A DNA stretch of 64,000 bases, taken from positions 62,001 to 126,000 of the forward strand of contig NZ_FOUD01000012.1 of the NCBI RefSeq assembly GCF_900114765.1, read 5' to 3'. The stretch's first letter is position 1; each line of letters begins with the position of its first letter. The notes below the pieces were generated by a model. That model saw only the letters and a list, made by a program, of their open reading frames with translations. It did not search any database and was not told the DNA's origin. Below are positions 1-64,000 of the stretch, one piece after another. The DNA is from Halopseudomonas pachastrellae (GTDB lineage Bacteria; Pseudomonadota; Gammaproteobacteria; Pseudomonadales; Pseudomonadaceae). Made by a program: the position numbers and the translations under genes.

Positions 1-183
1 GTTAAAGTAACATGATCGTTGCGCCTTACTAACAGGCATACCTTCGTCAGGTCTTCCCCGAAGAAACAATGTCGTAACATTTACATCATGCGCCACCAAC
101 GCAGCAACAACCTGCTCAGCCAAATCCGATTCATTTACGTTATAGCGAAGCTGAATCTGTAATATTTTCTTCCCAGTTGACAC
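1..183 (-). CDS. Glycosyltransferase, N-terminal part only (WapH/PA5004-like), cut by window edge
   Basis: Translating the minus strand from a GTG at 183 gives 61 codons open to the window edge, starting MSTGKKILQIQLRYN and including ESDLAEQVV and FLRGRP. This resembles the start of the GT4-type LPS outer-core glycosyltransferase that follows the core operon in P. aeruginosa (PA5004/WapH); that match is from memory. An AAGAGG ribosome site lies about 10 nt before the GTG. A small hairpin (ATGCCA/TGGCAT, 201-217) precedes the ribosome site. The gene is downstream of, and on the same strand as, the LPS core genes, so a role in core sugar addition at the inner membrane is inferred. The catalytic C-terminal domain lies outside the window. 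Confidence 0.7.
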   Translation of the reverse strand, partial: MSTGKKILQIQLRYNVNESDLAEQVVAALVAHDVNVTTLFLRGRPDEGMPVSKAQRSCYFN

Positions 184-373
184 GCAGCTCAAGCCTCTTA
201 ATGCCAAACACTGGCATATCAGTTAAATCACAGGTTATGGCGACCTAATTCCTGTTCGCGCTTCTTGAAAGGAAGCCATTAAAAATGGGCACCATCTTAG
301 TCTCGACCCACAAAAAAATGTAGCATACGGCAACTTCGACACTTACAGTACAGCTTAATGCACCATCAGCCCG
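184..373. other. Intergenic gap with AT-rich sequence
   Basis: About 190 bases between the end of the GT2 gene and the start of the partial glycosyltransferase. It is visibly richer in A+T than the genes to its right. Apart from the small hairpin at 201-217 and the ribosome site of the next gene, no coding frame, clear promoter or terminator was recognised. Confidence 0.5.
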
Positions 374-1294
374 CTACTTTCCTAGCAGCCAAAGTCGTAG
401 CGCTTTGCGACTATAGGAGCCACGAAATATAACGCGCCAGTCAGCTTTGAGCGCTTGCACGAACCATTCCTTCGCCAGCTCCGACTCACCTGCCAACCAA
501 GCACTGCGAAACAGCGACAGGCTTCGCTGTACAAAAAACGCGCGACGCAGCACCTGAAACTCATCCGGCAAGCGTTGCGGAGAAAAAACTTCGTCCACCA
601 ACTTCAAACCGCCGGCACGCGCATGAGCAAACTGATGCCGCAAGCTATCCGAGTGTTTATGAATCAAGGCCAGCGGCTCATTCAGAACAGAGCAGTGGTA
701 GTTCGCAAGCACTTGAGTGAATACCGGAATATCCTCCGCACTGCGAAACGCCTCTGGATAGTTACCGCGAGCAAATACATCACGATGCATTGCGCAGGCG
801 CCATTTGAGAGAGCCAAGCTTTTATCCAATAGATAAGCCCGAACCCGCATGATTTGGTTTTCCGGCATCACACCTGGATTGTGGATGCTGCGCTTACCGC
901 TAGAATTAATAGAAACATGACCACCAGCGACGAACCGAGTTTCCGGATTCGCCCGAAGATGCTCGCGAATAAGCTTGATCGCACCCTCAGCCATTTCATC
1001 ATCAGCATCAAGAAAAATCAGCCAGTCGCCGCGAGCCTTCTCTATACCTCGATTACGAACTGACGCAAGGCCACCATTAATTTTGCGCTCGGTAATGATT
1101 TTCCCAGGATACCTCTGCAGTAAATCGGCGATCACCTTAGGCGTATTGTCAGTAGAGCCATCATCAATAATGATAAGCTCACAGTCATCTGCCAGCTGCG
1201 GCACGACAGAGTCCACGGTACGTGGCAAAGTCGTCGCGTAGTTATAAGCAGGAATAACAATGCTTAGCAGCACGTTTGCTGCTGGATCTGTCAC
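374..1294 (-). CDS. Family 2 glycosyltransferase
   Basis: A 306-residue cytoplasmic GT-A fold transferase. The start SIVIPAYNYATTL, the IDDGSTDNT nucleotide-sugar motif near residue 45 and the metal-binding LDADDE near residue 96 are all present, as expected of an inverting GT2 enzyme. The acceptor sugar cannot be read from the sequence, but the position after the LPS core operon points to an outer-core or O-chain sugar. The start is a GTG whose bases overlap the TGA of the upstream carbamoyltransferase (GTGA), so translation is probably coupled. Base composition is lower in G+C than in the neighbouring waa genes, which may indicate that this end of the locus varies between strains. Confidence 0.85.
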   Translation of the reverse strand: MTDPAANVLLSIVIPAYNYATTLPRTVDSVVPQLADDCELIIIDDGSTDNTPKVIADLLQRYPGKIITERKINGGLASVRNRGIEKARGDWLIFLDADDEMAEGAIKLIREHLRANPETRFVAGGHVSINSSGKRSIHNPGVMPENQIMRVRAYLLDKSLALSNGACAMHRDVFARGNYPEAFRSAEDIPVFTQVLANYHCSVLNEPLALIHKHSDSLRHQFAHARAGGLKLVDEVFSPQRLPDEFQVLRRAFFVQRSLSLFRSAWLAGESELAKEWFVQALKADWRVIFRGSYSRKALRLWLLGK

Positions 1295-3033
1295 TGTTCA
1301 CTCTCCTTTACCACCAGCACATCTTCCATGATCAAGAACTGCAGATCAGACCCGAAAAACATGTTCAGCGCATCCGTCGGCGAGCAGACCATCGGCTCGC
1401 CGCGCCGGTTAAGCGAGGTATTAAGCACGACGCCGTTGCCGGTCATGACTTCCAGCTCTTTCATCAGGTCGTAGTAGCGCGGATTGTAGTCGCGCTTGAG
1501 CACCTGGGCGCGGGCTGTGCCGTCTTCGTGCACCACCTCTGGCACGCGCTCTGCCCACCCTTCTTTGACGTCAAAGGTAAAGGTCATGAAGGGCGACGGA
1601 TGGTCGACGCTAAGCATCTGCGGAGCCACGGTATCGAGCATGGACGGGCAGAACGGGCGCCAGCGCTCGCGGAATTTGATCTGCTCGTTGATTCGGTCGG
1701 CCACACCGGCAACGCTGGGGCAGCCGATAATGGAGCGGCCGCCCAGGGCGCGGGGGCCAAACTCCATACGACCCTGGAACCAGGCAACCGGATTGCCCTC
1801 GACCAGTACCTTTGCGATTTCCTGGGGTACGTCGTCGATCTTCTGCCACTGAGGCTGATTCGGGTGGCGGGCGCAGGCGGCGATAATGTCTTCGTTGCTA
1901 TAAGAGGGGCCAAGATAGACGTGTTCCATCTTCTCGACGGGCACACCGTTTTTGACCGAAATGTACGAGGCAGCACCGACCGCCGTACCAGCATCACCAG
2001 ACGCAGGCTGAACAAACAATTCCTTGACGTCTGATCGCGCAATGATGCGCTGGTTGAGCTTGACGTTCAGAGCGCAACCACCCGCAAAGGCTAGGCGACC
2101 AGTTTCTTTGAGGACGTCACCGAGATAATAATCAATCATCTCCAGCGCCAGTTTCTCGAACAGTGCCTGCATCGCAGCCGCGTAGTGGATATAAGGATCG
2201 TCGGCGATATCACCCTCACGCTTGGGCCCAAGCCATTCGATCAACTTGGGTGAGAAGTAGTAGCCCTTGCCCTTTTCCTTGTAGCGGCGGAAACCGATGA
2301 CGTTGGCGTAGTCGGTATTAATGATCAGCTCACCATTTTCAAACTTGGCCAAACGCGAAAAGTCATACTTGGCGGCGTCACCGTAAGGTGCCATGCCCAT
2401 GACCTTGAACTCGCCGTCGAGCATCTCGAAGCCGAGGTATTCGGTGATCGCGCCATACAGGCCACCGAGCGAATCCGGGTCGTAGAATTCCTTGATCTTG
2501 TGGATCTTGCCGTTCTCACCCCAACCGAAGAAGGTGGTTGCGTACTCACCCTTGCCGTCGATCCCCAGGATCGCCGTCTTTTCGCTGAAGCCCGAGCAGT
2601 GATAAGCACTGGAGGCGTGGGCCAGGTGGTGCTCAACCGGCTCAAGACGGACTTTCTTGGCATCGAAGCCCAGTTGCTCCAGACACCAAAGAATCTTCTT
2701 GCGATAACGCTTGAAGCGGCGGTTTCCGGTCAAGATGGCATCGAGCGAACGATCAGGCGCGTACCAGTAACGCTTGGCATAGTGCCAGCGGGCGTTGCTG
2801 CCAAACAGGCTGATTGGGGCAAAGGGGATACAGACGATATCCACGTCTGCTGGCTGAATACCGGCCTGCTCAAGACAGAATTTGGCCGACTCGTAGGGCA
2901 TACGGTTCTTGGCGTGCTTGTCGCGCACGAAGCGCTCTTCTTCTACGGCAGCAATCAACTTGCCATCGATATAGAGTGCGGCGGAGGGGTCGTGACTCAG
3001 TGCGCCGGAAAGGCCCAATACGGTAAGTCCCAC
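1291..3033 (-). CDS. LPS core carbamoyltransferase (NodU/CmcH family)
   Basis: A 580-residue two-domain carbamoyltransferase that transfers carbamoyl from carbamoyl phosphate through a carbamoyl-adenylate. The N-terminal Kae1-like domain has GLSGALSHDPSAAL near residue 7 and the metal-binding EHHLAHASSAY near residue 133. The C-terminal YrdC-like part has EFGPRALGGRSI and LNTSLNRRGEPMV. In P. aeruginosa the corresponding gene (PA5005) is thought to O-carbamoylate heptose II of the LPS inner core, and the same role is inferred here from synteny with waaP and waaG. The start is GTG at 3033 with AGAGGA about 8 nt upstream. A 34-bp gap separates it from the kinase gene upstream, the longest break in this operon. 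Confidence 0.88.
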   Translation of the reverse strand: MGLTVLGLSGALSHDPSAALYIDGKLIAAVEEERFVRDKHAKNRMPYESAKFCLEQAGIQPADVDIVCIPFAPISLFGSNARWHYAKRYWYAPDRSLDAILTGNRRFKRYRKKILWCLEQLGFDAKKVRLEPVEHHLAHASSAYHCSGFSEKTAILGIDGKGEYATTFFGWGENGKIHKIKEFYDPDSLGGLYGAITEYLGFEMLDGEFKVMGMAPYGDAAKYDFSRLAKFENGELIINTDYANVIGFRRYKEKGKGYYFSPKLIEWLGPKREGDIADDPYIHYAAAMQALFEKLALEMIDYYLGDVLKETGRLAFAGGCALNVKLNQRIIARSDVKELFVQPASGDAGTAVGAASYISVKNGVPVEKMEHVYLGPSYSNEDIIAACARHPNQPQWQKIDDVPQEIAKVLVEGNPVAWFQGRMEFGPRALGGRSIIGCPSVAGVADRINEQIKFRERWRPFCPSMLDTVAPQMLSVDHPSPFMTFTFDVKEGWAERVPEVVHEDGTARAQVLKRDYNPRYYDLMKELEVMTGNGVVLNTSLNRRGEPMVCSPTDALNMFFGSDLQFLIMEDVLVVKESEQ

Positions 3034-3067
3034 GGTAGTCCTCTTCTATCAATCAATAAAATGAAAT

Positions 3068-4489
3068 TCAGCAACGCGGCAGGCGCTCTTCCAGCCATAC
3101 TGCCAGCGGGCTCTCAGCTGGCCAGTTGCGCACAAAGCGCTGACGGTCTCGCTGCCAGGCAACCTGCCAGCTGCGCTCGCTGCGATGAGCCTGCATCGCG
3201 TCAAGATCAATCAGCCACACACGCTCAGCATGCCAAAGCAGGTTGGTCGCCTTGAAGTCGCCGTGACTGATGCGTGCCTGCACCAGTTGATCAAACACGG
3301 CAAGCAAGGCATCAGCCACCGCTGGTTCGGGCAGATGCTGTCCATCCTCGCCCAGGTAATGCAACAGGTCGACCCCGCCGCAATACTCGGTAATCAACCA
3401 GGCACGGCGGCGCAACGGGCCAAAACGCTGTTCGATCATCGCCAGCGGTGCCGGTGTGGCAATGCCTAAAAACTGCAGGCGATGCGCTGCCAGCCAGGAG
3501 TGCCAGGCACGTGTCGGGCGCCAAAAGCGCTTCAGCCAATGGCCAAATCCCTTGATATTGTAGCGCTTGATGACCAGCTCGCGGCCCTGAACACGGGTGC
3601 GGCCAACCGTGCTGCTGCCGCCATCCTTAAGCAGTGGCTGCGCCGCCAAAGCGTCATCCGGGCGCGCAAGCAAGGCGCTGAGGTTATCCAGCTCGCTGCG
3701 TACCGCCGCGCAAAAACGCGACCAGCTACGCCGCACCGCAAAGGTCGTGCAATCGCGCAGCGTCTTGCCAAGGTAGTCATCCAGCCGACGCTGACGCACC
3801 TGCGCCACTTGCCGTGCCAGGCGGTCCGGGTTGAGGGCCAGCGGGTTGTGCTGCAGGTAATCGACCAGCAACAGCTCGCCCAGCGCGTCCCACTCGGGGT
3901 CCAGCTGGCCCAGAAAGATCGCCAGGTTGTCTTCAACCTGTGCAGCGCTGAGCGGCTGGCCGGGTGACAATGCCTCAACCGCATCGCCATCAATGACGTA
4001 CAGCTGCTGCTCGTGCAGCAGAAAGTTGCCCAGATGCAGATCGGTCTGCACCAGGCCGACACGATGCATCGCGGCGATCAGCGCCAGCGCCTGCCCCAGC
4101 AGCGCCATTGCCCCACTGTCGCCGGGAGCACGGCTAGCCAACAGATCCCACTGCTGCTGCAGGGTATGTGACCCGGCCAGATAAGCGCTCAGCACATAGT
4201 GGCCACCGTCATGCAAGGCACCATGCCCCAGCAACGCAGGCGTGGTGACGCCGTGAGCCTGCAGCGCAAGCAGCCCATCCACCTCACGCTGGCAATGGCG
4301 CTCAGCCCCGGTAGCAATAAACAGCTTAAGCACTCCGGGCTGACCGGCGCAGTCCACTTCCGCAACCAACCGCTTGCCCGGTAGCACCCGAAGCCAACGC
4401 AACACCCGCACCTGACCCTGCGGCAAGGTGAACTCGCACGGCAAAGGCGGCTCGCGGCCGGCGGCGCGCAGCTGGGTTTGCAGACTCAC
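3068..4489 (-). CDS. Tandem LPS kinase-like protein (two kinase folds, PA5006-like)
   Basis: A 473-residue cytoplasmic protein with two successive small-molecule/LPS kinase folds. The first has QTDLHLGNFLL and YVIDGDAVEAL (about residues 145-175), matching the catalytic loop and metal-binding loop. The second has SHGDFKATNLLW and WLIDLDAMQ (about residues 405-435). The N-terminal copy carries TDLHLGN instead of the usual HxD, so its activity is less certain. It starts with GTG overlapping the TGA of the preceding gene (4 nt). Its place in the operon points to phosphorylation of inner-core heptose, but the exact substrate is not readable. Confidence 0.8.
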   Translation of the reverse strand: MSLQTQLRAAGREPPLPCEFTLPQGQVRVLRWLRVLPGKRLVAEVDCAGQPGVLKLFIATGAERHCQREVDGLLALQAHGVTTPALLGHGALHDGGHYVLSAYLAGSHTLQQQWDLLASRAPGDSGAMALLGQALALIAAMHRVGLVQTDLHLGNFLLHEQQLYVIDGDAVEALSPGQPLSAAQVEDNLAIFLGQLDPEWDALGELLLVDYLQHNPLALNPDRLARQVAQVRQRRLDDYLGKTLRDCTTFAVRRSWSRFCAAVRSELDNLSALLARPDDALAAQPLLKDGGSSTVGRTRVQGRELVIKRYNIKGFGHWLKRFWRPTRAWHSWLAAHRLQFLGIATPAPLAMIEQRFGPLRRRAWLITEYCGGVDLLHYLGEDGQHLPEPAVADALLAVFDQLVQARISHGDFKATNLLWHAERVWLIDLDAMQAHRSERSWQVAWQRDRQRFVRNWPAESPLAVWLEERLPRC

Positions 4490-5262
4490 GCGCGGGCTCC
4501 CTTGCCGGCACTGCGTTGCAGCAGCCGACGGACGAAATCGCGCGCCTCATTATCCAGCCGTGTCTTACCCATATAGGCAAGCACAAAGCGCAGGCGCTGG
4601 CTGCGACTGGGTTCTGCACTACGCCGATGCAGGGTTTCAAGGTCGCGAATGCGATCACGCTCGCCAAACAGGGCGCGGCGGGTTTTTTCCAGGTCGATAA
4701 ACCGAGCACCTGCACCATCAGTATGCAGCTTGAGAAACACATGCTTGGGATACAGGCAGTTGTGGATCCGGTCAGCGTTGTGCAGCGCGCGCACCAGCGC
4801 CGCAGCCGAGCGAATCAACATGCGAATGTCCGCGACGGCCAGCCGATCCCAGCGCTCAAACCATTCATCCAGCGGCGCATACTCATCCAACGCACGGGTC
4901 AACAAAACGGCCTGCGCGCGGCCATCAACACGGCGCTCGGCAAAGAAGGCCGCCTCCAGAGCGGGAATGCCCTCACGGGCGTACTGCTGGATTGCGCGAA
5001 ACTCACGGGCAAAGGTCGGCTCACCCAAGGGGCGATGCATGGTGCGCGTGCAGTGGTTGTCCTGGCGCTTGAGATAGAAGTGCTGCGACGTGCCGTTGGC
5101 GTCATCCAGCTCCAGCCGGTGCACACTGCTCCAGCCTCCCCGGCCGGTGTTTGGCGCATCCACAGCTTCGAGCTGCAGCGCCCACAATGCGTCCATCGAA
5201 TCGAGTCCGTGGCGCTGCAATACTTCGTGAGCGTTAACAGCAATAAAGGGCTTGCGGGTCAT
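4486..5262 (-). CDS. InaA/WaaP-like LPS kinase family protein (PA5007-like)
   Basis: A 258-residue member of the lipopolysaccharide kinase (InaA) family. It has GRGGWSSVHRLEL as a glycine-rich loop (about residues 41-53), VFLKLHTDGAG, and the metal loop FIDLEKTRRALF. The catalytic loop reads HNCLYPKHVF, so the Asp expected after His is missing. I recall this Asn/Cys form as usual for this subfamily, which may mean an altered mechanism or a non-catalytic role. Starts and stops overlap by ATGA upstream and GTGA downstream. It probably acts with the flanking kinases on the heptoses of the LPS core. Confidence 0.8.
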   Translation of the reverse strand: MTRKPFIAVNAHEVLQRHGLDSMDALWALQLEAVDAPNTGRGGWSSVHRLELDDANGTSQHFYLKRQDNHCTRTMHRPLGEPTFAREFRAIQQYAREGIPALEAAFFAERRVDGRAQAVLLTRALDEYAPLDEWFERWDRLAVADIRMLIRSAAALVRALHNADRIHNCLYPKHVFLKLHTDGAGARFIDLEKTRRALFGERDRIRDLETLHRRSAEPSRSQRLRFVLAYMGKTRLDNEARDFVRRLLQRSAGKGARA

Positions 5263-6005
5263 TCTCGTCCCTCGAAAAACGCGAGAATCGCACGCAGTTG
5301 CTTGCGATCCGCGGTGTCCAGGCGCGCCTTGCCCAGATACATCTTATAGAAAGCCAACCGTCTGCTGCGGCTGAGGTGATGCTTGGCCAGCTTATCCAGG
5401 CAGGCCAGGTCCTTGATGATGCGATACCGCAGCATGGGTCCCCACCAAAAACTGCCGCCCGGGCAGTCGATCAGATAGACGTTGGCCAGCGCCTGATCAT
5501 CTACCAGCAGGTTACGCCACTTGAGATCATTATGGGTAAAGCCCTGATCGTGCATCATGCGCGTCGCCAGTGCCACTTGCCGGGCAACATGCGTCACCCA
5601 CGGCCGGTTTGCCAGGCGAGGATCATGCTGCTTCGCCAACTGGGCTAGATCAGTCGTCTGCGGCAGCGCTTCAGTGATCAGTGCTCCGCGCAGAAAAGCC
5701 CCACCTGCGCGCTCCTGCCCAAAACCAACGACTATTGCCGAGGGAATGCCCCAGGCATGAAAGTGCAGCAGGTTTTCCCATTCAGCCTGAATGCGCGGTC
5801 GCCCCAGGTAGCGGCGCAGGTTCTTGCCCGCACCTGTGTAGCGCTTAACGTAGTAATAGCGATCAGCGACCCAAATGCGGTGGACAGTGCTGAGCGGATC
5901 TTGGGTAATTTTCTCCCCCTCCAGCTCAAACACGGTATCCAGATCAGCAAATAGCCGCCCGCTTTCCCCGGTGGCGTACTCGGGGTTCAAGGTCCAACGC
6001 TTCAT
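5259..6005 (-). CDS. LPS core kinase-like protein (PA5008-like)
   Basis: A 248-residue kinase-fold protein. THNDLKWRNLLV (about residue 157) is an intact catalytic loop with Asp and Asn, and VYLIDCPGG is the metal-binding segment. The N-terminus has YYVKRYTGAGKNLRRYLGRPR with the ATP-anchoring Lys. The gene overlaps both neighbours by four bases (ATGA). P. aeruginosa carries the equivalent gene directly after waaP and it is regarded as a core-heptose kinase; the identity of the phosphorylated position is inference. Confidence 0.82.
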   Translation of the reverse strand: MKRWTLNPEYATGESGRLFADLDTVFELEGEKITQDPLSTVHRIWVADRYYYVKRYTGAGKNLRRYLGRPRIQAEWENLLHFHAWGIPSAIVVGFGQERAGGAFLRGALITEALPQTTDLAQLAKQHDPRLANRPWVTHVARQVALATRMMHDQGFTHNDLKWRNLLVDDQALANVYLIDCPGGSFWWGPMLRYRIIKDLACLDKLAKHHLSRSRRLAFYKMYLGKARLDTADRKQLRAILAFFEGRE

Positions 6006-6823
6006 ACGTCGGTCCCGGGGGCGTACTTACGCGCAAAGCGTTCCTGCAGCTTTTGCGCCTTGCGCTCAAGGCGCGCCAGCAGCGGCGCCTCGTCTCGCAG
6101 CGTATCGCGCAGCGGCGTGGCAAAGTAGCTGCGCAAAAACCGCAGCTTGTCGCGGTGGGTCAGACCAATATCCAGCGCCGAGAAATACAACCCGGCCAGG
6201 TCTTTGTCGCGCCAGCGGCGCGGCACCTGGGCCCGAATCTGGGCCCGATGCAGATCGATAATCGAGAGCTTGAAGTCTGTTTCGGTCACAGGCTTGTCGG
6301 TATGCAGTAGAAAGTGGCAAATGTAGCAGTCACGGTGATTGACGCCAGCCTGGTGCATGGCCGCGGTCATACTGGCCACACGCTCAATCAGCGCCCACTT
6401 CAAGGGTGCCGGCGGCGCAGCCGTTTTCCAGTCTCGGCTGTAATCTTCCAGACTGATGGTCGGCGCCAGTTCCTCGGTGATGATGAACGAGTGCTGCGCG
6501 GCCGGGTTGCTGCCGCGCTCGCCGAAGGCAACGGCCGTCATGGTATCGATACCGGCGACGGTGAGGGCATGAATAGCCTGCCATTCCTGCCCGGCACCCA
6601 ACACAGGGCGCTTGAGGGTGGACCAGTTCTTGAGGATCTCGCCCCAGCCCACGCCACGATGAATCTTGACGAAGTAGCCTTTGCCGTCGACCTCGGTGCG
6701 CAGAGTACGACGCGCTTCCAGTTCACGGAATACCTCGCCCTGCAGCGCCTCGACAGCGGCAAAGGCATCCTGTCCAGCCCACAGGCTGGCAAAGGGTTCT
6801 TGCAGCGTCAACGTCTGGCTCAA
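6002..6823 (-). CDS. waaP: Lipopolysaccharide core heptose(I) kinase WaaP
   Basis: A 273-residue cytoplasmic kinase that phosphorylates heptose I of the LPS inner core with ATP, a modification essential for outer-membrane integrity in Pseudomonas. GYFVKIHRGVGWGEI carries the ATP-binding Lys, NHRDCYICHFLLH is the catalytic loop, and LSIIDLHRAQ is the metal-binding segment. The reading frame opens with a TTG at 6823 that shares bases with the waaG stop (TTGA); no ATG lies near, and the protein from this TTG lines up with the remembered start of P. aeruginosa WaaP. A rare start codon in a tight operon may tune its dosage. Confidence 0.93.
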   Translation of the reverse strand: MSQTLTLQEPFASLWAGQDAFAAVEALQGEVFRELEARRTLRTEVDGKGYFVKIHRGVGWGEILKNWSTLKRPVLGAGQEWQAIHALTVAGIDTMTAVAFGERGSNPAAQHSFIITEELAPTISLEDYSRDWKTAAPPAPLKWALIERVASMTAAMHQAGVNHRDCYICHFLLHTDKPVTETDFKLSIIDLHRAQIRAQVPRRWRDKDLAGLYFSALDIGLTHRDKLRFLRSYFATPLRDTLRDEAPLLARLERKAQKLQERFARKYAPGTDV

Positions 6824-7941
6824 GCGCCCTCCCCGAGAATCACATCGGCGGCATGCTCGGGCAGGCTGTAAAGATCAGCCTGGTCGGCAAAACGCAGGGC
6901 GTTGGCTTGCCACTCCTTGCGCAGCGCGCTGTTGTTCAGCATGTCAGCCAGCATCTGATCGAGCTGCTCCTGCTTGAACGGTGTGGGCACCACCAGGCCA
7001 CAGTCGGCCTCGCTGATGTAGTGGGCGTAGCCGCAGACATCGGTCACCAGCACCGGCAGACCGGCAACCAGCGCTTCAAGCAGCACGGTACCGGTATTCT
7101 CGTTATAGGCTGGATGGATCAGCAGGTCTGCACCGAGCAAAAACCGCGGCACATCACTGCGCCCCTTCATGAAGGTCACCCGGTCATCCACCGCGAGCGA
7201 GCGGGCGAGGCGCTGAAAACTGCCCGGATCATCCTGACCGATCACCATCAACCGTGTACGCTTGCGCAGCTCTGCGGGCAAGCCCGCTACAGCACGAATC
7301 GAGCGATCAACCCCTTTGGTGATAAAGCCGGAGCCAATCTGCACCAGCAGCAGGTCATCGTCAGCCAGAGCGAACTCGGCACGAAACTCGGCACGCACCT
7401 CGGCCGCATTGGCCGGTGCCCTGCGATCCGGCGCAATACCCGGCGGCAGCAGATGAAAGCGGTCCAGCGGGGTTTTGTAATGCTTGGTGAACAGCGGTTG
7501 CTGCACCTCCGAGATCATCAAAATCTGCGTATTCACGGCCGGGGAGAACACGGCCTTCTCATAAGCGGCAAAATGACGATAACGGCTGGAGAAGCGGTAG
7601 AGCGGATTACGCAGGGTCTGCGCCTTGTCTTCAAAACAGGGGTCGGCGGCGTAGTAGACGTCCAGCCCAGGCATCTTATTGAACCCGACCACCCGATCGA
7701 CCGGGCGCTTGGCCAGATCGGCTTCGACCCAGGCGGTAAATTTTTCATTGCGGCGATGATTGCTCAGCGCCTTGACCGGCGCCACCAGCACCTCAAACCC
7801 CTCGGGAATATCGCCTTCCCAGATCAGCGTGTAGACACGAATCGCGTGACCGCGGGCCTGGCACACCTTGGCGATACGCATGAAATCGCGCTGCAGCCCG
7901 CCAAAGGGAAAATACTTGTAGAGCACAAACGCCAGCTGCAT
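6820..7941 (-). CDS. waaG: LPS core glucosyl/galactosaminyl transferase WaaG
   Basis: A 373-residue GT4 glycosyltransferase adding the first outer-core hexose (in Pseudomonas, GalN) to heptose II. The N-terminal FVLYKYFPFGGLQRDF is the hallmark of WaaG, and the C-terminal donor domain has HPAYNENTGTVLLEALVAG with the catalytic EX7E-type glutamates. The open frame extends upstream to 8079, but the homologous start is the ATG at 7941, whose last base on this strand overlaps the TGA of waaC. The peptide encoded upstream of it is antisense to nothing known and lies inside waaC. Peripheral inner-membrane enzyme. Confidence 0.93.
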   Translation of the reverse strand: MQLAFVLYKYFPFGGLQRDFMRIAKVCQARGHAIRVYTLIWEGDIPEGFEVLVAPVKALSNHRRNEKFTAWVEADLAKRPVDRVVGFNKMPGLDVYYAADPCFEDKAQTLRNPLYRFSSRYRHFAAYEKAVFSPAVNTQILMISEVQQPLFTKHYKTPLDRFHLLPPGIAPDRRAPANAAEVRAEFRAEFALADDDLLLVQIGSGFITKGVDRSIRAVAGLPAELRKRTRLMVIGQDDPGSFQRLARSLAVDDRVTFMKGRSDVPRFLLGADLLIHPAYNENTGTVLLEALVAGLPVLVTDVCGYAHYISEADCGLVVPTPFKQEQLDQMLADMLNNSALRKEWQANALRFADQADLYSLPEHAADVILGEGA

Positions 7942-9002
7942 CAGACAACTCTCTTGTTGGGCAGTAACGACTGCAATTGCTGCATGACCCGGTCCGGATT
8001 CAGACGGGTAAAGCATAGCGGCTGCTCGCGGGTCAGGTCGAACCGACGAGCATCCTCCGGGGTGGGCTGGTAGCTGCACTGCTTGCGCAAACAGGGCGCG
8101 CAGGCAAAGTCGCTGGCCAGATGCTGCTGCACCGCGCCATAGGCACCGGTAAATCCAGGGTTAGTCGGACCGAACAACGATAACGTGGGCACATCCAGCG
8201 CCGCAGCCAGATGCCCGAGCCCGGTATCAACAGCCACACAGGCGCTGGCACCCGCCAATTGCCGGGCAACGTCGCGCAGCGGCAGGCGCGGCAGAACAAC
8301 GGCGCCCTCGAGCCCTTCGGCAATCCGCTGGGCACGAGCCTGCTCATCCAAGCTGCCCCAGGGCAAGCGCACCTCGACACCCGCAGCAACCAGCTGCTCA
8401 GCCAACTGGCGCCAGTACAGCTCGGGCCAGTGTTTGGTGACCCAGGTGGTGCCGTGCAGCAGCACCACATAGGGTGTGGTTGCAACCTCGGCGCCCAGTG
8501 CGCCACGATCCAGCCCGTAATCGCCCAGCCCTTCGGCTGGCGTATAGCCCAGCGCCTGACCGAACAGCTGGCGGGTGCGCTCTACCGCGTGCTGGCCCCA
8601 GGCAACCGCCAGCCGGCGCTGGTAGAAGCGCGCTGCCAGCGGCTCTCGGGCTGAGCTCTTGTCCAGGCCGACCACCTTGGCGCGCGCGTAGCGGGTCAGC
8701 CAGGCGCTCTTGAGCAGCCCCTGGGCGTCAATCACCAGGTCGTACTGGGTATCGCGCAGGCGGCGCTTGAAGCTGCCCCACTCGCCGCTGCGCACCGCCT
8801 GCAGCGGCTTCTTGCGCCAGCGCCGGATAGCAACGGGAATAACGGCATCCACGGCGGGGTGCCAGGACGGAATCTCGGCAAAGCCCTCCTCTACCACCCA
8901 ATCGAAACGGATACCGGGAATGGCACGCGCCGCATCGGTCAGCGCCGGAAGGGTATGAATGACGTCCCCCAGCGAGGACGTCTTGATCAGCAGAACGCGC
9001 AT
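7941..9002 (-). CDS. waaC: LPS heptosyltransferase I WaaC
   Basis: A 353-residue GT9 heptosyltransferase that transfers L-glycero-D-manno-heptose from ADP-heptose to the first Kdo of lipid A. The start MRVLLIKTSSLGDVIHTLPA is typical, with the acceptor-binding Asp in GDVIH. The C-terminal domain has HGTTWVTKHWP and DTGLGHLAAALDVPTL followed by LFGPTNPG. It follows waaF by 5 bp and its stop overlaps the waaG start. It acts at the cytoplasmic face of the inner membrane, the first step of inner-core building in this operon. Confidence 0.95.
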   Translation of the reverse strand: MRVLLIKTSSLGDVIHTLPALTDAARAIPGIRFDWVVEEGFAEIPSWHPAVDAVIPVAIRRWRKKPLQAVRSGEWGSFKRRLRDTQYDLVIDAQGLLKSAWLTRYARAKVVGLDKSSAREPLAARFYQRRLAVAWGQHAVERTRQLFGQALGYTPAEGLGDYGLDRGALGAEVATTPYVVLLHGTTWVTKHWPELYWRQLAEQLVAAGVEVRLPWGSLDEQARAQRIAEGLEGAVVLPRLPLRDVARQLAGASACVAVDTGLGHLAAALDVPTLSLFGPTNPGFTGAYGAVQQHLASDFACAPCLRKQCSYQPTPEDARRFDLTREQPLCFTRLNPDRVMQQLQSLLPNKRVV

Positions 9003-9007
9003 GCGCT

Positions 9008-10054
9008 TCAGTTGTCCTGAGGATCAGACAGCGGGTTGCCGACCAGCCGGTCCAGCGCCGCATTGACCTGCGCGGGCATCAGATCACGCAGGCAGTTGTA
9101 GTGCCCAAAGCGGCAGGTGCGATCAAAGCAAGGGCTGCAATCAAGCCCCAGCTGCAAGGTCTCTACCCGGTCAGCCAGCGGCGGCGTAAAGCCGGGCGAA
9201 GTAGAACCGTAGACCGCGACCAGCGGGCGGTTGAGCGCAGAGGCAACGTGCATCAGCCCCGAGTCATTGCTGACCACCGCATCGGCGCAAGACAGCAGGT
9301 CGATGGCCTGGGCCAGGCTGGTATCACCGCAGAGGTTGGTCGCCTCCTCGCGCAAGCCCGGAATCAGGCGACCGCGAATCTGCTCGGCCACCGCGTGGTC
9401 CTTCTTCGAGCCAAACAGCCAGACCTGCCAGCCCTGACGTATATGTGCATCGGCCACCGCCGCGTAGTGCTCGGACGGCCAGCGCTTGGCCTCGCCAAAC
9501 TCGGCGCCCGGGCAGAGCGCCAGCACCGGGCGATCCAGCTCCAGACCAAAATGCTGCAAGGCCTGCTCGCGCGAGGCAGGATCAATCTGTAGCGCCGGGC
9601 GTGGATAAGGCTTGGGCAGCTCGATATCCGGCTCATAGGCCAGCGCCATAAAGCGCTCGATCATCAGCGGATAGGCTTGCTTATCGAGCTTGCGCACGTC
9701 GTTCAGCAGGCCGTAGCGCATTTCGCCGCGCCAGCCGGTACGCAAGGGAATATCGGCAAAAAAGGGTACCAGTGCCGACTTAAGGGAGTTGGGCAGCAGG
9801 ATGGCCTGATCGTATTGGCCACGCAGGCCATGGCCTATCTCGCGCCGGGTGCGCAGCTCCAGCGCGCCATGCCCCAAGGGAAAACTCAGGGCCTGACGAA
9901 CCTCAGGCATGCGCTCAAGGATTGGCCGGCTCCAGTCGGGCGCCAGCACATCGATCATGCAGTCATCACCGTGTCGCTGCTTCAGGCAGGTGAACAGCGT
10001 TTGCGCCATCACCATGTCGCCGACCCAGCTGGGACCGATAATCAGAATATTCAT
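9008..10054 (-). CDS. waaF: LPS heptosyltransferase II WaaF
   Basis: A 348-residue GT9 enzyme adding the second heptose of the LPS inner core from ADP-heptose. It begins MNILIIGPSWVGDMVMAQTL and has LCPGAEFGEAKRWP and SNDSGLMHVASALNRPLVAVY, all diagnostic for WaaF. It is the first gene of the core operon (waaF-waaC-waaG-waaP and onward), in the same order as P. aeruginosa PA5012-PA5009. The 82-bp gap before it holds a dyad repeat rather than a recognisable promoter, so transcription may begin further upstream, before or inside ilvE. Confidence 0.95.
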   Translation of the reverse strand: MNILIIGPSWVGDMVMAQTLFTCLKQRHGDDCMIDVLAPDWSRPILERMPEVRQALSFPLGHGALELRTRREIGHGLRGQYDQAILLPNSLKSALVPFFADIPLRTGWRGEMRYGLLNDVRKLDKQAYPLMIERFMALAYEPDIELPKPYPRPALQIDPASREQALQHFGLELDRPVLALCPGAEFGEAKRWPSEHYAAVADAHIRQGWQVWLFGSKKDHAVAEQIRGRLIPGLREEATNLCGDTSLAQAIDLLSCADAVVSNDSGLMHVASALNRPLVAVYGSTSPGFTPPLADRVETLQLGLDCSPCFDRTCRFGHYNCLRDLMPAQVNAALDRLVGNPLSDPQDN

Positions 10055-10055
10055 A

Positions 10056-10134
10056 AGCTTCCAGCTTCAAGCTGCAAGCGACAAACCCCGAACGGCCCAC
10101 GACTGCTTGCCGCTTGAAGCTTGCCGCTTGTGGC
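10056..10134. repeat. REP-like AAGCTTCAAGC dyad between ilvE and waaF
   Basis: The gap between ilvE and waaF is filled by imperfect inverted repeats. The left arm contains AGCTTCCAGCTTCAAGCTGC and the right arm GCTTGCCGCTTGAAGCTTGC, with about 30 bases between them. The same AGCTTCCAGCTTCAAGC word closes the longer repeat elements at 24.9 kb and 45.57 kb, so this looks like a short relative of that family. It could form a hairpin in the ilvE-waaF transcript and act as an mRNA stability or attenuation element. Confidence 0.6.
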
Positions 10135-10136
10135 AA

Positions 10137-11060
10137 TCAACCTACCAGCGTCCGCCACTCGGCGTGCTCTGCGGTCTGGCCGGTAACCAGATCGAAGTAC
10201 GCCTTTTGCAGTTTCTCGGTAACCGGGCCACGACGGCCAGCGCCGATCTGACGGCCATCCAGCTCGCGGATCGGTGTTACTTCAGCGGCAGTACCGGTGA
10301 AGAAGGCTTCATCAGCGATGTAGACCTCGTCACGGGTGATGCGCTTCTCAACTACCGGAATGTCGAACTTGGAGGCCAGCGCCAGCACGGTCGCGCGGGT
10401 AATGCCGTTCAGGCAGGCAGTCACTTCCGGCGTGTAGATGGTGCCGTTCTTGACGATGAAGACGTTCTCGCCGGAACCCTCGGCAACGTAGCCTTCCGGA
10501 TCCAGCAGCAGCGCTTCATCAGCACCGGCGGAAACCGCTTCCTGCAGTGCCAGCATGGAGTTCATGTAGGCACCGCTGGCCTTGGCACGGGTCATGGTGA
10601 TGTTGACGTGATGACGGGTAAAGGAGCTGGTGCGGATCTTGATACCGCGTTCCAGTGCTTCTTCTCCCATGTACGCACCCCAGTGCCAAGCTGCGATAAC
10701 AACGTGCACTTTCAGGTTGTCAGCACGGATACCCATGCCTTCAGATCCGTAGAACACCAGCGGACGGATGTAGGCGGTTTCCAGCTTGTTCTCACGTACC
10801 ACAGCGCGCTGAGCTTCGTTCAGCTGCTCTTTGGTAAAGGGAATTTTCATACCCATGATGTGAGCGGAATCGAACAGGCGATCCGTGTGTGCATCCAGAC
10901 GGAAAATGGCGGTGCCATCCGGGGTGTTGTAGGCGCGCACGCCTTCGAATACGCCCATGCCGTAGTGCAGCGAGTGAGTCAGCACGTGCACATTGGCCTC
11001 GCGCCAGGGAATCATTTCTCCGTCAAACCAGATTAGACCATCACGATCGGCCATCGACAT
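10137..11060 (-). CDS. ilvE: Branched-chain amino acid aminotransferase
   Basis: A 307-residue class IV PLP enzyme that transaminates the 2-oxo acids of leucine, isoleucine and valine with glutamate. LHYGMGVFEGVRAY, TRAKASGAYMNSMLAL (PLP Lys) and AEGSGENVF are present. Length matches P. aeruginosa IlvE (307). The frame is open to an ATG at 11075, but MSMADRDG at 11060 is the family start and has a GGAG upstream. It sits between glnE and waaF on the same strand, as in P. aeruginosa (PA5013). Cytoplasmic. Confidence 0.93.
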   Translation of the reverse strand: MSMADRDGLIWFDGEMIPWREANVHVLTHSLHYGMGVFEGVRAYNTPDGTAIFRLDAHTDRLFDSAHIMGMKIPFTKEQLNEAQRAVVRENKLETAYIRPLVFYGSEGMGIRADNLKVHVVIAAWHWGAYMGEEALERGIKIRTSSFTRHHVNITMTRAKASGAYMNSMLALQEAVSAGADEALLLDPEGYVAEGSGENVFIVKNGTIYTPEVTACLNGITRATVLALASKFDIPVVEKRITRDEVYIADEAFFTGTAAEVTPIRELDGRQIGAGRRGPVTEKLQKAYFDLVTGQTAEHAEWRTLVG

Positions 11061-11133
11061 AGCAGCCAGCTCCATACGTATCTATTCAATCAGTCATGCG
11101 TTCTTGGGTTCTGCCTGAGCGCGCCCGCGCCAA

Positions 11134-14088
11134 TCACCCCTGAGGTTCGGTGGTTGGCTGCTGGGGAGGCAGCACTTGCTGCCAGAGCTTGATGACCCCG
11201 TGTCGGAAGTCATGAAACTGGTCGCCGCTTACTTTGCCCGGCTGATTCTGTAGAGCCAGGCGATGAGCTGCAGCCCGGTAGGCCTTGTAAGCCTCCTGCA
11301 GGCAGCTGACATCCTCACCGGCGATCAGACCGGCGTTTTGCAGCTCATCAAGAATCCTGATGTTATCTGTGTAGCGCAGTAATTCGGGGTACCGGCACGA
11401 CCAGGCCAGAACCGCATATTGCACCATAAATTCGATGTCGACGATACCACCTAGGTCCTGCTTGAGATCAAACAGCTGAGCGGCAGTAAAGGCGTCCGCC
11501 GTGCTACCGGCCCGGGTGGCCGAGGTGCCCAGGTTGTCGCGCATCTTCTGGCGCATGTTACCCACCTCGCGCGCCAACGCCTGCTCATCACGCTCACGCC
11601 CCAATACCTGGGCACGCAGGGCATCAAAGCGAGCAGTCAATTGCTGACAACCCACCAGCGCCCTAGCACGCACCAGCGCCTGATGCTCCCAGGTCCAGGC
11701 CTCGTCGCGCTGGTAACGCGAGAAAGAGGCCAGCGAGCTGACCAGCAGACCGGAGTCACCCGAGGGACGCAGGCGCATGTCGACCTCATACAGCGCACCG
11801 GAGACCGTTTGCGTGTTGAGCATGTGGATAATGCGCTGGCCCAGCCGGGTAAAGAACTTACTGCCTTCAATCGGCTTGTCGCCATCTGTATCGCGCTGCG
11901 GGTCACCATCGTGAATGAACACCAGGTCCAGATCCGAGCCATGCCCAAGCTCGATGCCGCCCACCTTGCCGTAGCCCACCACGATAAAGTCCAGCTCGCA
12001 GCGTGAGCCGTCGGCCCGTGCCGGTCGTCCATGGCGCGCGACCATTTCGCGCCAGGCCAGCAGCAGCACCTGCTGCAGGATCGCTTCGGCAACCCAGGTT
12101 AAGTAATCGCTCACCTTCATCAGCGGCAAGGTGCCAGCAATCTCGGAGGCTGCAATACGCAACACGTGGGCGCGCTTGAAATAACGCAGGGTTTCCATCT
12201 GCTGTTCAAGATCGTCCTCAGGAATACGCAGCAGATGCTGACGCAGCTCATCAGCCAGCTCATTGGGTTCCGGCGGCCGGTACAGGCGGCCAGCATTGAG
12301 CAACTCATCCAGCACCACCGGATAGCGGGCAATTTGCTCAGCAATCCATGGGCTGGCTGCGCAGAGCACCAGCAGCTCGCGCAGGGCCCCCGGGTTTTCT
12401 GTCAGCAACACCAGATAGGCCGAGCGCCGCGCCACCGCCTCGACCAACGGCAATACGCGCTCCAGCGCCAGGTCAGGGTTTTCCTGTTCGGCGGCCATCG
12501 CCAGCAGACGCGGCATGAAAATATCCAGGCGCTCTCGCCCAGCACGCTGCATGGATTTCAGGCGTGGCGAACCCTGCAGCCCCTGCAGGCGCCGCCAGGC
12601 AGACGGCGCATCGGCAAAGCCACCCGCCTCCAGTTGCTCCAGACCCTGCGGCTCGTCCAGCGTGCCATCCCAGACCGGCACCCAATCGGCCTGCGGCGAT
12701 TGCAAGTCGGCTTCATCCTCATCCGGATCAGCGATCACGCCGGCAAAGTGGCCGGCGACACAGGCACGCTCGGCATCCAGGCGAGCGCGAAAGGCATCCC
12801 AGTCGGCAAACCCGAGCATCCAGGCGATGCGTGCCTGCCCTTGCGCCTCAGTCGGCAGCATCTGGGTCTGGCGGTCATCAACGGCCTGCAGGGCGTGCTC
12901 GGTGTCGCGCAAAAAGCAGTAGGCCTGCGCCAATTCCTGTACTGCCGACTCCGGCAGATAGCCGTTCGCGCCCAGCGTTTGCAGCACGCCAAGAATGGGG
13001 CGCTGCTGCAAGCTGCGGTCGCGGCCACCGTGAATCAACTGGAAGGCCTGACCAATAAACTCGACCTCACGGATACCGCCCGAGCCTAGCTTGACGTTGT
13101 CCTGCAGACCCTTGCGCTGCACCTCACGCTGAATCATCTGCTTGAGGTTGCGCAGCGCATCGATAGCGGCAAAGTCCAGATAACGGCGATAGACAAAGGG
13201 CCGCAGCATGGCCAGCAGCTCCGCGCCAGCCTGCTGATCACCTGCCACCACCCGCGCCTTGATCATCGCGTAGCGCTCCCAGTCGCGACCCTGGCTCTGG
13301 TAGTACTGCTCCAGCGCATCAAAGCTGAACACCAGCGCGCCACTGTCGCCGTAAGGGCGCAGGCGCATATCCACGCGAAACACAAAGCCGTCCACCGTTG
13401 GCGCATCCAGCGCCTTGATCAGCTTCTGGCCCAGGCGAATAAAAAACTCCTGATTGGAAAGGCTGCGCCGCCCGCCACCAGTCTCGCCGGCCTCCGGGTA
13501 GGCAAAGATCAGGTCGATGTCCGAGGACAGGTTAAGCTCCACCGCGCCCAGCTTGCCCATGCCCAGCACCACCATGTGCTGCGGCACACCGTCGCGGCTG
13601 AGTGGCTGCCCCAGGCTCGCGCAGCACTGGCCGTAAAGCCAGTGATAGGCCTCGTCGATGCAGGCATCCGCCATATCGGACAGGTCTCGCGTGGTCTCCT
13701 GCAGCGGCGCCAAATCCAGTACGTCACGCCAGATAATGCGCACCTGCTGCCACTGTCTGAACCGGCGCAGCGCCTGGGCCAGTTGATCTTCGTTAGCTAC
13801 CTCGGTCAGCGCCGCCTGCAGCAGCTCGCGCAACTCGCCCTCAGCCAACGGCCGCCAGAGCCGCTCCCCAGCCACCAGCCGCCAGGCCAGCTCGGGATCA
13901 CGACGCAACTGCTCGGCAACGTAGTCACTGGCCGCCAGCACCAGCGGCAGCTCCTGTTCAAAACGCGCGCTCAGCTCGTCGCGGCGCGGCGCGAGGGCCG
14001 ACTGCTCCAGCGCGGCAGCCCACTGGGCCAAATGGTGATCACGGGTAGCTTCCAGCGAGGCCGGCAGCGGAGGCAGTGTGGAGGGCAT
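11134..14088 (-). CDS. glnE: Glutamine synthetase adenylyltransferase/adenylyl-removing enzyme
   Basis: A 984-residue bifunctional enzyme controlling glutamine synthetase by adding or removing AMP in response to PII and glutamine. There are two nucleotidyltransferase domains. The N-terminal one (about residue 175) has GMGKLGAVELNLSSDIDLIF and performs deadenylylation. The C-terminal one (about residue 695) has GYGKVGGIELGHGSDLDLVF and performs adenylylation. A helical linker joins them. Length is as expected (about 945-985). The ATG at 14088 has AGGA a few bases upstream. It is divergent from aceE, sharing a 280-bp intergenic region, as at PA5014/PA5015. Confidence 0.95.
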   Translation of the reverse strand: MPSTLPPLPASLEATRDHHLAQWAAALEQSALAPRRDELSARFEQELPLVLAASDYVAEQLRRDPELAWRLVAGERLWRPLAEGELRELLQAALTEVANEDQLAQALRRFRQWQQVRIIWRDVLDLAPLQETTRDLSDMADACIDEAYHWLYGQCCASLGQPLSRDGVPQHMVVLGMGKLGAVELNLSSDIDLIFAYPEAGETGGGRRSLSNQEFFIRLGQKLIKALDAPTVDGFVFRVDMRLRPYGDSGALVFSFDALEQYYQSQGRDWERYAMIKARVVAGDQQAGAELLAMLRPFVYRRYLDFAAIDALRNLKQMIQREVQRKGLQDNVKLGSGGIREVEFIGQAFQLIHGGRDRSLQQRPILGVLQTLGANGYLPESAVQELAQAYCFLRDTEHALQAVDDRQTQMLPTEAQGQARIAWMLGFADWDAFRARLDAERACVAGHFAGVIADPDEDEADLQSPQADWVPVWDGTLDEPQGLEQLEAGGFADAPSAWRRLQGLQGSPRLKSMQRAGRERLDIFMPRLLAMAAEQENPDLALERVLPLVEAVARRSAYLVLLTENPGALRELLVLCAASPWIAEQIARYPVVLDELLNAGRLYRPPEPNELADELRQHLLRIPEDDLEQQMETLRYFKRAHVLRIAASEIAGTLPLMKVSDYLTWVAEAILQQVLLLAWREMVARHGRPARADGSRCELDFIVVGYGKVGGIELGHGSDLDLVFIHDGDPQRDTDGDKPIEGSKFFTRLGQRIIHMLNTQTVSGALYEVDMRLRPSGDSGLLVSSLASFSRYQRDEAWTWEHQALVRARALVGCQQLTARFDALRAQVLGRERDEQALAREVGNMRQKMRDNLGTSATRAGSTADAFTAAQLFDLKQDLGGIVDIEFMVQYAVLAWSCRYPELLRYTDNIRILDELQNAGLIAGEDVSCLQEAYKAYRAAAHRLALQNQPGKVSGDQFHDFRHGVIKLWQQVLPPQQPTTEPQG

Positions 14089-14165
14089 GGTCTATCCTGT
14101 TCATGAACCGAAACCGCAGCTTGCCATGCTGGCCGAAAAGGGAAAAGCGAGAACCCTGACTGACG

Positions 14166-14197
14166 GGTCTAAATGTAGTATCGCTACATATTAGACC
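14166..14197. promoter_or_regulatory. Dyad 1 upstream of aceE (putative operator or hairpin)
   Basis: A near-perfect inverted repeat. GGTCTAA (14166-14172) pairs with TTAGACC (14191-14197) and ATGTAG pairs with CTACAT, with one bulged A and a 5-base loop. Its inner 15 bases (14174-14188, TGTAGTATCGCTACA) match the second dyad 51 bp downstream. It lies just upstream of a possible -35 element for aceE. Likely a repressor or activator site; the regulator is unknown to me. Confidence 0.55.
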
Positions 14198-14198
14198 T

Positions 14199-14227
14199 TT
14201 GAAGACTAGATTAAGGCGCCCTTATGT
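14199..14227 (+). promoter_or_regulatory. Possible sigma-70 promoter of aceEF
   Basis: TTGAAG (14199-14204), a 17-base spacer and TTATGT (14222-14227) make a weak match to -35/-10. It would place transcription start near 14235, about 135 bases before the aceE ATG. The -10 overlaps the second TGTAG dyad, which would suit repression. Low confidence because the -10 is poor. Confidence 0.3.
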
Positions 14228-14239
14228 AGTAAAACTACA
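14225..14239. promoter_or_regulatory. Dyad 2 upstream of aceE (TGTAGTAAAACTACA)
   Basis: A perfect dyad TGTAGT-AAA-ACTACA. Together with 14174-14188 it gives the consensus TGTAGTANNNCTACA. The two centres are 51 bp apart, close to five helical turns, so a dimeric regulator could bind both on one DNA face. Inferred to be an operator controlling aceEF and possibly glnE. Confidence 0.55.
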
Positions 14240-14368
14240 GAACCAATCTTACCCCGATGTGTCACAACACCCACAGGTGTTTGGCAAGCGCACGCTGTGG
14301 CGCGTTGCAGACCGCACGCACCTGGCAGCTTCCAACATCTGCAAGGCCCACAAGGTCTGGAGACCATA

Positions 14369-17026
14369 ATGAAGCAAGACGATATTGATCCGCTTGAAAC
14401 GCAGGAATGGCTCGACGCACTGGAGTCCGTACTGGACAACGAAGGCGAAGACCGCGCCCATTACCTGATGACCCGCCTGAGTGAACTGGCCAGCCGCACC
14501 GGCACCCCGCTGCCATACGCCATCACCACACCGTATCGCAACACCATCCCGGTTACCCACGAAGCACGCATGCCCGGCGACCTGTTCATGGAACGCCGCA
14601 TCCGCTCGATGGTGCGCTGGAACGCACTGGCAATGGTCATGCGTACCAACCAGCAGGACCCGGATCTGGGCGGCCATATCTCGACCTTCGCCTCCAGCGC
14701 CACGCTGTACGACATCGGTTTTAACTACTTCTTCAAGGCACCGACCGACGAACACGGCGGTGACCTGGTGTTCTTCCAGGGGCACGCCTCCCCCGGCATT
14801 TACGCCCGCGCCTTCCTTGAGGGCCGCATCAGCGAAGAGCAAATGGAAAACTTCCGCCAGGAGGTCGACGGCAAAGGTCTGTCGTCCTACCCGCACCCCT
14901 GGCTGATGCCCGACTTCTGGCAGTTCCCGACAGTCTCCATGGGGCTGGGCCCGATTCAGGCGATCTACCAGGCACGCTTCATGAAGTACCTGGAGCACCG
15001 CGGCTTTATCGAGCCGGGCAAGCAGAAGGTATGGTGCTTTGTTGGCGACGGTGAAACCGACGAGCCGGAAACCCTGGGCGCCATCTCGCTGGCCGGTCGT
15101 GAAAAACTGGACAACCTGATCTTCGTCATCAACTGCAACCTGCAGCGCCTGGACGGCCCGGTACGCGGCAACGGCAAGATCATTCAGGAGCTGGAAGGCA
15201 GCTTCCGTGGCGCTGACTGGAACGTTATCAAGGTGATCTGGGGCCGCATGTGGGACCCGCTGTTTGCCAAAGACGACAACGGCCTGCTGCAACAACGTAT
15301 GGAAGAAGCCGTCGACGGCGACTACCAGAACTACAAGGCCAAAGACGGTGCCTTTGTGCGCGAGCACTTCTTCGGCACCCGCCCCGAGCTGCAGGAGATG
15401 GTCAAGGACCTCTCCGACGAAGAAATCTGGAAGCTCAACCGTGGCGGCCACGACCCGTACAAGGTCTACGCGGCCTACCACGATGCGGTCAACCACGAAG
15501 GTCAACCGTCAGTCATCCTGGCCAAGACCATCAAGGGTTATGGCACTGGCGCAGGCCAGGGTCAGAACACCGCGCACAACACCAAGAAAGTCGATATCGA
15601 CAGCCTGAAGAAATTCCGCGACCGCTTCGACATCCCGGTTAACGATGATCAGCTGGAGAAACTGCCCTTCTACAAGCCGGAAGAAGGCAGCGCCGAATAC
15701 AAGTACCTGCACGCCCGCCGCGAAGCACTGGGTGGCTACATGCCCCAGCGCCGCGTCGAAAGCCAGCGCGTACCGGTTCCGCCGCTGGACACCCTGAAGG
15801 CGATCCTGGACGGCACCGGCGACCGCGAAATCTCCACCACCATGGCCTTTGTGCGCATCCTGTCGCAACTGGTCAAGGACAAGGAGCTGGGCTCGCGCAT
15901 TGTGCCGATTGTCCCGGATGAGGCCCGTACCTTTGGTATGGAAGGCATGTTCCGTCAGCTCGGTATCTACTCCTCGGTCGGTCAGCTGTACGAGCCGGTC
16001 GACAAGGATCAGGTGATGTTCTACCGCGAGGACAAGAAGGGTCAGATCCTCGAGGAAGGCATCAACGAGGCCGGCGCCATGTCCAGCTGGATTGCTGCCG
16101 CCACCGCCTACAGCACCCACAACCAGCCGATGCTGCCGTTCTACATCTTCTATTCGATGTTCGGCTTCCAGCGCATTGGTGACCTGGCCTGGGCCGCTGG
16201 CGACAGCCGCGCCAAGGGCTTTTTGATCGGCGGCACCGCTGGCCGTACCACGCTGAACGGTGAAGGCCTGCAACACGAAGACGGTCACAGCCACCTGCTG
16301 GCCTCGACCATCCCCAACTGTCGCAGCTACGACCCGACCTACGGCTACGAGCTGGCGGTGATCATCCGCGAAGGCGCGCGCCGCATGATGGAGGAGCAGG
16401 AGAACGTCTACTACTACCTGACCGTCATGAACGAAGCCTACGCCCAACCGGCGATGCCCAAAGGCAAGGACGTTGAAGACGGCATCATGCGCGGCATGTA
16501 CCTGCTCGACTCCACCGGCAAGCCGGGCGATCTGCACGTACAACTGATGGGCTCCGGCACCATCCTGCGTGAAGTACGTGAAGCCGCCGCCATTTTGAAA
16601 GACGATTTTGGCGTTACCGCCGATATCTGGAGCGTCACCAGCTTCAACGAGCTGCGCCGCGATGGCCTGGCAGTCGAGCGCGACAACCGTTTGCACCCGA
16701 GCCGCAAGGCCAAGGCCAGCTTTGTCGAGCAGTGCCTGGACAAGCGTCAGGGCCCGGTTATCGCCGCCACCGACTACATGAAGCTGTATGCCGACCAGAT
16801 TCGCCAGTGGGTTCCGGCGCCATACAAGGTGCTGGGCACCGACGGCTTCGGCCGCAGCGACAGCCGTCGCAAGCTGCGTCAGTTCTTCGAAGTGGACCGT
16901 CACTGGGTGGCCTACACCGCGCTCAGCGCGCTGGTGGAGCAAGGCAAGCTCAAGCCCAAGGTGCTGACCGACGCCCTCAAGGCATTCGGTATCGACCCCG
17001 CCAAGACCAACCCGCTGGACTGCTGA
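14369..17026 (+). CDS. aceE: Pyruvate dehydrogenase E1 component, homodimeric type
   Basis: An 885-residue thiamine-diphosphate enzyme that decarboxylates pyruvate and reductively acetylates the lipoyl groups of AceF. The ThDP motif is seen as GDGETDEPETLG through INCNLQRLDG (about residues 230-265). Length matches E. coli AceE (887). The open frame reaches back to 14297, but MKQDDIDPLETQEW at 14369 is the family start and follows GGAGA. The aceF start lies 10 bases past its stop, so the two form an operon. No lpd gene follows, so the E3 subunit must be encoded elsewhere. Confidence 0.96.
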   Translation: MKQDDIDPLETQEWLDALESVLDNEGEDRAHYLMTRLSELASRTGTPLPYAITTPYRNTIPVTHEARMPGDLFMERRIRSMVRWNALAMVMRTNQQDPDLGGHISTFASSATLYDIGFNYFFKAPTDEHGGDLVFFQGHASPGIYARAFLEGRISEEQMENFRQEVDGKGLSSYPHPWLMPDFWQFPTVSMGLGPIQAIYQARFMKYLEHRGFIEPGKQKVWCFVGDGETDEPETLGAISLAGREKLDNLIFVINCNLQRLDGPVRGNGKIIQELEGSFRGADWNVIKVIWGRMWDPLFAKDDNGLLQQRMEEAVDGDYQNYKAKDGAFVREHFFGTRPELQEMVKDLSDEEIWKLNRGGHDPYKVYAAYHDAVNHEGQPSVILAKTIKGYGTGAGQGQNTAHNTKKVDIDSLKKFRDRFDIPVNDDQLEKLPFYKPEEGSAEYKYLHARREALGGYMPQRRVESQRVPVPPLDTLKAILDGTGDREISTTMAFVRILSQLVKDKELGSRIVPIVPDEARTFGMEGMFRQLGIYSSVGQLYEPVDKDQVMFYREDKKGQILEEGINEAGAMSSWIAAATAYSTHNQPMLPFYIFYSMFGFQRIGDLAWAAGDSRAKGFLIGGTAGRTTLNGEGLQHEDGHSHLLASTIPNCRSYDPTYGYELAVIIREGARRMMEEQENVYYYLTVMNEAYAQPAMPKGKDVEDGIMRGMYLLDSTGKPGDLHVQLMGSGTILREVREAAAILKDDFGVTADIWSVTSFNELRRDGLAVERDNRLHPSRKAKASFVEQCLDKRQGPVIAATDYMKLYADQIRQWVPAPYKVLGTDGFGRSDSRRKLRQFFEVDRHWVAYTALSALVEQGKLKPKVLTDALKAFGIDPAKTNPLDC

Positions 17027-17036
17027 GGAGAACCCC

Positions 17037-18692
17037 ATGAGTGAACTCATCAAGGTGCCCGACCTCGGCGGTGAAGGCGAGGTCATTGAAATTCTGGTCA
17101 AAGAAGGCGATCAGGTAGAGGCCGAACAATCACTGGCGGTACTCGAGTCGGACAAGGCGAGCATGGAAATCCCCTCGCCCAAGGCCGGCACGGTAAAAGC
17201 CATCAAGTTCAAGCTGGGCGACAACCTGAAAGAAGGCGACCCACTGATCGAGCTGGACGTTGAAGGCGGCGAGCAAGCCAAGCAAGACGACAGCAGCGAG
17301 CAACCCGCCAAAGCCGAGAGCAAGGCAGAACAGACGCCCGAGCCGAAAGCCGACACCAGCGCCGAGCAACAAAAGCCGGCCGCTGGCGGCGGCAGCCGCA
17401 GCGAAGCGGTCAAGGTGCCCGACCTGGGCACCGACAGCGCCCGCGTGATCGAGATTCTGGTCAGCAAGGGCGATCAGGTCGAGGCCGACCAGTCGCTACT
17501 GGTGCTGGAATCAGACAAGGCCAGCATGGAGCTGCCCGCCCCCTTCGCTGGTGTCATCGAGTCAATCGACATCAAGCTGGAGCAGGACGTCAAGACCGGC
17601 GATGTGATCATGCAAATGCAGGTCAGTGGCGGCGACAGCGAGACCAAGGCAGAGTCACAGCCCGCTGAGCAGCAAGACAAACAGAACGACGCCAAGCAGG
17701 CCCCGCCTGCTGCCAGCAGCGACACCGCCAGCGAAGAGCCCGCCAGCCCGCCGCCGGTTGGTGGCCCGAGCCGCGAAGGCGCCAAGGTACACGCCGGCCC
17801 GGCGGTACGCATGCTGGCACGCGAATTCGGCATCGACCTGACCGACGTCAAGCCCACCGGCCCGCGTGACCGCATCCTCAAGGAAGATGTACAGAAGCAC
17901 GTGCAGGCCGTCATGCAGCAACGCAAGGCAGGCCCTGCCGGCGCAACCGGTGGCAGCGGTATCCCGCCGATGCCGGAGGTCGATTTCTCGCGCTTTGGCG
18001 AGATCGAGACCGTCGACATGACCCGTCTGCAGCAGGTCGGCGCCAGCAACCTGCACCGCAGCTGGCTCAACGTGCCGCACGTCACCCAGTTTGACCTGGC
18101 CGACATCAGCGCGCTGGAAGCCTTCCGCAAGGAGCAGAAAGCCGCCGCCGAGAAAGCCGGCGTCAAGCTGACCGTGCTGCCGTTCCTGCTCAAGGCCTGT
18201 GCGCATCTGCTGCGTGAGCAGCCAAACTTCAACGTCTCGCTGGCAGCCAGTGGCAAGCAGCTGATTCAGAAGAAGTACGTGCACATCGGCTTTGCCGTAG
18301 ACACCCCGGACGGCCTGCTGGTACCGGTTATCCGTGATGTCGACAAGAAGAGCCTGCTGCAGCTGGCAGCCGAAGCGGCCGAACTGGCCGACAAGGCGCG
18401 CAACAAGAAGCTCGGAGCCGACGCCATGCAAGGCGCCTGCTTCACCATCTCCAGCCTGGGCCACATCGGCGGTACTTACTTCACGCCGATCGTCAACAGC
18501 CCGGAAGTGGCAATTCTTGGGGTCTCCAAGGCCACCATGCAGCCGGTCTGGGATGGCGCCAGCTTCCAGCCACAGCTTATGCTGCCGTTGTCCCTCTCCT
18601 ACGACCACCGCGCCATCAACGGCGCAGCGGCCGCGCAGTTCACCAAGCGCCTGGGTGAGTTGCTGGGGGATATTCGGACGATGTTGCTGTAA
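17037..18692 (+). CDS. aceF: Pyruvate dehydrogenase E2, dihydrolipoamide acetyltransferase
   Basis: A 551-residue core subunit of pyruvate dehydrogenase that passes the acetyl group to CoA. It has two lipoyl domains, each with the lipoylated Lys in ESDKASME (about residues 40 and 160), joined by Glu/Lys/Ala-rich flexible linkers. These are followed by a peripheral-subunit-binding domain (AGPAVRMLAREFGIDL, about residue 250) and the catalytic domain ending SYDHRAINGAAAAQF. The active site reads DHRxxNG with Asn instead of Asp, a form I recall from Azotobacter/Pseudomonas E2. Pseudomonas E2 proteins commonly have two lipoyl domains against three in E. coli. Confidence 0.96.
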   Translation: MSELIKVPDLGGEGEVIEILVKEGDQVEAEQSLAVLESDKASMEIPSPKAGTVKAIKFKLGDNLKEGDPLIELDVEGGEQAKQDDSSEQPAKAESKAEQTPEPKADTSAEQQKPAAGGGSRSEAVKVPDLGTDSARVIEILVSKGDQVEADQSLLVLESDKASMELPAPFAGVIESIDIKLEQDVKTGDVIMQMQVSGGDSETKAESQPAEQQDKQNDAKQAPPAASSDTASEEPASPPPVGGPSREGAKVHAGPAVRMLAREFGIDLTDVKPTGPRDRILKEDVQKHVQAVMQQRKAGPAGATGGSGIPPMPEVDFSRFGEIETVDMTRLQQVGASNLHRSWLNVPHVTQFDLADISALEAFRKEQKAAAEKAGVKLTVLPFLLKACAHLLREQPNFNVSLAASGKQLIQKKYVHIGFAVDTPDGLLVPVIRDVDKKSLLQLAAEAAELADKARNKKLGADAMQGACFTISSLGHIGGTYFTPIVNSPEVAILGVSKATMQPVWDGASFQPQLMLPLSLSYDHRAINGAAAAQFTKRLGELLGDIRTMLL

Positions 18693-18715
18693 GCATTGGA
18701 TTGAGCGGCAAGAAA

Positions 18716-18744
18716 AGGCCTCGGGATTTTCCCGGGGCTTTTTT
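18716..18744 (+). terminator. Intrinsic terminator of aceEF
   Basis: GCCTCGGG, a short ATTTT loop and CCCGGGGC (one G-U pair) are followed by a run of six T. It starts about 25 bases after the aceF stop. Confidence 0.8.
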
Positions 18745-18798
18745 GCTCACCATGTCGGAGGTTGTAGATTCTGGCACCAGCTGGTGAACTCAGCACGG

Positions 18799-19015
18799 AC
18801 CCGGGTCCCCGTTTACGCGGGCGAGTAGCGCAGGGCTGGCGGGAAAAAGGACGGCAGCATGTCTGAGGCTCGCAGAGCCGAGTTCTGCCGTCCCCCGCTA
18901 GACCGAGCAACGCAGCGAACCCGAAGGGCCGCGTAGTCGGGGTGGCCTAGGGGGTGCAGGGGGAAATGGCCAAGCATTTCCCCCTGCTCGCCGTAAAGGC
19001 GAAAAGCAGACCTGA
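18799..19015 (+). repeat. Structured dispersed repeat, copy 1
   Basis: This block is closely repeated in reverse orientation at 56581-56803. Shared parts include GTTTACGCGGGCGAGTAGCG, GGGCTGGCGGGAAAAAG, CAGCATGTCTGAGG, GAGTTCTGCCG, GCAACGCAGCGAACCCGAAG and GGGCCGCGTAGTCGGG. Hairpins visible here are GGACGGCAG/CTGCCGTCC (18849-18857 with 18885-18893), GGCTC/GAGCC inside it, a 13-bp stem with a GCCAAG loop (18956-18987), and TCGCC/GGCGA (18989-19003). It lies between the aceF and clpB terminators. No long frame has convincing coding character; the reading frame across it on the minus strand is probably spurious. Confidence 0.8.
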
Positions 19016-19050
19016 ACAATACCCCGCCCAAAACAAATCAACAGATAAAC

Positions 19051-19080
19051 AAAAACCCCGCACGGTTTCCCGTGCGGGGT
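19051..19080 (-). terminator. Intrinsic terminator of clpB
   Basis: On the minus strand an 11-bp perfect stem (ACCCCGCACGG with CCGTGCGGGGT, 19055-19080) with a GAAA loop is followed by five T. It lies about 20 bases after the clpB stop. Confidence 0.9.
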
Positions 19081-19101
19081 TTCTTATCACTCCAGCGTCA
19101 A

Positions 19102-21669
19102 TTAGCCGACAAACACAAACTCGTCGTTCTCGACCTTGGCCTCGATGGTCGCGCCCGGGACGAAGTCGCCAGCCAGGATACGCTGGGCCAGCGGGTTTTC
19201 GATCCAGCGCTGCAACGCCCGCTTGAGCGGCCGCGCGCCGTAGACCGGGTCGTAACCCACCGCAACCAGCTTCTCCAGCGCCTCGTCGCTAAGCTGCAGA
19301 TCCAGCTCGCGTTCGGCCAAACGCTGACGCAGGCGGCTGAGCTGAATCGCGGCGATACCGGCGATCTGGTCCTTGCCAAGCGGCTCGAACACCACCACTT
19401 CGTCGACCCGGTTGATGAACTCAGGACGGAAGTGCTGGGTCAGCGCGTCCATCACCGCCGCGTGCTGCGCCTCCCGGTCACCGACCAGCTCCTGAATCTG
19501 CGCCGAGCCCAGGTTGGAGGTCATCACCACCACGGCGTTGCGGAAGTCGACCGTGCGGCCCTGACTGTCGGTCAGACGACCGTCTTCCAGCACCTGCAGC
19601 AGCACGTTGAACACATCCGGATGCGCCTTCTCGACCTCATCCATCAGGATCACCGAGTACGGCTTACGACGCACCGCTTCGGTCAGATAACCGCCTTCTT
19701 CGTAACCGACGTAGCCCGGAGGCGCACCGATCAGGCGAGCAACCGAATGCTTCTCCATGAACTCGGACATGTCGATCCGCACCATGGCGTCCTCGGTGTC
19801 AAACAAGAACTCGGCCAGTGCCTTGCACAGCTCGGTTTTACCCACACCGGTCGGGCCAAGGAACATGAACGAGCCACTCGGGCGGTTCGGGTCTGCGAGC
19901 CCTGCACGGGAGCGACGTACGGCGTTGGACACCGCGACCACCGCCTCATGCTGACCGATCACGCGCTTGTGCAGCGCATCTTCCATACGCAGCAGCTTGT
20001 CGCGCTCGCCCTCAAGCATTTTGGACACAGGAATACCGGTCCACTTGGAGACGACCTCGGCGATTTCCTCGTCGGTCACCTTGTTGCGCAGCAACTGGTT
20101 CTCCGGCTTGGTGTGCTGCTCGGCCATCTGCTGGCTGCGTTCCAGGTCAGGGATCACGCCATACTGCAGCTCGGCCATGCGGTTCAGGTCACCCTTGCGC
20201 CGCGCCTGTTCCAACTCGGCCTTGGCCTGCTCGATTTTTTCCTGGATTTGCGCAGAGCCCTGCACGTCGGCTTTCTCAGCCTTCCAGATCTCTTCCAGAT
20301 CGGCGTACTCGCGCTCAACCCGGGCAATTTCTTCCTTCAGCTTCTCCAGCCGCTTCAGCGCTGCATCGTCGTCTTCCTTCTTCAGCGCCTCGCGCTCAAC
20401 CTTAAGCTGAATCAGGCGGCGCTCCAGACGGTCCAGCGCTTCGGGCTTGGAGTCGATCTCCATGCGGATACGACTGGCCGCCTCGTCGATCAGGTCGATG
20501 GCCTTGTCCGGCAGCTGGCGATCAGTGATGTAACGGTGCGACAGCTTGGCCGCAGCGATGATCGCGCCATCGGTAATGGTGATCTTGTGGTGCACTTCGT
20601 AGCGCTCTTTCAGGCCACGCAGAATGGCGATGGTGTCTTCTTCCGACGGCTCATCGACCAGCACCTTCTGGAAGCGCCGCTCCAGCGCCGCATCCTTCTC
20701 GATGTACTGGCGGTATTCATCCAGCGTGGTGGCACCAACGCAATGCAGCTCGCCGCGCGCCAGCGCAGGCTTGAGCATATTGCCCGCATCCATGGCACCT
20801 TCTGCCTTGCCGGCGCCGACCATGGTGTGCAGCTCATCGATAAACAGAATGACCCGGCCTTCCTGCTTGGACAGCTCGTTGAGTACGGCCTTGAGGCGCT
20901 CTTCAAACTCACCGCGGAATTTGGCACCGGCGATCAGCGACCCCATATCCAGTGACAGCAGACGCTTGTCCTTCAGGCCGTCGGGCACTTCGCCGTTAAC
21001 GATACGCTGGGCCAACCCCTCGACGATGGCGGTCTTGCCCACACCGGGCTCGCCGATCAGCACCGGGTTGTTCTTGGTACGGCGTTGCAGCACCTGCACG
21101 GTACGGCGGATTTCGTCATCACGGCCAATCACCGGGTCCAGCTTGCCCTCTTCGGCGCGCTTGGTCAGATCAACGGTGTATTTGTCCAGCGCCTGACGGG
21201 ATTCCTCGGCGTTCGGGTCGTTGACGGACTCACCGCCACGCAGGTTGTTGATGGCATTTTCCAGCGCCTTCTTGGATACGCCCTGGCTCAGCAGCAGCTT
21301 GCCGGCACTGGTGTTCTCATCCATGGCGGCCAGCAGCACCAGCTCGCTGGAAATGAATTGATCGCCCTGCTTCTGCGCCAGGCGATCGGCCTGATTCAGC
21401 AGGCGCGCCAGCTCCTGCGACAGGCTAACGTCGCCGGTCGGGTTGCTGACAGTGGGCAAACGCTCCAGCGCCTCACCCAAGGCGGCGCGCAAGGCGGCAA
21501 TATCAAAGCCGACCTGCATCAGCAACGGCTTGACCGAGCCGTGCTGCTGCTCAATCAACGCCAGCAACAGGTGCAGCGGATCAATCTGGGCGTGGTCACG
21601 GCCGACCGCCATAGACTGGGCGTCGGACAGGGCGACCTGGAGCTTGCTGGTCATACGGTCAATGCGCAT
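19102..21669 (-). CDS. clpB: ATP-dependent disaggregase ClpB
   Basis: An 855-residue hexameric AAA+ chaperone that, with DnaK, pulls proteins out of aggregates. It has an N-domain beginning [18 protein letters not shown], a first ATPase domain ([17 protein letters not shown], near residue 205), the coiled-coil M-domain rich in Glu and Lys (about 410-525), and a second ATPase domain ([17 protein letters not shown], near residue 605). The ATG at 21669 is preferred over an upstream one at 21705 because it matches the family start and follows GAGG. A sigma-32-type promoter lies about 70 bases upstream. Confidence 0.96.
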
Positions 21670-21739
21670 GAGTAAAGGTCCTCTAATCTGTGCCCGACCA
21701 CACACTCGGCGGCAGGCAAATTCATCTGAGATGACAGAG

Positions 21740-21767
21740 TAATAGGGACGATTATCGCGCTTTCAAG
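21740..21767 (-). promoter_or_regulatory. Sigma-32 heat-shock promoter of clpB
   Basis: On the minus strand CTTGAAA (21767-21761), a 13-base spacer and CCCTATTA (21747-21740) match the RpoH consensus (CTTGAAA, 11-16 bases, CCCCATNT). Transcription would start about 60-65 bases before the clpB ATG. This fits the known heat-shock control of clpB in proteobacteria. Confidence 0.75.
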
Positions 21768-21790
21768 TGACCACAAAATAAATGTGGTCA
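21768..21790. promoter_or_regulatory. Dyad directly upstream of the clpB heat-shock promoter
   Basis: A perfect inverted repeat TGACCACA, AAATAAA, TGTGGTCA abuts the -35 box. On the plus strand it is followed by ATTTTTTG, so in that direction it resembles a terminator. No plus-strand gene needs one here, so an operator or an upstream contact site is also possible. Confidence 0.4.
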
Positions 21791-21805
21791 ATTTTTTGTC
21801 GCCCT

Positions 21806-22549
21806 TTAGCCGGCGACTGGCGACTCCAGCCAGATGAGCGAGGCAAAGCGCCCGGTTTGCCCATCCCGGCGGTAGGAAAAGAAGCGCGCAGCATCCGACC
21901 AGGTGCACTCATCACCGCCGTAGACCTGACGCACTCCAACATCAGCCAGGCGCTGACGGGCGAGCTGGTACAGATCGGCAAACCAGTGCCCTTCACGCTC
22001 CGCCGGGGTAAAGGCGCTAGTGGCGCGGGCATCGGCCTTTACAAAGGCCTCACGCACCTCCGCCCCCACCTCAAAGGCGGCAGGGCCGATAGCGGGCCCA
22101 AGCCATACCAGCAGCTCACTGGCCGAGCCACCAAGCCGGCGCACAGTCTGCTCCAGCACGCCGTCAAGCAAGCCACGCCAGCCCGCATGGGCAGCCGCGA
22201 CGCGACTGCCCTCGCGATCACAGAACAGCACCGGCAGGCAGTCAGCGGTCATGATGGTGCAGGCAATGCCTGGCTGGTCGGTCCAGCTGGCATCCGCCTC
22301 AACGACCTGGGTCGGGTCCGCCTTGCATACCTCGGTGCCATGCACCTGGGTCAACCAGGCCGGCTGACACCCCAGCACCCGTTCCAGCTCGGCGCGGTTG
22401 GCGGCAACGTGGGCCGGGTCATCACCGACATGGTCACCCAGGTTAAAGCCTTTCCACACGCCCTGGCTGCAGCCGCCCCGGCGCGTAGTGATACAGGTGC
22501 GTACGTGCGCTGGCGCAGGCCACTCGGCGCTCATCCACAGCATGCTCAT
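21806..22549 (-). CDS. pgeF: Peptidoglycan editing factor / polyphenol oxidase family protein (YfiH)
   Basis: A 247-residue single-domain multicopper-oxidase-like protein. DCLPVLFCD (about residue 130) and AAHAGWRGLLDGV (about 148) carry the Cys and His metal-binding pocket of the YfiH/LACC1 family. In E. coli, YfiH (PgeF) removes wrongly incorporated L-Ser from cell-wall precursors. The gene overlaps the rluD stop by four bases (ATGA) and precedes clpB, the same order as P. aeruginosa PA4543. A second ATG two codons inside is an alternative start. Confidence 0.9.
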   Translation of the reverse strand: MSMLWMSAEWPAPAHVRTCITTRRGGCSQGVWKGFNLGDHVGDDPAHVAANRAELERVLGCQPAWLTQVHGTEVCKADPTQVVEADASWTDQPGIACTIMTADCLPVLFCDREGSRVAAAHAGWRGLLDGVLEQTVRRLGGSASELLVWLGPAIGPAAFEVGAEVREAFVKADARATSAFTPAEREGHWFADLYQLARQRLADVGVRQVYGGDECTWSDAARFFSYRRDGQTGRFASLIWLESPVAG

Positions 22550-23505
22550 TCGCCGATCTCACCATCCTCGCGCAGCAAGGCCAGCAGATGCTGCATGTCC
22601 TCAGGTAGCGACACCTGCCAGCTCATGTGACGACCGTCGTCAGGGTGCTCCAGCTCAAGGCGGCGTGCGTGCAGCGCCTGACGCGGGAACTCGCGCAGCT
22701 CCTTGATCAGCTCAGGGCTCGCACCCGGCGGAATACGCAGGCGCCCGCCGTACACCGGGTCGCCCACCAGCGGAAAGTGGATATAGCTCATATGCACGCG
22801 GATCTGGTGGGTGCGCCCGGTTTCCAGCTTGACCTTGACGTGGGTATGGGCGCGGAAGCGGTTGATCACGCGATAGTGACTGATCGCCTGCTTGCCGCCG
22901 GCCACTACCGCCATCTTCTGGCGCTGGGTGCCGTGCCGGGCAATCGGCTGGTCGACCTTGCCACCGGCCGTCATCACGCCGGTGACCACACACTCGTATT
23001 CGCGACTGACCGTGCGTGCCTGCAGCTGGGCCACCAGATCGGTCTGCGACTCGATGGTTTTGGCGACAACCATCAGGCCGGTGGTGTCTTTATCCAGACG
23101 ATGAACGATACCTGCACGCGGGACCTTGGCCAGCTCCGGGCAATGGTGCAGCAGCGCGTTCAGCAGCGTGCCGTCCTGGTGTCCTGCCGCCGGGTGCACC
23201 ACCAGGCCCGCAGGCTTGTTGATCACCAGCAGGGCGCTGTCTTCGTACAAGATATCCAGTTCGATCGCCTCGGGCTGCCACTCGCCCTGCACCTCCCGCT
23301 CGGCATCCAGCGTCAGCTCTTCGCCACCGTACACGCTGTCGCGCGTGCGCTTGCGCTCGCCATCAACCAGCAGGCTGCCGTCCTTGATCCAGCCCTGCAG
23401 CCGCGAGCGTGAGAAGTCCGGGAACAATTGGGCGGCGACCTGGTCAAGGCGTTGACCACCCGACTCCGGGCTGACCTGTGCGGACAAACGAATACGATCT
23501 GACAT
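22546..23505 (-). CDS. rluD: 23S rRNA pseudouridine(1911/1915/1917) synthase RluD
   Basis: A 319-residue pseudouridine synthase modifying helix 69 of 23S rRNA. An N-terminal S4 RNA-binding domain (RLDQVAAQLFPDFSRSRLQ) precedes the catalytic domain with GIVHRLDKDTTGLMVVAK (about residue 140), where the Asp is catalytic. RTHQIRVHMSYIHFPLVGD is the family's second motif. Length is as usual (about 320-326). It is divergent from bamD, with about 180 bases between, the conserved arrangement in Pseudomonas and E. coli. Confidence 0.95.
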   Translation of the reverse strand: MSDRIRLSAQVSPESGGQRLDQVAAQLFPDFSRSRLQGWIKDGSLLVDGERKRTRDSVYGGEELTLDAEREVQGEWQPEAIELDILYEDSALLVINKPAGLVVHPAAGHQDGTLLNALLHHCPELAKVPRAGIVHRLDKDTTGLMVVAKTIESQTDLVAQLQARTVSREYECVVTGVMTAGGKVDQPIARHGTQRQKMAVVAGGKQAISHYRVINRFRAHTHVKVKLETGRTHQIRVHMSYIHFPLVGDPVYGGRLRIPPGASPELIKELREFPRQALHARRLELEHPDDGRHMSWQVSLPEDMQHLLALLREDGEIGE

Positions 23506-23686
23506 GGGGGGAACTCGCTGGGGACAGAAGGCGCTGGCAATGGCCGCAATCGCTTTTTGGATTCAACCGGGCGCTGTGGTTAAATACGGCCAGTCCGGGG
23601 AGTCCGGACAAGGCTGTAGAGGCCCCAAACTATAACAGGACGGCCGCACTGGAAACAGCGCGACCCGCCCATTCGGATGTCATGAT

Positions 23687-24676
23687 ATGTCGCTGAAACA
23701 TCTGCTGCTGGTCGGCGCACTGGCACTGCTGGCCGCGTGTTCCTCCAACACACCGGTCATTGACGAGTCGCTCAGCGAGTCTGAGCTGTACCGCAAGGCA
23801 CAGGTAGACCTGGACGCCAAGAACTACGGCGCCGCCGTTGAAACCCTGCGCGCGCTGGAAGCCCGCTACCCCTTCGGCCGCTACGCGGACCAGGCCCAGC
23901 TCGAACTGATTTACGCCTACTATCAGAACGTTGAGGCTGAAGCAGCCACCGCTTCAGCTGACCGCTTCATCCGCCTGCATCCGACCCATCCGAACGTTGA
24001 CTACGCCTACTACATTCGTGGCCTGGCGTCATTCAACCGCGACCGCGGCATCATCGAGCGCTTTCTGCCGCTGGACATGACCCGTCGCGACCCGGGCGCC
24101 GCCCGTGACTCGTTCAACGACTTTGCCCAGTTGATCAACCGCTACCCGAACAGCCAATACGCCCCCGACGCCCGTGCGCGCATGGTCTACCTGCGCAATC
24201 TGCTGGCGGCCTATGACGTCAACGTGGGCCACTACTACCTCAAGCGTGGCGCCTATCTGGCAGCCGCCAACCGTGGCCGCTACATCGTCGAGAACTTCCA
24301 GCAGACCCCAGCTGTAGGCGACGGCCTCGCCCTGATGGTCGCAGGCTACAACCGCCTGGCCATGTACGACCTGGCCGACAGCGCACTGCAGACCCTGCAG
24401 CTCAACTACCCCGATCACCCGGCACTGGTCGACGGCAAGTTCAAGCACCACATTGAGCCGGCCGAAGCCGATCTGGACTGGCTGGAGGCGACCTCGGTTG
24501 GCGTGATCGACGCCGTCACCGCCCCGCCGCCACGCATGGCCAAAACCCAGATGGAACGCGAGATGGAACGTCAGTACCAGGATGCCGTAGACGCCCTGCC
24601 CCGCGAAATCCGCGTCGGCGGCCAGGAAGCCGGCCGCACCTTCTGGAACAAGATCACCTTTGGTCTGATCGACTGA
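23687..24676 (+). CDS. bamD: Outer membrane assembly lipoprotein BamD
   Basis: A 329-residue essential lipoprotein of the BAM complex that inserts beta-barrel proteins. The signal peptide [18 protein letters not shown] ends in a lipobox (LAAC) with Cys18, and Ser follows at +2, which favours outer-membrane sorting. TPR-like repeats fill the rest ([36 protein letters not shown]). A TTGGAT and TAAATA pair 18 bases apart (about 23558-23587) could be its promoter. An inverted repeat GTCCGG/CCGGAC follows in the leader. Terminated by a strong hairpin just downstream. Confidence 0.94.
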
Positions 24677-24682
24677 GGGACG

Positions 24683-24734
24683 CCCCACAAAAAAGCCCGC
24701 CACGGCGAATGCCTTGGCGGGCTTTTTTGTGGGG
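24683..24734. terminator. Strong bidirectional terminator after bamD
   Basis: Perfect 20-base arms (24683-24702 and 24715-24734) around a 12-base loop. The GC-rich part is GCCCGCCA/TGGCGGGC, flanked by six A on the left and six T on the right, so it can stop transcripts from either side. Confidence 0.92.
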
Positions 24735-24736
24735 AA

Positions 24737-24958
24737 GCTAGAGGCTGGAAGCTAGAGGCTGGAAGCTGGAAGCTGGAAACTGGAAGCTGGAAGCTGGAAG
24801 CTGGAAGCTGGAAGCTGGAAGCTGGAAGCTGGAAGCTTAATCAGGGTGAGCTCATCGCAATCCGGGTCAAGCAGGATTTGCGCGGCTTGAGTAAAAACCG
24901 ACACCTGCAATAGCTCGGTCTACTTCAAGCTTCCAGCTTCAAGCCTCCAGCGGCGCGG
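24737..24958 (+). repeat. GCTGGAA tandem repeat plus core element, copy A
   Basis: Fourteen 7-base units (24737-24834), the first few degenerate (GCTAGAG, ACTGGAA) and the last seven perfect GCTGGAA, run into a core of about 100 bases beginning GCTTAATCAGG. The core ends in TTCAAGCTTCCAGCTTCAAGC (its first 20 bases begin at 24923), the reverse complement of the tandem unit plus GCTTGAA. Core and both ends recur at 45412-45590. It fills the junction between convergent bamD and nadE. No coding potential seen. Confidence 0.85.
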
Positions 24959-24969
24959 CTAGCCGCGCC

Positions 24970-26601
24970 TTAATCCTCCATCCCCCACCCTGAAGTGATC
25001 GGATAACGACGGTCACGACCGAACCCCCGCTGGGTAATACGCGCCCCCACAGCTGCCTGACGGCGTTTGTATTCGTTCAGGTCGACCAGCCGAACAACGC
25101 GCTTGACCACATCTTCTTCAAAACCGGCAGCAACAATGGCGCTGGCAGACAGGTCGTGCTCGATGTACAAGCGCAGAATCTCGTCCAGCACCGGGTATGG
25201 CGGCAGCGAGTCTTCGTCTTTCTGGTCGGGCGCAAGTTCGGCGGATGGCGGGCGATCAATCACGCGCTGCGGAATCGCCGGACCAAGGGTGTTGCGGTAC
25301 TCGGCCAGCCGGAAGACCAGCGTCTTGGGCACATCCTTGAGCACGTCAAAGCCGCCGGCCATGTCACCGTAGAGCGTGGCGTAACCCACGGCCATCTCAC
25401 TCTTGTTACCGGTGGTCAGCACCAGCGAGCCGGTCTTGTTCGACAGCGCCATCAACAACGTGCCGCGACAGCGCGCCTGCAGGTTTTCTTCAGTGGTATC
25501 GCGCGGCAAGCCCTCAAACACCGGCTCCAGCGTCTGCATGAACGCCTCGACCATAGGCGCAATGGGCAGCACACGATAGTGTACGTGCATGGTGCGCGCC
25601 TGGGCTTCGGCGTCTTCCAGGCTCATGCCCGAGGTATAGTGATACGGCATCATTACCGCTTCAACGCGCTCTGCACCGAGCGCATCGACTGCAACCGCCA
25701 GCGTCAGGGCCGAGTCGATACCGCCAGAGAGCCCCAGCACCACGCCCTTGAAACCGTTCTTGTTGACGTAGTCCCGCACGCCGGTCACCAGCGCCTGGTA
25801 CACGCTGGCCTCCAGCTCCGGCATGGCCGCCACGGCGCCCTGGCGCAGGATCACCTGGCTCTGGTCAAAGTGCACATCCACCGGATACAGCCCTTCGGTA
25901 AAGGCCTCGACCCGACAGGCGATCTGACCGTCGGCAGTAACCGCTACCGAGCCACCGTCAAACACCAGCTCGTCCTGGGCACCGACCTGATTCACATAGA
26001 CAATGGGCATGCCACCCTCAGCGGCGCGACCGGCCAGCATGGCCTCGCGCTCGCGCTGTTTATCCATGTGGAAGGGCGAGGCATTGAGGTTGAGCATCAG
26101 CCGAGCACCGGCGTCCCGCGCCTGCGCCATCGGCTGCGGATGCCAGATGTCCTCGCAGACCGTGACAGCCACTGGCAGGCCATCAATCTCCAGCAGGCAG
26201 CATTCGTTACCCTCGGTGAAGTAACGCTTTTCATCAAAGACGCGGTAATTGGGCAACTGCTGCTTGGCGTAGGACGCCAGCAGGCGGCCGTCGGCAATCA
26301 CAGCGGCCTTGTTGTAGCAGGCATCGCCTTCCTGCCAGGGGTAGCCGACCACCATGTAGATGCCCGATACCTCTTCACACAGGCTGTCCAGCGCCCGGCT
26401 GATGCGTGCCTGCATGCTGGAGCGCAGCAGCAGATCTTCCGGTGGGTAGCCACACAGCGACAGCTCGGGGAACACGATTACCCGGGCGCCCAGCTCGTCG
26501 CGAGCGTGCCGGGCTGCCTCGATGATGCGCGCGAGATTCCCCGGAATATCACCCACCCGCATGTTCAGCTGGGCCATCACGATGCGCAATGTCGCCGTCA
26601 T
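24970..26601 (-). CDS. nadE: Glutamine-dependent NAD+ synthetase
   Basis: A 543-residue two-domain enzyme for the last step of NAD+ synthesis. The N-terminal nitrilase-type glutaminase has its Glu in VFPELSLCGYPPEDLL, Lys in KQQLPNYRVFDEKRYF and Cys in VTVCEDIWHP (about residue 150). The C-terminal synthetase has LGLSGGIDSALTLA (about residue 290) as the ATP pyrophosphatase loop. Ammonia from glutamine is channelled between them. Length fits the bacterial glutamine-dependent form, not the shorter ammonia-dependent type. Single-gene unit, convergent with bamD. Confidence 0.95.
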   Translation of the reverse strand: MTATLRIVMAQLNMRVGDIPGNLARIIEAARHARDELGARVIVFPELSLCGYPPEDLLLRSSMQARISRALDSLCEEVSGIYMVVGYPWQEGDACYNKAAVIADGRLLASYAKQQLPNYRVFDEKRYFTEGNECCLLEIDGLPVAVTVCEDIWHPQPMAQARDAGARLMLNLNASPFHMDKQREREAMLAGRAAEGGMPIVYVNQVGAQDELVFDGGSVAVTADGQIACRVEAFTEGLYPVDVHFDQSQVILRQGAVAAMPELEASVYQALVTGVRDYVNKNGFKGVVLGLSGGIDSALTLAVAVDALGAERVEAVMMPYHYTSGMSLEDAEAQARTMHVHYRVLPIAPMVEAFMQTLEPVFEGLPRDTTEENLQARCRGTLLMALSNKTGSLVLTTGNKSEMAVGYATLYGDMAGGFDVLKDVPKTLVFRLAEYRNTLGPAIPQRVIDRPPSAELAPDQKDEDSLPPYPVLDEILRLYIEHDLSASAIVAAGFEEDVVKRVVRLVDLNEYKRRQAAVGARITQRGFGRDRRYPITSGWGMED

Positions 26602-26779
26602 GTTGCTTCTCCTGACTCAAGATGCGGCCTATTGTCCGGCAAGCGCTGCGCACCCGCAATCGCAAGATGGCTTTGGTGTGGGCGGGCCATGGGATACACT
26701 GGGGCCCGCAGCCCAACTCGACACGCGTTGCCGCATGCAAAGGCAACGCCCGACTCCACTCTCGACACAAGCCTGTTTC

Positions 26780-27022
26780 ATGGGACTGATCAAACTCATC
26801 TTTCTTGCCCTGCTGGTGTGGTTCGCCCTGCGCCTGTGGCGCGGCCTGCAGCGACAGCAGGCAACTCAACGCCAGCAACAGAGCGCACGAGCGCAGCAGG
26901 AGCCGCCGCTGATGGTGCGCTGTGCGCAGTGCCAGGTACATCTGCCGCAGGACAGCGCCCTGCGCGCCAACAATCACTGGTACTGCTGCGCGGAACACCG
27001 GGATGAGCACAGCCAGCACTGA
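26780..27022 (+). CDS. Small membrane-anchored zinc-ribbon protein, PP0621 family
   Basis: An 80-residue protein. An N-terminal membrane helix (LIKLIFLALLVWFALRLW) is followed by a Gln/Arg-rich stretch and a small ribbon, MVRCAQCQVHLP and HWYCCAEH, with four Cys able to bind zinc. It matches the PP0621-like family that I recall just before pilS in Pseudomonas. The frame is open upstream to 26522, but that part overlaps nadE promoter sequence and MGLIKLIF is the family start. It overlaps the pilS start by 20 bases, so the two are probably cotranslated. Function unknown. Confidence 0.8.
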   Translation: MGLIKLIFLALLVWFALRLWRGLQRQQATQRQQQSARAQQEPPLMVRCAQCQVHLPQDSALRANNHWYCCAEHRDEHSQH

Positions 27023-28595
27023 ACGCATAGACTCCCAGCGCCCGCGCATACTGCGCCTGTACAACCTCTATCGGGTGATTCTGGGCTTCGGCCTGACGCT
27101 ACTGACCAGCTCGGCCCTGCGCGAAGGTGTGCTGTCGGTCAGCGACGCCGACGTCTACGCCAAGGCCAGCTGGATCTACTTGTTCATCAACGTATTGATT
27201 GCGTTGTCGCTGCATCGCGGGCGGCGTGACCTCCACCTGTTTATCCTGGCGGTGCTGGATATCGGCATGCTGGGGGTGATCTTCTACGCAGCCGGCGGCA
27301 TTGGCAGCGGCTTCGGCAACCTGCTGATCATTCCGGTCGCCATCGGTAACGTGCTGCTGCACGGGCGAATCGGCCTGCTGTTGCCGGCGCTGGCCAGTCT
27401 GGTGCTAATCTACCTGACGTTCTTCCTCAGCCTGACCCATCCGTATATCGGCCAAAGCTACCTGCAGGCCGGGGTGCTCGGCGCCATCTACTTTGCCGTG
27501 GCCATGTTCGTGCAACGGGTCAGCCGGCGCCTGCACCTGTCCGAGATACTCGCACGCGAACAGGCCGCCAGCCTGGCCAGCATGGAGCAGCTCAACCAGT
27601 TGATCATCCAGCGCATGCGCACCGGTATTCTGGTGGTTTCGGACGATCAGCGCGTGGTTACCAGCAACGAAGCTTGCGCCCAGATGCTCGGCCGCGAGCT
27701 GCCTACCGGCTCCAAGCTCGAACGCATTGCACCGGAGCTGGAACAGCGACTGCGCCAATGGCAACGCAACCCCTCAGTGCGCGGCACCTCGTTCCACAGC
27801 CACAGTGGCGGCGCCGAGTTGATGGCCAACTTCAAGCCGCTGGGCGAAAACAGCAAAGGCAGCATACTGGTCTTTCTGGACGACAACACTCAGGTAGCGC
27901 AGCAGGCCCAGCAGCTGAAACTGGCCTCCCTTGGACGCCTGACCGCGAGTATTGCCCACGAAATCCGTAACCCGCTGGGCGCCATCAGCCATGCCGCACA
28001 ACTGCTCAACGAGTCCGACCTGCTGTCGCGTCAGGACCTGCGCCTGACCGAGATCATCCAGCAACACTCCCAACGCATGAACCGGGTCATCGAGACCGTG
28101 CTGGAGCTCTCCCGGCGCCGCCCGAGCGAGCCGCAACTGCTGGACCTGGCGCTCTGGACATCGGCCTTTCTGCAGGATTTTCGCGCTGCACACCCGGCCA
28201 CTGACAGCATCGACTGCGAAATCGAGAAAGAAGGCATTCTGACCCGCATCGACCCCAATCAGCTGACCCAGGTGGTCAGCAATCTGTGCCAGAACGCCCT
28301 GCGCTACAGCGGCGAGCCCGGCACGCCCCGCACCATCTATCTGCGCTTGTACCTGCACCCTGACACGCAGCTACCGACGCTGGAGATCATCGATCACGGC
28401 CCCGGCGTTGCCAGCGAGCATGTCGGCCATATCTTCGAGCCCTTCTACACTACAGAGAACAGCGGTACCGGCCTCGGCCTGTACATCTCCCGCGAGCTGT
28501 GTGAAAGCAACCAGGCTCGCCTGGAGTGCGACAGCGTAGAACCGCATGGCTGCTGCATGCGCATCACCTTCGCGCATCCCAAACGACTGGTATGA
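27003..28595 (+). CDS. pilS: Two-component sensor histidine kinase PilS
   Basis: A 530-residue inner-membrane kinase that regulates pilin transcription through PilR. About six membrane helices fill residues 20-185, a PAS-like linker follows, and the kinase core has the phospho-acceptor His in TASIAHEIRNPLGAISHA (about residue 320), the N-box NLCQNALRYS and the G-boxes DHGPGVAS and GTGLGLYISREL. The start ATG at 27003 lies inside the preceding small gene; an upstream extension lacks homology. It is followed by pilR after 37 bases, and its expected target pilA lies 33 kb away in this window. Confidence 0.93.
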   Translation: MSTASTERIDSQRPRILRLYNLYRVILGFGLTLLTSSALREGVLSVSDADVYAKASWIYLFINVLIALSLHRGRRDLHLFILAVLDIGMLGVIFYAAGGIGSGFGNLLIIPVAIGNVLLHGRIGLLLPALASLVLIYLTFFLSLTHPYIGQSYLQAGVLGAIYFAVAMFVQRVSRRLHLSEILAREQAASLASMEQLNQLIIQRMRTGILVVSDDQRVVTSNEACAQMLGRELPTGSKLERIAPELEQRLRQWQRNPSVRGTSFHSHSGGAELMANFKPLGENSKGSILVFLDDNTQVAQQAQQLKLASLGRLTASIAHEIRNPLGAISHAAQLLNESDLLSRQDLRLTEIIQQHSQRMNRVIETVLELSRRRPSEPQLLDLALWTSAFLQDFRAAHPATDSIDCEIEKEGILTRIDPNQLTQVVSNLCQNALRYSGEPGTPRTIYLRLYLHPDTQLPTLEIIDHGPGVASEHVGHIFEPFYTTENSGTGLGLYISRELCESNQARLECDSVEPHGCCMRITFAHPKRLV

Positions 28596-28632
28596 TGGGC
28601 ATCCACGGACAGACAGGAGACAGGCCCGGCCC

Positions 28633-29979
28633 ATGACTCAACCCACGGTGCTGATCATTGACGATGAACCGGACATTCTCGAACTGCTCGAGATGACGCT
28701 GGGGCGCATGGACCTGCTGACCCGCCGCGCCAGCACGCTGGAGCAGGCGCTCGTACTGCTTGACGCAGAGTCCTTTGAGCTGTGCCTGACCGACATGCGT
28801 CTGCCTGACGGCGACGGCATGACCATCGTGCGCCATATCCAACAGCACTGCCCGGCTACCCCCGTGGCCATGATCACCGCCTTCGGCAGCCTGGACACCG
28901 CCATCAACGCGCTAAAAGCAGGCGCCTTTGACTTTTTGACCAAGCCGGTCGACCTCACCAGGCTGCGCGAACTGGTTGCTACAGCCCTGCGCCTCAACCA
29001 GCCAAAGCCGGACAGCCCCACTGACAGCGACGACGACCCGCTGCTGGGCATTTCGCCGCCCATCGAGCGCCTGCGAAGACAGATTGGCAAACTGGCACGC
29101 AGCCAAGCGCCGCTGTACATCAGCGGCGAGTCTGGCAGCGGCAAGGAACTGGTCGCCCGGCGCATCCACGCACTCAGCCCGCGGGCAGATCAGCCCTTTG
29201 TGCCGGTCAACTGCGGCGCCATTCCGTCCGAGCTGATGGAAAGCGAGTTTTTCGGCCACCGCAAGGGCAGCTTCACCGGCGCAGTAGCGGACAAGCCCGG
29301 CCTGTTTCAGGCGGCCAATCACGGCACCCTGTTCCTGGATGAGGTAGCAGACCTGCCCATGGCCATGCAGGTCAAGCTGCTGCGCGCCATTCAGGAAAAG
29401 GCCGTGCGGCCACTGGGCAGCCAGCGCGAAGAACCAATCGATGTGCGCCTGCTGAGCGCCACGCACAAGGACCTGGCCGCGGAAGTGGCGCAGGGGCATT
29501 TTCGCCAGGATCTGTTTTACCGCATCAATGTGATCGAGCTGCAGGTGCCACCACTGCGCGAGCGGCGCGAAGATCTGCCACTGTTGATCCGCCATATTCT
29601 TGCGCGTCTGGCCCAACGCAACGGTATGCCCGCGCCGCGCCTGACCGACAGCGCCATGGACCGCCTGCAGAGCTACCGCTTTCCCGGCAACGTACGGGAA
29701 CTGGAAAACGCGCTGGAGCGTGCCTTCACCCTGTGCGATGAACAACAGATCGATGCTGGTGATCTCTACCTGAGCCCGTGCACGGCAAGCCAGGGCGACG
29801 ACAGCCAGGACCTCAGCCAGATCGACCACTTGGAAGATTATCTGGACAATATCGAGCGCCAGGCCATCACCCAGGCACTGGAAGAAACCCGCTGGAACAA
29901 GACCGCCGCAGCGAAGCGGCTGGGTCTGACCTTCCGCTCGCTGCGTTATCGCCTGAAAAAGCTCGGGCTCGACGACTGA
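28633..29979 (+). CDS. pilR: Sigma-54-dependent response regulator PilR
   Basis: A 448-residue NtrC-type activator of pilA. The receiver domain has the phosphorylated Asp in LCLTDMRLPDGDG (about residue 54). The AAA+ domain has GESGSGKELVAR (Walker A, about 167), GSFTGA as the sigma-54 contact loop, and FLDEVADLP. A Fis-type helix-turn-helix (NKTAAAKRLGLTFRSLRYRL) ends the protein. GSFTGA instead of GAFTGA is the form I recall for PilR. Start ATG at 28633. A good sigma-54 promoter and a GTGAC dyad lie before pilA at 62.8 kb. Confidence 0.94.
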   Translation: MTQPTVLIIDDEPDILELLEMTLGRMDLLTRRASTLEQALVLLDAESFELCLTDMRLPDGDGMTIVRHIQQHCPATPVAMITAFGSLDTAINALKAGAFDFLTKPVDLTRLRELVATALRLNQPKPDSPTDSDDDPLLGISPPIERLRRQIGKLARSQAPLYISGESGSGKELVARRIHALSPRADQPFVPVNCGAIPSELMESEFFGHRKGSFTGAVADKPGLFQAANHGTLFLDEVADLPMAMQVKLLRAIQEKAVRPLGSQREEPIDVRLLSATHKDLAAEVAQGHFRQDLFYRINVIELQVPPLRERREDLPLLIRHILARLAQRNGMPAPRLTDSAMDRLQSYRFPGNVRELENALERAFTLCDEQQIDAGDLYLSPCTASQGDDSQDLSQIDHLEDYLDNIERQAITQALEETRWNKTAAAKRLGLTFRSLRYRLKKLGLDD

Positions 29980-29980
29980 A

Positions 29981-31081
29981 TCAGCCCTGGCGCAGACGGC
30001 CATCCGGCAGGTAAGGTGCCGGATCGATGGCCGGGGCACGCTCCAGCAGCAGATCAGCCAGCAGGCGGCATGATGCCGGCGCCAGCACCAGGCCATTGCG
30101 ATAGTGGCCCAGGTTCAGCCACAACCCCGGCAGCGCGGCGAGCGGCCCGATATAGGGCACGCCGTCGGGCGAGCCCGGTCGCAGGCCCGCCCACTGAGCG
30201 ACGGGTGCTTCTTGCGCCAGCGCAGGCAACAGGGCTTCTGCGCTCTGGCGCAGGGAGGCCAGCGCCTGCTCGGTGGTGGTCTTGTCGTAGCCGGCGTGTT
30301 CCAGCGTACTGCCAATCAGAATGTGCCCATCTCGCCGGGGAATGGCGTAGCGCCCCTCGGCCATCACCATCGACGGCAACCAGCCGGGCTCCATCCGATA
30401 CAACAGCATCTGCCCTTTCACCGGTTCAACCGGCAGCGTCAAGCCCTCGGCGGCCAACCAGTCCCCGCCCCAGGCGCCAGCACAGAGCACCACGGCATCG
30501 CCACTCACCACGCCGCCGGCGATCTGCACACCGGTGATCCGCTCTGCCTCTTGCTGCAGCCCCAACGCGGCGCAGTGCTCACGCAGCGCAAAGCCGTCAA
30601 ACTGCAGCAATCGTGCGCGCAGGGCTTTCATCAAGCGGGGGTTACGCACGTTCGCCAAGTCAGCCTGCCACAGGGCCCCGGCAAACCCCGGCGCCAGCTG
30701 CGGTACCTGACGATAGATAAACTGCTCGTCTACCTGCTGCAGCGGCCTGTCCTGTTGCGCTGCCCACTGCATCGCCTGGGCCTGCTCGTCCATGTCCAGC
30801 CACAGAAGCCCACAGGGCTGTACCTCGGGATCGATGCCGGTGTCCGCCAGCAGGTGCCGCGCCAGGGCGCCGTAATAGTCTTGCGACCAGCGCGCCAGCG
30901 CGCTGATGGGGGCACTGTAGCGCCAGGGGTAGAGTGGCGACACAATCCCGCCGCCCGCCCAGGACGCCTCTCGCCCCAGCTCGCCGCGCTCCAGCACAGT
31001 TACGCGACAACCCGCCTGCAATAACTCCAGCGCAGTCAGACAGCCCATGACGCCACCACCAACGATCACCACATCCCGCAT
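29981..31081 (-). CDS. thiO: FAD-dependent glycine/D-amino acid oxidase, ThiO-like
   Basis: A 366-residue DAO-family flavoprotein. The dinucleotide-binding motif VVIVGGGVMGCLTALELL is at the N-terminus and GLRPGSPDGVPYIG near the C-terminus. The family oxidises glycine to iminoglycine for thiazole synthesis, or D-amino acids. P. aeruginosa has a similar gene beside pilR (PA4548). Three in-frame ATGs lie close together (31114, 31087, 31081); AAGGGG is six bases before 31081 but touches 31087, so 31081 is preferred. It is convergent with pilR, one base apart. The exact substrate is uncertain. Confidence 0.8.
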   Translation of the reverse strand: MRDVVIVGGGVMGCLTALELLQAGCRVTVLERGELGREASWAGGGIVSPLYPWRYSAPISALARWSQDYYGALARHLLADTGIDPEVQPCGLLWLDMDEQAQAMQWAAQQDRPLQQVDEQFIYRQVPQLAPGFAGALWQADLANVRNPRLMKALRARLLQFDGFALREHCAALGLQQEAERITGVQIAGGVVSGDAVVLCAGAWGGDWLAAEGLTLPVEPVKGQMLLYRMEPGWLPSMVMAEGRYAIPRRDGHILIGSTLEHAGYDKTTTEQALASLRQSAEALLPALAQEAPVAQWAGLRPGSPDGVPYIGPLAALPGLWLNLGHYRNGLVLAPASCRLLADLLLERAPAIDPAPYLPDGRLRQG

Positions 31082-31524
31082 CCACATCCCCTTTTTTCCA
31101 GGTAAAACCGGCACCCTGCCCGGCGCACAAAAAACACAAAGTCTGTCCTGTTACCGGCATTTGCGACCAAAGTCGGTCATTGCGAGCGCTGCTTTGACCC
31201 AATGAAGGGCTGCAGCGCCTGTCACCCGAACAAAGAAACCGGTATGATACGCCTTCTCTGAACTACTCCAATGGCAGATCACCCTCCGTCCATTGAGCCC
31301 TGGCCGGCAATTCCACACGAAGTGCCAACCGCAACATCATCAGCCAACACTGATAACACATGCCCGGGCGTTCGGAGCTGACAGCACACATTGCTTGACG
31401 TGCTCTCGGCGCAGCCAAAAGCGTCAGCCGAGGACAAGCCCGTTTGCTAGCCGCCCCGACATTGGCCAGTATGATCACTGGAGAGCTCAGGCTCCTTGAT
31501 TTTTAGCAAAGAGGCGACAGGTAA
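31082..31524. other. Gene-free divergent region between thiO and mqo
   Basis: About 440 bases. Weak promoter-like words are present (TATGAT at about 31243 and again at about 31469, TTGACG at about 31394) but none form a convincing -35/-10 pair. Short frames across it have no family resemblance. It presumably holds both divergent promoters; no terminator or RNA gene was recognised. Confidence 0.4.
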
Positions 31525-33006
31525 ATGACGGCAACGAACGTGGATGTATTGCTGGTCGGTGGTGGTGTCATGAGCGCCACCCTGGGAATGTTGCTCAAAC
31601 AGCTGGATCCCGCCATGACCATTACCCTGGTCGAACGTCTGGATCACGTGGCCCATGAAAGCACCGACGGCTGGAACAACGCAGGCACCGGGCACGCCGG
31701 CTACTGCGAGCTGAACTATACTCCCGAAGACCAGAATGGCAATGTCACCATTGAGCGCGCGCTGGCAATCAACGCGTCCTTTGAAGTAACCCTGCAGTTC
31801 TGGAGCTACCTGGTAGAACAAGGCATCATCCAGAACCCCTCCGATTTCATCAATGCCACCGCGCACCAGAGCTTTGTCTGGGGCGAAAAGGACGTTGCCT
31901 TCCTGCGCAAGCGTCACGAGCTGCTGAGCAACCATCACCTGTTCGCCGAAATGAAGTTCAGCGAGTCTCCCGAGCAACTGCGCGAGTGGATGCCGCTGAT
32001 CATGTCCAGCCGCGACACCAATGTGCCCTTCGCCGCCACCCGCGTCGAACATGGCTCCGACGTCGACTTTGGCTCGCTCACCCGCCGCATGATTGCCCAC
32101 CTGGAGCAGCAGGACGGGTTTGATCTGCGTCTCAGCCACTCGGTCAAATCGCTGCGTAAGAGCAAGCGTGGCCATTGGCGCGTTGTCGTCGAGGACGAGA
32201 AGACCGGCAAGGATCTGGAGATCAACGCCAAGTTCGTATTCCTCGGCGCGGGCGGTGGCTCGCTGCCGCTGCTGCAAAAATCCAACATCGACGAAAGCCA
32301 GGGCTACGGCGGCTTTCCGGTCAGCGGCCAATGGCTGGTCTGCCAGGACCAGGACGTGGTCAAGCGCCACAGCTCCAAGGTCTACGGCAAGGCCCCGGTC
32401 GGCGCACCACCCATGTCCGTTCCGCACCTGGATACGCGCATCATCAACGGCAAGCCTGCGCTGCTGTTTGGCCCGTTCGCCGGCTTTACCACCAAGTTCC
32501 TCAAAAAAGGCTCGGTGTTTGACCTGTTCTCCTCGGTCAAACCCTACAACGTCGCCCCGATGATGGCAGTTGGTCGCGACAACATGGACCTGACCAAGTA
32601 CCTGATTGCCGAGTCGTTCCAGTCGCACAAGGACCGCGTTGCTTCTCTGCGCAACTTCTTCCCGGATGCACAGGAGAAGAACTGGAAACTGCAGAATGCC
32701 GGCATGCGCGTACAGATCATCAAAAAAGACGCCAAGGGCCACGGCAAGCTGGAGTTTGGTACCGAGATTGTCGCTGCCAAAGACGGCACCCTGGCCGCCC
32801 TGCTGGGCGCCTCCCCCGGCGCCTCGACTGCCGTACAGGCAATGATCGACGTGCTGGAGCGCTGCTTCAAGGATCGTATCGCCAGCCCGGAATGGCTGGC
32901 GCGCATGCGCGAGCTGGTGCCATCCTACGGTCAGTCGCTGGTCAATGACGGCGCCCTGCTCAAGCAGGTGCGTGAGCGCACGCTGAGCACCCTCAAGCTG
33001 CGCTGA
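31525..33006 (+). CDS. mqo: Malate:quinone oxidoreductase
   Basis: A 493-residue FAD-dependent peripheral membrane enzyme that oxidises malate to oxaloacetate and passes electrons to the quinone pool. The N-terminal VDVLLVGGGVMSATLGMLLK is the FAD-binding fold, followed by GWNNAGTGHAGYCELNYTPE, a strongly conserved Mqo stretch. GASPGASTAVQAMIDVLERC is near the end. Length is typical (490-500). ATG at 31525 follows AAAGAGG. Single gene, with a shared terminator hairpin facing the M48 gene. Confidence 0.95.
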   Translation: MTATNVDVLLVGGGVMSATLGMLLKQLDPAMTITLVERLDHVAHESTDGWNNAGTGHAGYCELNYTPEDQNGNVTIERALAINASFEVTLQFWSYLVEQGIIQNPSDFINATAHQSFVWGEKDVAFLRKRHELLSNHHLFAEMKFSESPEQLREWMPLIMSSRDTNVPFAATRVEHGSDVDFGSLTRRMIAHLEQQDGFDLRLSHSVKSLRKSKRGHWRVVVEDEKTGKDLEINAKFVFLGAGGGSLPLLQKSNIDESQGYGGFPVSGQWLVCQDQDVVKRHSSKVYGKAPVGAPPMSVPHLDTRIINGKPALLFGPFAGFTTKFLKKGSVFDLFSSVKPYNVAPMMAVGRDNMDLTKYLIAESFQSHKDRVASLRNFFPDAQEKNWKLQNAGMRVQIIKKDAKGHGKLEFGTEIVAAKDGTLAALLGASPGASTAVQAMIDVLERCFKDRIASPEWLARMRELVPSYGQSLVNDGALLKQVRERTLSTLKLR

Positions 33007-33024
33007 GGCGCGCCAAAGGAGGCA

Positions 33025-33065
33025 GAGTAAAGGGGGCTGCCGCGTCGCCCGCGCAGCCCCTACTC
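33025..33065. terminator. Hairpin between convergent mqo and M48 gene
   Basis: GGGGCTGC (33033-33040) pairs with GCAGCCCC (33053-33060), and GAGTA (33025-33029) with TACTC (33061-33065), around a 12-base loop. It includes the stop codon of the M48 gene. There is no strong T run, so efficiency is uncertain. Confidence 0.55.
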
Positions 33066-34118
33066 AGCTTCCTGAAAGCGCTCAATCCTCTCCGGGGTTG
33101 GCGGGTGGGTCGACAGGAAGCGACCCACAGAGCCGGCCTCATCCCCCTCGCGCGGCGGATCCAGCCGCTGCATGATGTCGACAAAGCGCGACGGCGAGAT
33201 GTGCCGTGCTCGCAACATGTCCAGCGCAAAGTCGTCCGCCTCCTCTTCCATGCCCCGCCGATAGGCCAGCGTTGCCAGCAAGGCCGGCACGCCCGTCACC
33301 AGGTCCGAGGCAGCCGACATATCGCCGGTCATCGAGGCCATGACAAACACCAGCAGCGAGCCCTGCACCAGATTGCGCATGCCGTGACGATGGACCGCGT
33401 GTCCCGCTTCATGCGCGAGCACCGCAACCAGCTCGTCGTCGTGCTGCGCCAGCTCAACCATTGCATCGGTGAACACCAGATGCCCGCCGGGCAAAGCAAA
33501 GGCATTGGCGCCCAACGCCGGTGCCGAGCGAAAATGCACTTTCAGGGTACGCTCAGGATACTGCCCGGTGAGCCACTGCAGGCTCGGCTGCATATGTACC
33601 AGCAGCGCCTGCTGCCGGGCCTCGGGCAACTCGCTTGGGTCGGCCCAGGTACGGTCGATGGCATCCAGCGCCTCACTGCCGGCCAACTCCTCCAGCGACT
33701 CCGGCAGCATACTGGCAATGCGGTCCGATGCCCAGGGCACGCCCCAAACCACGCCGCCGACCATCAACGCCACCGTCACCAGCAAGGACAGCACAATCAG
33801 TCGCGGGCTGATCTCCAGGCGATGCAGCCACAGCGTTCCGGCGGTTGACGAGCGCAGCGCCCGCACCAACGCCTGCACACCGGCAACATCGGTCGACTCA
33901 AGCGCTGCGCCCTCCCCCAGATGCAGGTAGCAACCGGCGCTGCCAACCTGCGTACCGAGGCGTACCTGCTCCGCTGCAAACTGTAGGCGCTCGCCGCCTT
34001 CCAGGTGCACTTCCAGCTGCCCCGCCTCGACACGCGCCTCGGCAGCACGGGCCTGACTGGAGCGGCCGTCGAAGTAACGGCCAGCAACGCGCCCCTCAGC
34101 CAAAGCCGAAGCCGACAT
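33060..34118 (-). CDS. M48 family zinc metallopeptidase, membrane-anchored
   Basis: A 352-residue peptidase. The zinc motif HEAGHAVHRHG is near residue 235, and the third ligand is in GMEEEADDFALD near 290. A membrane helix (LIVLSLLVTVALMVGGVVWG) lies near residue 110, and the first 90 residues form a small beta-rich domain. The family (BepA/YcaL/HtpX relatives) degrades misassembled membrane or envelope proteins. The start at 34118 (MSASALAEG) overlaps the 3' end of the DUF898 gene by 23 bases, so the two are probably coupled; an upstream start at 34193 would overlap far more. Confidence 0.85.
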   Translation of the reverse strand: MSASALAEGRVAGRYFDGRSSQARAAEARVEAGQLEVHLEGGERLQFAAEQVRLGTQVGSAGCYLHLGEGAALESTDVAGVQALVRALRSSTAGTLWLHRLEISPRLIVLSLLVTVALMVGGVVWGVPWASDRIASMLPESLEELAGSEALDAIDRTWADPSELPEARQQALLVHMQPSLQWLTGQYPERTLKVHFRSAPALGANAFALPGGHLVFTDAMVELAQHDDELVAVLAHEAGHAVHRHGMRNLVQGSLLVFVMASMTGDMSAASDLVTGVPALLATLAYRRGMEEEADDFALDMLRARHISPSRFVDIMQRLDPPREGDEAGSVGRFLSTHPPTPERIERFQEAE

Positions 34119-35379
34119 CAAAGGCGTCCCCCAGCTCCATGCCGACAGCCCCAGCGTGCTGCGCTTCACCGGCGATAAAGCCATCCAGATCACCAGCCAC
34201 TTCCATCTCCGAGCAGGATGCGCGGTAGCGGGCCATGCGCACCTTGGCCCAGGGCGTGAAAAAGCCCATGGTCAGCAGGATCAGCAGCGAGTTGGTGAAG
34301 AAGATCCAGACCATGCGCCGCTTGCCAAGGTTGGAAGCAAAACCGTGCTGCTCGAGCTGGATGCTGTTGATCACCAGATTGGTCAGCCCCGCCATGAAGT
34401 AACCAAACAGGGCCAGGTAAGCCGCCATGACAAAAACGGCCATGATCGGTTGGTACACCAGCGACAGCACACCACCGATAAGAAGCAGGCCGATAAACAC
34501 GCCCAGCATCTTGAGAAAGAACACATACACCTGCCCGACACTCAGGTTCAACGCAAAGGCGCTACGACCGTATCGCGCACCCTCGGTAAGAAACTGGTGC
34601 CAGCGCTGCACAGCCAGAGGTACCAGCAGCCCCAGCGTGAGGATCGCCGCCAACGGCCACAGGTAAACCACCTTGACCGCCTGCCAGTAGGTGCCAACAA
34701 AGTCGAAGCGAATATTGCGATAGGCGCTGTTGATCGCATGAAACTTGAGCGAACGCGTAATGATCCAGGGCACCAGCGGAATAAAGATCACCAGCAGCGC
34801 CATGGCCGCAATCGGGAAAAAGTTGGAAGCAATTGACCAGACGATAAAGGCTGCGACCGCCACCAGGCGCCCACGAAAGATCACCCAGGGGTCGGCCAGA
34901 TACTGAAAGCTCTGCTTCTCCAGCACGGTGTGGCCGTAGAAATACTGCAGGTTACGCACCTTGGCCCAGGGCGCGTAAAAGCCCAGCGTCACCACCATCA
35001 GCAGGATGTTGACGATCCAGATACCAAAGTACTCGCTGCCATTACCAGTAAACTGGAACGGCACCAGGCGACGCTGCGACGCGCCGGGGGCTGGCTGTTG
35101 AATTGGCGCCGCGGGCGGCGCCGGTGGTGCAGGCGGCGCAACCAGCGTGGCACCGTCGGGCAACACCTGAGTAATCAGACCCGCATCTGCCAGACGTTTC
35201 TGATAACGCTCGGCCATGGCTTGCGACAGGCCGGATTTAATCGTGACTGGCGTGCCATTGAGCAACCGATCGAGTTGCTTGCTGCCGAACCCCAGACGCT
35301 GCAGATTATCGCGCAGCTGCTGCTCATCAATAGCGGAGTCCCGCTCGCCCTTGCAACTTACCTTGAAAGTGTCTTGCAT
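34096..35379 (-). CDS. DUF898 (YjgN-like) multi-pass membrane protein with extra N-terminal domain
   Basis: A 427-residue inner-membrane protein. Residues 1-75 form a soluble module (FKVSCKGERDSAIDEQQL to KRLADAGLI) like the small domain found at the N-terminus of several gammaproteobacterial membrane proteins. A Pro/Ala-rich linker follows. The DUF898 part has about eight membrane helices and two copies of a similar motif, TLGFYAPWAKVRNLQYFYG and TMGFFTPWAKVRMARYRAS. The gene is directly upstream of, and overlaps, an M48 peptidase, suggesting a joint envelope function. Function of DUF898 is unknown. The start at 35379 is chosen because the domain begins there. Confidence 0.82.
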   Translation of the reverse strand: MQDTFKVSCKGERDSAIDEQQLRDNLQRLGFGSKQLDRLLNGTPVTIKSGLSQAMAERYQKRLADAGLITQVLPDGATLVAPPAPPAPPAAPIQQPAPGASQRRLVPFQFTGNGSEYFGIWIVNILLMVVTLGFYAPWAKVRNLQYFYGHTVLEKQSFQYLADPWVIFRGRLVAVAAFIVWSIASNFFPIAAMALLVIFIPLVPWIITRSLKFHAINSAYRNIRFDFVGTYWQAVKVVYLWPLAAILTLGLLVPLAVQRWHQFLTEGARYGRSAFALNLSVGQVYVFFLKMLGVFIGLLLIGGVLSLVYQPIMAVFVMAAYLALFGYFMAGLTNLVINSIQLEQHGFASNLGKRRMVWIFFTNSLLILLTMGFFTPWAKVRMARYRASCSEMEVAGDLDGFIAGEAQHAGAVGMELGDAFDVGFGFG

Positions 35380-35499
35380 CGCAGACCATCCCTTGCCGTT
35401 GTACATCCTGCCCACGTACCACTCGCCCGTGGCCAGACAGGGCGGCCATTCAATCAAGCCGCGCGATCGGGCGCAAGCATGCCGGGGCGCATATGTCGA

Positions 35500-36237
35500 C
35501 TATTGCCGCGTCACATCCATATCGACACCCTCATCCACCAGCGCGTCGAAGGCCTGGTCCAGCCGATTGACCAGCGCTCTGGCGTCTGACCGCTGACGTG
35601 ACACAAACAGGCGCATGGTCGGCTGATCAACCGTTACGTGCGGCAACGCCTGCATACCCAGCGAGTCCAGTGCTGCGGCCACCTGCCCGCGGTAATCCAG
35701 CAGGTAATCTCCGCGCCCGCGCAACAACATGCGAATAGCACCGGCATGCGAGCTACTGGCGCGCGTTTGCAACGCCAGCCTGGGGTCCTGCAGGGTTCGT
35801 GACACAGGCAGGCTATAGCTGTAGTTGGTGATCAGGATCAGCGTGCGCCCGCGCAAGCTATCGGGCCAACTGGGCACCGCTTCATCAGGGCGATAGTAGA
35901 GGTTGATCGGCAGCGCGCCGAAGCTGGACTGGGTCTGCAGCGTGTATGCTTCCAGATCCACCTGATTGTTCAGCCCCAGCCACAGATCCAGTTCGCCGGA
36001 CATCAGCCCCAGGCGCACCCGGGCCACGGGCAACAGCCGAATCTCGCTGGCGTATCCGGCGCGCTCCAGCAAACGCCGAATCACCCGCACCGCGTGGCCG
36101 TCAGCACGCCGATCGGCATCGTACTCGGCATAGTCGGGGTACGGTAGCATGGCCACCCGCAAGGGCGCCTGCGGTTCTGCCCAAGCCCGCGGCAGCCAGC
36201 ACAACGCAAGCAAAAACATGATTGCCAAATGCTTCAT
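35500..36237 (-). CDS. Periplasmic solute-binding protein, family 3-like
   Basis: A 245-residue protein with a signal peptide (MKHLAIMFLLALCWLPRAWA, cleaved before EPQAP). The mature part resembles SBP_bac_3 domains: LRVAMLPYPDY, a segment VRVIRRLLERAGY, and GELDLWLGLNN. No ABC permease is nearby, so it may be a stand-alone sensor-type or orphan binding protein of the kind common in Pseudomonas. The frame runs further upstream, but the signal peptide fixes the start at 36237. Ligand unknown. Confidence 0.75.
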   Translation of the reverse strand: MKHLAIMFLLALCWLPRAWAEPQAPLRVAMLPYPDYAEYDADRRADGHAVRVIRRLLERAGYASEIRLLPVARVRLGLMSGELDLWLGLNNQVDLEAYTLQTQSSFGALPINLYYRPDEAVPSWPDSLRGRTLILITNYSYSLPVSRTLQDPRLALQTRASSSHAGAIRMLLRGRGDYLLDYRGQVAAALDSLGMQALPHVTVDQPTMRLFVSRQRSDARALVNRLDQAFDALVDEGVDMDVTRQ

Positions 36238-36319
36238 GGCCAGTCTCTTGTTGTCACGCCGGCATCCATGCGCGCCCGGCGGTGTTGCCAGCATATAACC
36301 AAATGCCCCATTTTGAGAC

Positions 36320-36348
36320 AAAAAAAACCCACGATCATGATCGTGGGT
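36320..36348 (-). terminator. Intrinsic terminator of glyA
   Basis: A 22-base perfect palindrome (36327-36348, half-site ACCCACGATCA) is followed on the minus strand by seven T, about 20 bases after the glyA stop. On the plus strand it is followed by TTT, so it may work weakly in both directions. Confidence 0.88.
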
Positions 36349-36370
36349 TTTTACTGGAGCCCGTGCAGGT

Positions 36371-37624
<1,254 letters not shown>

Positions 37625-37739
37625 GTAACGGCCCCCTGCTAGGTCGTTCGGATGAAAAAGAGGCGGCATTTTAACGCAAGCCCCGCTCGCTGGCACTTGA
37701 AAAGCGCTCAGCTGCATACAAATTGCGCTCAACCGGCGT

Positions 37740-40700
37740 TCAGCGCGCCTGCTGCAGCCAGCGCTGGCAAAACTCATCAGCGCTTACCGGCCTGCCCAGA
37801 TGGTAGCCCTGCACCTCATCACAACCAAATTGGCCGATCAACGCGAACTGCTCCGCGGTCTCTACCCCCTCTGCCAGCACCCGCAAATCCAGGCTGCGAC
37901 CCATGGCAACAATCGCCTCCGCCAGCCGCGCATCCCGGCTGCCCGGGTGCATGCTGTGGATAAAGCCACGGTCGATCTTCAAGGTGTCGATCGGGAAGTC
38001 GCGCAGATAGTTGAGCGCCGAGTAGCCGGTGCCAAAGTCGTCGATCGCGATATGCATGCCCTTGCGCTTGAGTGCATCCAGCGTCTGCATGGTGGCGTCG
38101 ATATTGCGCAGCAGAATACTTTCGGTCAGCTCCAGCTCCAGCAACGACGGCGCCAGCCCGTGACGCTCAAGAATGGTGACAATCTGACTGGCCAGCTCAC
38201 CGTCGTCGAACTGCATGGACGACAGGTTGACCGCCAGGCGCGGCAGGTAAAGCCCCTTTGCTTGCCAGTCAGCGGTCTGCCGGGCTGCCTCTTCGAGCAC
38301 CCACTCCCCCAGGGTGCCGATCAGGCCCAGCTCCTCGGCAATCGGTACAAACTCCGCGGGCGACACCGTGCCGCGCTGGGGATGCCGCCAACGCAGCAAG
38401 GCTTCGGCACCGGTCAACCGGCCATCAGCACAACTGAACTGCGGTTGATACGCCAATTCGAAAGCCTGCTCCTGCACCGCGCGGCGCAGGTCGTTCTCCA
38501 ATGCCAGACGCTCCAGCGCGCGGGCGTTCATGTCGCTCTGGTAGAACTGGAAGGTCGCCTTGCCGGACGCCTTGGCATGGTACATCGCGGTGTCGGCGTT
38601 CTTCAGCAGGATGCTGCTCTGCTCACCGTCTTGCGGGTAAAAGGCAATGCCGATACTGGCACTGACAAAAAAGTCTCGCCCCTGCAGCACAAAGGCCGGT
38701 GCCAGCGCTCGCAGGACTTTTTCACCCACATGCATGGCCGCCGAGAGAGCCACTTCGCGGTCAGCGAGGCCGGTCAGCAGCAGCGTGAATTCATCGCCCC
38801 CCATGCGGGCAACGGTATCGCTTTCACGTACACAGCCACGCAGGCGGTGAGCAACCTCGATCAACACCTGATCACCGGCGGCGTGGCCAAGGCTATCGTT
38901 GATCGGCTTGAACCTGTCCAGGTCCAGAAACAGCACGGCTACCCACTCCCCCCGACGCATGGCCAATTGCAAGGCTGCCTGCAACCGGTCCTGGAACAGG
39001 GTGCGATTAGCCAGCCCGGTCAAAACATCGTAGTAAGCCAGGCTTTCAATGCGCGCCTCGGTTGCCTTGCGTTCGCTGATATCTACAAAAAAGCAGACAT
39101 AGCTGACCAGGTCACCGTCGTTGTCATGTACCGCGGAAATACCCGCCCAAGTGGGGAAGCCTTCACCGTTGCGGCGCTGCTGCCAAAGCTCGCCTTCCCA
39201 GCGCCCCTCACTACGCAAGGTGCTGAGGATCTCGGCGTAAAACGCCGGCTCGTGCTGCTGGCCGACCAGCAACGCGGGCAACTGATCGATAACCTGTTCC
39301 GGTGAGTAGCCGGTGATGCGACTGAAGTTCTCATTGACCTGGGCTATGTACCCCGCCGGATCCGTCACAACGATAGCGCCGGTGGTGTTCTCGAATACCG
39401 TTGCGGCCATGCGCAGGCGGTTCTCGGTGCGGCGCTGCTCACTGATGTCCCGCGCCAAACCAAGCAAGCCCAAAAAACGCCCCTGCGGGCTCCACATCAG
39501 TGACACACGCACCTCCAACGGACACTTGAGTCCGTCCGCCTTGATGCAATCAAAGACGATTTGGCGGTGGTAGCCCTGACGCCGCAGCGCCTGAATACGC
39601 TCCGGCGCGTGTACCTGCTCCCGCAGCTCGGCGCGGATACCGGCCATGAAATCGTCAAAACGCGCGTCGGCCAATACCTCACGAGACGCTGAGCTGAGCA
39701 TAAAGCTGGGCGTGTAACCCAGCAGGCGTTTCACCGATGGGCTGATATAGTCCGGCTTGAAGTCACTGTCGGTAGACCAGACGATATCGGCAATATTCTC
39801 GGTCAGCAGGCGATATCGGGCTTCAGAGCGCTGAATGACCTCATTAGCCAGCGTCTGATGGTGAATGTCCCGGACAAAACCAATCACCTGTTGCACTCGT
39901 CCATCGGGCGCACGCTTGAACACCTTGGAGCTGATGCTGAACCAGCGCCAGCCCAGGTCGCGGTGGCGCCAGCGCACCTTCCACTCCAGCAGCTGACTGT
40001 CCCCTACAACAAACTGCAGGCGGCGATTGAAGGCCATGTATTCCCGGTCATCAGGATGCAGCAGCACAGTGCGATAGTCAGGGCCCATCTTGGCCTCTTC
40101 CTCGGTGCTGTAGCCCAGCATGCTGGCTAACGTGCGGTTGCTGAAAACAAAGTCGCCCGGGCCCATCCACTTGGCGTCACGAATGTAGATAAGGTCAGGC
40201 AAGGCCCGCACCACACCAGCCCAGAACTCACGACTCTGGCGCAGCACCAACTCGGCAGAGCGCCGCTGGCTAAGGTCGGTGATGCTAAGCGTCACGGCGT
40301 GCAGACAATCGACATCGGCCGGCAGGCGCATGACCATCCACACATAGGCCGTATTGCCATCAGGTCCGCGCAAGGGGGTTTCTACATCGAAGCGCTCATC
40401 ACCATTGACCAACGCAAGAACCAGTTGATAACGCGCGCCGCCCGGTCGCATCCGCCCTGACCCACGCAGCAGAGATTGCAAGGCCTCGATGCTCGGCAGA
40501 CTTAGCAAATCCAGCGCTACCTGATTAGCCTCGACCACCCGAACCTCGTCCAGCAACTGTGCATGGCGCTGCGGGTTGGCTTTCAACCACGCATCCAGTT
40601 GCTCGGCATTGAATATGCCCTCGCGCAGCAGCATCTGCTTGAGCGCAACCAGGTCGACCACGCACAGGGCCATGTCCACATTCTGGAAGACGTCCTGATA

Positions 40701-41612
40701 ACGCCGCTCGGTATCCAGCATGCTGCGCAGTGATTGGTCCTGGCGCTGCTGCAACTGCCGGGTGGTGCGCGATTGCCGCCCCAGCAGCCACAACGCGCTC
40801 ATCAGCACCAGCAGGCAGATCAACAGCAGCCCGGCCTTGCCCAACAGCAGCGGCGCCATAAGGTGGGCGTAATAATCCGGCTCGACCAGACCGCGCACCT
40901 GCCATAGCGTGCCGCTGACCGGCGCGCTGAAAGCCACCTGCGACCGCTCCTGCGAGGTCACTGCCGTGTTGCCCAGATAGGACGCGCGCTCCTGCTGCTG
41001 ACGCACCAGCACCCGCGCTCGCCCGGTGTCTTCGAGTAGCCAGATGTAACCCTGACCGGTGCGCGATGCAACCAGCGAGGAGAGCACACGCTCGTCCATG
41101 CTCAATATCCAGAAACGCCCCGGCTCCTGGCTGGCCAGCGTCCAGAACAGGCGATTGCGCTCGGCGCTGGAGTCCAGCCCAAAGGTCTCGCCGCCCAACT
41201 GCAAGCGGCGGGCGGTTTGCACCCAGGGCTCGCGAATATCACGGGGCAGCCGGTCCAGATACACCAGATGCACACCGTGCACACCGGGCAGCAGCTGCTG
41301 CACCGCCTGCAGGCGTGTATCGGCTGAGCGCGACTCAAGGTCATCGAGGAGAAATACCAGCGCATTGGAGCTGGTCGCCAGGTTCAGCGCCAGTTGATCG
41401 GCAATCAGCCAGACCGATTCCTCGACCAGTACCTGGTGCTGACGCTGCAGCCCCTGATAGTCCGTGCGCGTCTGCCAGGCCAGTAACGCCATCAGCAGCA
41501 GCGCCGCGACCGCAAACATCACCACACCAAGATGGGTGGGCATGGCAGCATCAGTGCCCGAGCCGCGTGCAGACGGCAACCTGTTTTTGTTGTTGTTATC
41601 CAAGGTAGTCAC
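37740..41612 (-). CDS. morA: MorA-like membrane GGDEF-EAL c-di-GMP enzyme with PAS domains
   Basis: A 1290-residue inner-membrane protein. Two membrane helices (about 29-46 and 254-276) flank a periplasmic sensor region. Several PAS/PAC units cover about 300-840. The GGDEF domain has an intact [10 protein letters not shown] (about 939) and an RESD inhibitory site just before it. The EAL domain (GAEALLRW at about 1067, [34 protein letters not shown]) keeps its catalytic residues. It should therefore both make and degrade c-di-GMP. Neighbourhood with glyA, gdhA, mapZ and radA supports orthology with P. aeruginosa MorA (1415 residues), which controls motility and biofilm; this one is about 125 residues shorter. 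Confidence 0.85.
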
Positions 41613-41771
41613 TTTTCCGGTCGCATTCGATCAACCCGCTGCACCTCGCAGACAGGCTCTGGGCAGGGTTCAGGGTTTGCCCTGAAACGCCAGTTGGGCT
41701 AGCCTTGCCACCACATTTCGCCGGCCCAGGCGAAGCCTTTCGCACATTCCCATTCAACAGGTTCTGCCACC

Positions 41772-43436
41772 ATGGCTCAATACGTTTATAGCATGCACCG
41801 GGTAGGGAAGGTTGTCCCCCCGAAGCGTCAGATTCTCAAGGACATCTCACTGTCCTTCTTCCCGGGCGCCAAGATCGGCGTACTGGGCCTCAACGGCGCA
41901 GGTAAATCCACCCTGCTGCGCATCATGGCCGGTGTCGACACCGAAATCGAGGGCGAAGCCCGCCCGATGCCCGGCATCAAGGTCGGTTACCTGCCGCAGG
42001 AGCCGCAGCTGGACGACAGCAAGACCGTGCGCGACATTGTTGAAGAAGCGGTCAGCGAGATCAAGAACGCTCAGGCCCGCCTGGACGAAGTCTACGCTGC
42101 CTACGCCGAACCCGACGCCGATTTCGACGCGCTGGCCGCCGAACAGGGCAAGCTGGAAGCCATTCTGCAAGCCGCCGACGGCCACAACCTGGAGCGCCAG
42201 CTGGAAGTGGCCGCTGACGCCCTGCGCCTGCCAGCCTGGGATGCCAAGATCGAACACCTGTCCGGTGGTGAAAAGCGCCGTGTCGCACTGTGCCGCCTGC
42301 TGCTGTCGGCCCCCGACATGCTGCTGCTGGACGAACCGACCAACCACCTGGACGCCGACTCCGTCGCCTGGCTGGAGCAGTTCCTGCACGACTTCCCGGG
42401 CACAGTGGTGGCCATTACCCACGACCGTTACTTCCTCGACAACGTCGCCGGCTGGATTCTCGAACTGGACCGCGGTCAGGGCATCCCGTTCGAGGGCAAC
42501 TACTCCCAGTGGCTGGAATCCAAGGCCGCCCGTCTGGCCTCCGAAGCCAAGCAGGAAGCTTCTCACGCCAAGGCCATGAAGGCCGAGCTGGAGTGGGTAC
42601 GCCAGGGAGCCAAGGGTCGTCAGGCCAAGTCCAAGGCACGTCTGCAACGCTTTGAAGAGCTGCAATCGCAGGAATTCCAGAAGCGCAGCGAGACCAACGA
42701 AATCTACATTCCCGCAGGCCCGCGCCTGGGTGACAAGGTCATTGAGTTTAATGGCGTCACCAAGGGCTTTGGCGATCGCGTGCTGATCGACAACCTGTCA
42801 TTCGCCGTGCCCAAGGGTGCGATTGTCGGCGTGATCGGTGGTAACGGCGCGGGTAAATCGACCCTGTTCCGCATGATCACCGGCAAAGAGCAACCCGACA
42901 GCGGCACCATCGACATCGGTGAAACCGTGCAGATCGCCAGCGTTGACCAGAGCCGCGACAACCTGGACGGCAACAAGACCGTGTGGGAGCAGGTATCCGA
43001 CGGGTTTGACCAGATCAAGGTCGGCAACTATGAAATGCCGTCCCGTGGCTACGTGGGCCGCTTCAACTTCAAGGGCTCAGACCAGCAGAAGTTCGTCAAG
43101 GACCTGTCCGGTGGTGAGCGCGGCCGCCTGCACCTGGCTCTGACCCTCAAGCAAGGCGCCAACGTACTGCTGCTCGACGAACCGTCAAACGATCTGGACG
43201 TTGAAACCCTGCGCGCACTGGAAGAAGCCCTGCTGGACTTCCCGGGTGCCGCTATCGTGATCTCGCACGACCGCTGGTTCCTAGACCGCATCGCCACCCA
43301 CATCCTCGCGTACGAAGACGACTCGCAGGTGACCTTCTTCGAAGGCAACTACACCGAGTATGAAGCGGACCGCAAGAAACGCCTGGGCGACGCAGCTGCG
43401 CAACCGCACCGCGTGCGTTATAAAAAGCTGGCCTGA
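41772..43436 (+). CDS. ettA: Energy-dependent translational throttle protein EttA
   Basis: A 554-residue ABC-F ATPase that binds the ribosomal E site and gates the first elongation steps according to the ATP/ADP ratio. Two ABC domains have GLNGAGKSTLLRIMAG and GGNGAGKSTLFRMITG as Walker A, GGEKRRVALCRLL and GGERGRLHLALTL as signatures, and LLLDEPTNHLD and LLLDEPSNDLD. The arm and linker between them are present (YSQWLESKAARLASEAKQEA). No membrane domain. Divergent from the morA-like gene; the leader contains a small dyad TTCAGGG/CCCTGAA at 41669-41686. Confidence 0.95.
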   Translation: MAQYVYSMHRVGKVVPPKRQILKDISLSFFPGAKIGVLGLNGAGKSTLLRIMAGVDTEIEGEARPMPGIKVGYLPQEPQLDDSKTVRDIVEEAVSEIKNAQARLDEVYAAYAEPDADFDALAAEQGKLEAILQAADGHNLERQLEVAADALRLPAWDAKIEHLSGGEKRRVALCRLLLSAPDMLLLDEPTNHLDADSVAWLEQFLHDFPGTVVAITHDRYFLDNVAGWILELDRGQGIPFEGNYSQWLESKAARLASEAKQEASHAKAMKAELEWVRQGAKGRQAKSKARLQRFEELQSQEFQKRSETNEIYIPAGPRLGDKVIEFNGVTKGFGDRVLIDNLSFAVPKGAIVGVIGGNGAGKSTLFRMITGKEQPDSGTIDIGETVQIASVDQSRDNLDGNKTVWEQVSDGFDQIKVGNYEMPSRGYVGRFNFKGSDQQKFVKDLSGGERGRLHLALTLKQGANVLLLDEPSNDLDVETLRALEEALLDFPGAAIVISHDRWFLDRIATHILAYEDDSQVTFFEGNYTEYEADRKKRLGDAAAQPHRVRYKKLA

Positions 43437-43447
43437 GCCAACTGAGT

Positions 43448-43473
43448 GTCAGCGGCTCGCCTGAGCCGCTGAC
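43448..43473. terminator. Hairpin after ettA
   Basis: A perfect 11-bp stem (GTCAGCGGCTC with GAGCCGCTGAC) and a GCCT loop, 12 bases past the ettA stop. No T run follows, so it may be a weak or factor-dependent terminator, or an mRNA 3' end stabiliser. Confidence 0.55.
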
Positions 43474-43519
43474 GTTGCGCACCAAAAACAAACACAATTG
43501 CACAACATAATTTTCTGAA

Positions 43520-43536
43520 TGCACCATTCCTGTGCA
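43520..43536. promoter_or_regulatory. NtrC-like site upstream of gdhA
   Basis: TGCACCATTCCTGTGCA matches the NtrC 17-mer TGCACCA-N3-TGGTGCA with a perfect left half and 5 of 7 right-half bases. It lies about 18 bases upstream of the -35 of gdhA. A further GCACCA is near 43478. In P. putida, gdhA is reported to be repressed directly by NtrC, which this placement fits. Confidence 0.5.
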
Positions 43537-43553
43537 TGCGGCACTCTGGTAGG

Positions 43554-44935
<1,382 letters not shown>

Positions 44936-44953
44936 AAAAGCAGCTATAGTAAG

Positions 44954-45009
44954 GAAAGCGTGAACCAATGCCACACGCCGCAGGGCGTGTAGCATTGGTC
45001 AGCGCTTTC
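44954..45009. other. Long hairpin between gdhA and mapZ
   Basis: A three-part stem: GAAAGCG with CGCTTTC, ACCAATGC with GCATTGGT, and ACACGCC with GGCGTGT, closed by a GCAG loop. A 3x3 internal loop and a single A/C mismatch separate the parts. It starts 18 bases after the gdhA stop and ends 30 bases before mapZ. No T run follows, so a leader structure or processing site is as likely as a terminator. Confidence 0.65.
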
Positions 45010-45039
45010 ACATAGCAGGCCTAGCAACAGGAGCCGACC

Positions 45040-45396
45040 ATGCACGATGATCGCCGCCGCTTCAGCCGCGTCCCCTTCGACGCGCATACCCTGCTGCAGC
45101 AGGATGACTGGTGCATTGCCGTGCAACTGGTGGATGTTTCGCTGCGCGGCCTGTTACTGCTGGAGCCCGATGGATGGGACGCACAGCGCGCCCGCGCCCC
45201 CTTCATCGCCCTCATTGAGCTGGCCGGCGCCAATCAGATTCGCATGGAAGTCACCCTCGCCCACGCCGAGGAAGGCCTGCTGGGCTTCGAATGCCAACAC
45301 ATCGACCTCGACTCCATCAGCCACCTGCGCCGCCTCATCGCACTCAACCTGGGTGATGAGGCGTTGCTGGAACGTGAGCTTGGAGCACTGCTTTAG
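45040..45396 (+). CDS. mapZ: PilZ-domain c-di-GMP receptor MapZ
   Basis: A 118-residue single PilZ domain. The c-di-GMP signature is complete: RRRFSR near the N-terminus and DVSLRG at about residue 34. The C-terminus GLLGFECQHIDLDSISHLRR, ending in LNLGDEALLEREL, is nearly identical to remembered P. aeruginosa MapZ (PA4608), which, when loaded with c-di-GMP, blocks the chemotaxis methyltransferase CheR1. Like PA4608 it stands next to radA. AACAGGAG precedes the ATG. The upstream hairpin may affect its expression. Links the nearby c-di-GMP enzymes to chemotaxis (inference). Confidence 0.92.
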   Translation: MHDDRRRFSRVPFDAHTLLQQDDWCIAVQLVDVSLRGLLLLEPDGWDAQRARAPFIALIELAGANQIRMEVTLAHAEEGLLGFECQHIDLDSISHLRRLIALNLGDEALLERELGALL

Positions 45397-45411
45397 GCGG
45401 CGCGCGCTGCA

Positions 45412-45590
45412 GCTGGAAGCTGGAAGCTGGAAGCTGGAAGCTGGAAGCTGGAAGCTGGAAGCTGGAAGCTGGAAGCTTAATCAGGCTGAACTCCTCGCAA
45501 AGCAGGTCAAGCAGAATTTACGAGGTCCGCGTAAACCTGACATCCGCTACAACTCGGACTGCTTCAAGCTTCCAGCCTCAAGCTTCAAAC
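45412..45590 (+). repeat. GCTGGAA tandem repeat plus core element, copy B
   Basis: Nine perfect 7-base units (45412-45474) run into a core starting GCTTAATCAGGCTGAACTCC and ending TTCAAGCTTCCAGCCTCAAG. By eye the core is about three-quarters identical to 24835-24945 with one single-base gap. Like copy A it lies between two convergent genes (mapZ and radA). The tandem count differs (9 against 14), the mark of slippage. No protein is likely from it. Confidence 0.85.
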
Positions 45591-45614
45591 CCGGCGCGCC
45601 AGCGCCGGCCGCTG

Positions 45615-46985
45615 CTACTCAAAAATGGCCGCCAACGCCTGATCCAATCGAGTCACCGCGATGACCTGCATCCCCTTGGGTGACTCCTTAGGCGCATTGG
45701 CCTTAGGCACGATGGCGCGGGTGAAGCCGTGTTTGGCGGCTTCTTTCAAGCGCTCCTGGCCACTGGGCACCGGACGGATCTCGCCAGACAGCCCCAGCTC
45801 ACCAAATACCATCAGGTCCATCGGCAACGGCCGGTTGCGCAGGCTGGACATGACGGCAGCCAGCAGCGCCAGGTCCACCGCCGTTTCCAACACCTTGACC
45901 CCGCCCACCACATTGACAAAGACGTCCTGATCGTAAGTCGCCACACCGCCATGGCGGTGCAATACCGCCAGCAACATCGCCAGCCGGTTCTGGTCGAGCC
46001 CAAGGGTTACCCGCCGCGGATTGCCCAGGTGGCTGGTATCGACCAGCGCCTGCACTTCAACCAACATGGGCCGCGAGCCCTCCCAGGTCGCCATGACCAC
46101 GCTGCCCGGAATCGGCGCGTCGTAGCGTGACAAGAAGATCGCCGACGGGTTGGCGACCTCTTTCAGTCCCTTGTCGGTCATGGCGAACACGCCCAGCTCG
46201 TTAACCGCGCCAAAGCGGTTTTTTACCGCGCGCAGCATGCGATAACGGCCATCGGCCTCACCCTCGAAATACAACACGGTATCGACCATGTGCTCCAGCA
46301 CCCGCGGGCCCGCCAACGAGCCCTCCTTGGTCACATGCCCCACCAGAAAGATCGCCGTCCCGCTTTGCTTGGCGTAGCGCACCAGCAACGCAGCGCTCTC
46401 GCGCACCTGCGCCACGCCGCCCGGCGCTGACTGCAGTTGCTCGGTAAAAATGGTCTGGATCGAGTCCACGACCATAACCTTCGGTTGCTCGTGCCGGGCG
46501 GTGGCCACGATGCTCTCGATGCAGGTCTCGGTCATGACCTTCAGTTTGTCTTCCGGCAAGCCAAGCCTGCGGGCGCGCATGGCGACTTGCTGCTGCGACT
46601 CTTCACCGGTGACATACAGTGCCGGCATGCTCTGGGCCAGACGGCACAATGTCTGCAGCAAGATGGTGGACTTGCCGATACCGGGATCGCCGCCAATCAG
46701 CACCACAGAACCGCCTACCAGACCGCCGCCAAGCACCCGGTCCAGCTCGGAGGAACCGCTGGCCTGACGCGGCGTTTCCTCGGTAGTTACCTCAGCCAGG
46801 GTTTTGATCTGTGCCTGCTGGCCGGTCCAGTTGCTTGAGCGCGAGGCACTGCCGCCCGTTGGCGTGGTATCCACCACGGTCTCGACCATGGAGTTCCAGG
46901 CCTGACACTCCGGGCATTGCCCTGCCCACTTGGAGAAAGTCGCACCGCACTCGGTGCATCCGTATACGCGTTTTTGTTTGGCCAT
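45615..46985 (-). CDS. radA: DNA repair protein RadA
   Basis: A 456-residue RecA-related ATPase that drives branch migration during recombination. It has an N-terminal zinc finger (CTECGATFSKWAGQCPEC), Walker A GDPGIGKSTILLQ (about residue 98), the RadA-specific VKNRFGAVNELG (about 255) and a C-terminal Lon-like domain. The frame reaches 47012, but MAKQKRVYG at 46985 is the family start and has GAGAG before it. Divergent from the EAL gene and convergent with mapZ. Confidence 0.95.
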   Translation of the reverse strand: MAKQKRVYGCTECGATFSKWAGQCPECQAWNSMVETVVDTTPTGGSASRSSNWTGQQAQIKTLAEVTTEETPRQASGSSELDRVLGGGLVGGSVVLIGGDPGIGKSTILLQTLCRLAQSMPALYVTGEESQQQVAMRARRLGLPEDKLKVMTETCIESIVATARHEQPKVMVVDSIQTIFTEQLQSAPGGVAQVRESAALLVRYAKQSGTAIFLVGHVTKEGSLAGPRVLEHMVDTVLYFEGEADGRYRMLRAVKNRFGAVNELGVFAMTDKGLKEVANPSAIFLSRYDAPIPGSVVMATWEGSRPMLVEVQALVDTSHLGNPRRVTLGLDQNRLAMLLAVLHRHGGVATYDQDVFVNVVGGVKVLETAVDLALLAAVMSSLRNRPLPMDLMVFGELGLSGEIRPVPSGQERLKEAAKHGFTRAIVPKANAPKESPKGMQVIAVTRLDQALAAIFE

Positions 46986-47147
46986 ATCGCTCTCAACATA
47001 CTTTGTTTGCATCGTGCCATACTGGCCATCTGGGATCGATGATACTTTCCCGACAAATCAGCCACCGCATGCGCCAACATGACACTGCGCACTACTGCCC
47101 AAAAAGACAGATAAGTGGCAGCGAGTCAGTCACAAGGATCCTATGCA

Positions 47148-47915
47148 ATGACCAGCGAGTCCCCCTCCCCGCCACCCTGCCGTGCGTGCACCGAGCGCCC
47201 AGCCCTGCCCTTTGAGTTCAGCATGGCCTTCCAGCCGATTGTCGATGTGCGCAACCGTAGTCTGTTTGCCTGCGAAGCGCTGGTGCGCGGCACCGACGGC
47301 AGCGGCGCGGCCGCCATTCTGGCACAGGTGACCGACGAGAACCGGTACCAATTTGACCAAGCCTGCCGGGTCAAGGCCGTCGAGCTGGCCGCTCGCCTGC
47401 AACTGCCCTGCTACGTCAGCATCAATTTTCTGCCCAACGCGGTCTACGAGCCGGCGGCCTGCATCCGCGCCACACTGGAGGCCGCCAAGCGTTACAACTT
47501 TCCGCCAGAGCGCCTGCTGTTTGAAGTAACAGAGGGTGAACAGGTGACCGATCACGATCACCTCAAGGGCATTCTCGGCGAATACTCCCGCCGAGGGTTC
47601 AAGACCGCCATCGATGACTTTGGCGCAGGCTACTCGGGGCTGAACCTGCTGGCCGAGTTTCAGCCAGACATCATCAAGCTGGATATGGCACTGCTGCGCG
47701 GCATTGATAGCGACCCGGTTCGTCAGGCCATCGCGCGCGGCATTCTCGGCGTGTGTCAGGCGCTGAATATTGAGGTCATTGCCGAGGGGGTCGAGACCGT
47801 CGCCGAGTTGACCTTCCTGCGCGGCATAGGCATATATCTTTTCCAAGGGTACCTACTGGCCCGACCGGCGTACGAGCAGATTCCCGACGTTGACTGGTCG
47901 AAGGTGCCGGCATGA
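47148..47915 (+). CDS. Stand-alone EAL-domain c-di-GMP phosphodiesterase
   Basis: A 255-residue protein made of one EAL domain (about 25-245) with a short Cys-containing N-terminus (CRACTERP). Catalytic positions are all visible: CEALVRG, SINFLPN, FEVTEGE, DDFGAGYSGLN, IKLDMAL, AEGVET and FQGYLLARP. It should hydrolyse c-di-GMP to pGpG. The EALVRG form resembles the EAL part of BLUF-type and other short EAL proteins. The ATG at 47148 follows AAGGA; a GTG at 47115 is possible but lacks a ribosome site. It overlaps the PPK2 gene by four bases. Confidence 0.88.
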   Translation: MTSESPSPPPCRACTERPALPFEFSMAFQPIVDVRNRSLFACEALVRGTDGSGAAAILAQVTDENRYQFDQACRVKAVELAARLQLPCYVSINFLPNAVYEPAACIRATLEAAKRYNFPPERLLFEVTEGEQVTDHDHLKGILGEYSRRGFKTAIDDFGAGYSGLNLLAEFQPDIIKLDMALLRGIDSDPVRQAIARGILGVCQALNIEVIAEGVETVAELTFLRGIGIYLFQGYLLARPAYEQIPDVDWSKVPA

Positions 47916-49366
47916 GCGACAAGGACCACCACCGCAAACGCAAGGCAGAGCGCGAGGCGCTACGCGAAGAACTGCTCGAAGCCCAGTTTGAGCTGCGCAC
48001 CCTGCAACACGGCTCGGTGCTGCTGCTGATCAGCGGTAACGACTTTGCCGGCAAGGCCGAGATCATTCACAGCTTTTACGAATGGCTCGACAACCGCTAT
48101 CTCAACACCCGTGCCTTTGCCCTGCCCAAAGGGGTTGAGCGGCGCATGCCAAGGCTCTGGCGGTACTGGCGTACCCTACCGCCGACAGGCGAACTGGGCT
48201 TTTATCTCGGCTCCTGGTACCACCAGCCGCTGATGCGCCTGAGCCGCGGCCAGTTGAGCATTCCTCGCTTTACCGCCCAGATGCAGCAGATTCTGCGCTT
48301 TGAGCGCCTGCTCAACGACGAAGGTATCATTCTGGTCAAGATCTGGCTGCACCTGACCGATGACCAGCAGGGCAAGCGCCAGCGCATCGACCCAGCCCTG
48401 CTGGAGCAGACGGTGGCCATGCGCGAATGGGGTGACTTCAGCGCAGCCGATTACGAAAAGGTCCGCGAAGGTGCCCGGCTGATGACCGAGCTGACCTCCA
48501 CCCAGGGCGCGCCCTGGATTCGCGTGCCGGCAACAGACCCGCACGAGCGCGACCAGCGCATCGGCCAGATCGTACTTGAGGCCATGCGCCAGCGCCTGGC
48601 CTCCGAGCCGTCGCCGCGGCCGGTCTACGGATGGCAGGCAGCCCAGCGCGACTACCTTGGCCAACTGGACTACAGCCTGGCGCTGGACAAGGACGACTAT
48701 CAGGAGCAACTGCACACCTGGCAGGCGCGACTGCGCGAGCTGATCCAGCATCCACGCTTTGCCCGCCGCTCGCTGCTACTGGTATTCGAGGGCAGCGACG
48801 CGGCCGGCAAGGGCGGCACTATCCGGCGCATCACCCAGTGCCTGGACCCGCGTATTCTGCGCGTACACGGCACCAGCGCACCCACCGACGAAGAACGCCG
48901 CATGCCTTATCTCTGGCGCTTCTGGCGACGCATTCCGGCGCCGGGCAATGTGGTGGTCTTCGACCGCAGCTACTACGGCAGGGTGCTGGTCGAGCGGGTG
49001 GAAGGCTTCTGCGATGCGCCAGACTGGCAAAGGGCCTATGGCGAGATCAATGACTTTGAGCAGCAGTTGAGCGACAGCGGCACTCTGGTCATCAAGTTCT
49101 GGCTGGCCATCACCGAAGAAGAACAACTAAAACGCTTCAAGGCCCGTGAGCAATCGCCGGTCAAGCGCTACAAGCTGACCGACGAGGACTGGCGCAATCG
49201 CAAGCGCTGGCCAGACTACGTGCAGGCGATGAACGACATGGTCGAGCACAGCTCAACACGCCATGCCCCTTGGCACCTGATTCCGGCAGAGAACAAACGC
49301 TACGCGCGCATCCAGGCTCTGCGCATCGTCTGCGAAACCCTGGCTGATGCACTGAAGGAGCGCTGA
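47912..49366 (+). CDS. Polyphosphate:AMP phosphotransferase, two-domain PPK2 (class II)
   Basis: A 484-residue protein with two tandem PPK2 domains. It makes ADP from AMP using polyphosphate, like P. aeruginosa PA3455. The C-terminal domain has a full Walker A, FEGSDAAGKGGTIRRI (about residue 290), and FDRSYYGRVLVERVEGF with the lid motif. The N-terminal copy reads ISGNDFAGKAEIIHSF and lacks the Asp-rich features, so it is probably structural. It is joined to the EAL gene by ATGA, an unusual partnership between c-di-GMP breakdown and polyphosphate use. Confidence 0.88.
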   Translation: MSDKDHHRKRKAEREALREELLEAQFELRTLQHGSVLLLISGNDFAGKAEIIHSFYEWLDNRYLNTRAFALPKGVERRMPRLWRYWRTLPPTGELGFYLGSWYHQPLMRLSRGQLSIPRFTAQMQQILRFERLLNDEGIILVKIWLHLTDDQQGKRQRIDPALLEQTVAMREWGDFSAADYEKVREGARLMTELTSTQGAPWIRVPATDPHERDQRIGQIVLEAMRQRLASEPSPRPVYGWQAAQRDYLGQLDYSLALDKDDYQEQLHTWQARLRELIQHPRFARRSLLLVFEGSDAAGKGGTIRRITQCLDPRILRVHGTSAPTDEERRMPYLWRFWRRIPAPGNVVVFDRSYYGRVLVERVEGFCDAPDWQRAYGEINDFEQQLSDSGTLVIKFWLAITEEEQLKRFKAREQSPVKRYKLTDEDWRNRKRWPDYVQAMNDMVEHSSTRHAPWHLIPAENKRYARIQALRIVCETLADALKER

Positions 49367-49414
49367 ACGCGAGCGATATAACGCTTGGTATGAACGCCAG
49401 CAGCTGGCTATGAT

Positions 49415-49432
49415 TAGGGTCTGTAGACCCTA
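49415..49432. promoter_or_regulatory. Palindrome upstream of mscL
   Basis: TAGGGTCT-GT-AGACCCTA is a perfect 8-bp dyad 36 bases before the mscL ATG. It might be an operator or a leader hairpin. No clear promoter was found next to it. Confidence 0.4.
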
Positions 49433-49468
49433 GACACGCCAACGGGGCGTCATACAAGGATTAGAAGC

Positions 49469-49879
49469 ATGAAGCTGCTGAGCGAATTCAAGACCTTTGC
49501 AATGCGCGGCAATGTCGTGGACATGGCCGTAGGTATCATTATTGGCGCCGCCTTTGGCAAGGTCGTCTCTTCTTTCGTCAACAACATCGTGATGCCGCCA
49601 CTGGGTGTGCTGATCGGTGGCGTCAACTTCACCGATCTGTCGATCGTGCTCAAGGAAGCTGAAGGCGAAGCGGCTGAAGTTGCTATCGGCTACGGCCTGT
49701 TCATCCAAAGCGTGGTGGACTTCATCATTATCGCTGCCGCCATCTTTGTTGCCGTGCGCGTAATGAACAGCCTGAAAAAGAAAGAAGAGGCAGCGCCCGC
49801 CGCCCCGCCAGCGCCGTCGAAGGAAGAAGTGCTGCTGACCGAGATTCGCGACCTGCTGAAGGATCAGAAGCAGGCCTGA
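49469..49879 (+). CDS. mscL: Large-conductance mechanosensitive channel MscL
   Basis: A 136-residue inner-membrane channel that opens under extreme membrane tension during hypo-osmotic shock. The first helix [20 protein letters not shown] and TM1 pore glycines, [15 protein letters not shown], the periplasmic loop, TM2 ([15 protein letters not shown]) and a charged C-terminal bundle are all present. AAGGA lies 9 bases before the ATG. In P. aeruginosa mscL is also a few genes from radA. Confidence 0.96.
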
Positions 49880-49891
49880 GGGCCGCCACGC

Positions 49892-49915
49892 TGAGCGGGG
49901 CACCGCCCCCGCTCA
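49892..49915 (+). terminator. Hairpin after mscL
   Basis: TGAGCGGGG and CCCCGCTCA form a 9-bp stem around CACCGC, 13 bases past the mscL stop. No T run follows. A TATACT word just after it could be the -10 of rlmG. Confidence 0.5.
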
Positions 49916-49955
49916 ATGCTATACTGCCGCACCCTGTTTAACGCCTTGGCCGACC

Positions 49956-51080
49956 ATGCTCTCCTGCACCACGCCCTACGGCACGCTGCAATTGCAGCGC
50001 TACCCCGCCTCCCGCGATACCGCACTTCAGGCCTTTGACACTGCCGACCTGTATCTGCTGCAACGCGTGCAGCAAGCGCCAGAGAGCGACCAGCCACTGC
50101 TGGTGATCAATGACAGCTTTGGCACCCTGGCCTGCGCACTGGCAGCTGCAGGCAAGACAGTGCACAGCTGGGGTGACTCCTGGATGAGCTGGCGGGCGCT
50201 GCAGAGCAACCTTGCAGCCAATGGGCTGGGCAGCGACGCCGTGCAGTTTTTCAACAGCACCGAGACGCCTACCGGGCACTATCAACAGGTATTGCTGCGT
50301 ATTCCCAAGAGCCTGAGCCTGCTGCAGGATCAGCTGCAACGCCTGCGCCCCCTGCTGACTGACCAGGCGCTGCTGCTGGCAGGCAGCATGATCAAGCACC
50401 TGCCGCCCAGCGCGGGTGATCTGCTGGCCGCGCACATCGGCCCTTACCAGGCCTCACTTGGCTGGAAAAAGGCCCGCCTGCTGCAATGCCAGTACGACCC
50501 GGCGCTGCAACCACGCAGCCGCGATCTCGCCAGCCACTACCCGCTGGAAGGCACCAACCTGCTGCTAAGCAACCGTCCCGGCGTATTCTCCCGCGAGAAG
50601 CTGGATATCGGCACCCGGGTATTGCTGCCCTGCATTGCTGCAGATCTGGGCAGTGCGCGTGTGGTTGACCTGGGCTGCGGCAACGGCGCCCTTGGCCTGA
50701 TGGCAGCCCTGCGCAACCCTGATGCGCAGCTCACCTTTATCGACGAGTCTTGGGCTGCGATTGCCTCGGCGCGCGACAACTTTGCCGCGGCCTTTCCCGC
50801 ACGCAGTGCCCGCTTTATCGTCAGCGACGGCCTGAGCGAGGCTGCAGCAAGCAGCGCCGATGTGATCCTCTGTAATCCGCCCTTCCACCAGCAGCAGGTG
50901 GTTGGTGACCAGATCGCCCGGCGGCTGTTCCGTCAGAGTCGTCACGCGCTCGCCCCGGGCGGCACGCTGCTGGTGGTAGGCAATCGCCATCTTGGCTATC
51001 ACCAGACCTTGAAACGTGACTTCAAGCACGTCGAGCAACTGGCTGCTGCCCCCAAGTTTGTAGTGCTGGCCGCCAGCTGA
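49956..51080 (+). CDS. rlmG: 23S rRNA (guanine1835-N2)-methyltransferase RlmG
   Basis: A 374-residue SAM-dependent methyltransferase of the RlmG/RsmC type. It has an inactive N-terminal methyltransferase-like half and an active C-terminal half with VVDLGCGNGALGLMAA (about residue 235) and the catalytic VILCNPPFHQQQ (about 305). The YPLEGTNLLLSNRPGVFSRE linker is typical. RsmC is the alternative, but the overall sequence is closer to RlmG as remembered. Its stop touches the stop of the DUF2256 gene on the other strand. Confidence 0.85.
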   Translation: MLSCTTPYGTLQLQRYPASRDTALQAFDTADLYLLQRVQQAPESDQPLLVINDSFGTLACALAAAGKTVHSWGDSWMSWRALQSNLAANGLGSDAVQFFNSTETPTGHYQQVLLRIPKSLSLLQDQLQRLRPLLTDQALLLAGSMIKHLPPSAGDLLAAHIGPYQASLGWKKARLLQCQYDPALQPRSRDLASHYPLEGTNLLLSNRPGVFSREKLDIGTRVLLPCIAADLGSARVVDLGCGNGALGLMAALRNPDAQLTFIDESWAAIASARDNFAAAFPARSARFIVSDGLSEAAASSADVILCNPPFHQQQVVGDQIARRLFRQSRHALAPGGTLLVVGNRHLGYHQTLKRDFKHVEQLAAAPKFVVLAAS

Positions 51081-51212
51081 TCACCTGGCGCGTCGACACC
51101 GTTCAGAGCAGTAGCGCACCTCATCCCAGCACGCTGCCCACTTGCGGCGCCAGCTGAAAGGCCTGCCGCAGACCGCGCACAGCTTTTGCGGCAGATCGCC
51201 CTTGCGCCTCAC
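51081..51212 (-). CDS. DUF2256 small zinc-ribbon protein
   Basis: A 43-residue protein found by translating the minus strand from a GTG at 51212. It contains [20 protein letters not shown] followed by [12 protein letters not shown]. The CxxC and CxxxC pairs suggest a zinc site, and the W-R-K-W core is the DUF2256 hallmark. DUF2256 genes are often next to cryptochrome/photolyase genes. Here its GTG shares bases with the photolyase stop (GTGA), so the two are cotranslated. Function unknown; a role in photolyase Fe-S assembly or DNA targeting would be guesswork. Confidence 0.85.
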
Positions 51213-52753
51213 AGCGCGTCTCCGGCGTCCAGACGCGCCAGCAGGTGCTCACCCCAATCCCACAAAGCCTGCTGCTTTGCCTCGGGCATACGCTGCAGGT
51301 TGCGATACACCAGCCCCATGCGCGGATTGCCTTTGAGCTGTTCGCGGTGGCGCATGATGAAATGCCAGTAGAGGGCATTGAACGGGCAGGCCCTGGCGCC
51401 GGTCTGTTCGCTGACCTTATAGCTGCATCCGCTGCAGTAGTCCGACATGCGCTTGATGTATTGGCCGCTGGCGCAATAGGGCTTGGAGCCCAGAAACCCG
51501 CCGTCAGCGTGCATCACCATGCCCAGGGTGTTGGGCAGCTCCACCCAGTCAAAGGCGTCCATGTACACCGCCAGGTACCAGTCACATATCTGCGAGGGTT
51601 CAACCCCCGCCAGCAGGGCGAAATTGCCCGTCACCATCAGCCGCTGAATATGGTGTGCGTAGGCATGCTCAAGGGTCTGACCGATGGCCTGCTGCATGCA
51701 GCGCATACGGGTCTGGCCGGTCCAGTAGAACTCGGGCAAGGCGCGCTGGTTGCCAAAGGCGTTACGCTCGGCATACTCCGGCATCATCAGCCAATAGATG
51801 CCCCGCACATATTCTCGCCAGCCCAGAATCTGGCGGATAAAGCCTTCCGCCGCGTTCAGCGGTACGGCGCCCGCCTGCCAGTCAGCCTGAACATCCAGGC
51901 AGATGCGCCTGGGGTCCAGCAAACCAATGTTCATGGCGGCCGCAATGCGGGCGTGAAACAGCCAATGCTCGTCACTGGCCATGGCGTCCTGATAATCGCC
52001 AAAACTGGCCAGAGCATGCTGGCGAAAATGCTGCCACAGCGCATCAGCGTCGGCGTGGGTGACCGGGTAATCGAACCCGTCCAGCTGGCCGTAGTGGTCG
52101 GCAAAGTGCTCACGCACCAACACCTCGACCTTACCGGTGATGCGATCAACCGGAAAATGCGCCTGCTCCGGCACCCTGGTGCCGCGCGGCAAGGCCTTGC
52201 GGTTATCGGCATCAAAATTCCAGGCACCGCCTTCCGGCTCGCCGTCGGGCGTCATCAGCAGGCCGCTTTCTCGGCGCATCTCGCGGTAGAAATACTCCAT
52301 GCGCAGTTGCTTGCGGCCGTCGGCCCAGCGAGCAAAGCGCTCCTTACTGCAGAAGAAGCGGGTATCAGCACGCAACTCCAGCTCGGGCCAATCAGACTGA
52401 CGCTGGCAAAAGCGCTCCAGCAGCCGCCACTCGCCCGGCTCGGTCAGCAGGATGCTATCTGGCTTGTATTGCGCACGGGCGCGCGCCAGCTCGCCATCCA
52501 GGCTGCCGGTATTGGCGGGGTCATCCAGGGTGATGTAATCAACGATAAAACCCTGCTCTCGCAGATGCGCTGCGAAATGGCGCATGGCCGAGAGGATAAA
52601 CAGGATTTTCTGCGGGTGATGCGGGACGTAACGCCCTTCTTCGGCGGCCTCGACCAGCAGGATGCGGTCGCGCGCCGGGTCGGCGTCACGCAGGCTGCTG
52701 ATCTGCGGGTCCAGTTGGTCGCCCAACAGCAGCACCAGACGGCGCACGCTCAC
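51209..52753 (-). CDS. Iron-sulfur (6-4) photolyase, PhrB-type (FeS-BCP)
   Basis: A 514-residue flavoprotein that uses light to reverse UV-induced (6-4) photoproducts. Residues 1-130 form the antenna domain ([12 protein letters not shown]). The FAD domain has [16 protein letters not shown] and the C-terminal [16 protein letters not shown]. Four Cys in [20 protein letters not shown] and [12 protein letters not shown] are spaced as the 4Fe-4S ligands of Agrobacterium PhrB (about 507 residues). GTG start at 52753 overlaps the DUF6482 stop. Middle gene of a three-gene operon probably induced by light or UV. Confidence 0.9.
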
Positions 52754-53064
52754 GGGCGCAGTGGCAAGCGCAGGCGCATCGCCCCCTGTGTCGCAGCCGG
52801 GCTCAGGGGGTCACCGGCGCACGCCTCGTCAGCAACGTTCAGGTGCACCAGATCGATGCTAGGCCAGGCCAGTTCCTTGAGCGTGCGACGTGCATCGTCC
52901 AGCGAGCGGAAGTGGCGCGGCTTTGCCACGCCCTCTTCGCTAAGCAGCGCGCTCTTGCCGTCAATGCGCGCTTCGACCAGATACAGGCTGCCTTCCTGCG
53001 ACAGCAGCGACAGACGCTGCAGCTGGCCCGCGCGAGCGGCGCTATGCAGTTCTTCCAGGGTCAT
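52750..53064 (-). CDS. DUF6482 family protein
   Basis: A 104-residue protein, MTLEELHSAARAGQLQRLSL then LSQEGSLYLVEARIDG. It resembles a small Pseudomonas family I remember as DUF6482, of unknown function. It is soluble with no signal peptide or Cys pair. First gene of the photolyase operon: a strong CGGAGG precedes the ATG and the stop overlaps the photolyase GTG start by four bases (GTGA). Proximity suggests a light- or stress-related role, which is inference. Confidence 0.75.
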   Translation of the reverse strand: MTLEELHSAARAGQLQRLSLLSQEGSLYLVEARIDGKSALLSEEGVAKPRHFRSLDDARRTLKELAWPSIDLVHLNVADEACAGDPLSPAATQGAMRLRLPLRP

Positions 53065-53083
53065 GGCTATGCCTCCGAAAACC

Positions 53084-53121
53084 TATACAAAGACTATACA
53101 CCACGATCAAAAAAGCAACAA
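53084..53121 (-). promoter_or_regulatory. Putative light-regulated promoter and CarH/LitR-like operator of the photolyase operon
   Basis: On the plus strand TATACA occurs at 53084-53089 and 53095-53100, exactly 11 bases apart, and again at 53125-53130. On the minus strand a TTGTTG (53121-53116), 17-base spacer and TATAGT (53098-53093) form a promoter whose -10 lies across the repeats. CarH-type B12 photoreceptors bind 11-bp direct repeats of the form nTnnACAn overlapping promoters. The regulator gene is not in this window. Confidence 0.5.
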
Positions 53122-53135
53122 AATTATACAGAGGC

Positions 53136-53636
53136 TCAGTCGTAGCTCTTGTCCTTGCCTACCTTGTCCAGCAGCCCCATGGCAAAGGCCGACACCACAA
53201 AGGTCAGGTGAATCACCACGTACCACATCAGCTTGTCGTTATCGATATTGGTCGCGTTCATGAACACCTTGAGCAGGTGAATCGAGGAGATGGCAACGAT
53301 GGACGCGGCCACCTTCATTTTCAGCGAACCGGAGTCCATCTTGCCCAGCCAGCTGAGCTTTTCCTTGCCCTCATCGATATCCAGCTGAGACACAAAGTTC
53401 TCGTAGCCAGAGATCATGACCATGACCAGCAAGCCGCCGACCAGAGCCATATCCACCAGCGAGAGCACCACCAGAATCAGGTCAGCCTCGGCGGTTTCAA
53501 GCAGGTGCGGCGCCAGGTGAATGAGCTCCTGAAAGAACTTGACCGCCAGCGCCAGTAACGCGAATGACAAACCAAAATAGATGGGCGCCAGAATCCAGCG
53601 CGCCGAATACATCATGTTTTCCAGTAAACGTTCCAT
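53136..53636 (-). CDS. UPF0114 (YqhA) family inner-membrane protein
   Basis: A 166-residue protein with about four membrane helices ([65 protein letters not shown]). It matches the YqhA/UPF0114 family, whose function is not known. ATG at 53636. It lies downstream of a gene-free region with three DnaA boxes and upstream of the photolyase operon, same strand, with a separate promoter likely for the latter. Confidence 0.88.
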
Positions 53637-53652
53637 AAACGGTAATGCCTCG

Positions 53653-53954
53653 TGTGGATAACTCGTGGTCAGGGCAGTTGTGCACAGTATCTGTGGATAA
53701 GTCTGTGTGCAGTGGTCTGATAAACCGCCCTGTGCCTTATAAACCCGGCAGCTTCGGCAATCAGTGCATTTTTTGCACAGTTGTTACAGCAGCCTCTACT
53801 TTTACTCTTCGCAGCCTTGCAGCCCAGCACATATGCAGCCTCTGGCCTACCTAGCTGCCCGGAAGAACTCAGATGAATGAGCCCACGTCAAGCTACAAAT
53901 GCGCCCACGCGACGCGCCGTCGCAGCAGCGCGGCGCAACCAAAGCTGTGGATAA
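53653..53954. promoter_or_regulatory. Cluster of three perfect DnaA boxes
   Basis: TGTGGATAA, the complement of the consensus DnaA box TTATCCACA, occurs at 53653-53661, 53692-53700 and 53946-53954, all in one orientation. The surrounding 380 bases (53637-54019) hold no gene. No dnaA, dnaN, gidA or rpmH is near, so this is not obviously oriC. Possible roles are a DnaA-regulated promoter for the UPF0114 gene or a DARS/datA-like element. Confidence 0.6.
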
Positions 53955-53976
53955 CCCTGTAGACAGACCCCCGTGA

Positions 53977-53998
53977 ACCGCACCAGAGCAGGTGCGGT
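53977..53998 (-). terminator. Hairpin after lonB-like gene
   Basis: ACCGCACC and GGTGCGGT form an 8-bp stem around a 6-base loop, about 21 bases after the protease stop. Only two T follow on the minus strand, so termination is uncertain. Confidence 0.45.
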
Positions 53999-54019
53999 GC
54001 GAGACATAGTAGCCTTTTG

Positions 54020-56443
54020 TCACTTACCCTCGGTGTCAGCCTGCTCGCCCTCTTCTTCCTCTTCGCGATCCCGCTCGGCGATTTCTGCCAGGCGCGCGAC
54101 CACCTGAGCGTTGATGCTGCCCTCGGTAAAGTCGCCCTCGGCGTTCAACTCACCGGCCGGCGCACCAGCCAGTAATGCCAGCGCCTGATCAACGCAGGAC
54201 ACGGCATAGACCGCAAACTCGCCAGCACGCACCGCCTGCAGGACCTCTTCATCCAGCATCAGGTTGGGCACGTTGGAGCGCGGAATGATAACGCCTTGCT
54301 GCCCGGTCAGGCCACGGGCCTGACACAGTCGGAAGAAGCCTTCGATCTTCTCGTTCACGCCACCCACCGCCTGCACCTCGCCGAACTGGTTGATCGACCC
54401 GGTGATGGCAAAGCACTGCTTCAGTGGCGTGCGCGAGAGCGCGGAGATCAAGGTGCAGACTTCGCCCAGCGAGGCACTATCGCCATCCACATAACCGTAG
54501 GACTGCTCCAGCGCAATGCTGGCGGAGATCTCCAGCGGGTACTTCTGGGCGTAGCGGCTCCCCAAAAAGCCGGTGAGAATCATCACGCCCTTGGAGTGGA
54601 TCGGCTGACCGAGGTTAACCTCGCGCTCAATGTCCACAATACCGCTGCCACCCGGATACACAGTGGCACTGATACGCGCAGGCAAGCCAAACACCGAGTC
54701 ACCAACCTCCAACACGGTCAGCCCGTTGCATTTGCCAACGGCTGCGCCGTCGGTGTCGATCAAAATCACGCCCGACACCATATCCTCGCGAATGCGCGCG
54801 CTGACACGGCCGGTGCGGGTTTCCTTGGCCCGCAGGGCGCGCTCGATATGCGCAGTATCGGTCAAGGGGTCACCGGCCAGCTGACGCAGAAAATCAGCCT
54901 CAGCCACCAGCTGGAAGATGTCACTGATACGCGCCGACAGCCGCGCCTGGTGCTCGGCCAGCCGGGTACTGTAGGTCAGCACTCGCGCCACCGCAGCGGC
55001 GCTGAGCGGCGCCAGCCCCTCCTCCGAGGTGCGCGTCTTGAGCAATTGCGCCATGCCCTCGACACTGTCAGGCGTGCGCGGCAGGTCCTCGTCAAAGTCC
55101 ACCAACACCCGGAACATCTCTTGAAAATCCGGATCCAGGTCCTGCAACGCGTAATAGACCTGGCGTGAGCCGATGATCACCACCTTGAGATTCAGCGGCA
55201 GTACCTGTGGCGTCAGACTGACCGTCGCCAGGCGCCCCATGTCCGCCCAGGGGGACTCCATCTTCAGCTGCCGTGAGTGCAGCGCACGCTTGAGCGCATC
55301 CCAGACAAAAGGCTCACTCAGCAGCTTCTCCGCTTCGAGCAGCAGATAGCCGCCGTTAGCCCGGTGTAGAGCACCGGAACGGATATGGCGATAGCTGGTC
55401 ACCAGCGCGCCCTGCTCCGGCGAGTACTCGATCCGACCAAACAGGTTGTCGTAGGACGGATGCGGCTCGTGCACCACGGGCGCGCCACCGTTGGTCGCAT
55501 GGCCAACAATCAGGCTGGGGCAGTATTGCTCGGTGAGCAGCTGCTTCTTGTAGGCGTCAGGCCGGCTCTCCAGCGCGCGCTCTTCGACCAGTTGATCAAT
55601 CACCGTCTTGAGCAGGTTCTGACGCATTGCCTGCAGGTACTCGCATACCGCCTGGTTGCCACAATAGGCTTCCAGCAGCGGCTCCAGCAGTGGCTGCAGC
55701 GCGTCGGTGATGGTTTCCTCGTTCAGCTCACGCAACTGATTGCTGGACTCACGCTTCCATTGCGGCAGGCTGGACAGCTCCTCGTTGAGGTTTTCTTCCA
55801 GGGCAGAAATATCGGCATGAAAACGGTCGCGCTCCTCCTCGGGCAACTGGGCAAACTCGGCTTCATCCAGCGCCTTGCCTTCTTTCATCGGAGTAAAGGC
55901 GATGTTCTGCGCGTCGCGGTACAGGGCGATGCTCTTTTCCAGCGCCAACCGCTCAACGGCATCCAGCGCGCGGTCATAGCGTTGGTTGAAGGCGCGGTCG
56001 ATGGCATTTTTGCGCTGCTGGTAGGCGGGATGCTCAAAGGCCGCAGGAAAGGTCGCCAGCAGGTTGTCGATCAGCTTTTCGATGGTTTCGATCAACTGCC
56101 CGGCCGACCCCGGCGTCAGGCTGATGACCCAGGGCTCGCGCGGCTCGTCGAAGTTGTTGACGTACACGCAGTCCTGCGGCGTAACCTGACGCTTGGCCTC
56201 GGCCTGCAGGTAGCGTTTGACGTAGGAGAAACGGCCGGTGCCCGGCTCACCCATGACGAAGACGTTATAACCGGGCCGGCTCATCGCGACGCCAAACTGC
56301 AGCGCCTCAACGGCCCGCTCCTGGCCAAGAATGCCGCGGAAGGGTTCCAGGTCGTCGGTGGTGGCAAAGCCAAGATTATCGAGGTCGATGGGGGCGGTGA
56401 GTTGTTCGGGGTTAAGGCGCAGTGCGGCGGGTTCGGTGGTCAT
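54020..56443 (-). CDS. Lon-like ATP-dependent protease (LonB/AAA_32 type)
   Basis: An 807-residue protein. The AAA part has VMGEPGTGRFSYVKRYL (about residue 65), where Arg stands in the usual Walker A Lys position, and a long helical insert (about 120-250). The C-terminal S16 protease domain has YVDGDSASLGEVC with the catalytic Ser and a Lys about 43 residues later (NEKIEGFF). P. aeruginosa PA4576 is the apparent equivalent. An acidic tail (EEEEEGEQADTEGK) ends the protein. Substrates unknown. The Arg may weaken ATP use, though I recall it in relatives. Confidence 0.88.
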   Translation of the reverse strand: MTTEPAALRLNPEQLTAPIDLDNLGFATTDDLEPFRGILGQERAVEALQFGVAMSRPGYNVFVMGEPGTGRFSYVKRYLQAEAKRQVTPQDCVYVNNFDEPREPWVISLTPGSAGQLIETIEKLIDNLLATFPAAFEHPAYQQRKNAIDRAFNQRYDRALDAVERLALEKSIALYRDAQNIAFTPMKEGKALDEAEFAQLPEEERDRFHADISALEENLNEELSSLPQWKRESSNQLRELNEETITDALQPLLEPLLEAYCGNQAVCEYLQAMRQNLLKTVIDQLVEERALESRPDAYKKQLLTEQYCPSLIVGHATNGGAPVVHEPHPSYDNLFGRIEYSPEQGALVTSYRHIRSGALHRANGGYLLLEAEKLLSEPFVWDALKRALHSRQLKMESPWADMGRLATVSLTPQVLPLNLKVVIIGSRQVYYALQDLDPDFQEMFRVLVDFDEDLPRTPDSVEGMAQLLKTRTSEEGLAPLSAAAVARVLTYSTRLAEHQARLSARISDIFQLVAEADFLRQLAGDPLTDTAHIERALRAKETRTGRVSARIREDMVSGVILIDTDGAAVGKCNGLTVLEVGDSVFGLPARISATVYPGGSGIVDIEREVNLGQPIHSKGVMILTGFLGSRYAQKYPLEISASIALEQSYGYVDGDSASLGEVCTLISALSRTPLKQCFAITGSINQFGEVQAVGGVNEKIEGFFRLCQARGLTGQQGVIIPRSNVPNLMLDEEVLQAVRAGEFAVYAVSCVDQALALLAGAPAGELNAEGDFTEGSINAQVVARLAEIAERDREEEEEGEQADTEGK

Positions 56444-56580
56444 CCAGCGTCCTTGGTGCTATGGCGTGAGCAAAACCGCATTGTTGCCCCAGCATCTGCG
56501 CGTGACAAGAGGCGATAGATACAGAACCCAAAAGCGCGTCGCGAACCACAGAGCAACTGATCTTCTTTCATTACGCCTAC
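56444..56580. other. Spacer upstream of the lonB-like gene
   Basis: About 140 bases between the protease start and repeat copy 2. The protease promoter should be here, but no convincing -35/-10 pair was recognised. No coding frame. Confidence 0.4.
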
Positions 56581-56803
56581 ATCAAGTCAGCTTTTCGCCT
56601 TCACGGCGAGCCAAAGGGGGGCTGCTTGCCCAGCCCCCCCTTGGCGATCCCCCAGGCACCCGACTACGCGGCCCTTCGGGTTCGCTGCGTTGCTCAGGCT
56701 AACGGGGAGCGGCAGAACTCGTCGCTCCGCTCCTCAGACATGCTGCCGCTCTTTTTCCCGCCAGCCCTGCGCTACTCGCCCGCGTAAACGGGACAAAACC
56801 CGG
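56581..56803 (-). repeat. Structured dispersed repeat, copy 2
   Basis: Inverted relative of 18799-19015. Conserved words (on the minus strand) are the same, including GCAACGCAGCGAACCCGAAG. Stems here are GAGCGGCAG/CTGCCGCTC (56707-56715 with 56743-56751), a GGGGGGCTG/CAGCCCCCC stem with GGCAAG loop extended by CCAA/TTGG (56611-56644), and TCGCC/GGCGA. The stem bases differ from copy 1 but pair equally well. It lies between the lonB-like gene and the HemD-like gene. Confidence 0.8.
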
Positions 56804-56898
56804 TGCACGCTCCAGCATCCGCGCACTCGGCAGACTACACTGTGCAGTACCTTTACGCGCTATCACAGCATTCCACAAAAACCCGCCTTTAACCCAGA

Positions 56899-57735
56899 TC
56901 AACGCGTGCCCAGTACCTTCACCAACTCACGCACCAGTGGCTTCATAAAGAAGCTGCTTTCGGGCATCAGGTCCACCTGCACACCACAGGCAGCCAGCTC
57001 GTCTGCCACCACAGGCCCGACGGCAGCCACCTTGATGCGACCCAAAGCGGACAGCAGCGCTGCCTCACCCTGCTCCCGCCGCTTGGCGATCTGCAGCAGG
57101 CGGCGCACCTGGGTGGCGCTGGTGAAGGCGATGGCGTCAACCTCGGTCGCCAGCAACGCATCGATCAACGCCTCGACCTGTGCATCCTCCACGTCATCAG
57201 CATAAATGTAGGGTGCCACCGTGCTGACCTCGGCACCGGCGCCAGCGAGAAAGTCCACCAGCCGACGGTTGGGGTCAGTACCGTAGAGCTGCACGCCGAT
57301 ACGTTGCCCGCGCAGGCTCTCACCCTTAAGGGTCTCGATCACGCCCTCGGTAGTCGGCGCCACCGCAACCTGGTCAGCCTTGAGGCCCACCTTGCGCAGC
57401 GCAGCGCCCGGTTTGGGGCCACGGGTCAGCTTGGGAATGCCCTCCAGCGCGGCAATAAAGTCTGCCTGCAGGCTGCCACCCTCACGCTCGGCCAGCGCCA
57501 GCATGCGCCGCAAGCCCTCGCCCGTCAGCAGAATCAAACGGTCAAACGGTTGGCTGATCAGCGTATGCATCCAGGCCAGCACCGGCGCCGGGTCAGGCGC
57601 GTCATGGATCGCCACCAACGGGCAACGCAGCACATCCGCACCACGCTTGATCAGCATGTCGGCAAACAGGTCGAGTTCACGACTCTCGGGCAGCGCAATA
57701 CGGCGGCCGGCGAGCGGCAGGTCTTCAGAGGTCAT
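56899..57735 (-). CDS. Uroporphyrinogen-III synthase (HemD) family protein
   Basis: A 278-residue HemD-fold protein: two alternating alpha/beta halves, with GRRIALPESRELDLFADML at the N-terminus and IAFTSATQVRRLLQIAKRRE and IKVAAVGPVVADELAACGV in the second half. The last two are hallmarks of HemD. There is no hemC, hemA or siroheme gene nearby, so this may be a second HemD-like protein rather than the main haem enzyme. Upstream in-frame ATGs at 57762 and 57810 are alternatives; 57735 begins just before the conserved domain. Confidence 0.75.
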   Translation of the reverse strand: MTSEDLPLAGRRIALPESRELDLFADMLIKRGADVLRCPLVAIHDAPDPAPVLAWMHTLISQPFDRLILLTGEGLRRMLALAEREGGSLQADFIAALEGIPKLTRGPKPGAALRKVGLKADQVAVAPTTEGVIETLKGESLRGQRIGVQLYGTDPNRRLVDFLAGAGAEVSTVAPYIYADDVEDAQVEALIDALLATEVDAIAFTSATQVRRLLQIAKRREQGEAALLSALGRIKVAAVGPVVADELAACGVQVDLMPESSFFMKPLVRELVKVLGTR

Positions 57736-57837
57736 GGCAGCATCTTCACGGTCAGAGTTCATCGCGGCATTGTGCGCAGGGCCGCGATGAATGAAAAGCG
57801 CCGCGTGCATCCCACTTGGCGGCTGCGGCCCAAGGCG

Positions 57838-59295
57838 CTACTTCTCCCACCCCCGGGTGTGCAGGATGTTGTCCAGGGTGCGACTGACGGAGGTGCAGTT
57901 GCGCACCATCTCAACCTTCTCCCAGGCTGAGCGCTCACCCTCGTGAATCAGGCGGTGCATGGCTTCACGGGTAGGCGGCGCCAGCAGGCGCAAGGGGTGA
58001 TCCCAGCGGTTACGCAGGAAGATGTTGATATCAGCGGTGTACTCCTGCGCGAGGACGCCGTAGGTCAGGTGCTGCATCAGATTGATGACCGGGCTCTTGA
58101 TACGTACGTTGTCGCGCGTAAAGCGCATGGCTTCAGCGGCACCCAGCTTGAGGAAACGCGCCTGAAAATGCGCCAGGTTGCGCAGGCGGCTGCGCGGCGC
58201 ATCCGGATCAGGCGTGATGGCCAGCGCCGCCGGGTTGGTCATGCTGGAGATGAAGTGATTCACACCATAGAGCCTGGCCAGACGCTTGGCCGGTAGGTCA
58301 TCGGCAAAGGAGCCGTCAATCCATTTCATGCCGGGCAGATAAGGCACGGTTTCACCGGCAGCGTTGCGACACATCAGGGTCACCGGCGGGTAAATGCCGT
58401 AAATGGCGCAGGACGCCATCACCGCCGAGCGGATCAGCACGTTGGGTGAGGTAATAGCATTGAGCAGACGCGGCGCCTGCTGGGTCGACAGCCCTGTCAC
58501 GGTGATATTGAGCTTGCGCCCGGTCAGCTCAAAGGCCTCCTGAAAGGTCATATCAGGAATGATCTTGGCCAGGTAGTCGCGCAGGTTGTCCACATCCATC
58601 GCGCGACTGCCGCCAAACAACGTCAGCGAGGGGCGGATGGCGGTGGTTTCTTCTACCTCGTGATGCAGGTTATCCAGGCTCAGTCGCTCGCGCAGCTCCA
58701 CATCCGGATGCGTGCAGGCCGTTGCCGCGAGAATGGACCCAGCGCTGCTGCCGGAAATGATCTCCGGCAGCAGGCCCTGATCGAACAACGCCTTGAGCAC
58801 GCCAGTATGGAAGAACCCGAGCACCGCACCGCCACTCAGCATCAGCGCCGTGCGGCCGTTGCAGTGGCTGGCGCGCAGAAAGAAATCCTGCTTCTCGGCC
58901 AGCGGAACAATCTCGTCATCGACCTCGTTTAGATCGTTCAGGGCACCACACAGCTCGTCAATATAGCGGGTGATCAGGTTCTTGGTGCCCAGGCGCGCCT
59001 TGTTGTAGAGCGATGGCTTGCCGATTCCGCCAAGGTTGCCGTGCACCCCTTCGTTGAGCACAAACAGCAGCTGGTGCCAGTCCTTGCGAAAGCGTAGGTC
59101 ACGCAATATATCCAGGCGCTGGCGTATCGAGCGGTAGTCGTAGCTTTCGCAGGCGTCATCCTGCTTCCAGTCGTCCAACCCCTGCTCGTGATCCCAGGCC
59201 GCTGCCAACTCGCTCCACTGTGCGTAGTCCTCGGCCTTCTCCATGGATTGCAGCAGCGCCTTGCTCTTGCCTCGCTGAAATAAATTAACCGCCAT
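57838..59295 (-). CDS. Patatin-like phospholipase with DUF3336 N-terminal domain
   Basis: A 485-residue lipid hydrolase. The N-terminal DUF3336 domain (about 1-140) has AWDHEQGLDDWKQDDACESY. The patatin domain has the oxyanion glycines MLSGGAVLGFFHTGV, the nucleophile Ser in ISGSSAGSI (about residue 182) and the catalytic Asp in WIDGSFADDLP. The architecture resembles yeast and bacterial triacylglycerol lipases of the SDP1/TGL type. It follows the WS/DGAT gene by 50 bases on the same strand, so it probably mobilises the storage lipid made by that enzyme. Confidence 0.9.
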   Translation of the reverse strand: MAVNLFQRGKSKALLQSMEKAEDYAQWSELAAAWDHEQGLDDWKQDDACESYDYRSIRQRLDILRDLRFRKDWHQLLFVLNEGVHGNLGGIGKPSLYNKARLGTKNLITRYIDELCGALNDLNEVDDEIVPLAEKQDFFLRASHCNGRTALMLSGGAVLGFFHTGVLKALFDQGLLPEIISGSSAGSILAATACTHPDVELRERLSLDNLHHEVEETTAIRPSLTLFGGSRAMDVDNLRDYLAKIIPDMTFQEAFELTGRKLNITVTGLSTQQAPRLLNAITSPNVLIRSAVMASCAIYGIYPPVTLMCRNAAGETVPYLPGMKWIDGSFADDLPAKRLARLYGVNHFISSMTNPAALAITPDPDAPRSRLRNLAHFQARFLKLGAAEAMRFTRDNVRIKSPVINLMQHLTYGVLAQEYTADINIFLRNRWDHPLRLLAPPTREAMHRLIHEGERSAWEKVEMVRNCTSVSRTLDNILHTRGWEK

Positions 59296-59345
59296 ACGTT
59301 ACTCCCCCGGCACGCTGAGTGCCGCCACAGTGCGATTGATCAGGT

Positions 59346-60965
59346 TCAAGCTGCGCCGGCCGGCTTGGCAGTGGCCGCGGCTGGCCCTTCAGTGGGGCGG
59401 CTGGACGTTTTGCGTCGGCGCCCGGCTTGTCGGCTTTTTTCAGGCTGGGCGCCCGGCGAACCGGCACCAGCTGGATCGCCGGCCGATGCGTCTATGGCCT
59501 GCTTGCGCGCTTCCAGCGCAACCGGCTCTGCGGCCGCTGCCTTTTCCAGCTCTGCCAGCAGGGCACGGTACTCATCAGTGGAGGCCGCCATGCAGGCGAT
59601 GTACTGATCCATGTCGGGCATCATTTTGCGGTCGGCCAGTACGCCAAGATTCAGATCGTCATAGATGCCGGTTAGGCAGTGGCTGACACCCATGCCATCG
59701 CACACCGGCGCAATGGGGAACACGTTGACGATCTTGGCGCCCGCAAAATAGCGCGGCTGCAGCCCGGGAATACCCGGCACATTGGTGATAAGCGTATTGA
59801 TCAGCGGCAACACCCCGGCAAGGCGCACCTTGTTCTGCACCCAGGCGCCAAGTGCGCGCACGTAGGGCGGGATCATGTCACCCACGGCGTTGTTCAGATC
59901 ACAGAGCACATCCCTGGCCAGCGGCACACCGCGCGCCGTGCGGCGGTGGACTGCCGCCAGCCGGTCCGTCGCATCGGCCATATCGGTGCCGATGCCGATG
60001 AACATCGCAGAAATGAGGTTACCGCAGTCCTTCATCGCCTCGCTCGGCCGCACCGACACCGGACACATCGACACCAGAGACTCATTGGCCGGCAACTGGT
60101 TGTGGTGCATCAGATAACGCCGCATGCCGCCGCCAATAATGGCGATGACCACATCATTCAGCGTGGCACCCGGGCACAGCTGCCGCATACGCTTGAGTTC
60201 GGGGATACTCCAGGTCAAGGCACCATAGGCACGATGCGGCGACACTTGGGCATTGAATAGGGTCCGCGGCACCCTGCGCTGCTCGGGTTGGGCCTCGTCA
60301 CGCAGGCGACGCACCAGGTCCAGACTCTTGCGCCCGGCCACCCAGCCAGCGCGCAAGCTACGCAAAGACTGCCCCATCATGCGCGGCGTAGTGCGTGCCC
60401 ACATCTCCAGCCGGGTTGGCGCGCGCTCCGCCACCTCAACCCGATCACGCCGGCCATATTCATGCTCGGCGGTCTCCTCCATCATCGCTGTGGTCAGCTC
60501 CAGGCTGGCCTTGCCGTCCACATAGGCGTGGTGGAAGCGAATCAGTACCGCAAAACTGTTCGGCGGAATGCCCGGTACGTTATTGACGCCCTCGATGATG
60601 TAGATCTCCCAGGGTGCGCGCTCCATGTCGACGCTGCGAGACATGGTACGGGCGGTGAAGATGCACAGCTGACGCCAGTCGCCCGGCTGCGGCAAGCCGA
60701 CATGCCGAACGTGGTATTCCAAATCGAAGTTTTCATCATCCAGCCAGTACGGATCATCCAGCTGGAAAGGTGCCTGCTCAAGGCGGCGGCGAAAGTAAGA
60801 CGTCGTGTTCAGGCGATCGGATATGTACTGCAGGATTTCCTTGTGTCGCACCAGCCCTCCTGGCGCACTGCTCTGATCACACAACCAGAGACTGCCAATC
60901 ATCATCGGCTGGTTTGGTGCCTCAAAATAGAAGAAGTGGGAATCCATTGGGGTCAGTTGTTTCAT
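59346..60965 (-). CDS. Wax ester synthase / diacylglycerol acyltransferase (WS/DGAT)
   Basis: A 539-residue bifunctional acyltransferase making wax esters or triacylglycerols from acyl-CoA. The catalytic HHAYVDG is near residue 142, and the N-terminal PMDSHFFYFEAPNQPMMIG and C-terminal NVPGIPGLQPRYFAGAKIVN are family motifs. After residue 490 comes a low-complexity Ala/Pro/Arg-rich tail (SRQAGRRRKTSSRPTEG) not part of the enzyme fold. ATG at 60965 replaces an upstream frame start that lacks homology. Acts at the cytoplasmic membrane during lipid storage. Confidence 0.92.
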   Translation of the reverse strand: MKQLTPMDSHFFYFEAPNQPMMIGSLWLCDQSSAPGGLVRHKEILQYISDRLNTTSYFRRRLEQAPFQLDDPYWLDDENFDLEYHVRHVGLPQPGDWRQLCIFTARTMSRSVDMERAPWEIYIIEGVNNVPGIPPNSFAVLIRFHHAYVDGKASLELTTAMMEETAEHEYGRRDRVEVAERAPTRLEMWARTTPRMMGQSLRSLRAGWVAGRKSLDLVRRLRDEAQPEQRRVPRTLFNAQVSPHRAYGALTWSIPELKRMRQLCPGATLNDVVIAIIGGGMRRYLMHHNQLPANESLVSMCPVSVRPSEAMKDCGNLISAMFIGIGTDMADATDRLAAVHRRTARGVPLARDVLCDLNNAVGDMIPPYVRALGAWVQNKVRLAGVLPLINTLITNVPGIPGLQPRYFAGAKIVNVFPIAPVCDGMGVSHCLTGIYDDLNLGVLADRKMMPDMDQYIACMAASTDEYRALLAELEKAAAAEPVALEARKQAIDASAGDPAGAGSPGAQPEKSRQAGRRRKTSSRPTEGPAAATAKPAGAA

Positions 60966-61435
60966 GGTCGACGTCCTCAATACCAGTTGGGTGTAAGCGC
61001 GACGGTTCAGGCGACCGCAACGCACAACGGAATCGAGCACCAGACGAAACTGCACATCCGATGCAGGCAGGGAAAGAGACTCTTATTGTAGAAAAGAAGA
61101 GAACAGCCCTGAGTTGATCCAAAACAAGATAATGCAATTCTTTGACCATTGAGTCACAGCCACCATGACAGATCAATACTCAATGTTTACGAGGCTCTGA
61201 AAGCACCTCTCTAGACAGCCTTAAGCCGCCAATGAGTGAGTCAAAAAACAAAAAAGAGTCAGCTGCCGCGCCGCAACCGCACCACAAAATGCACAGCAAC
61301 GCCCCAGAAAGGAACATCACCACTGCTCTCTTACCGGCCCATGCACGAAGCCAAAACAAGCACCGGCATCTGCACACAAAACTCGCCCAGCGCCGGGTAG
61401 AATGCCTGTAGCCACCCGCCAACCCCGGAGTCACC
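60966..61435. other. Long divergent intergenic region
   Basis: About 470 bases between the WS/DGAT and YafJ-type genes. Part of it (61080-61260) is AT-rich and contains several GAGTC/GACTC words, but no clear promoter, RNA gene or coding frame was recognised. It must hold both divergent promoters. Confidence 0.4.
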
Positions 61436-62212
61436 ATGTGCGAACTGCTTGGCATGAGCGCCAACGTCCCGACCGATATCTGCTTTAGCTTCGCCGGCCT
61501 GATGCGCCGCGGTGGCGACAGCGGCCCGCACCGTGATGGCTGGGGAGTGGCGTTCTACGAAGGCCGAGGGCTGCGCTGCTTTCACGACCCCAATCCTTGC
61601 CACAGCTCGGCCATTGCCAAGCTGATCGAGCAATACCCGATCAAGTCGGAAAACGTTATCTGCCATATCCGCCAGGCCAATGTCGGCGGCGTCAGCCTGG
61701 CCAACACCCACCCGTTCACCCGCGAACTCTGGGGCCAGTACTGGGCCTTCGCCCACAATGGCCAACTGGCCGGTTTCAACCCTGACAGCGGCCACTACAC
61801 CCCGGTCGGCGACACCGACAGCGAAGCCATCTTCTGCCACCTGCTGAATAACCTCGCCCGCCGCTACAGCAAGCCCCCAAGCCTTGCCGAGATCGCCGAC
61901 ACCCTCAGCCAATGCTGCGCCCCGCTGCGCGAACTGGGGGTATGCAACCTGATGCTGAGCAACGGCGACTGGCTGTTCACCCTGTGTACCAGCAAACTCC
62001 ACTGGATCACCCGCCGCGCGCCCTTCGGCCCCGCCGTGCTCAGTGACATTGACCTGGAAATCGACTTTCAGCAGCACACCACCCGCAACGACGTGGTGAC
62101 CGTGATCGCGACAGAACCGCTGACCAGCAATGAGCAGTGGCAGGCGTATGAGACTGGGGAGTGGCGGTTGTGGGAGAAGGGGGAAACAAAGATGAAAGGC
62201 CATTGCTACTAA
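61436..62212 (+). CDS. Class II glutamine amidotransferase, YafJ-like
   Basis: A 258-residue Ntn-hydrolase. Cys2 after the removed Met (MCELLGMSANVP) is the nucleophile. RRGGDSGPHRDGWGVAF, ICHIRQANVGG and THPFTRELWG with FAHNGQL are the glutaminase motifs. YafJ-type proteins lack a synthetase domain and their acceptor is unknown. ATG at 61436. Followed by a hairpin terminator shared with pilA. Confidence 0.9.
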   Translation: MCELLGMSANVPTDICFSFAGLMRRGGDSGPHRDGWGVAFYEGRGLRCFHDPNPCHSSAIAKLIEQYPIKSENVICHIRQANVGGVSLANTHPFTRELWGQYWAFAHNGQLAGFNPDSGHYTPVGDTDSEAIFCHLLNNLARRYSKPPSLAEIADTLSQCCAPLRELGVCNLMLSNGDWLFTLCTSKLHWITRRAPFGPAVLSDIDLEIDFQQHTTRNDVVTVIATEPLTSNEQWQAYETGEWRLWEKGETKMKGHCY

Positions 62213-62289
62213 GATTCTGAGCGTAGCTAGACCAAGTGCGCAGGAAGTGCCACCCACCAGGATGGAATCCAGACTCAGACGGCGCCCAT

Positions 62290-62319
62290 AAAAAACCCCC
62301 GGACAAACCGGGGGCTTTT
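62290..62319. terminator. Bidirectional terminator between the YafJ gene and pilA
   Basis: CCCCCGG (62296-62302) pairs with CCGGGGG (62308-62314) around ACAAA, with a run of A on the left and CTTTT on the right. It can serve the amidotransferase on the plus strand and pilA on the minus strand. Confidence 0.85.
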
Positions 62320-62378
62320 ATCGCAAAGAGCAACAAGCAGCGCGTGTAACTACTGCTAAAACTCTCTCCACCTATCCG

Positions 62379-62798
62379 TTAGCGGCAACCGGACGGGATA
62401 TGGGATGCATTACTCAAACCGGCACAAGTCCAACCCGAAATCTGGCCACTGGCAGTTACCGCCGGCGTCATGGTCAGAGTTTCGTTGGCCAGGGCGCCCG
62501 AAGAGAAAGCAACAGAGATAACACCCACGTTACTAACAGTCACCTCACCCGGGTCAAAGTATTGACCATCAAGCGCCGCCGCCGAAGCGATGGTGGTAGC
62601 GCTAGCAGCGGCCGCACCGGCCTCTGCTGTATCCACAGCGATATCAGCCTGCAGACCAGCGGTTGCCTTCAAGCCTTCAGTAGCTTGGGCGCGAGCGGTG
62701 TAGTCCTGGTAGGCCGGCAGTGCGATGGCAGCCAGGATACCGATGATCGCGACTACGATCATCAGCTCGATCAAGGTAAAACCCTTTTGAGCCTTCAT
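62379..62798 (-). CDS. pilA: Type IV major pilin PilA
   Basis: A 139-residue type IVa prepilin. The leader MKAQKG is cut by PilD before [20 protein letters not shown], the conserved helix with Glu5 of the mature form. The C-terminal disulfide loop is [14 protein letters not shown]. The middle is Ala/Ser/Thr-rich, as variable pilins are. AAGGAG precedes the ATG at 62798; a longer frame upstream has no pilin sequence. It is divergent from pilB, and an RpoN-type promoter lies upstream, expected to be driven by PilS-PilR. Confidence 0.95.
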
Positions 62799-62844
62799 AG
62801 TAAACTCCTTTTGTGAGATAGCCGGTTGGCTACCTGACGTAAAA

Positions 62845-62859
62845 GCAAATGCTGTGCCA
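62845..62859 (-). promoter_or_regulatory. Sigma-54 promoter of pilA
   Basis: Minus strand TGGCACAGCATTTGC is an exact match to the -24/-12 consensus TGGCAC-N5-TTGC. It sits about 50 bases before the pilA ATG. Known pilA promoters in Pseudomonas are of this kind. Confidence 0.9.
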
Positions 62860-62944
62860 TCCACTGCAACCCCCTATCACTAAAGCTTTTCTAGCCAAAT
62901 TGAGCAGTAGCCACGACGCGAAAGCTCACACAAATAGGCCGAAA

Positions 62945-62961
62945 GTGACTTTTTTTGTCAC
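62945..62961. promoter_or_regulatory. Putative PilR binding dyad
   Basis: GTGAC-TTTTTTT-GTCAC is a perfect dyad about 100 bases upstream of the sigma-54 promoter, the distance usual for an enhancer. It contains TGTCA-like half-sites as described for PilR. Assignment is inference. Confidence 0.5.
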
Positions 62962-63067
62962 ACATCAAACACCCCGTACGCCTTCACCCGCACAACAGTG
63001 CAAATAGTAAGGCACGTGTACTATAGTGAAGAGTAAAGCGTAACGATTGATTGGAACATAAGGCCTC

Positions 63068-64000
63068 ATGGAAACTCCCGTTTTATCAGGGCTCGCACGC
63101 CGTATCGTGCAAGAAGGGATCCTAAGCTCGGAAGCTGCGGGCAAAGCATCTCAACAGGCAGCGCAAGATAAGATCCCGTTCATTACCCACCTCGTCCAAC
63201 GAAAGCTTGCCGACGCAAAGTCGCTAGCCATGGTGTGCGCAGACGAGTTCGGCTACCCCTACTTTGACCTGGCAGCACTGGAGAAGGAGGCGCAACCCAG
63301 CGAACTGGTCAGTGAAAAGCTGATACGCCAGCACAACGTTATGCCCCTGTTCAAGAGGGGCTCCAGACTGTACCTGGCCCTATCGGACCCAACCAATCAA
63401 CAAGCGCTTAGCGACATTCAGTTCAACACCGGCTTGATGACCGATGCAGTAATCGTGGAAGACGACAAGCTGCATAGCGCGATAGAAAAATACTTGGACA
63501 ACCCAACCGGTGGCTTGGGAGACATCGCGGATACCGACCTGGATGAACTTGACGTTCAAGCAGTAAAGGATGAAGACAAACAGGAAGGCGGCTCTGAAGC
63601 GGATGACGCGCCGATCGTAAGATTCGTCAACAAGATGCTGCTAGACGCCGTGCGCATGGGCTCTTCCGACTTGCATTTCGAACCCTATGAAAAGGTGTAC
63701 CGAGTGCGCTTTCGCACCGACGGCGTCCTCCACGAGGTGGCAAAACCCCCGCAGCAGCTCGGTGTCCGCATCGCAGCTCGCCTGAAGGTCATGTCTTCGA
63801 TGGACCTCGCCGAGCGTCGCAAACCTCAGGACGGCCGCATCAAGCTGAAGATATCCAAAAACAAGGCCATCGACTTCCGGGTCAATACCCTACCTACATT
63901 GTGGGGCGAAAAAGTAGTACTCCGGATCCTCGACTCTGAAAGTGCAAAAATGGGTATTGATGCCCTGGGCTACGAAGATGACCAGAAGCAGATGTATCTG
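63068..64000 (+). CDS. pilB: Type IV pilus assembly ATPase PilB, N-terminal part (cut by window edge)
   Basis: Direct translation from ATG 63068 gives 311 residues with no stop before the window end. The N-terminal T2SSE_N/MshEN-type domain begins METPVLSGLARRIVQEG and includes ADEFGYPYFDL. The ATPase part begins APIVRFVNKMLLDAVRMGSSD with HFEPYEKVYRVRFRTDG. Walker A would come after the edge. PilB powers pilus extension from the cytoplasmic face. ATAAGG stands before the ATG. A TATAGT near 63022 may be its -10. It is divergent from pilA, the usual Pseudomonas arrangement. Confidence 0.95.
   Translation, partial: METPVLSGLARRIVQEGILSSEAAGKASQQAAQDKIPFITHLVQRKLADAKSLAMVCADEFGYPYFDLAALEKEAQPSELVSEKLIRQHNVMPLFKRGSRLYLALSDPTNQQALSDIQFNTGLMTDAVIVEDDKLHSAIEKYLDNPTGGLGDIADTDLDELDVQAVKDEDKQEGGSEADDAPIVRFVNKMLLDAVRMGSSDLHFEPYEKVYRVRFRTDGVLHEVAKPPQQLGVRIAARLKVMSSMDLAERRKPQDGRIKLKISKNKAIDFRVNTLPTLWGEKVVLRILDSESAKMGIDALGYEDDQKQMYL

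Follow-up and report, generated by a model that had tools for sequence, protein, structure and literature searches.

Multi-helix intergenic repeats of Halopseudomonas pachastrellae as candidate structured ends of a cargo-carrying mobile element

Background

The attC ends of integron cassettes are folded on one strand and have covarying stems, and the cassette cargo is typically small (GNAT, GFA). REPs and REPINs, which go with RAYT transposases, are described as intergenic, high-copy, hairpin-forming sequences that occur as facing inverted doublets, solo copies being thought of as doublet remnants (PMC3116915), and the length of a REP is given as 20-40 bp (PMC3733652). Two miniature copies can also bound passenger genes in a non-autonomous unit, as described for MITEs, mobile insertion cassettes and TIME-COMPs, and TIMEs are said there to derive from Tn3-family transposons (PMC4133298, PMC13367494). 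Among the intergenic repeats R0-R200 of P. fluorescens, many are described as predicted hairpins, and R200 and R26 reach 320 bp and 352 bp, respectively (PMC2718517).

The window analysed here is a stretch of 64,000 nucleotides of the H. pachastrellae genome that contains two solo copies of a repeat. Like REPs and REPINs, the element is intergenic, hairpinned and present in high copy number, and it forms facing doublets in relatives. However, each arm is about 255 nt with six helices rather than a palindrome of 20-40 bp, some pairs hold cargo, no link to Y1 was seen, and a cognate Y1/RAYT gene is missing from 9 of 16 element- or motif-bearing genomes. Passenger genes lie between two copies, as in TIME-COMPs and mobile insertion cassettes, in eight pairs of one family (f47) and in one pair of the window's genome, neither window copy being involved. 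Unlike in MITEs and TIMEs, the ends are covarying multi-helix folds; no parent transposon was found across 119 motif loci, and no target duplication at the compared sites, none of which is a clean empty site. The one-strand fold, covarying stems and small GNAT/GFA cargo are shared with attC, but the pairs are facing rather than direct and are dispersed rather than arrayed, and this orientation argues against attC. Going by their published description rather than by consensus sequence, the R0-R200 families are likewise intergenic Pseudomonas repeats, two of them similar or larger in size, and one may be a relative of the element.

We propose, with a probability of about 0.45, that the repeats are the structured ends of a non-autonomous, cargo-carrying mobile element and that the window copies are solo ends.

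Results

Both blocks of a preliminary description of the window lie where it had placed them and in opposite orientation, although the unit is longer than first described, at about 255 nt. Conservation among copies extends from about 16 nt 5' of GTGCAC to about 22-29 nt 3' of GGCGAAA and is weak at the outer ends. Copy 1 (18775..19030, forward strand, ends approximate), delimited by match and by conservation among copies, has a beta-type 5' flank, GCACGGACCC, and sits between convergent genes whose translations read as aceF and clpB. Copy 2 (56568..56824, reverse strand, ends approximate), delimited in the same way, has an alpha-type 5' flank, GTGCACCGGG, and is preceded and followed by genes, one at its end and the other at its start, the latter with a translation that reads as lonB-like. 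Both flank types occur in the genus, and a facing pair in G002 has one member of each; the window is best read as holding one beta-type and one alpha-type solo end. The content of the aceF-clpB intergenic region and its orthologues (L084-L113), whether repeats or genes, varies across many members of the genus, and Y1 transposase matches adjoin the region in G018 and G042.

In element orientation, P1 closes the core and is followed by a short internal stem, by P2, P3 and the apical P4 as one long hairpin, by a CCC-GAA-GGG mini-hairpin, and then by P5 and P6. In copy 1, all on the forward strand, P1 was placed by covariation (18808..18820 and 18929..18941), and alleles together with covariation placed P2 (GGGCTGGCGGG, 18833..18843; CCCGCTAGACC, 18894..18904) and P3 (GGACGGCAG, 18849..18857; CTGCCGTCC, 18885..18893). 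The P3 strands enclose the conserved TGTCTGAG...CGAG part (18860..18882), a diverged version of a cross-phylum motif that includes the P4 hairpin GGCTC-GCA-GAGCC. The mini-hairpin (18920..18928) follows from the alignment of copies, P5, a 13-bp hairpin around GCCAAG (18956..18987), from the fold, and P6, CGCC-GTAAA-GGCG with AAA after it (18989..19004), from conservation among copies. In copy 2, on the reverse strand, covariation places the 5' and 3' strands of P1 (56780..56792 and 56659..56671), P2 (56757..56767 and 56696..56706) and P3 (GAGCGGCAG, 56743..56751; CTGCCGCTC, 56707..56715), and the fold places a P5 hairpin of unrelated sequence around GGCAAG (56611..56644). P3 and P5 are stems 1 and 2 of the preliminary description, which had both stems right in both copies. 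Compared with dinucleotide shuffles, copy 1 folds with z -5.40 and copy 2 with z -4.40, none of 200 shuffles equalling either.

The preliminary description had suggested that the element may be undescribed, and Rfam agrees: the window has no match at curated (gathering) scores, and of 11 loci with relatives the only three such matches lie outside the element. At low threshold there were weak matches only, the best family for copy 1 being P15 (23.7 of 70 bits). Literature searches of open-licence PMC text listed no description of the repeat's sequence or fold. At L079, two xanthine riboswitch matches in divergent orientation reach the gathering score (9742-9791, reverse strand, and 10101-10151, forward strand).

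With copy 1 as blastn query, 42 matches, some partial, were found dispersed over the 3.93-Mb genome, and 36 of these were taken into the alignment. The best near-full non-self match reaches 87% for copy 1 and 93% for copy 2. Several copies carry further sequence. An inverted-repeat insert of about 270 bp occurs at one point before P5, its inner part in both orientations, in L016/L041, L020/L040, L031, L033 and L034 of the same genome and at L083 (4777-5266 and 8682-9175). An insert of about 15 nt, ACCTCGCCGGCCACC or its complement, lies near the 3' side of P3 in L010, L020 and L028-L034, and a separate palindrome of the ACGCAGAGCGTGGGAACGATC type adjoins the element in L004, L007, L011, L030, L036, L076 and L080.

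Within the genus, distribution is nearly all-or-none: 10 of 37 genomes are positive, nine with 20-24 matches, from a search that scored 20 candidates per genome, and one with two. In that last genome, G049, the two matches (L210, L220, G049:C7) are spaced like two copies of G010:C47, which possibly reflects recent transfer or contamination. Another positive genome, G013, is probably Pseudomonas neustonica, because G608, which contains locus L382 of that species, has Y1 matches at coordinates identical to those in G013. Genus copies are mostly solo and diverged, and they occupy sites that are old and shared (of 10 sites in the compared part of G039, 6 are still occupied and one partly so); therefore no recent transposition is seen in the genus.

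Covariation was measured on 46 distinct genus copies, obtained after a text filter had excluded 26 matches and 6 of the remaining 52 copies had been excluded for inserts or deletions. RNAalifold proposed 59 pairs for this set, 21 with two-sided changes. Over the 44 pairs of the named stems, 94.1% of cells pair (86.0 in shuffles), 18 pairs change on both sides (13.4 in shuffles), and the covariation score is 0.269 as against 0.126 in shuffled and 0.03-0.06 in slid controls; the further pair types, 41 as against 37.8, show no excess over shuffles, since 28 of 500 shuffles reach 41. A cross-family alignment of 30 of 33 collected sequences, several candidates having earlier been passed over by the text filter, gives 83.2% of cells paired (67.8 shuffled, 38-46 slid), two-sided change in 28 of 36 pairs (22.0 shuffled) and covariation of 0.435 (0.188 shuffled), with the long-range P1 and the short internal stem included; its further pair types are not above shuffles, 266 of 500 of which reach the observed value. 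The proposal that the stems change in sequence while keeping their pairing is thus upheld by a wider alignment, far above shuffled and slid controls on most measures. Because the shuffles ignore the relatedness of the copies, and genus copies are non-independent through module exchange, we give more weight to the distinct allele pairs, 28 for P2 and 20 for P3, and to the cross-family result.

Exchange of modules is visible where copies stay in place. When copies at the same site were compared between species, in nine cases, P2-P4 are 65-99% identical, whereas columns 1-26 are 96-100%, columns 110-146 are 92-100% and P5-P6 are 77-100% identical. P3 differs in seven of the nine, and in six of these seven neither version has fewer than 8 of the 9 pairs; in one comparison (G039_L269) two P3 pairs are lost. 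The hairpin alleles recur in other copies, which makes conversion between copies the likely route by which whole hairpin modules are exchanged. The preliminary description had equated compensatory change with selection on structure and had named conversion from other repeats as the competing source of the stem differences. Conversion does account for part of these differences as module exchange; it explains the movement of alleles but not the complementarity of nearly all distinct alleles.

If the two strands are equivalent, mutation of a Watson-Crick pair should yield G-T and A-C at the same frequency. Among the distinct P1-P3 alleles of the genus, G-U (G-T) exceeds A-C by 41 to 5 (41:7 with P4), from which we infer that one strand folds, be it as RNA or as single-stranded DNA; over all genus copies and helices the ratio is 100:9. 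This bears on the view that covariation arises without selection, by template-switch palindrome correction and gene conversion that match the arms to each other. Wholesale replacement of hairpin arms between copies is what such a process would produce, yet the process is strand-symmetric, and the long-range P1 and the internal stem covary too; we consider it very improbable as a general account. In other phyla there is little bias (173:130, p 0.016, 112 of 119 motif loci scored; on a stricter count over 108 of the 119 loci 86:62, p 0.058, and 38:26, p 0.17, for the innermost 15 pairs), and because the asymmetry is weak outside the genus, palindrome correction may contribute there.

The main rival of the mobile-element reading takes the repeat for a structured non-coding RNA or for an element carried in transcripts, whose RNA fold is maintained by selection and whose dispersal is secondary. 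The covariation, the excess of G-U over A-C and the compact multi-helix fold with conserved internal loops would suit it, as would a compensated pair within the most conserved motif, which is G-C in 16 and C-G in 7 of 23 copies of one family found by a search expression, with no mismatch. The absence of Rfam matches at curated scores speaks against it, as do the apical loops, which are mostly GNA triloops in the genus, with GTCA and GTTA in some relatives, and not GNRA. GNA loops are unusually stable in single-stranded DNA. At 29 loci of the window's genome both neighbouring genes lie on the element strand in 5, both on the opposite strand in 8, and the neighbours are convergent in 8 and divergent in 8; in other phyla the corresponding orientation counts are 25 and 32 of 95 loci (95 of 119 scored). 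This lack of a sense preference counts against an RNA function, which would not lead one to expect facing pairs or cargo turnover either, and we regard such a function as unlikely.

Relatives with a TTTCTTTTG-type hairpin, which the preliminary description had mentioned, were indeed found, as a divergent family with a TTTCTTTTGGTTACTTTTCTTTG hairpin in the element-bearing genomes themselves. One member of this family is matched in 27 of 194 genomes and 15 of 97 genera of the order, in some cases in the P5 hairpin only. A covariance model, R1, finds 21 of the 194 genomes and 11 of the 97 genera under strict filters. An exact scan for the 27-nt internal motif GGACTGTYTGAGCGNAGCGAGTTCCGC recovered at least 120 stretches of GTDB genomes, including Patescibacteria, Lachnospiraceae, Bacteroidales and Nitrospira. 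The stems around the motif differ in sequence between genomes, and its arms pair better than shuffled ones (median score 34 as against a mean of 20), with 36 of 112 loci scoring more than double. Searched against 40 hand-picked motif loci, of which L323 and L348 are themselves in the model, R1 matches over its whole length in Methylotenera, Sideroxydans, Cellvibrionaceae, Desulfobulbaceae and Arenicellales, and more weakly in Nitrospira and Barnesiella. The motif is sporadic in distribution: a free-loop pattern matched 1 of 398 genomes of the phylum, and the window's own genome gave 0 matches because its copies carry the diverged form TGTCTGAG...CGAGTT. The element belongs, as a diverged member, to a superfamily with an internal hairpin motif that spans many phyla, although sporadically. 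There was no match to the exact motif in IMG/VR, to one genus copy by blastn in PLSDB, or to a composite from G228 by blastn in INPHARED.

No clean insertion boundary or target-site duplication was found in five paired-site comparisons, nor a clean empty site among three sites unoccupied in G039 or, across the genus, at the two sites of the window. Where the element is missing, additional DNA on the flanks is missing as well or the neighbours are different. Over the paired genus sites, the G039 sites, the G228 unit and the sites shared by G163 and G135, none of which offers a clean empty site, no target-site duplication was seen, and no neighbouring gene recurs among the 119 motif loci. A Y1 transposase was considered as the mover and rejected, as Y1 matches do not track the element. 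The facing pairs, intergenic placement and hairpins of the element would befit a giant REPIN moved by a REP-associated (Y1/RAYT) transposase, but Y1_Tnp has no match in 9 of 16 element- or motif-bearing genomes (G043, G228, G207, G188, G602, G603, G607, G609 and G610; some incomplete, although G043 and G228 are single contigs) or in G017 (83% complete). The other 7 of the 16 have Y1 matches, one below cut-off. In addition, Y1 is present in four genus genomes that lack the element, and a search with the genus profile placed no element within about 1.5 kb of any of 28 Y1 loci. We consider a giant REPIN very improbable.

Across the order, with at most 17 candidates scored per genome and 134 R1 matches listed, adjacent matches no more than 300 bp apart are head-to-head in 19 of 23 cases, and those up to 2.5 kb apart in 24 of 31. 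A head-to-head unit of 541 bp, in which the facing copies form an imperfect inverted repeat, has six near-full copies in G228 that are 84-100% identical to the query copy; five of the six were aligned, and they have swapped P2 stems and entire P5 hairpins. Orthologous copies in opposite orientation occur between genomes. In-place inversion was set aside as their cause, since an ancestral facing pair with different survivors may account for them, as one three-genome case shows; by the same example, solo copies would be survivors of facing pairs.

In three genomes of family f47, facing copies lie 0.7-2.2 kb apart with ORFs between them. A solid head-to-head pair with enclosed ORFs is present at 8 of 25 loci, five of which had been preselected for such a pair (3 of the remaining 20 are positive). 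Seventeen cargo ORFs were called mechanically, 15 of which were run against Pfam and 10 against PADLOC. Their matches are GIY-YIG/UzuA, GFA, GNAT, alpha/beta hydrolase and DUF3592, with one weak LmuA and several ORFs without match; the match to the defence gene UzuA has E 2.6e-93. At the doubtful locus L487, whose left end matches weakly over 48 nt and which is for this reason left out of the solid pairs, a DUF4145 ORF has a weak PD-T7-4 match. In the window's genome, a HEPN-like ORF (E 6e-4, short of the curated cut-off) and a second ORF, of 207 aa, lie within a head-to-head pair (L073, 10905-13331), and in the relative G006 a TIR_2 (TIR-domain) ORF (E 2.8e-12) lies inside the same right end.

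G163 and G135 share seven sites with elements in both, three with cargo and four with no enclosed ORF in either genome, and at all three cargo-bearing sites the cargo differs in part. Different ORFs are present at the rlmKL-ygiQ site and at the mdh-acn site (names by sequence), the latter with a GNAT remnant common to both genomes. At the hisA-side site, G163 has UzuA and GFA, and G135 has a 200-aa ORF and GFA, the G135 comparison (L501) stopping short of the far end. Three further sites have neither elements nor cargo ORFs in G135 within the approximately 1.5 kb compared; a neighbouring gene also differs, and these are therefore not clean empty sites.

These comparisons could also be read as portable homology, in which an old repeat persists while its copies recombine and homologous recombination swaps the DNA between facing copies. 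Module exchange at orthologous sites, the swapping of cargo where elements persist and the lack of a transposase in the Y1 and recurrent-neighbour searches fit this account. It leaves the conserved folding, the one-strand bias and the cross-phylum motif unexplained, however, and it sits poorly with the joint loss of elements and cargo at other sites and with the presence of the 541-bp unit at six places of one genome. We judge it rather unlikely.

Discussion

Under the mobile-element reading, each block would be one end of a non-autonomous element whose full unit is two head-to-head copies that turn their P5/P6 sides outward and lie near each other or else flank small accessory genes, one to three in number. 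Each copy would fold on one strand, with P1 as the closing stem, the P2-P3-P4 hairpin presenting the conserved internal motif, and P5 and P6 following. A putative enzyme acting in trans would recognise this folded strand, which would explain why the stems keep pairing while their sequence drifts; the anatomy of the copies is in keeping with terminal structures read in this way. Units would then decay to solo ends, and copies would exchange hairpin modules by conversion.

The element is real, conserved and mobile-looking. A more specific proposal is that the repeats are recombination sites of a new gene-cassette system, in which a putative recombinase reads the folded strand with the cross-phylum motif and swaps single accessory genes, including defence genes, at fixed chromosomal sites. 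The cassette reading draws on few loci, the cargo cases coming from one family (f47) and one genus site, and we hold it to be doubtful.

Conclusions

The occurrence of the 27-nt motif from Pseudomonadota to Patescibacteria, with no Rfam match, indicates that the annotation of repeats has a large gap. If swappable accessory and defence genes are indeed bounded by paired elements, cassette sites would be findable by fold alone, and there would be a direct route to the enzyme. Should the cassette-system reading be true, dispersed chromosomal sites would be served as attC serves integron arrays.
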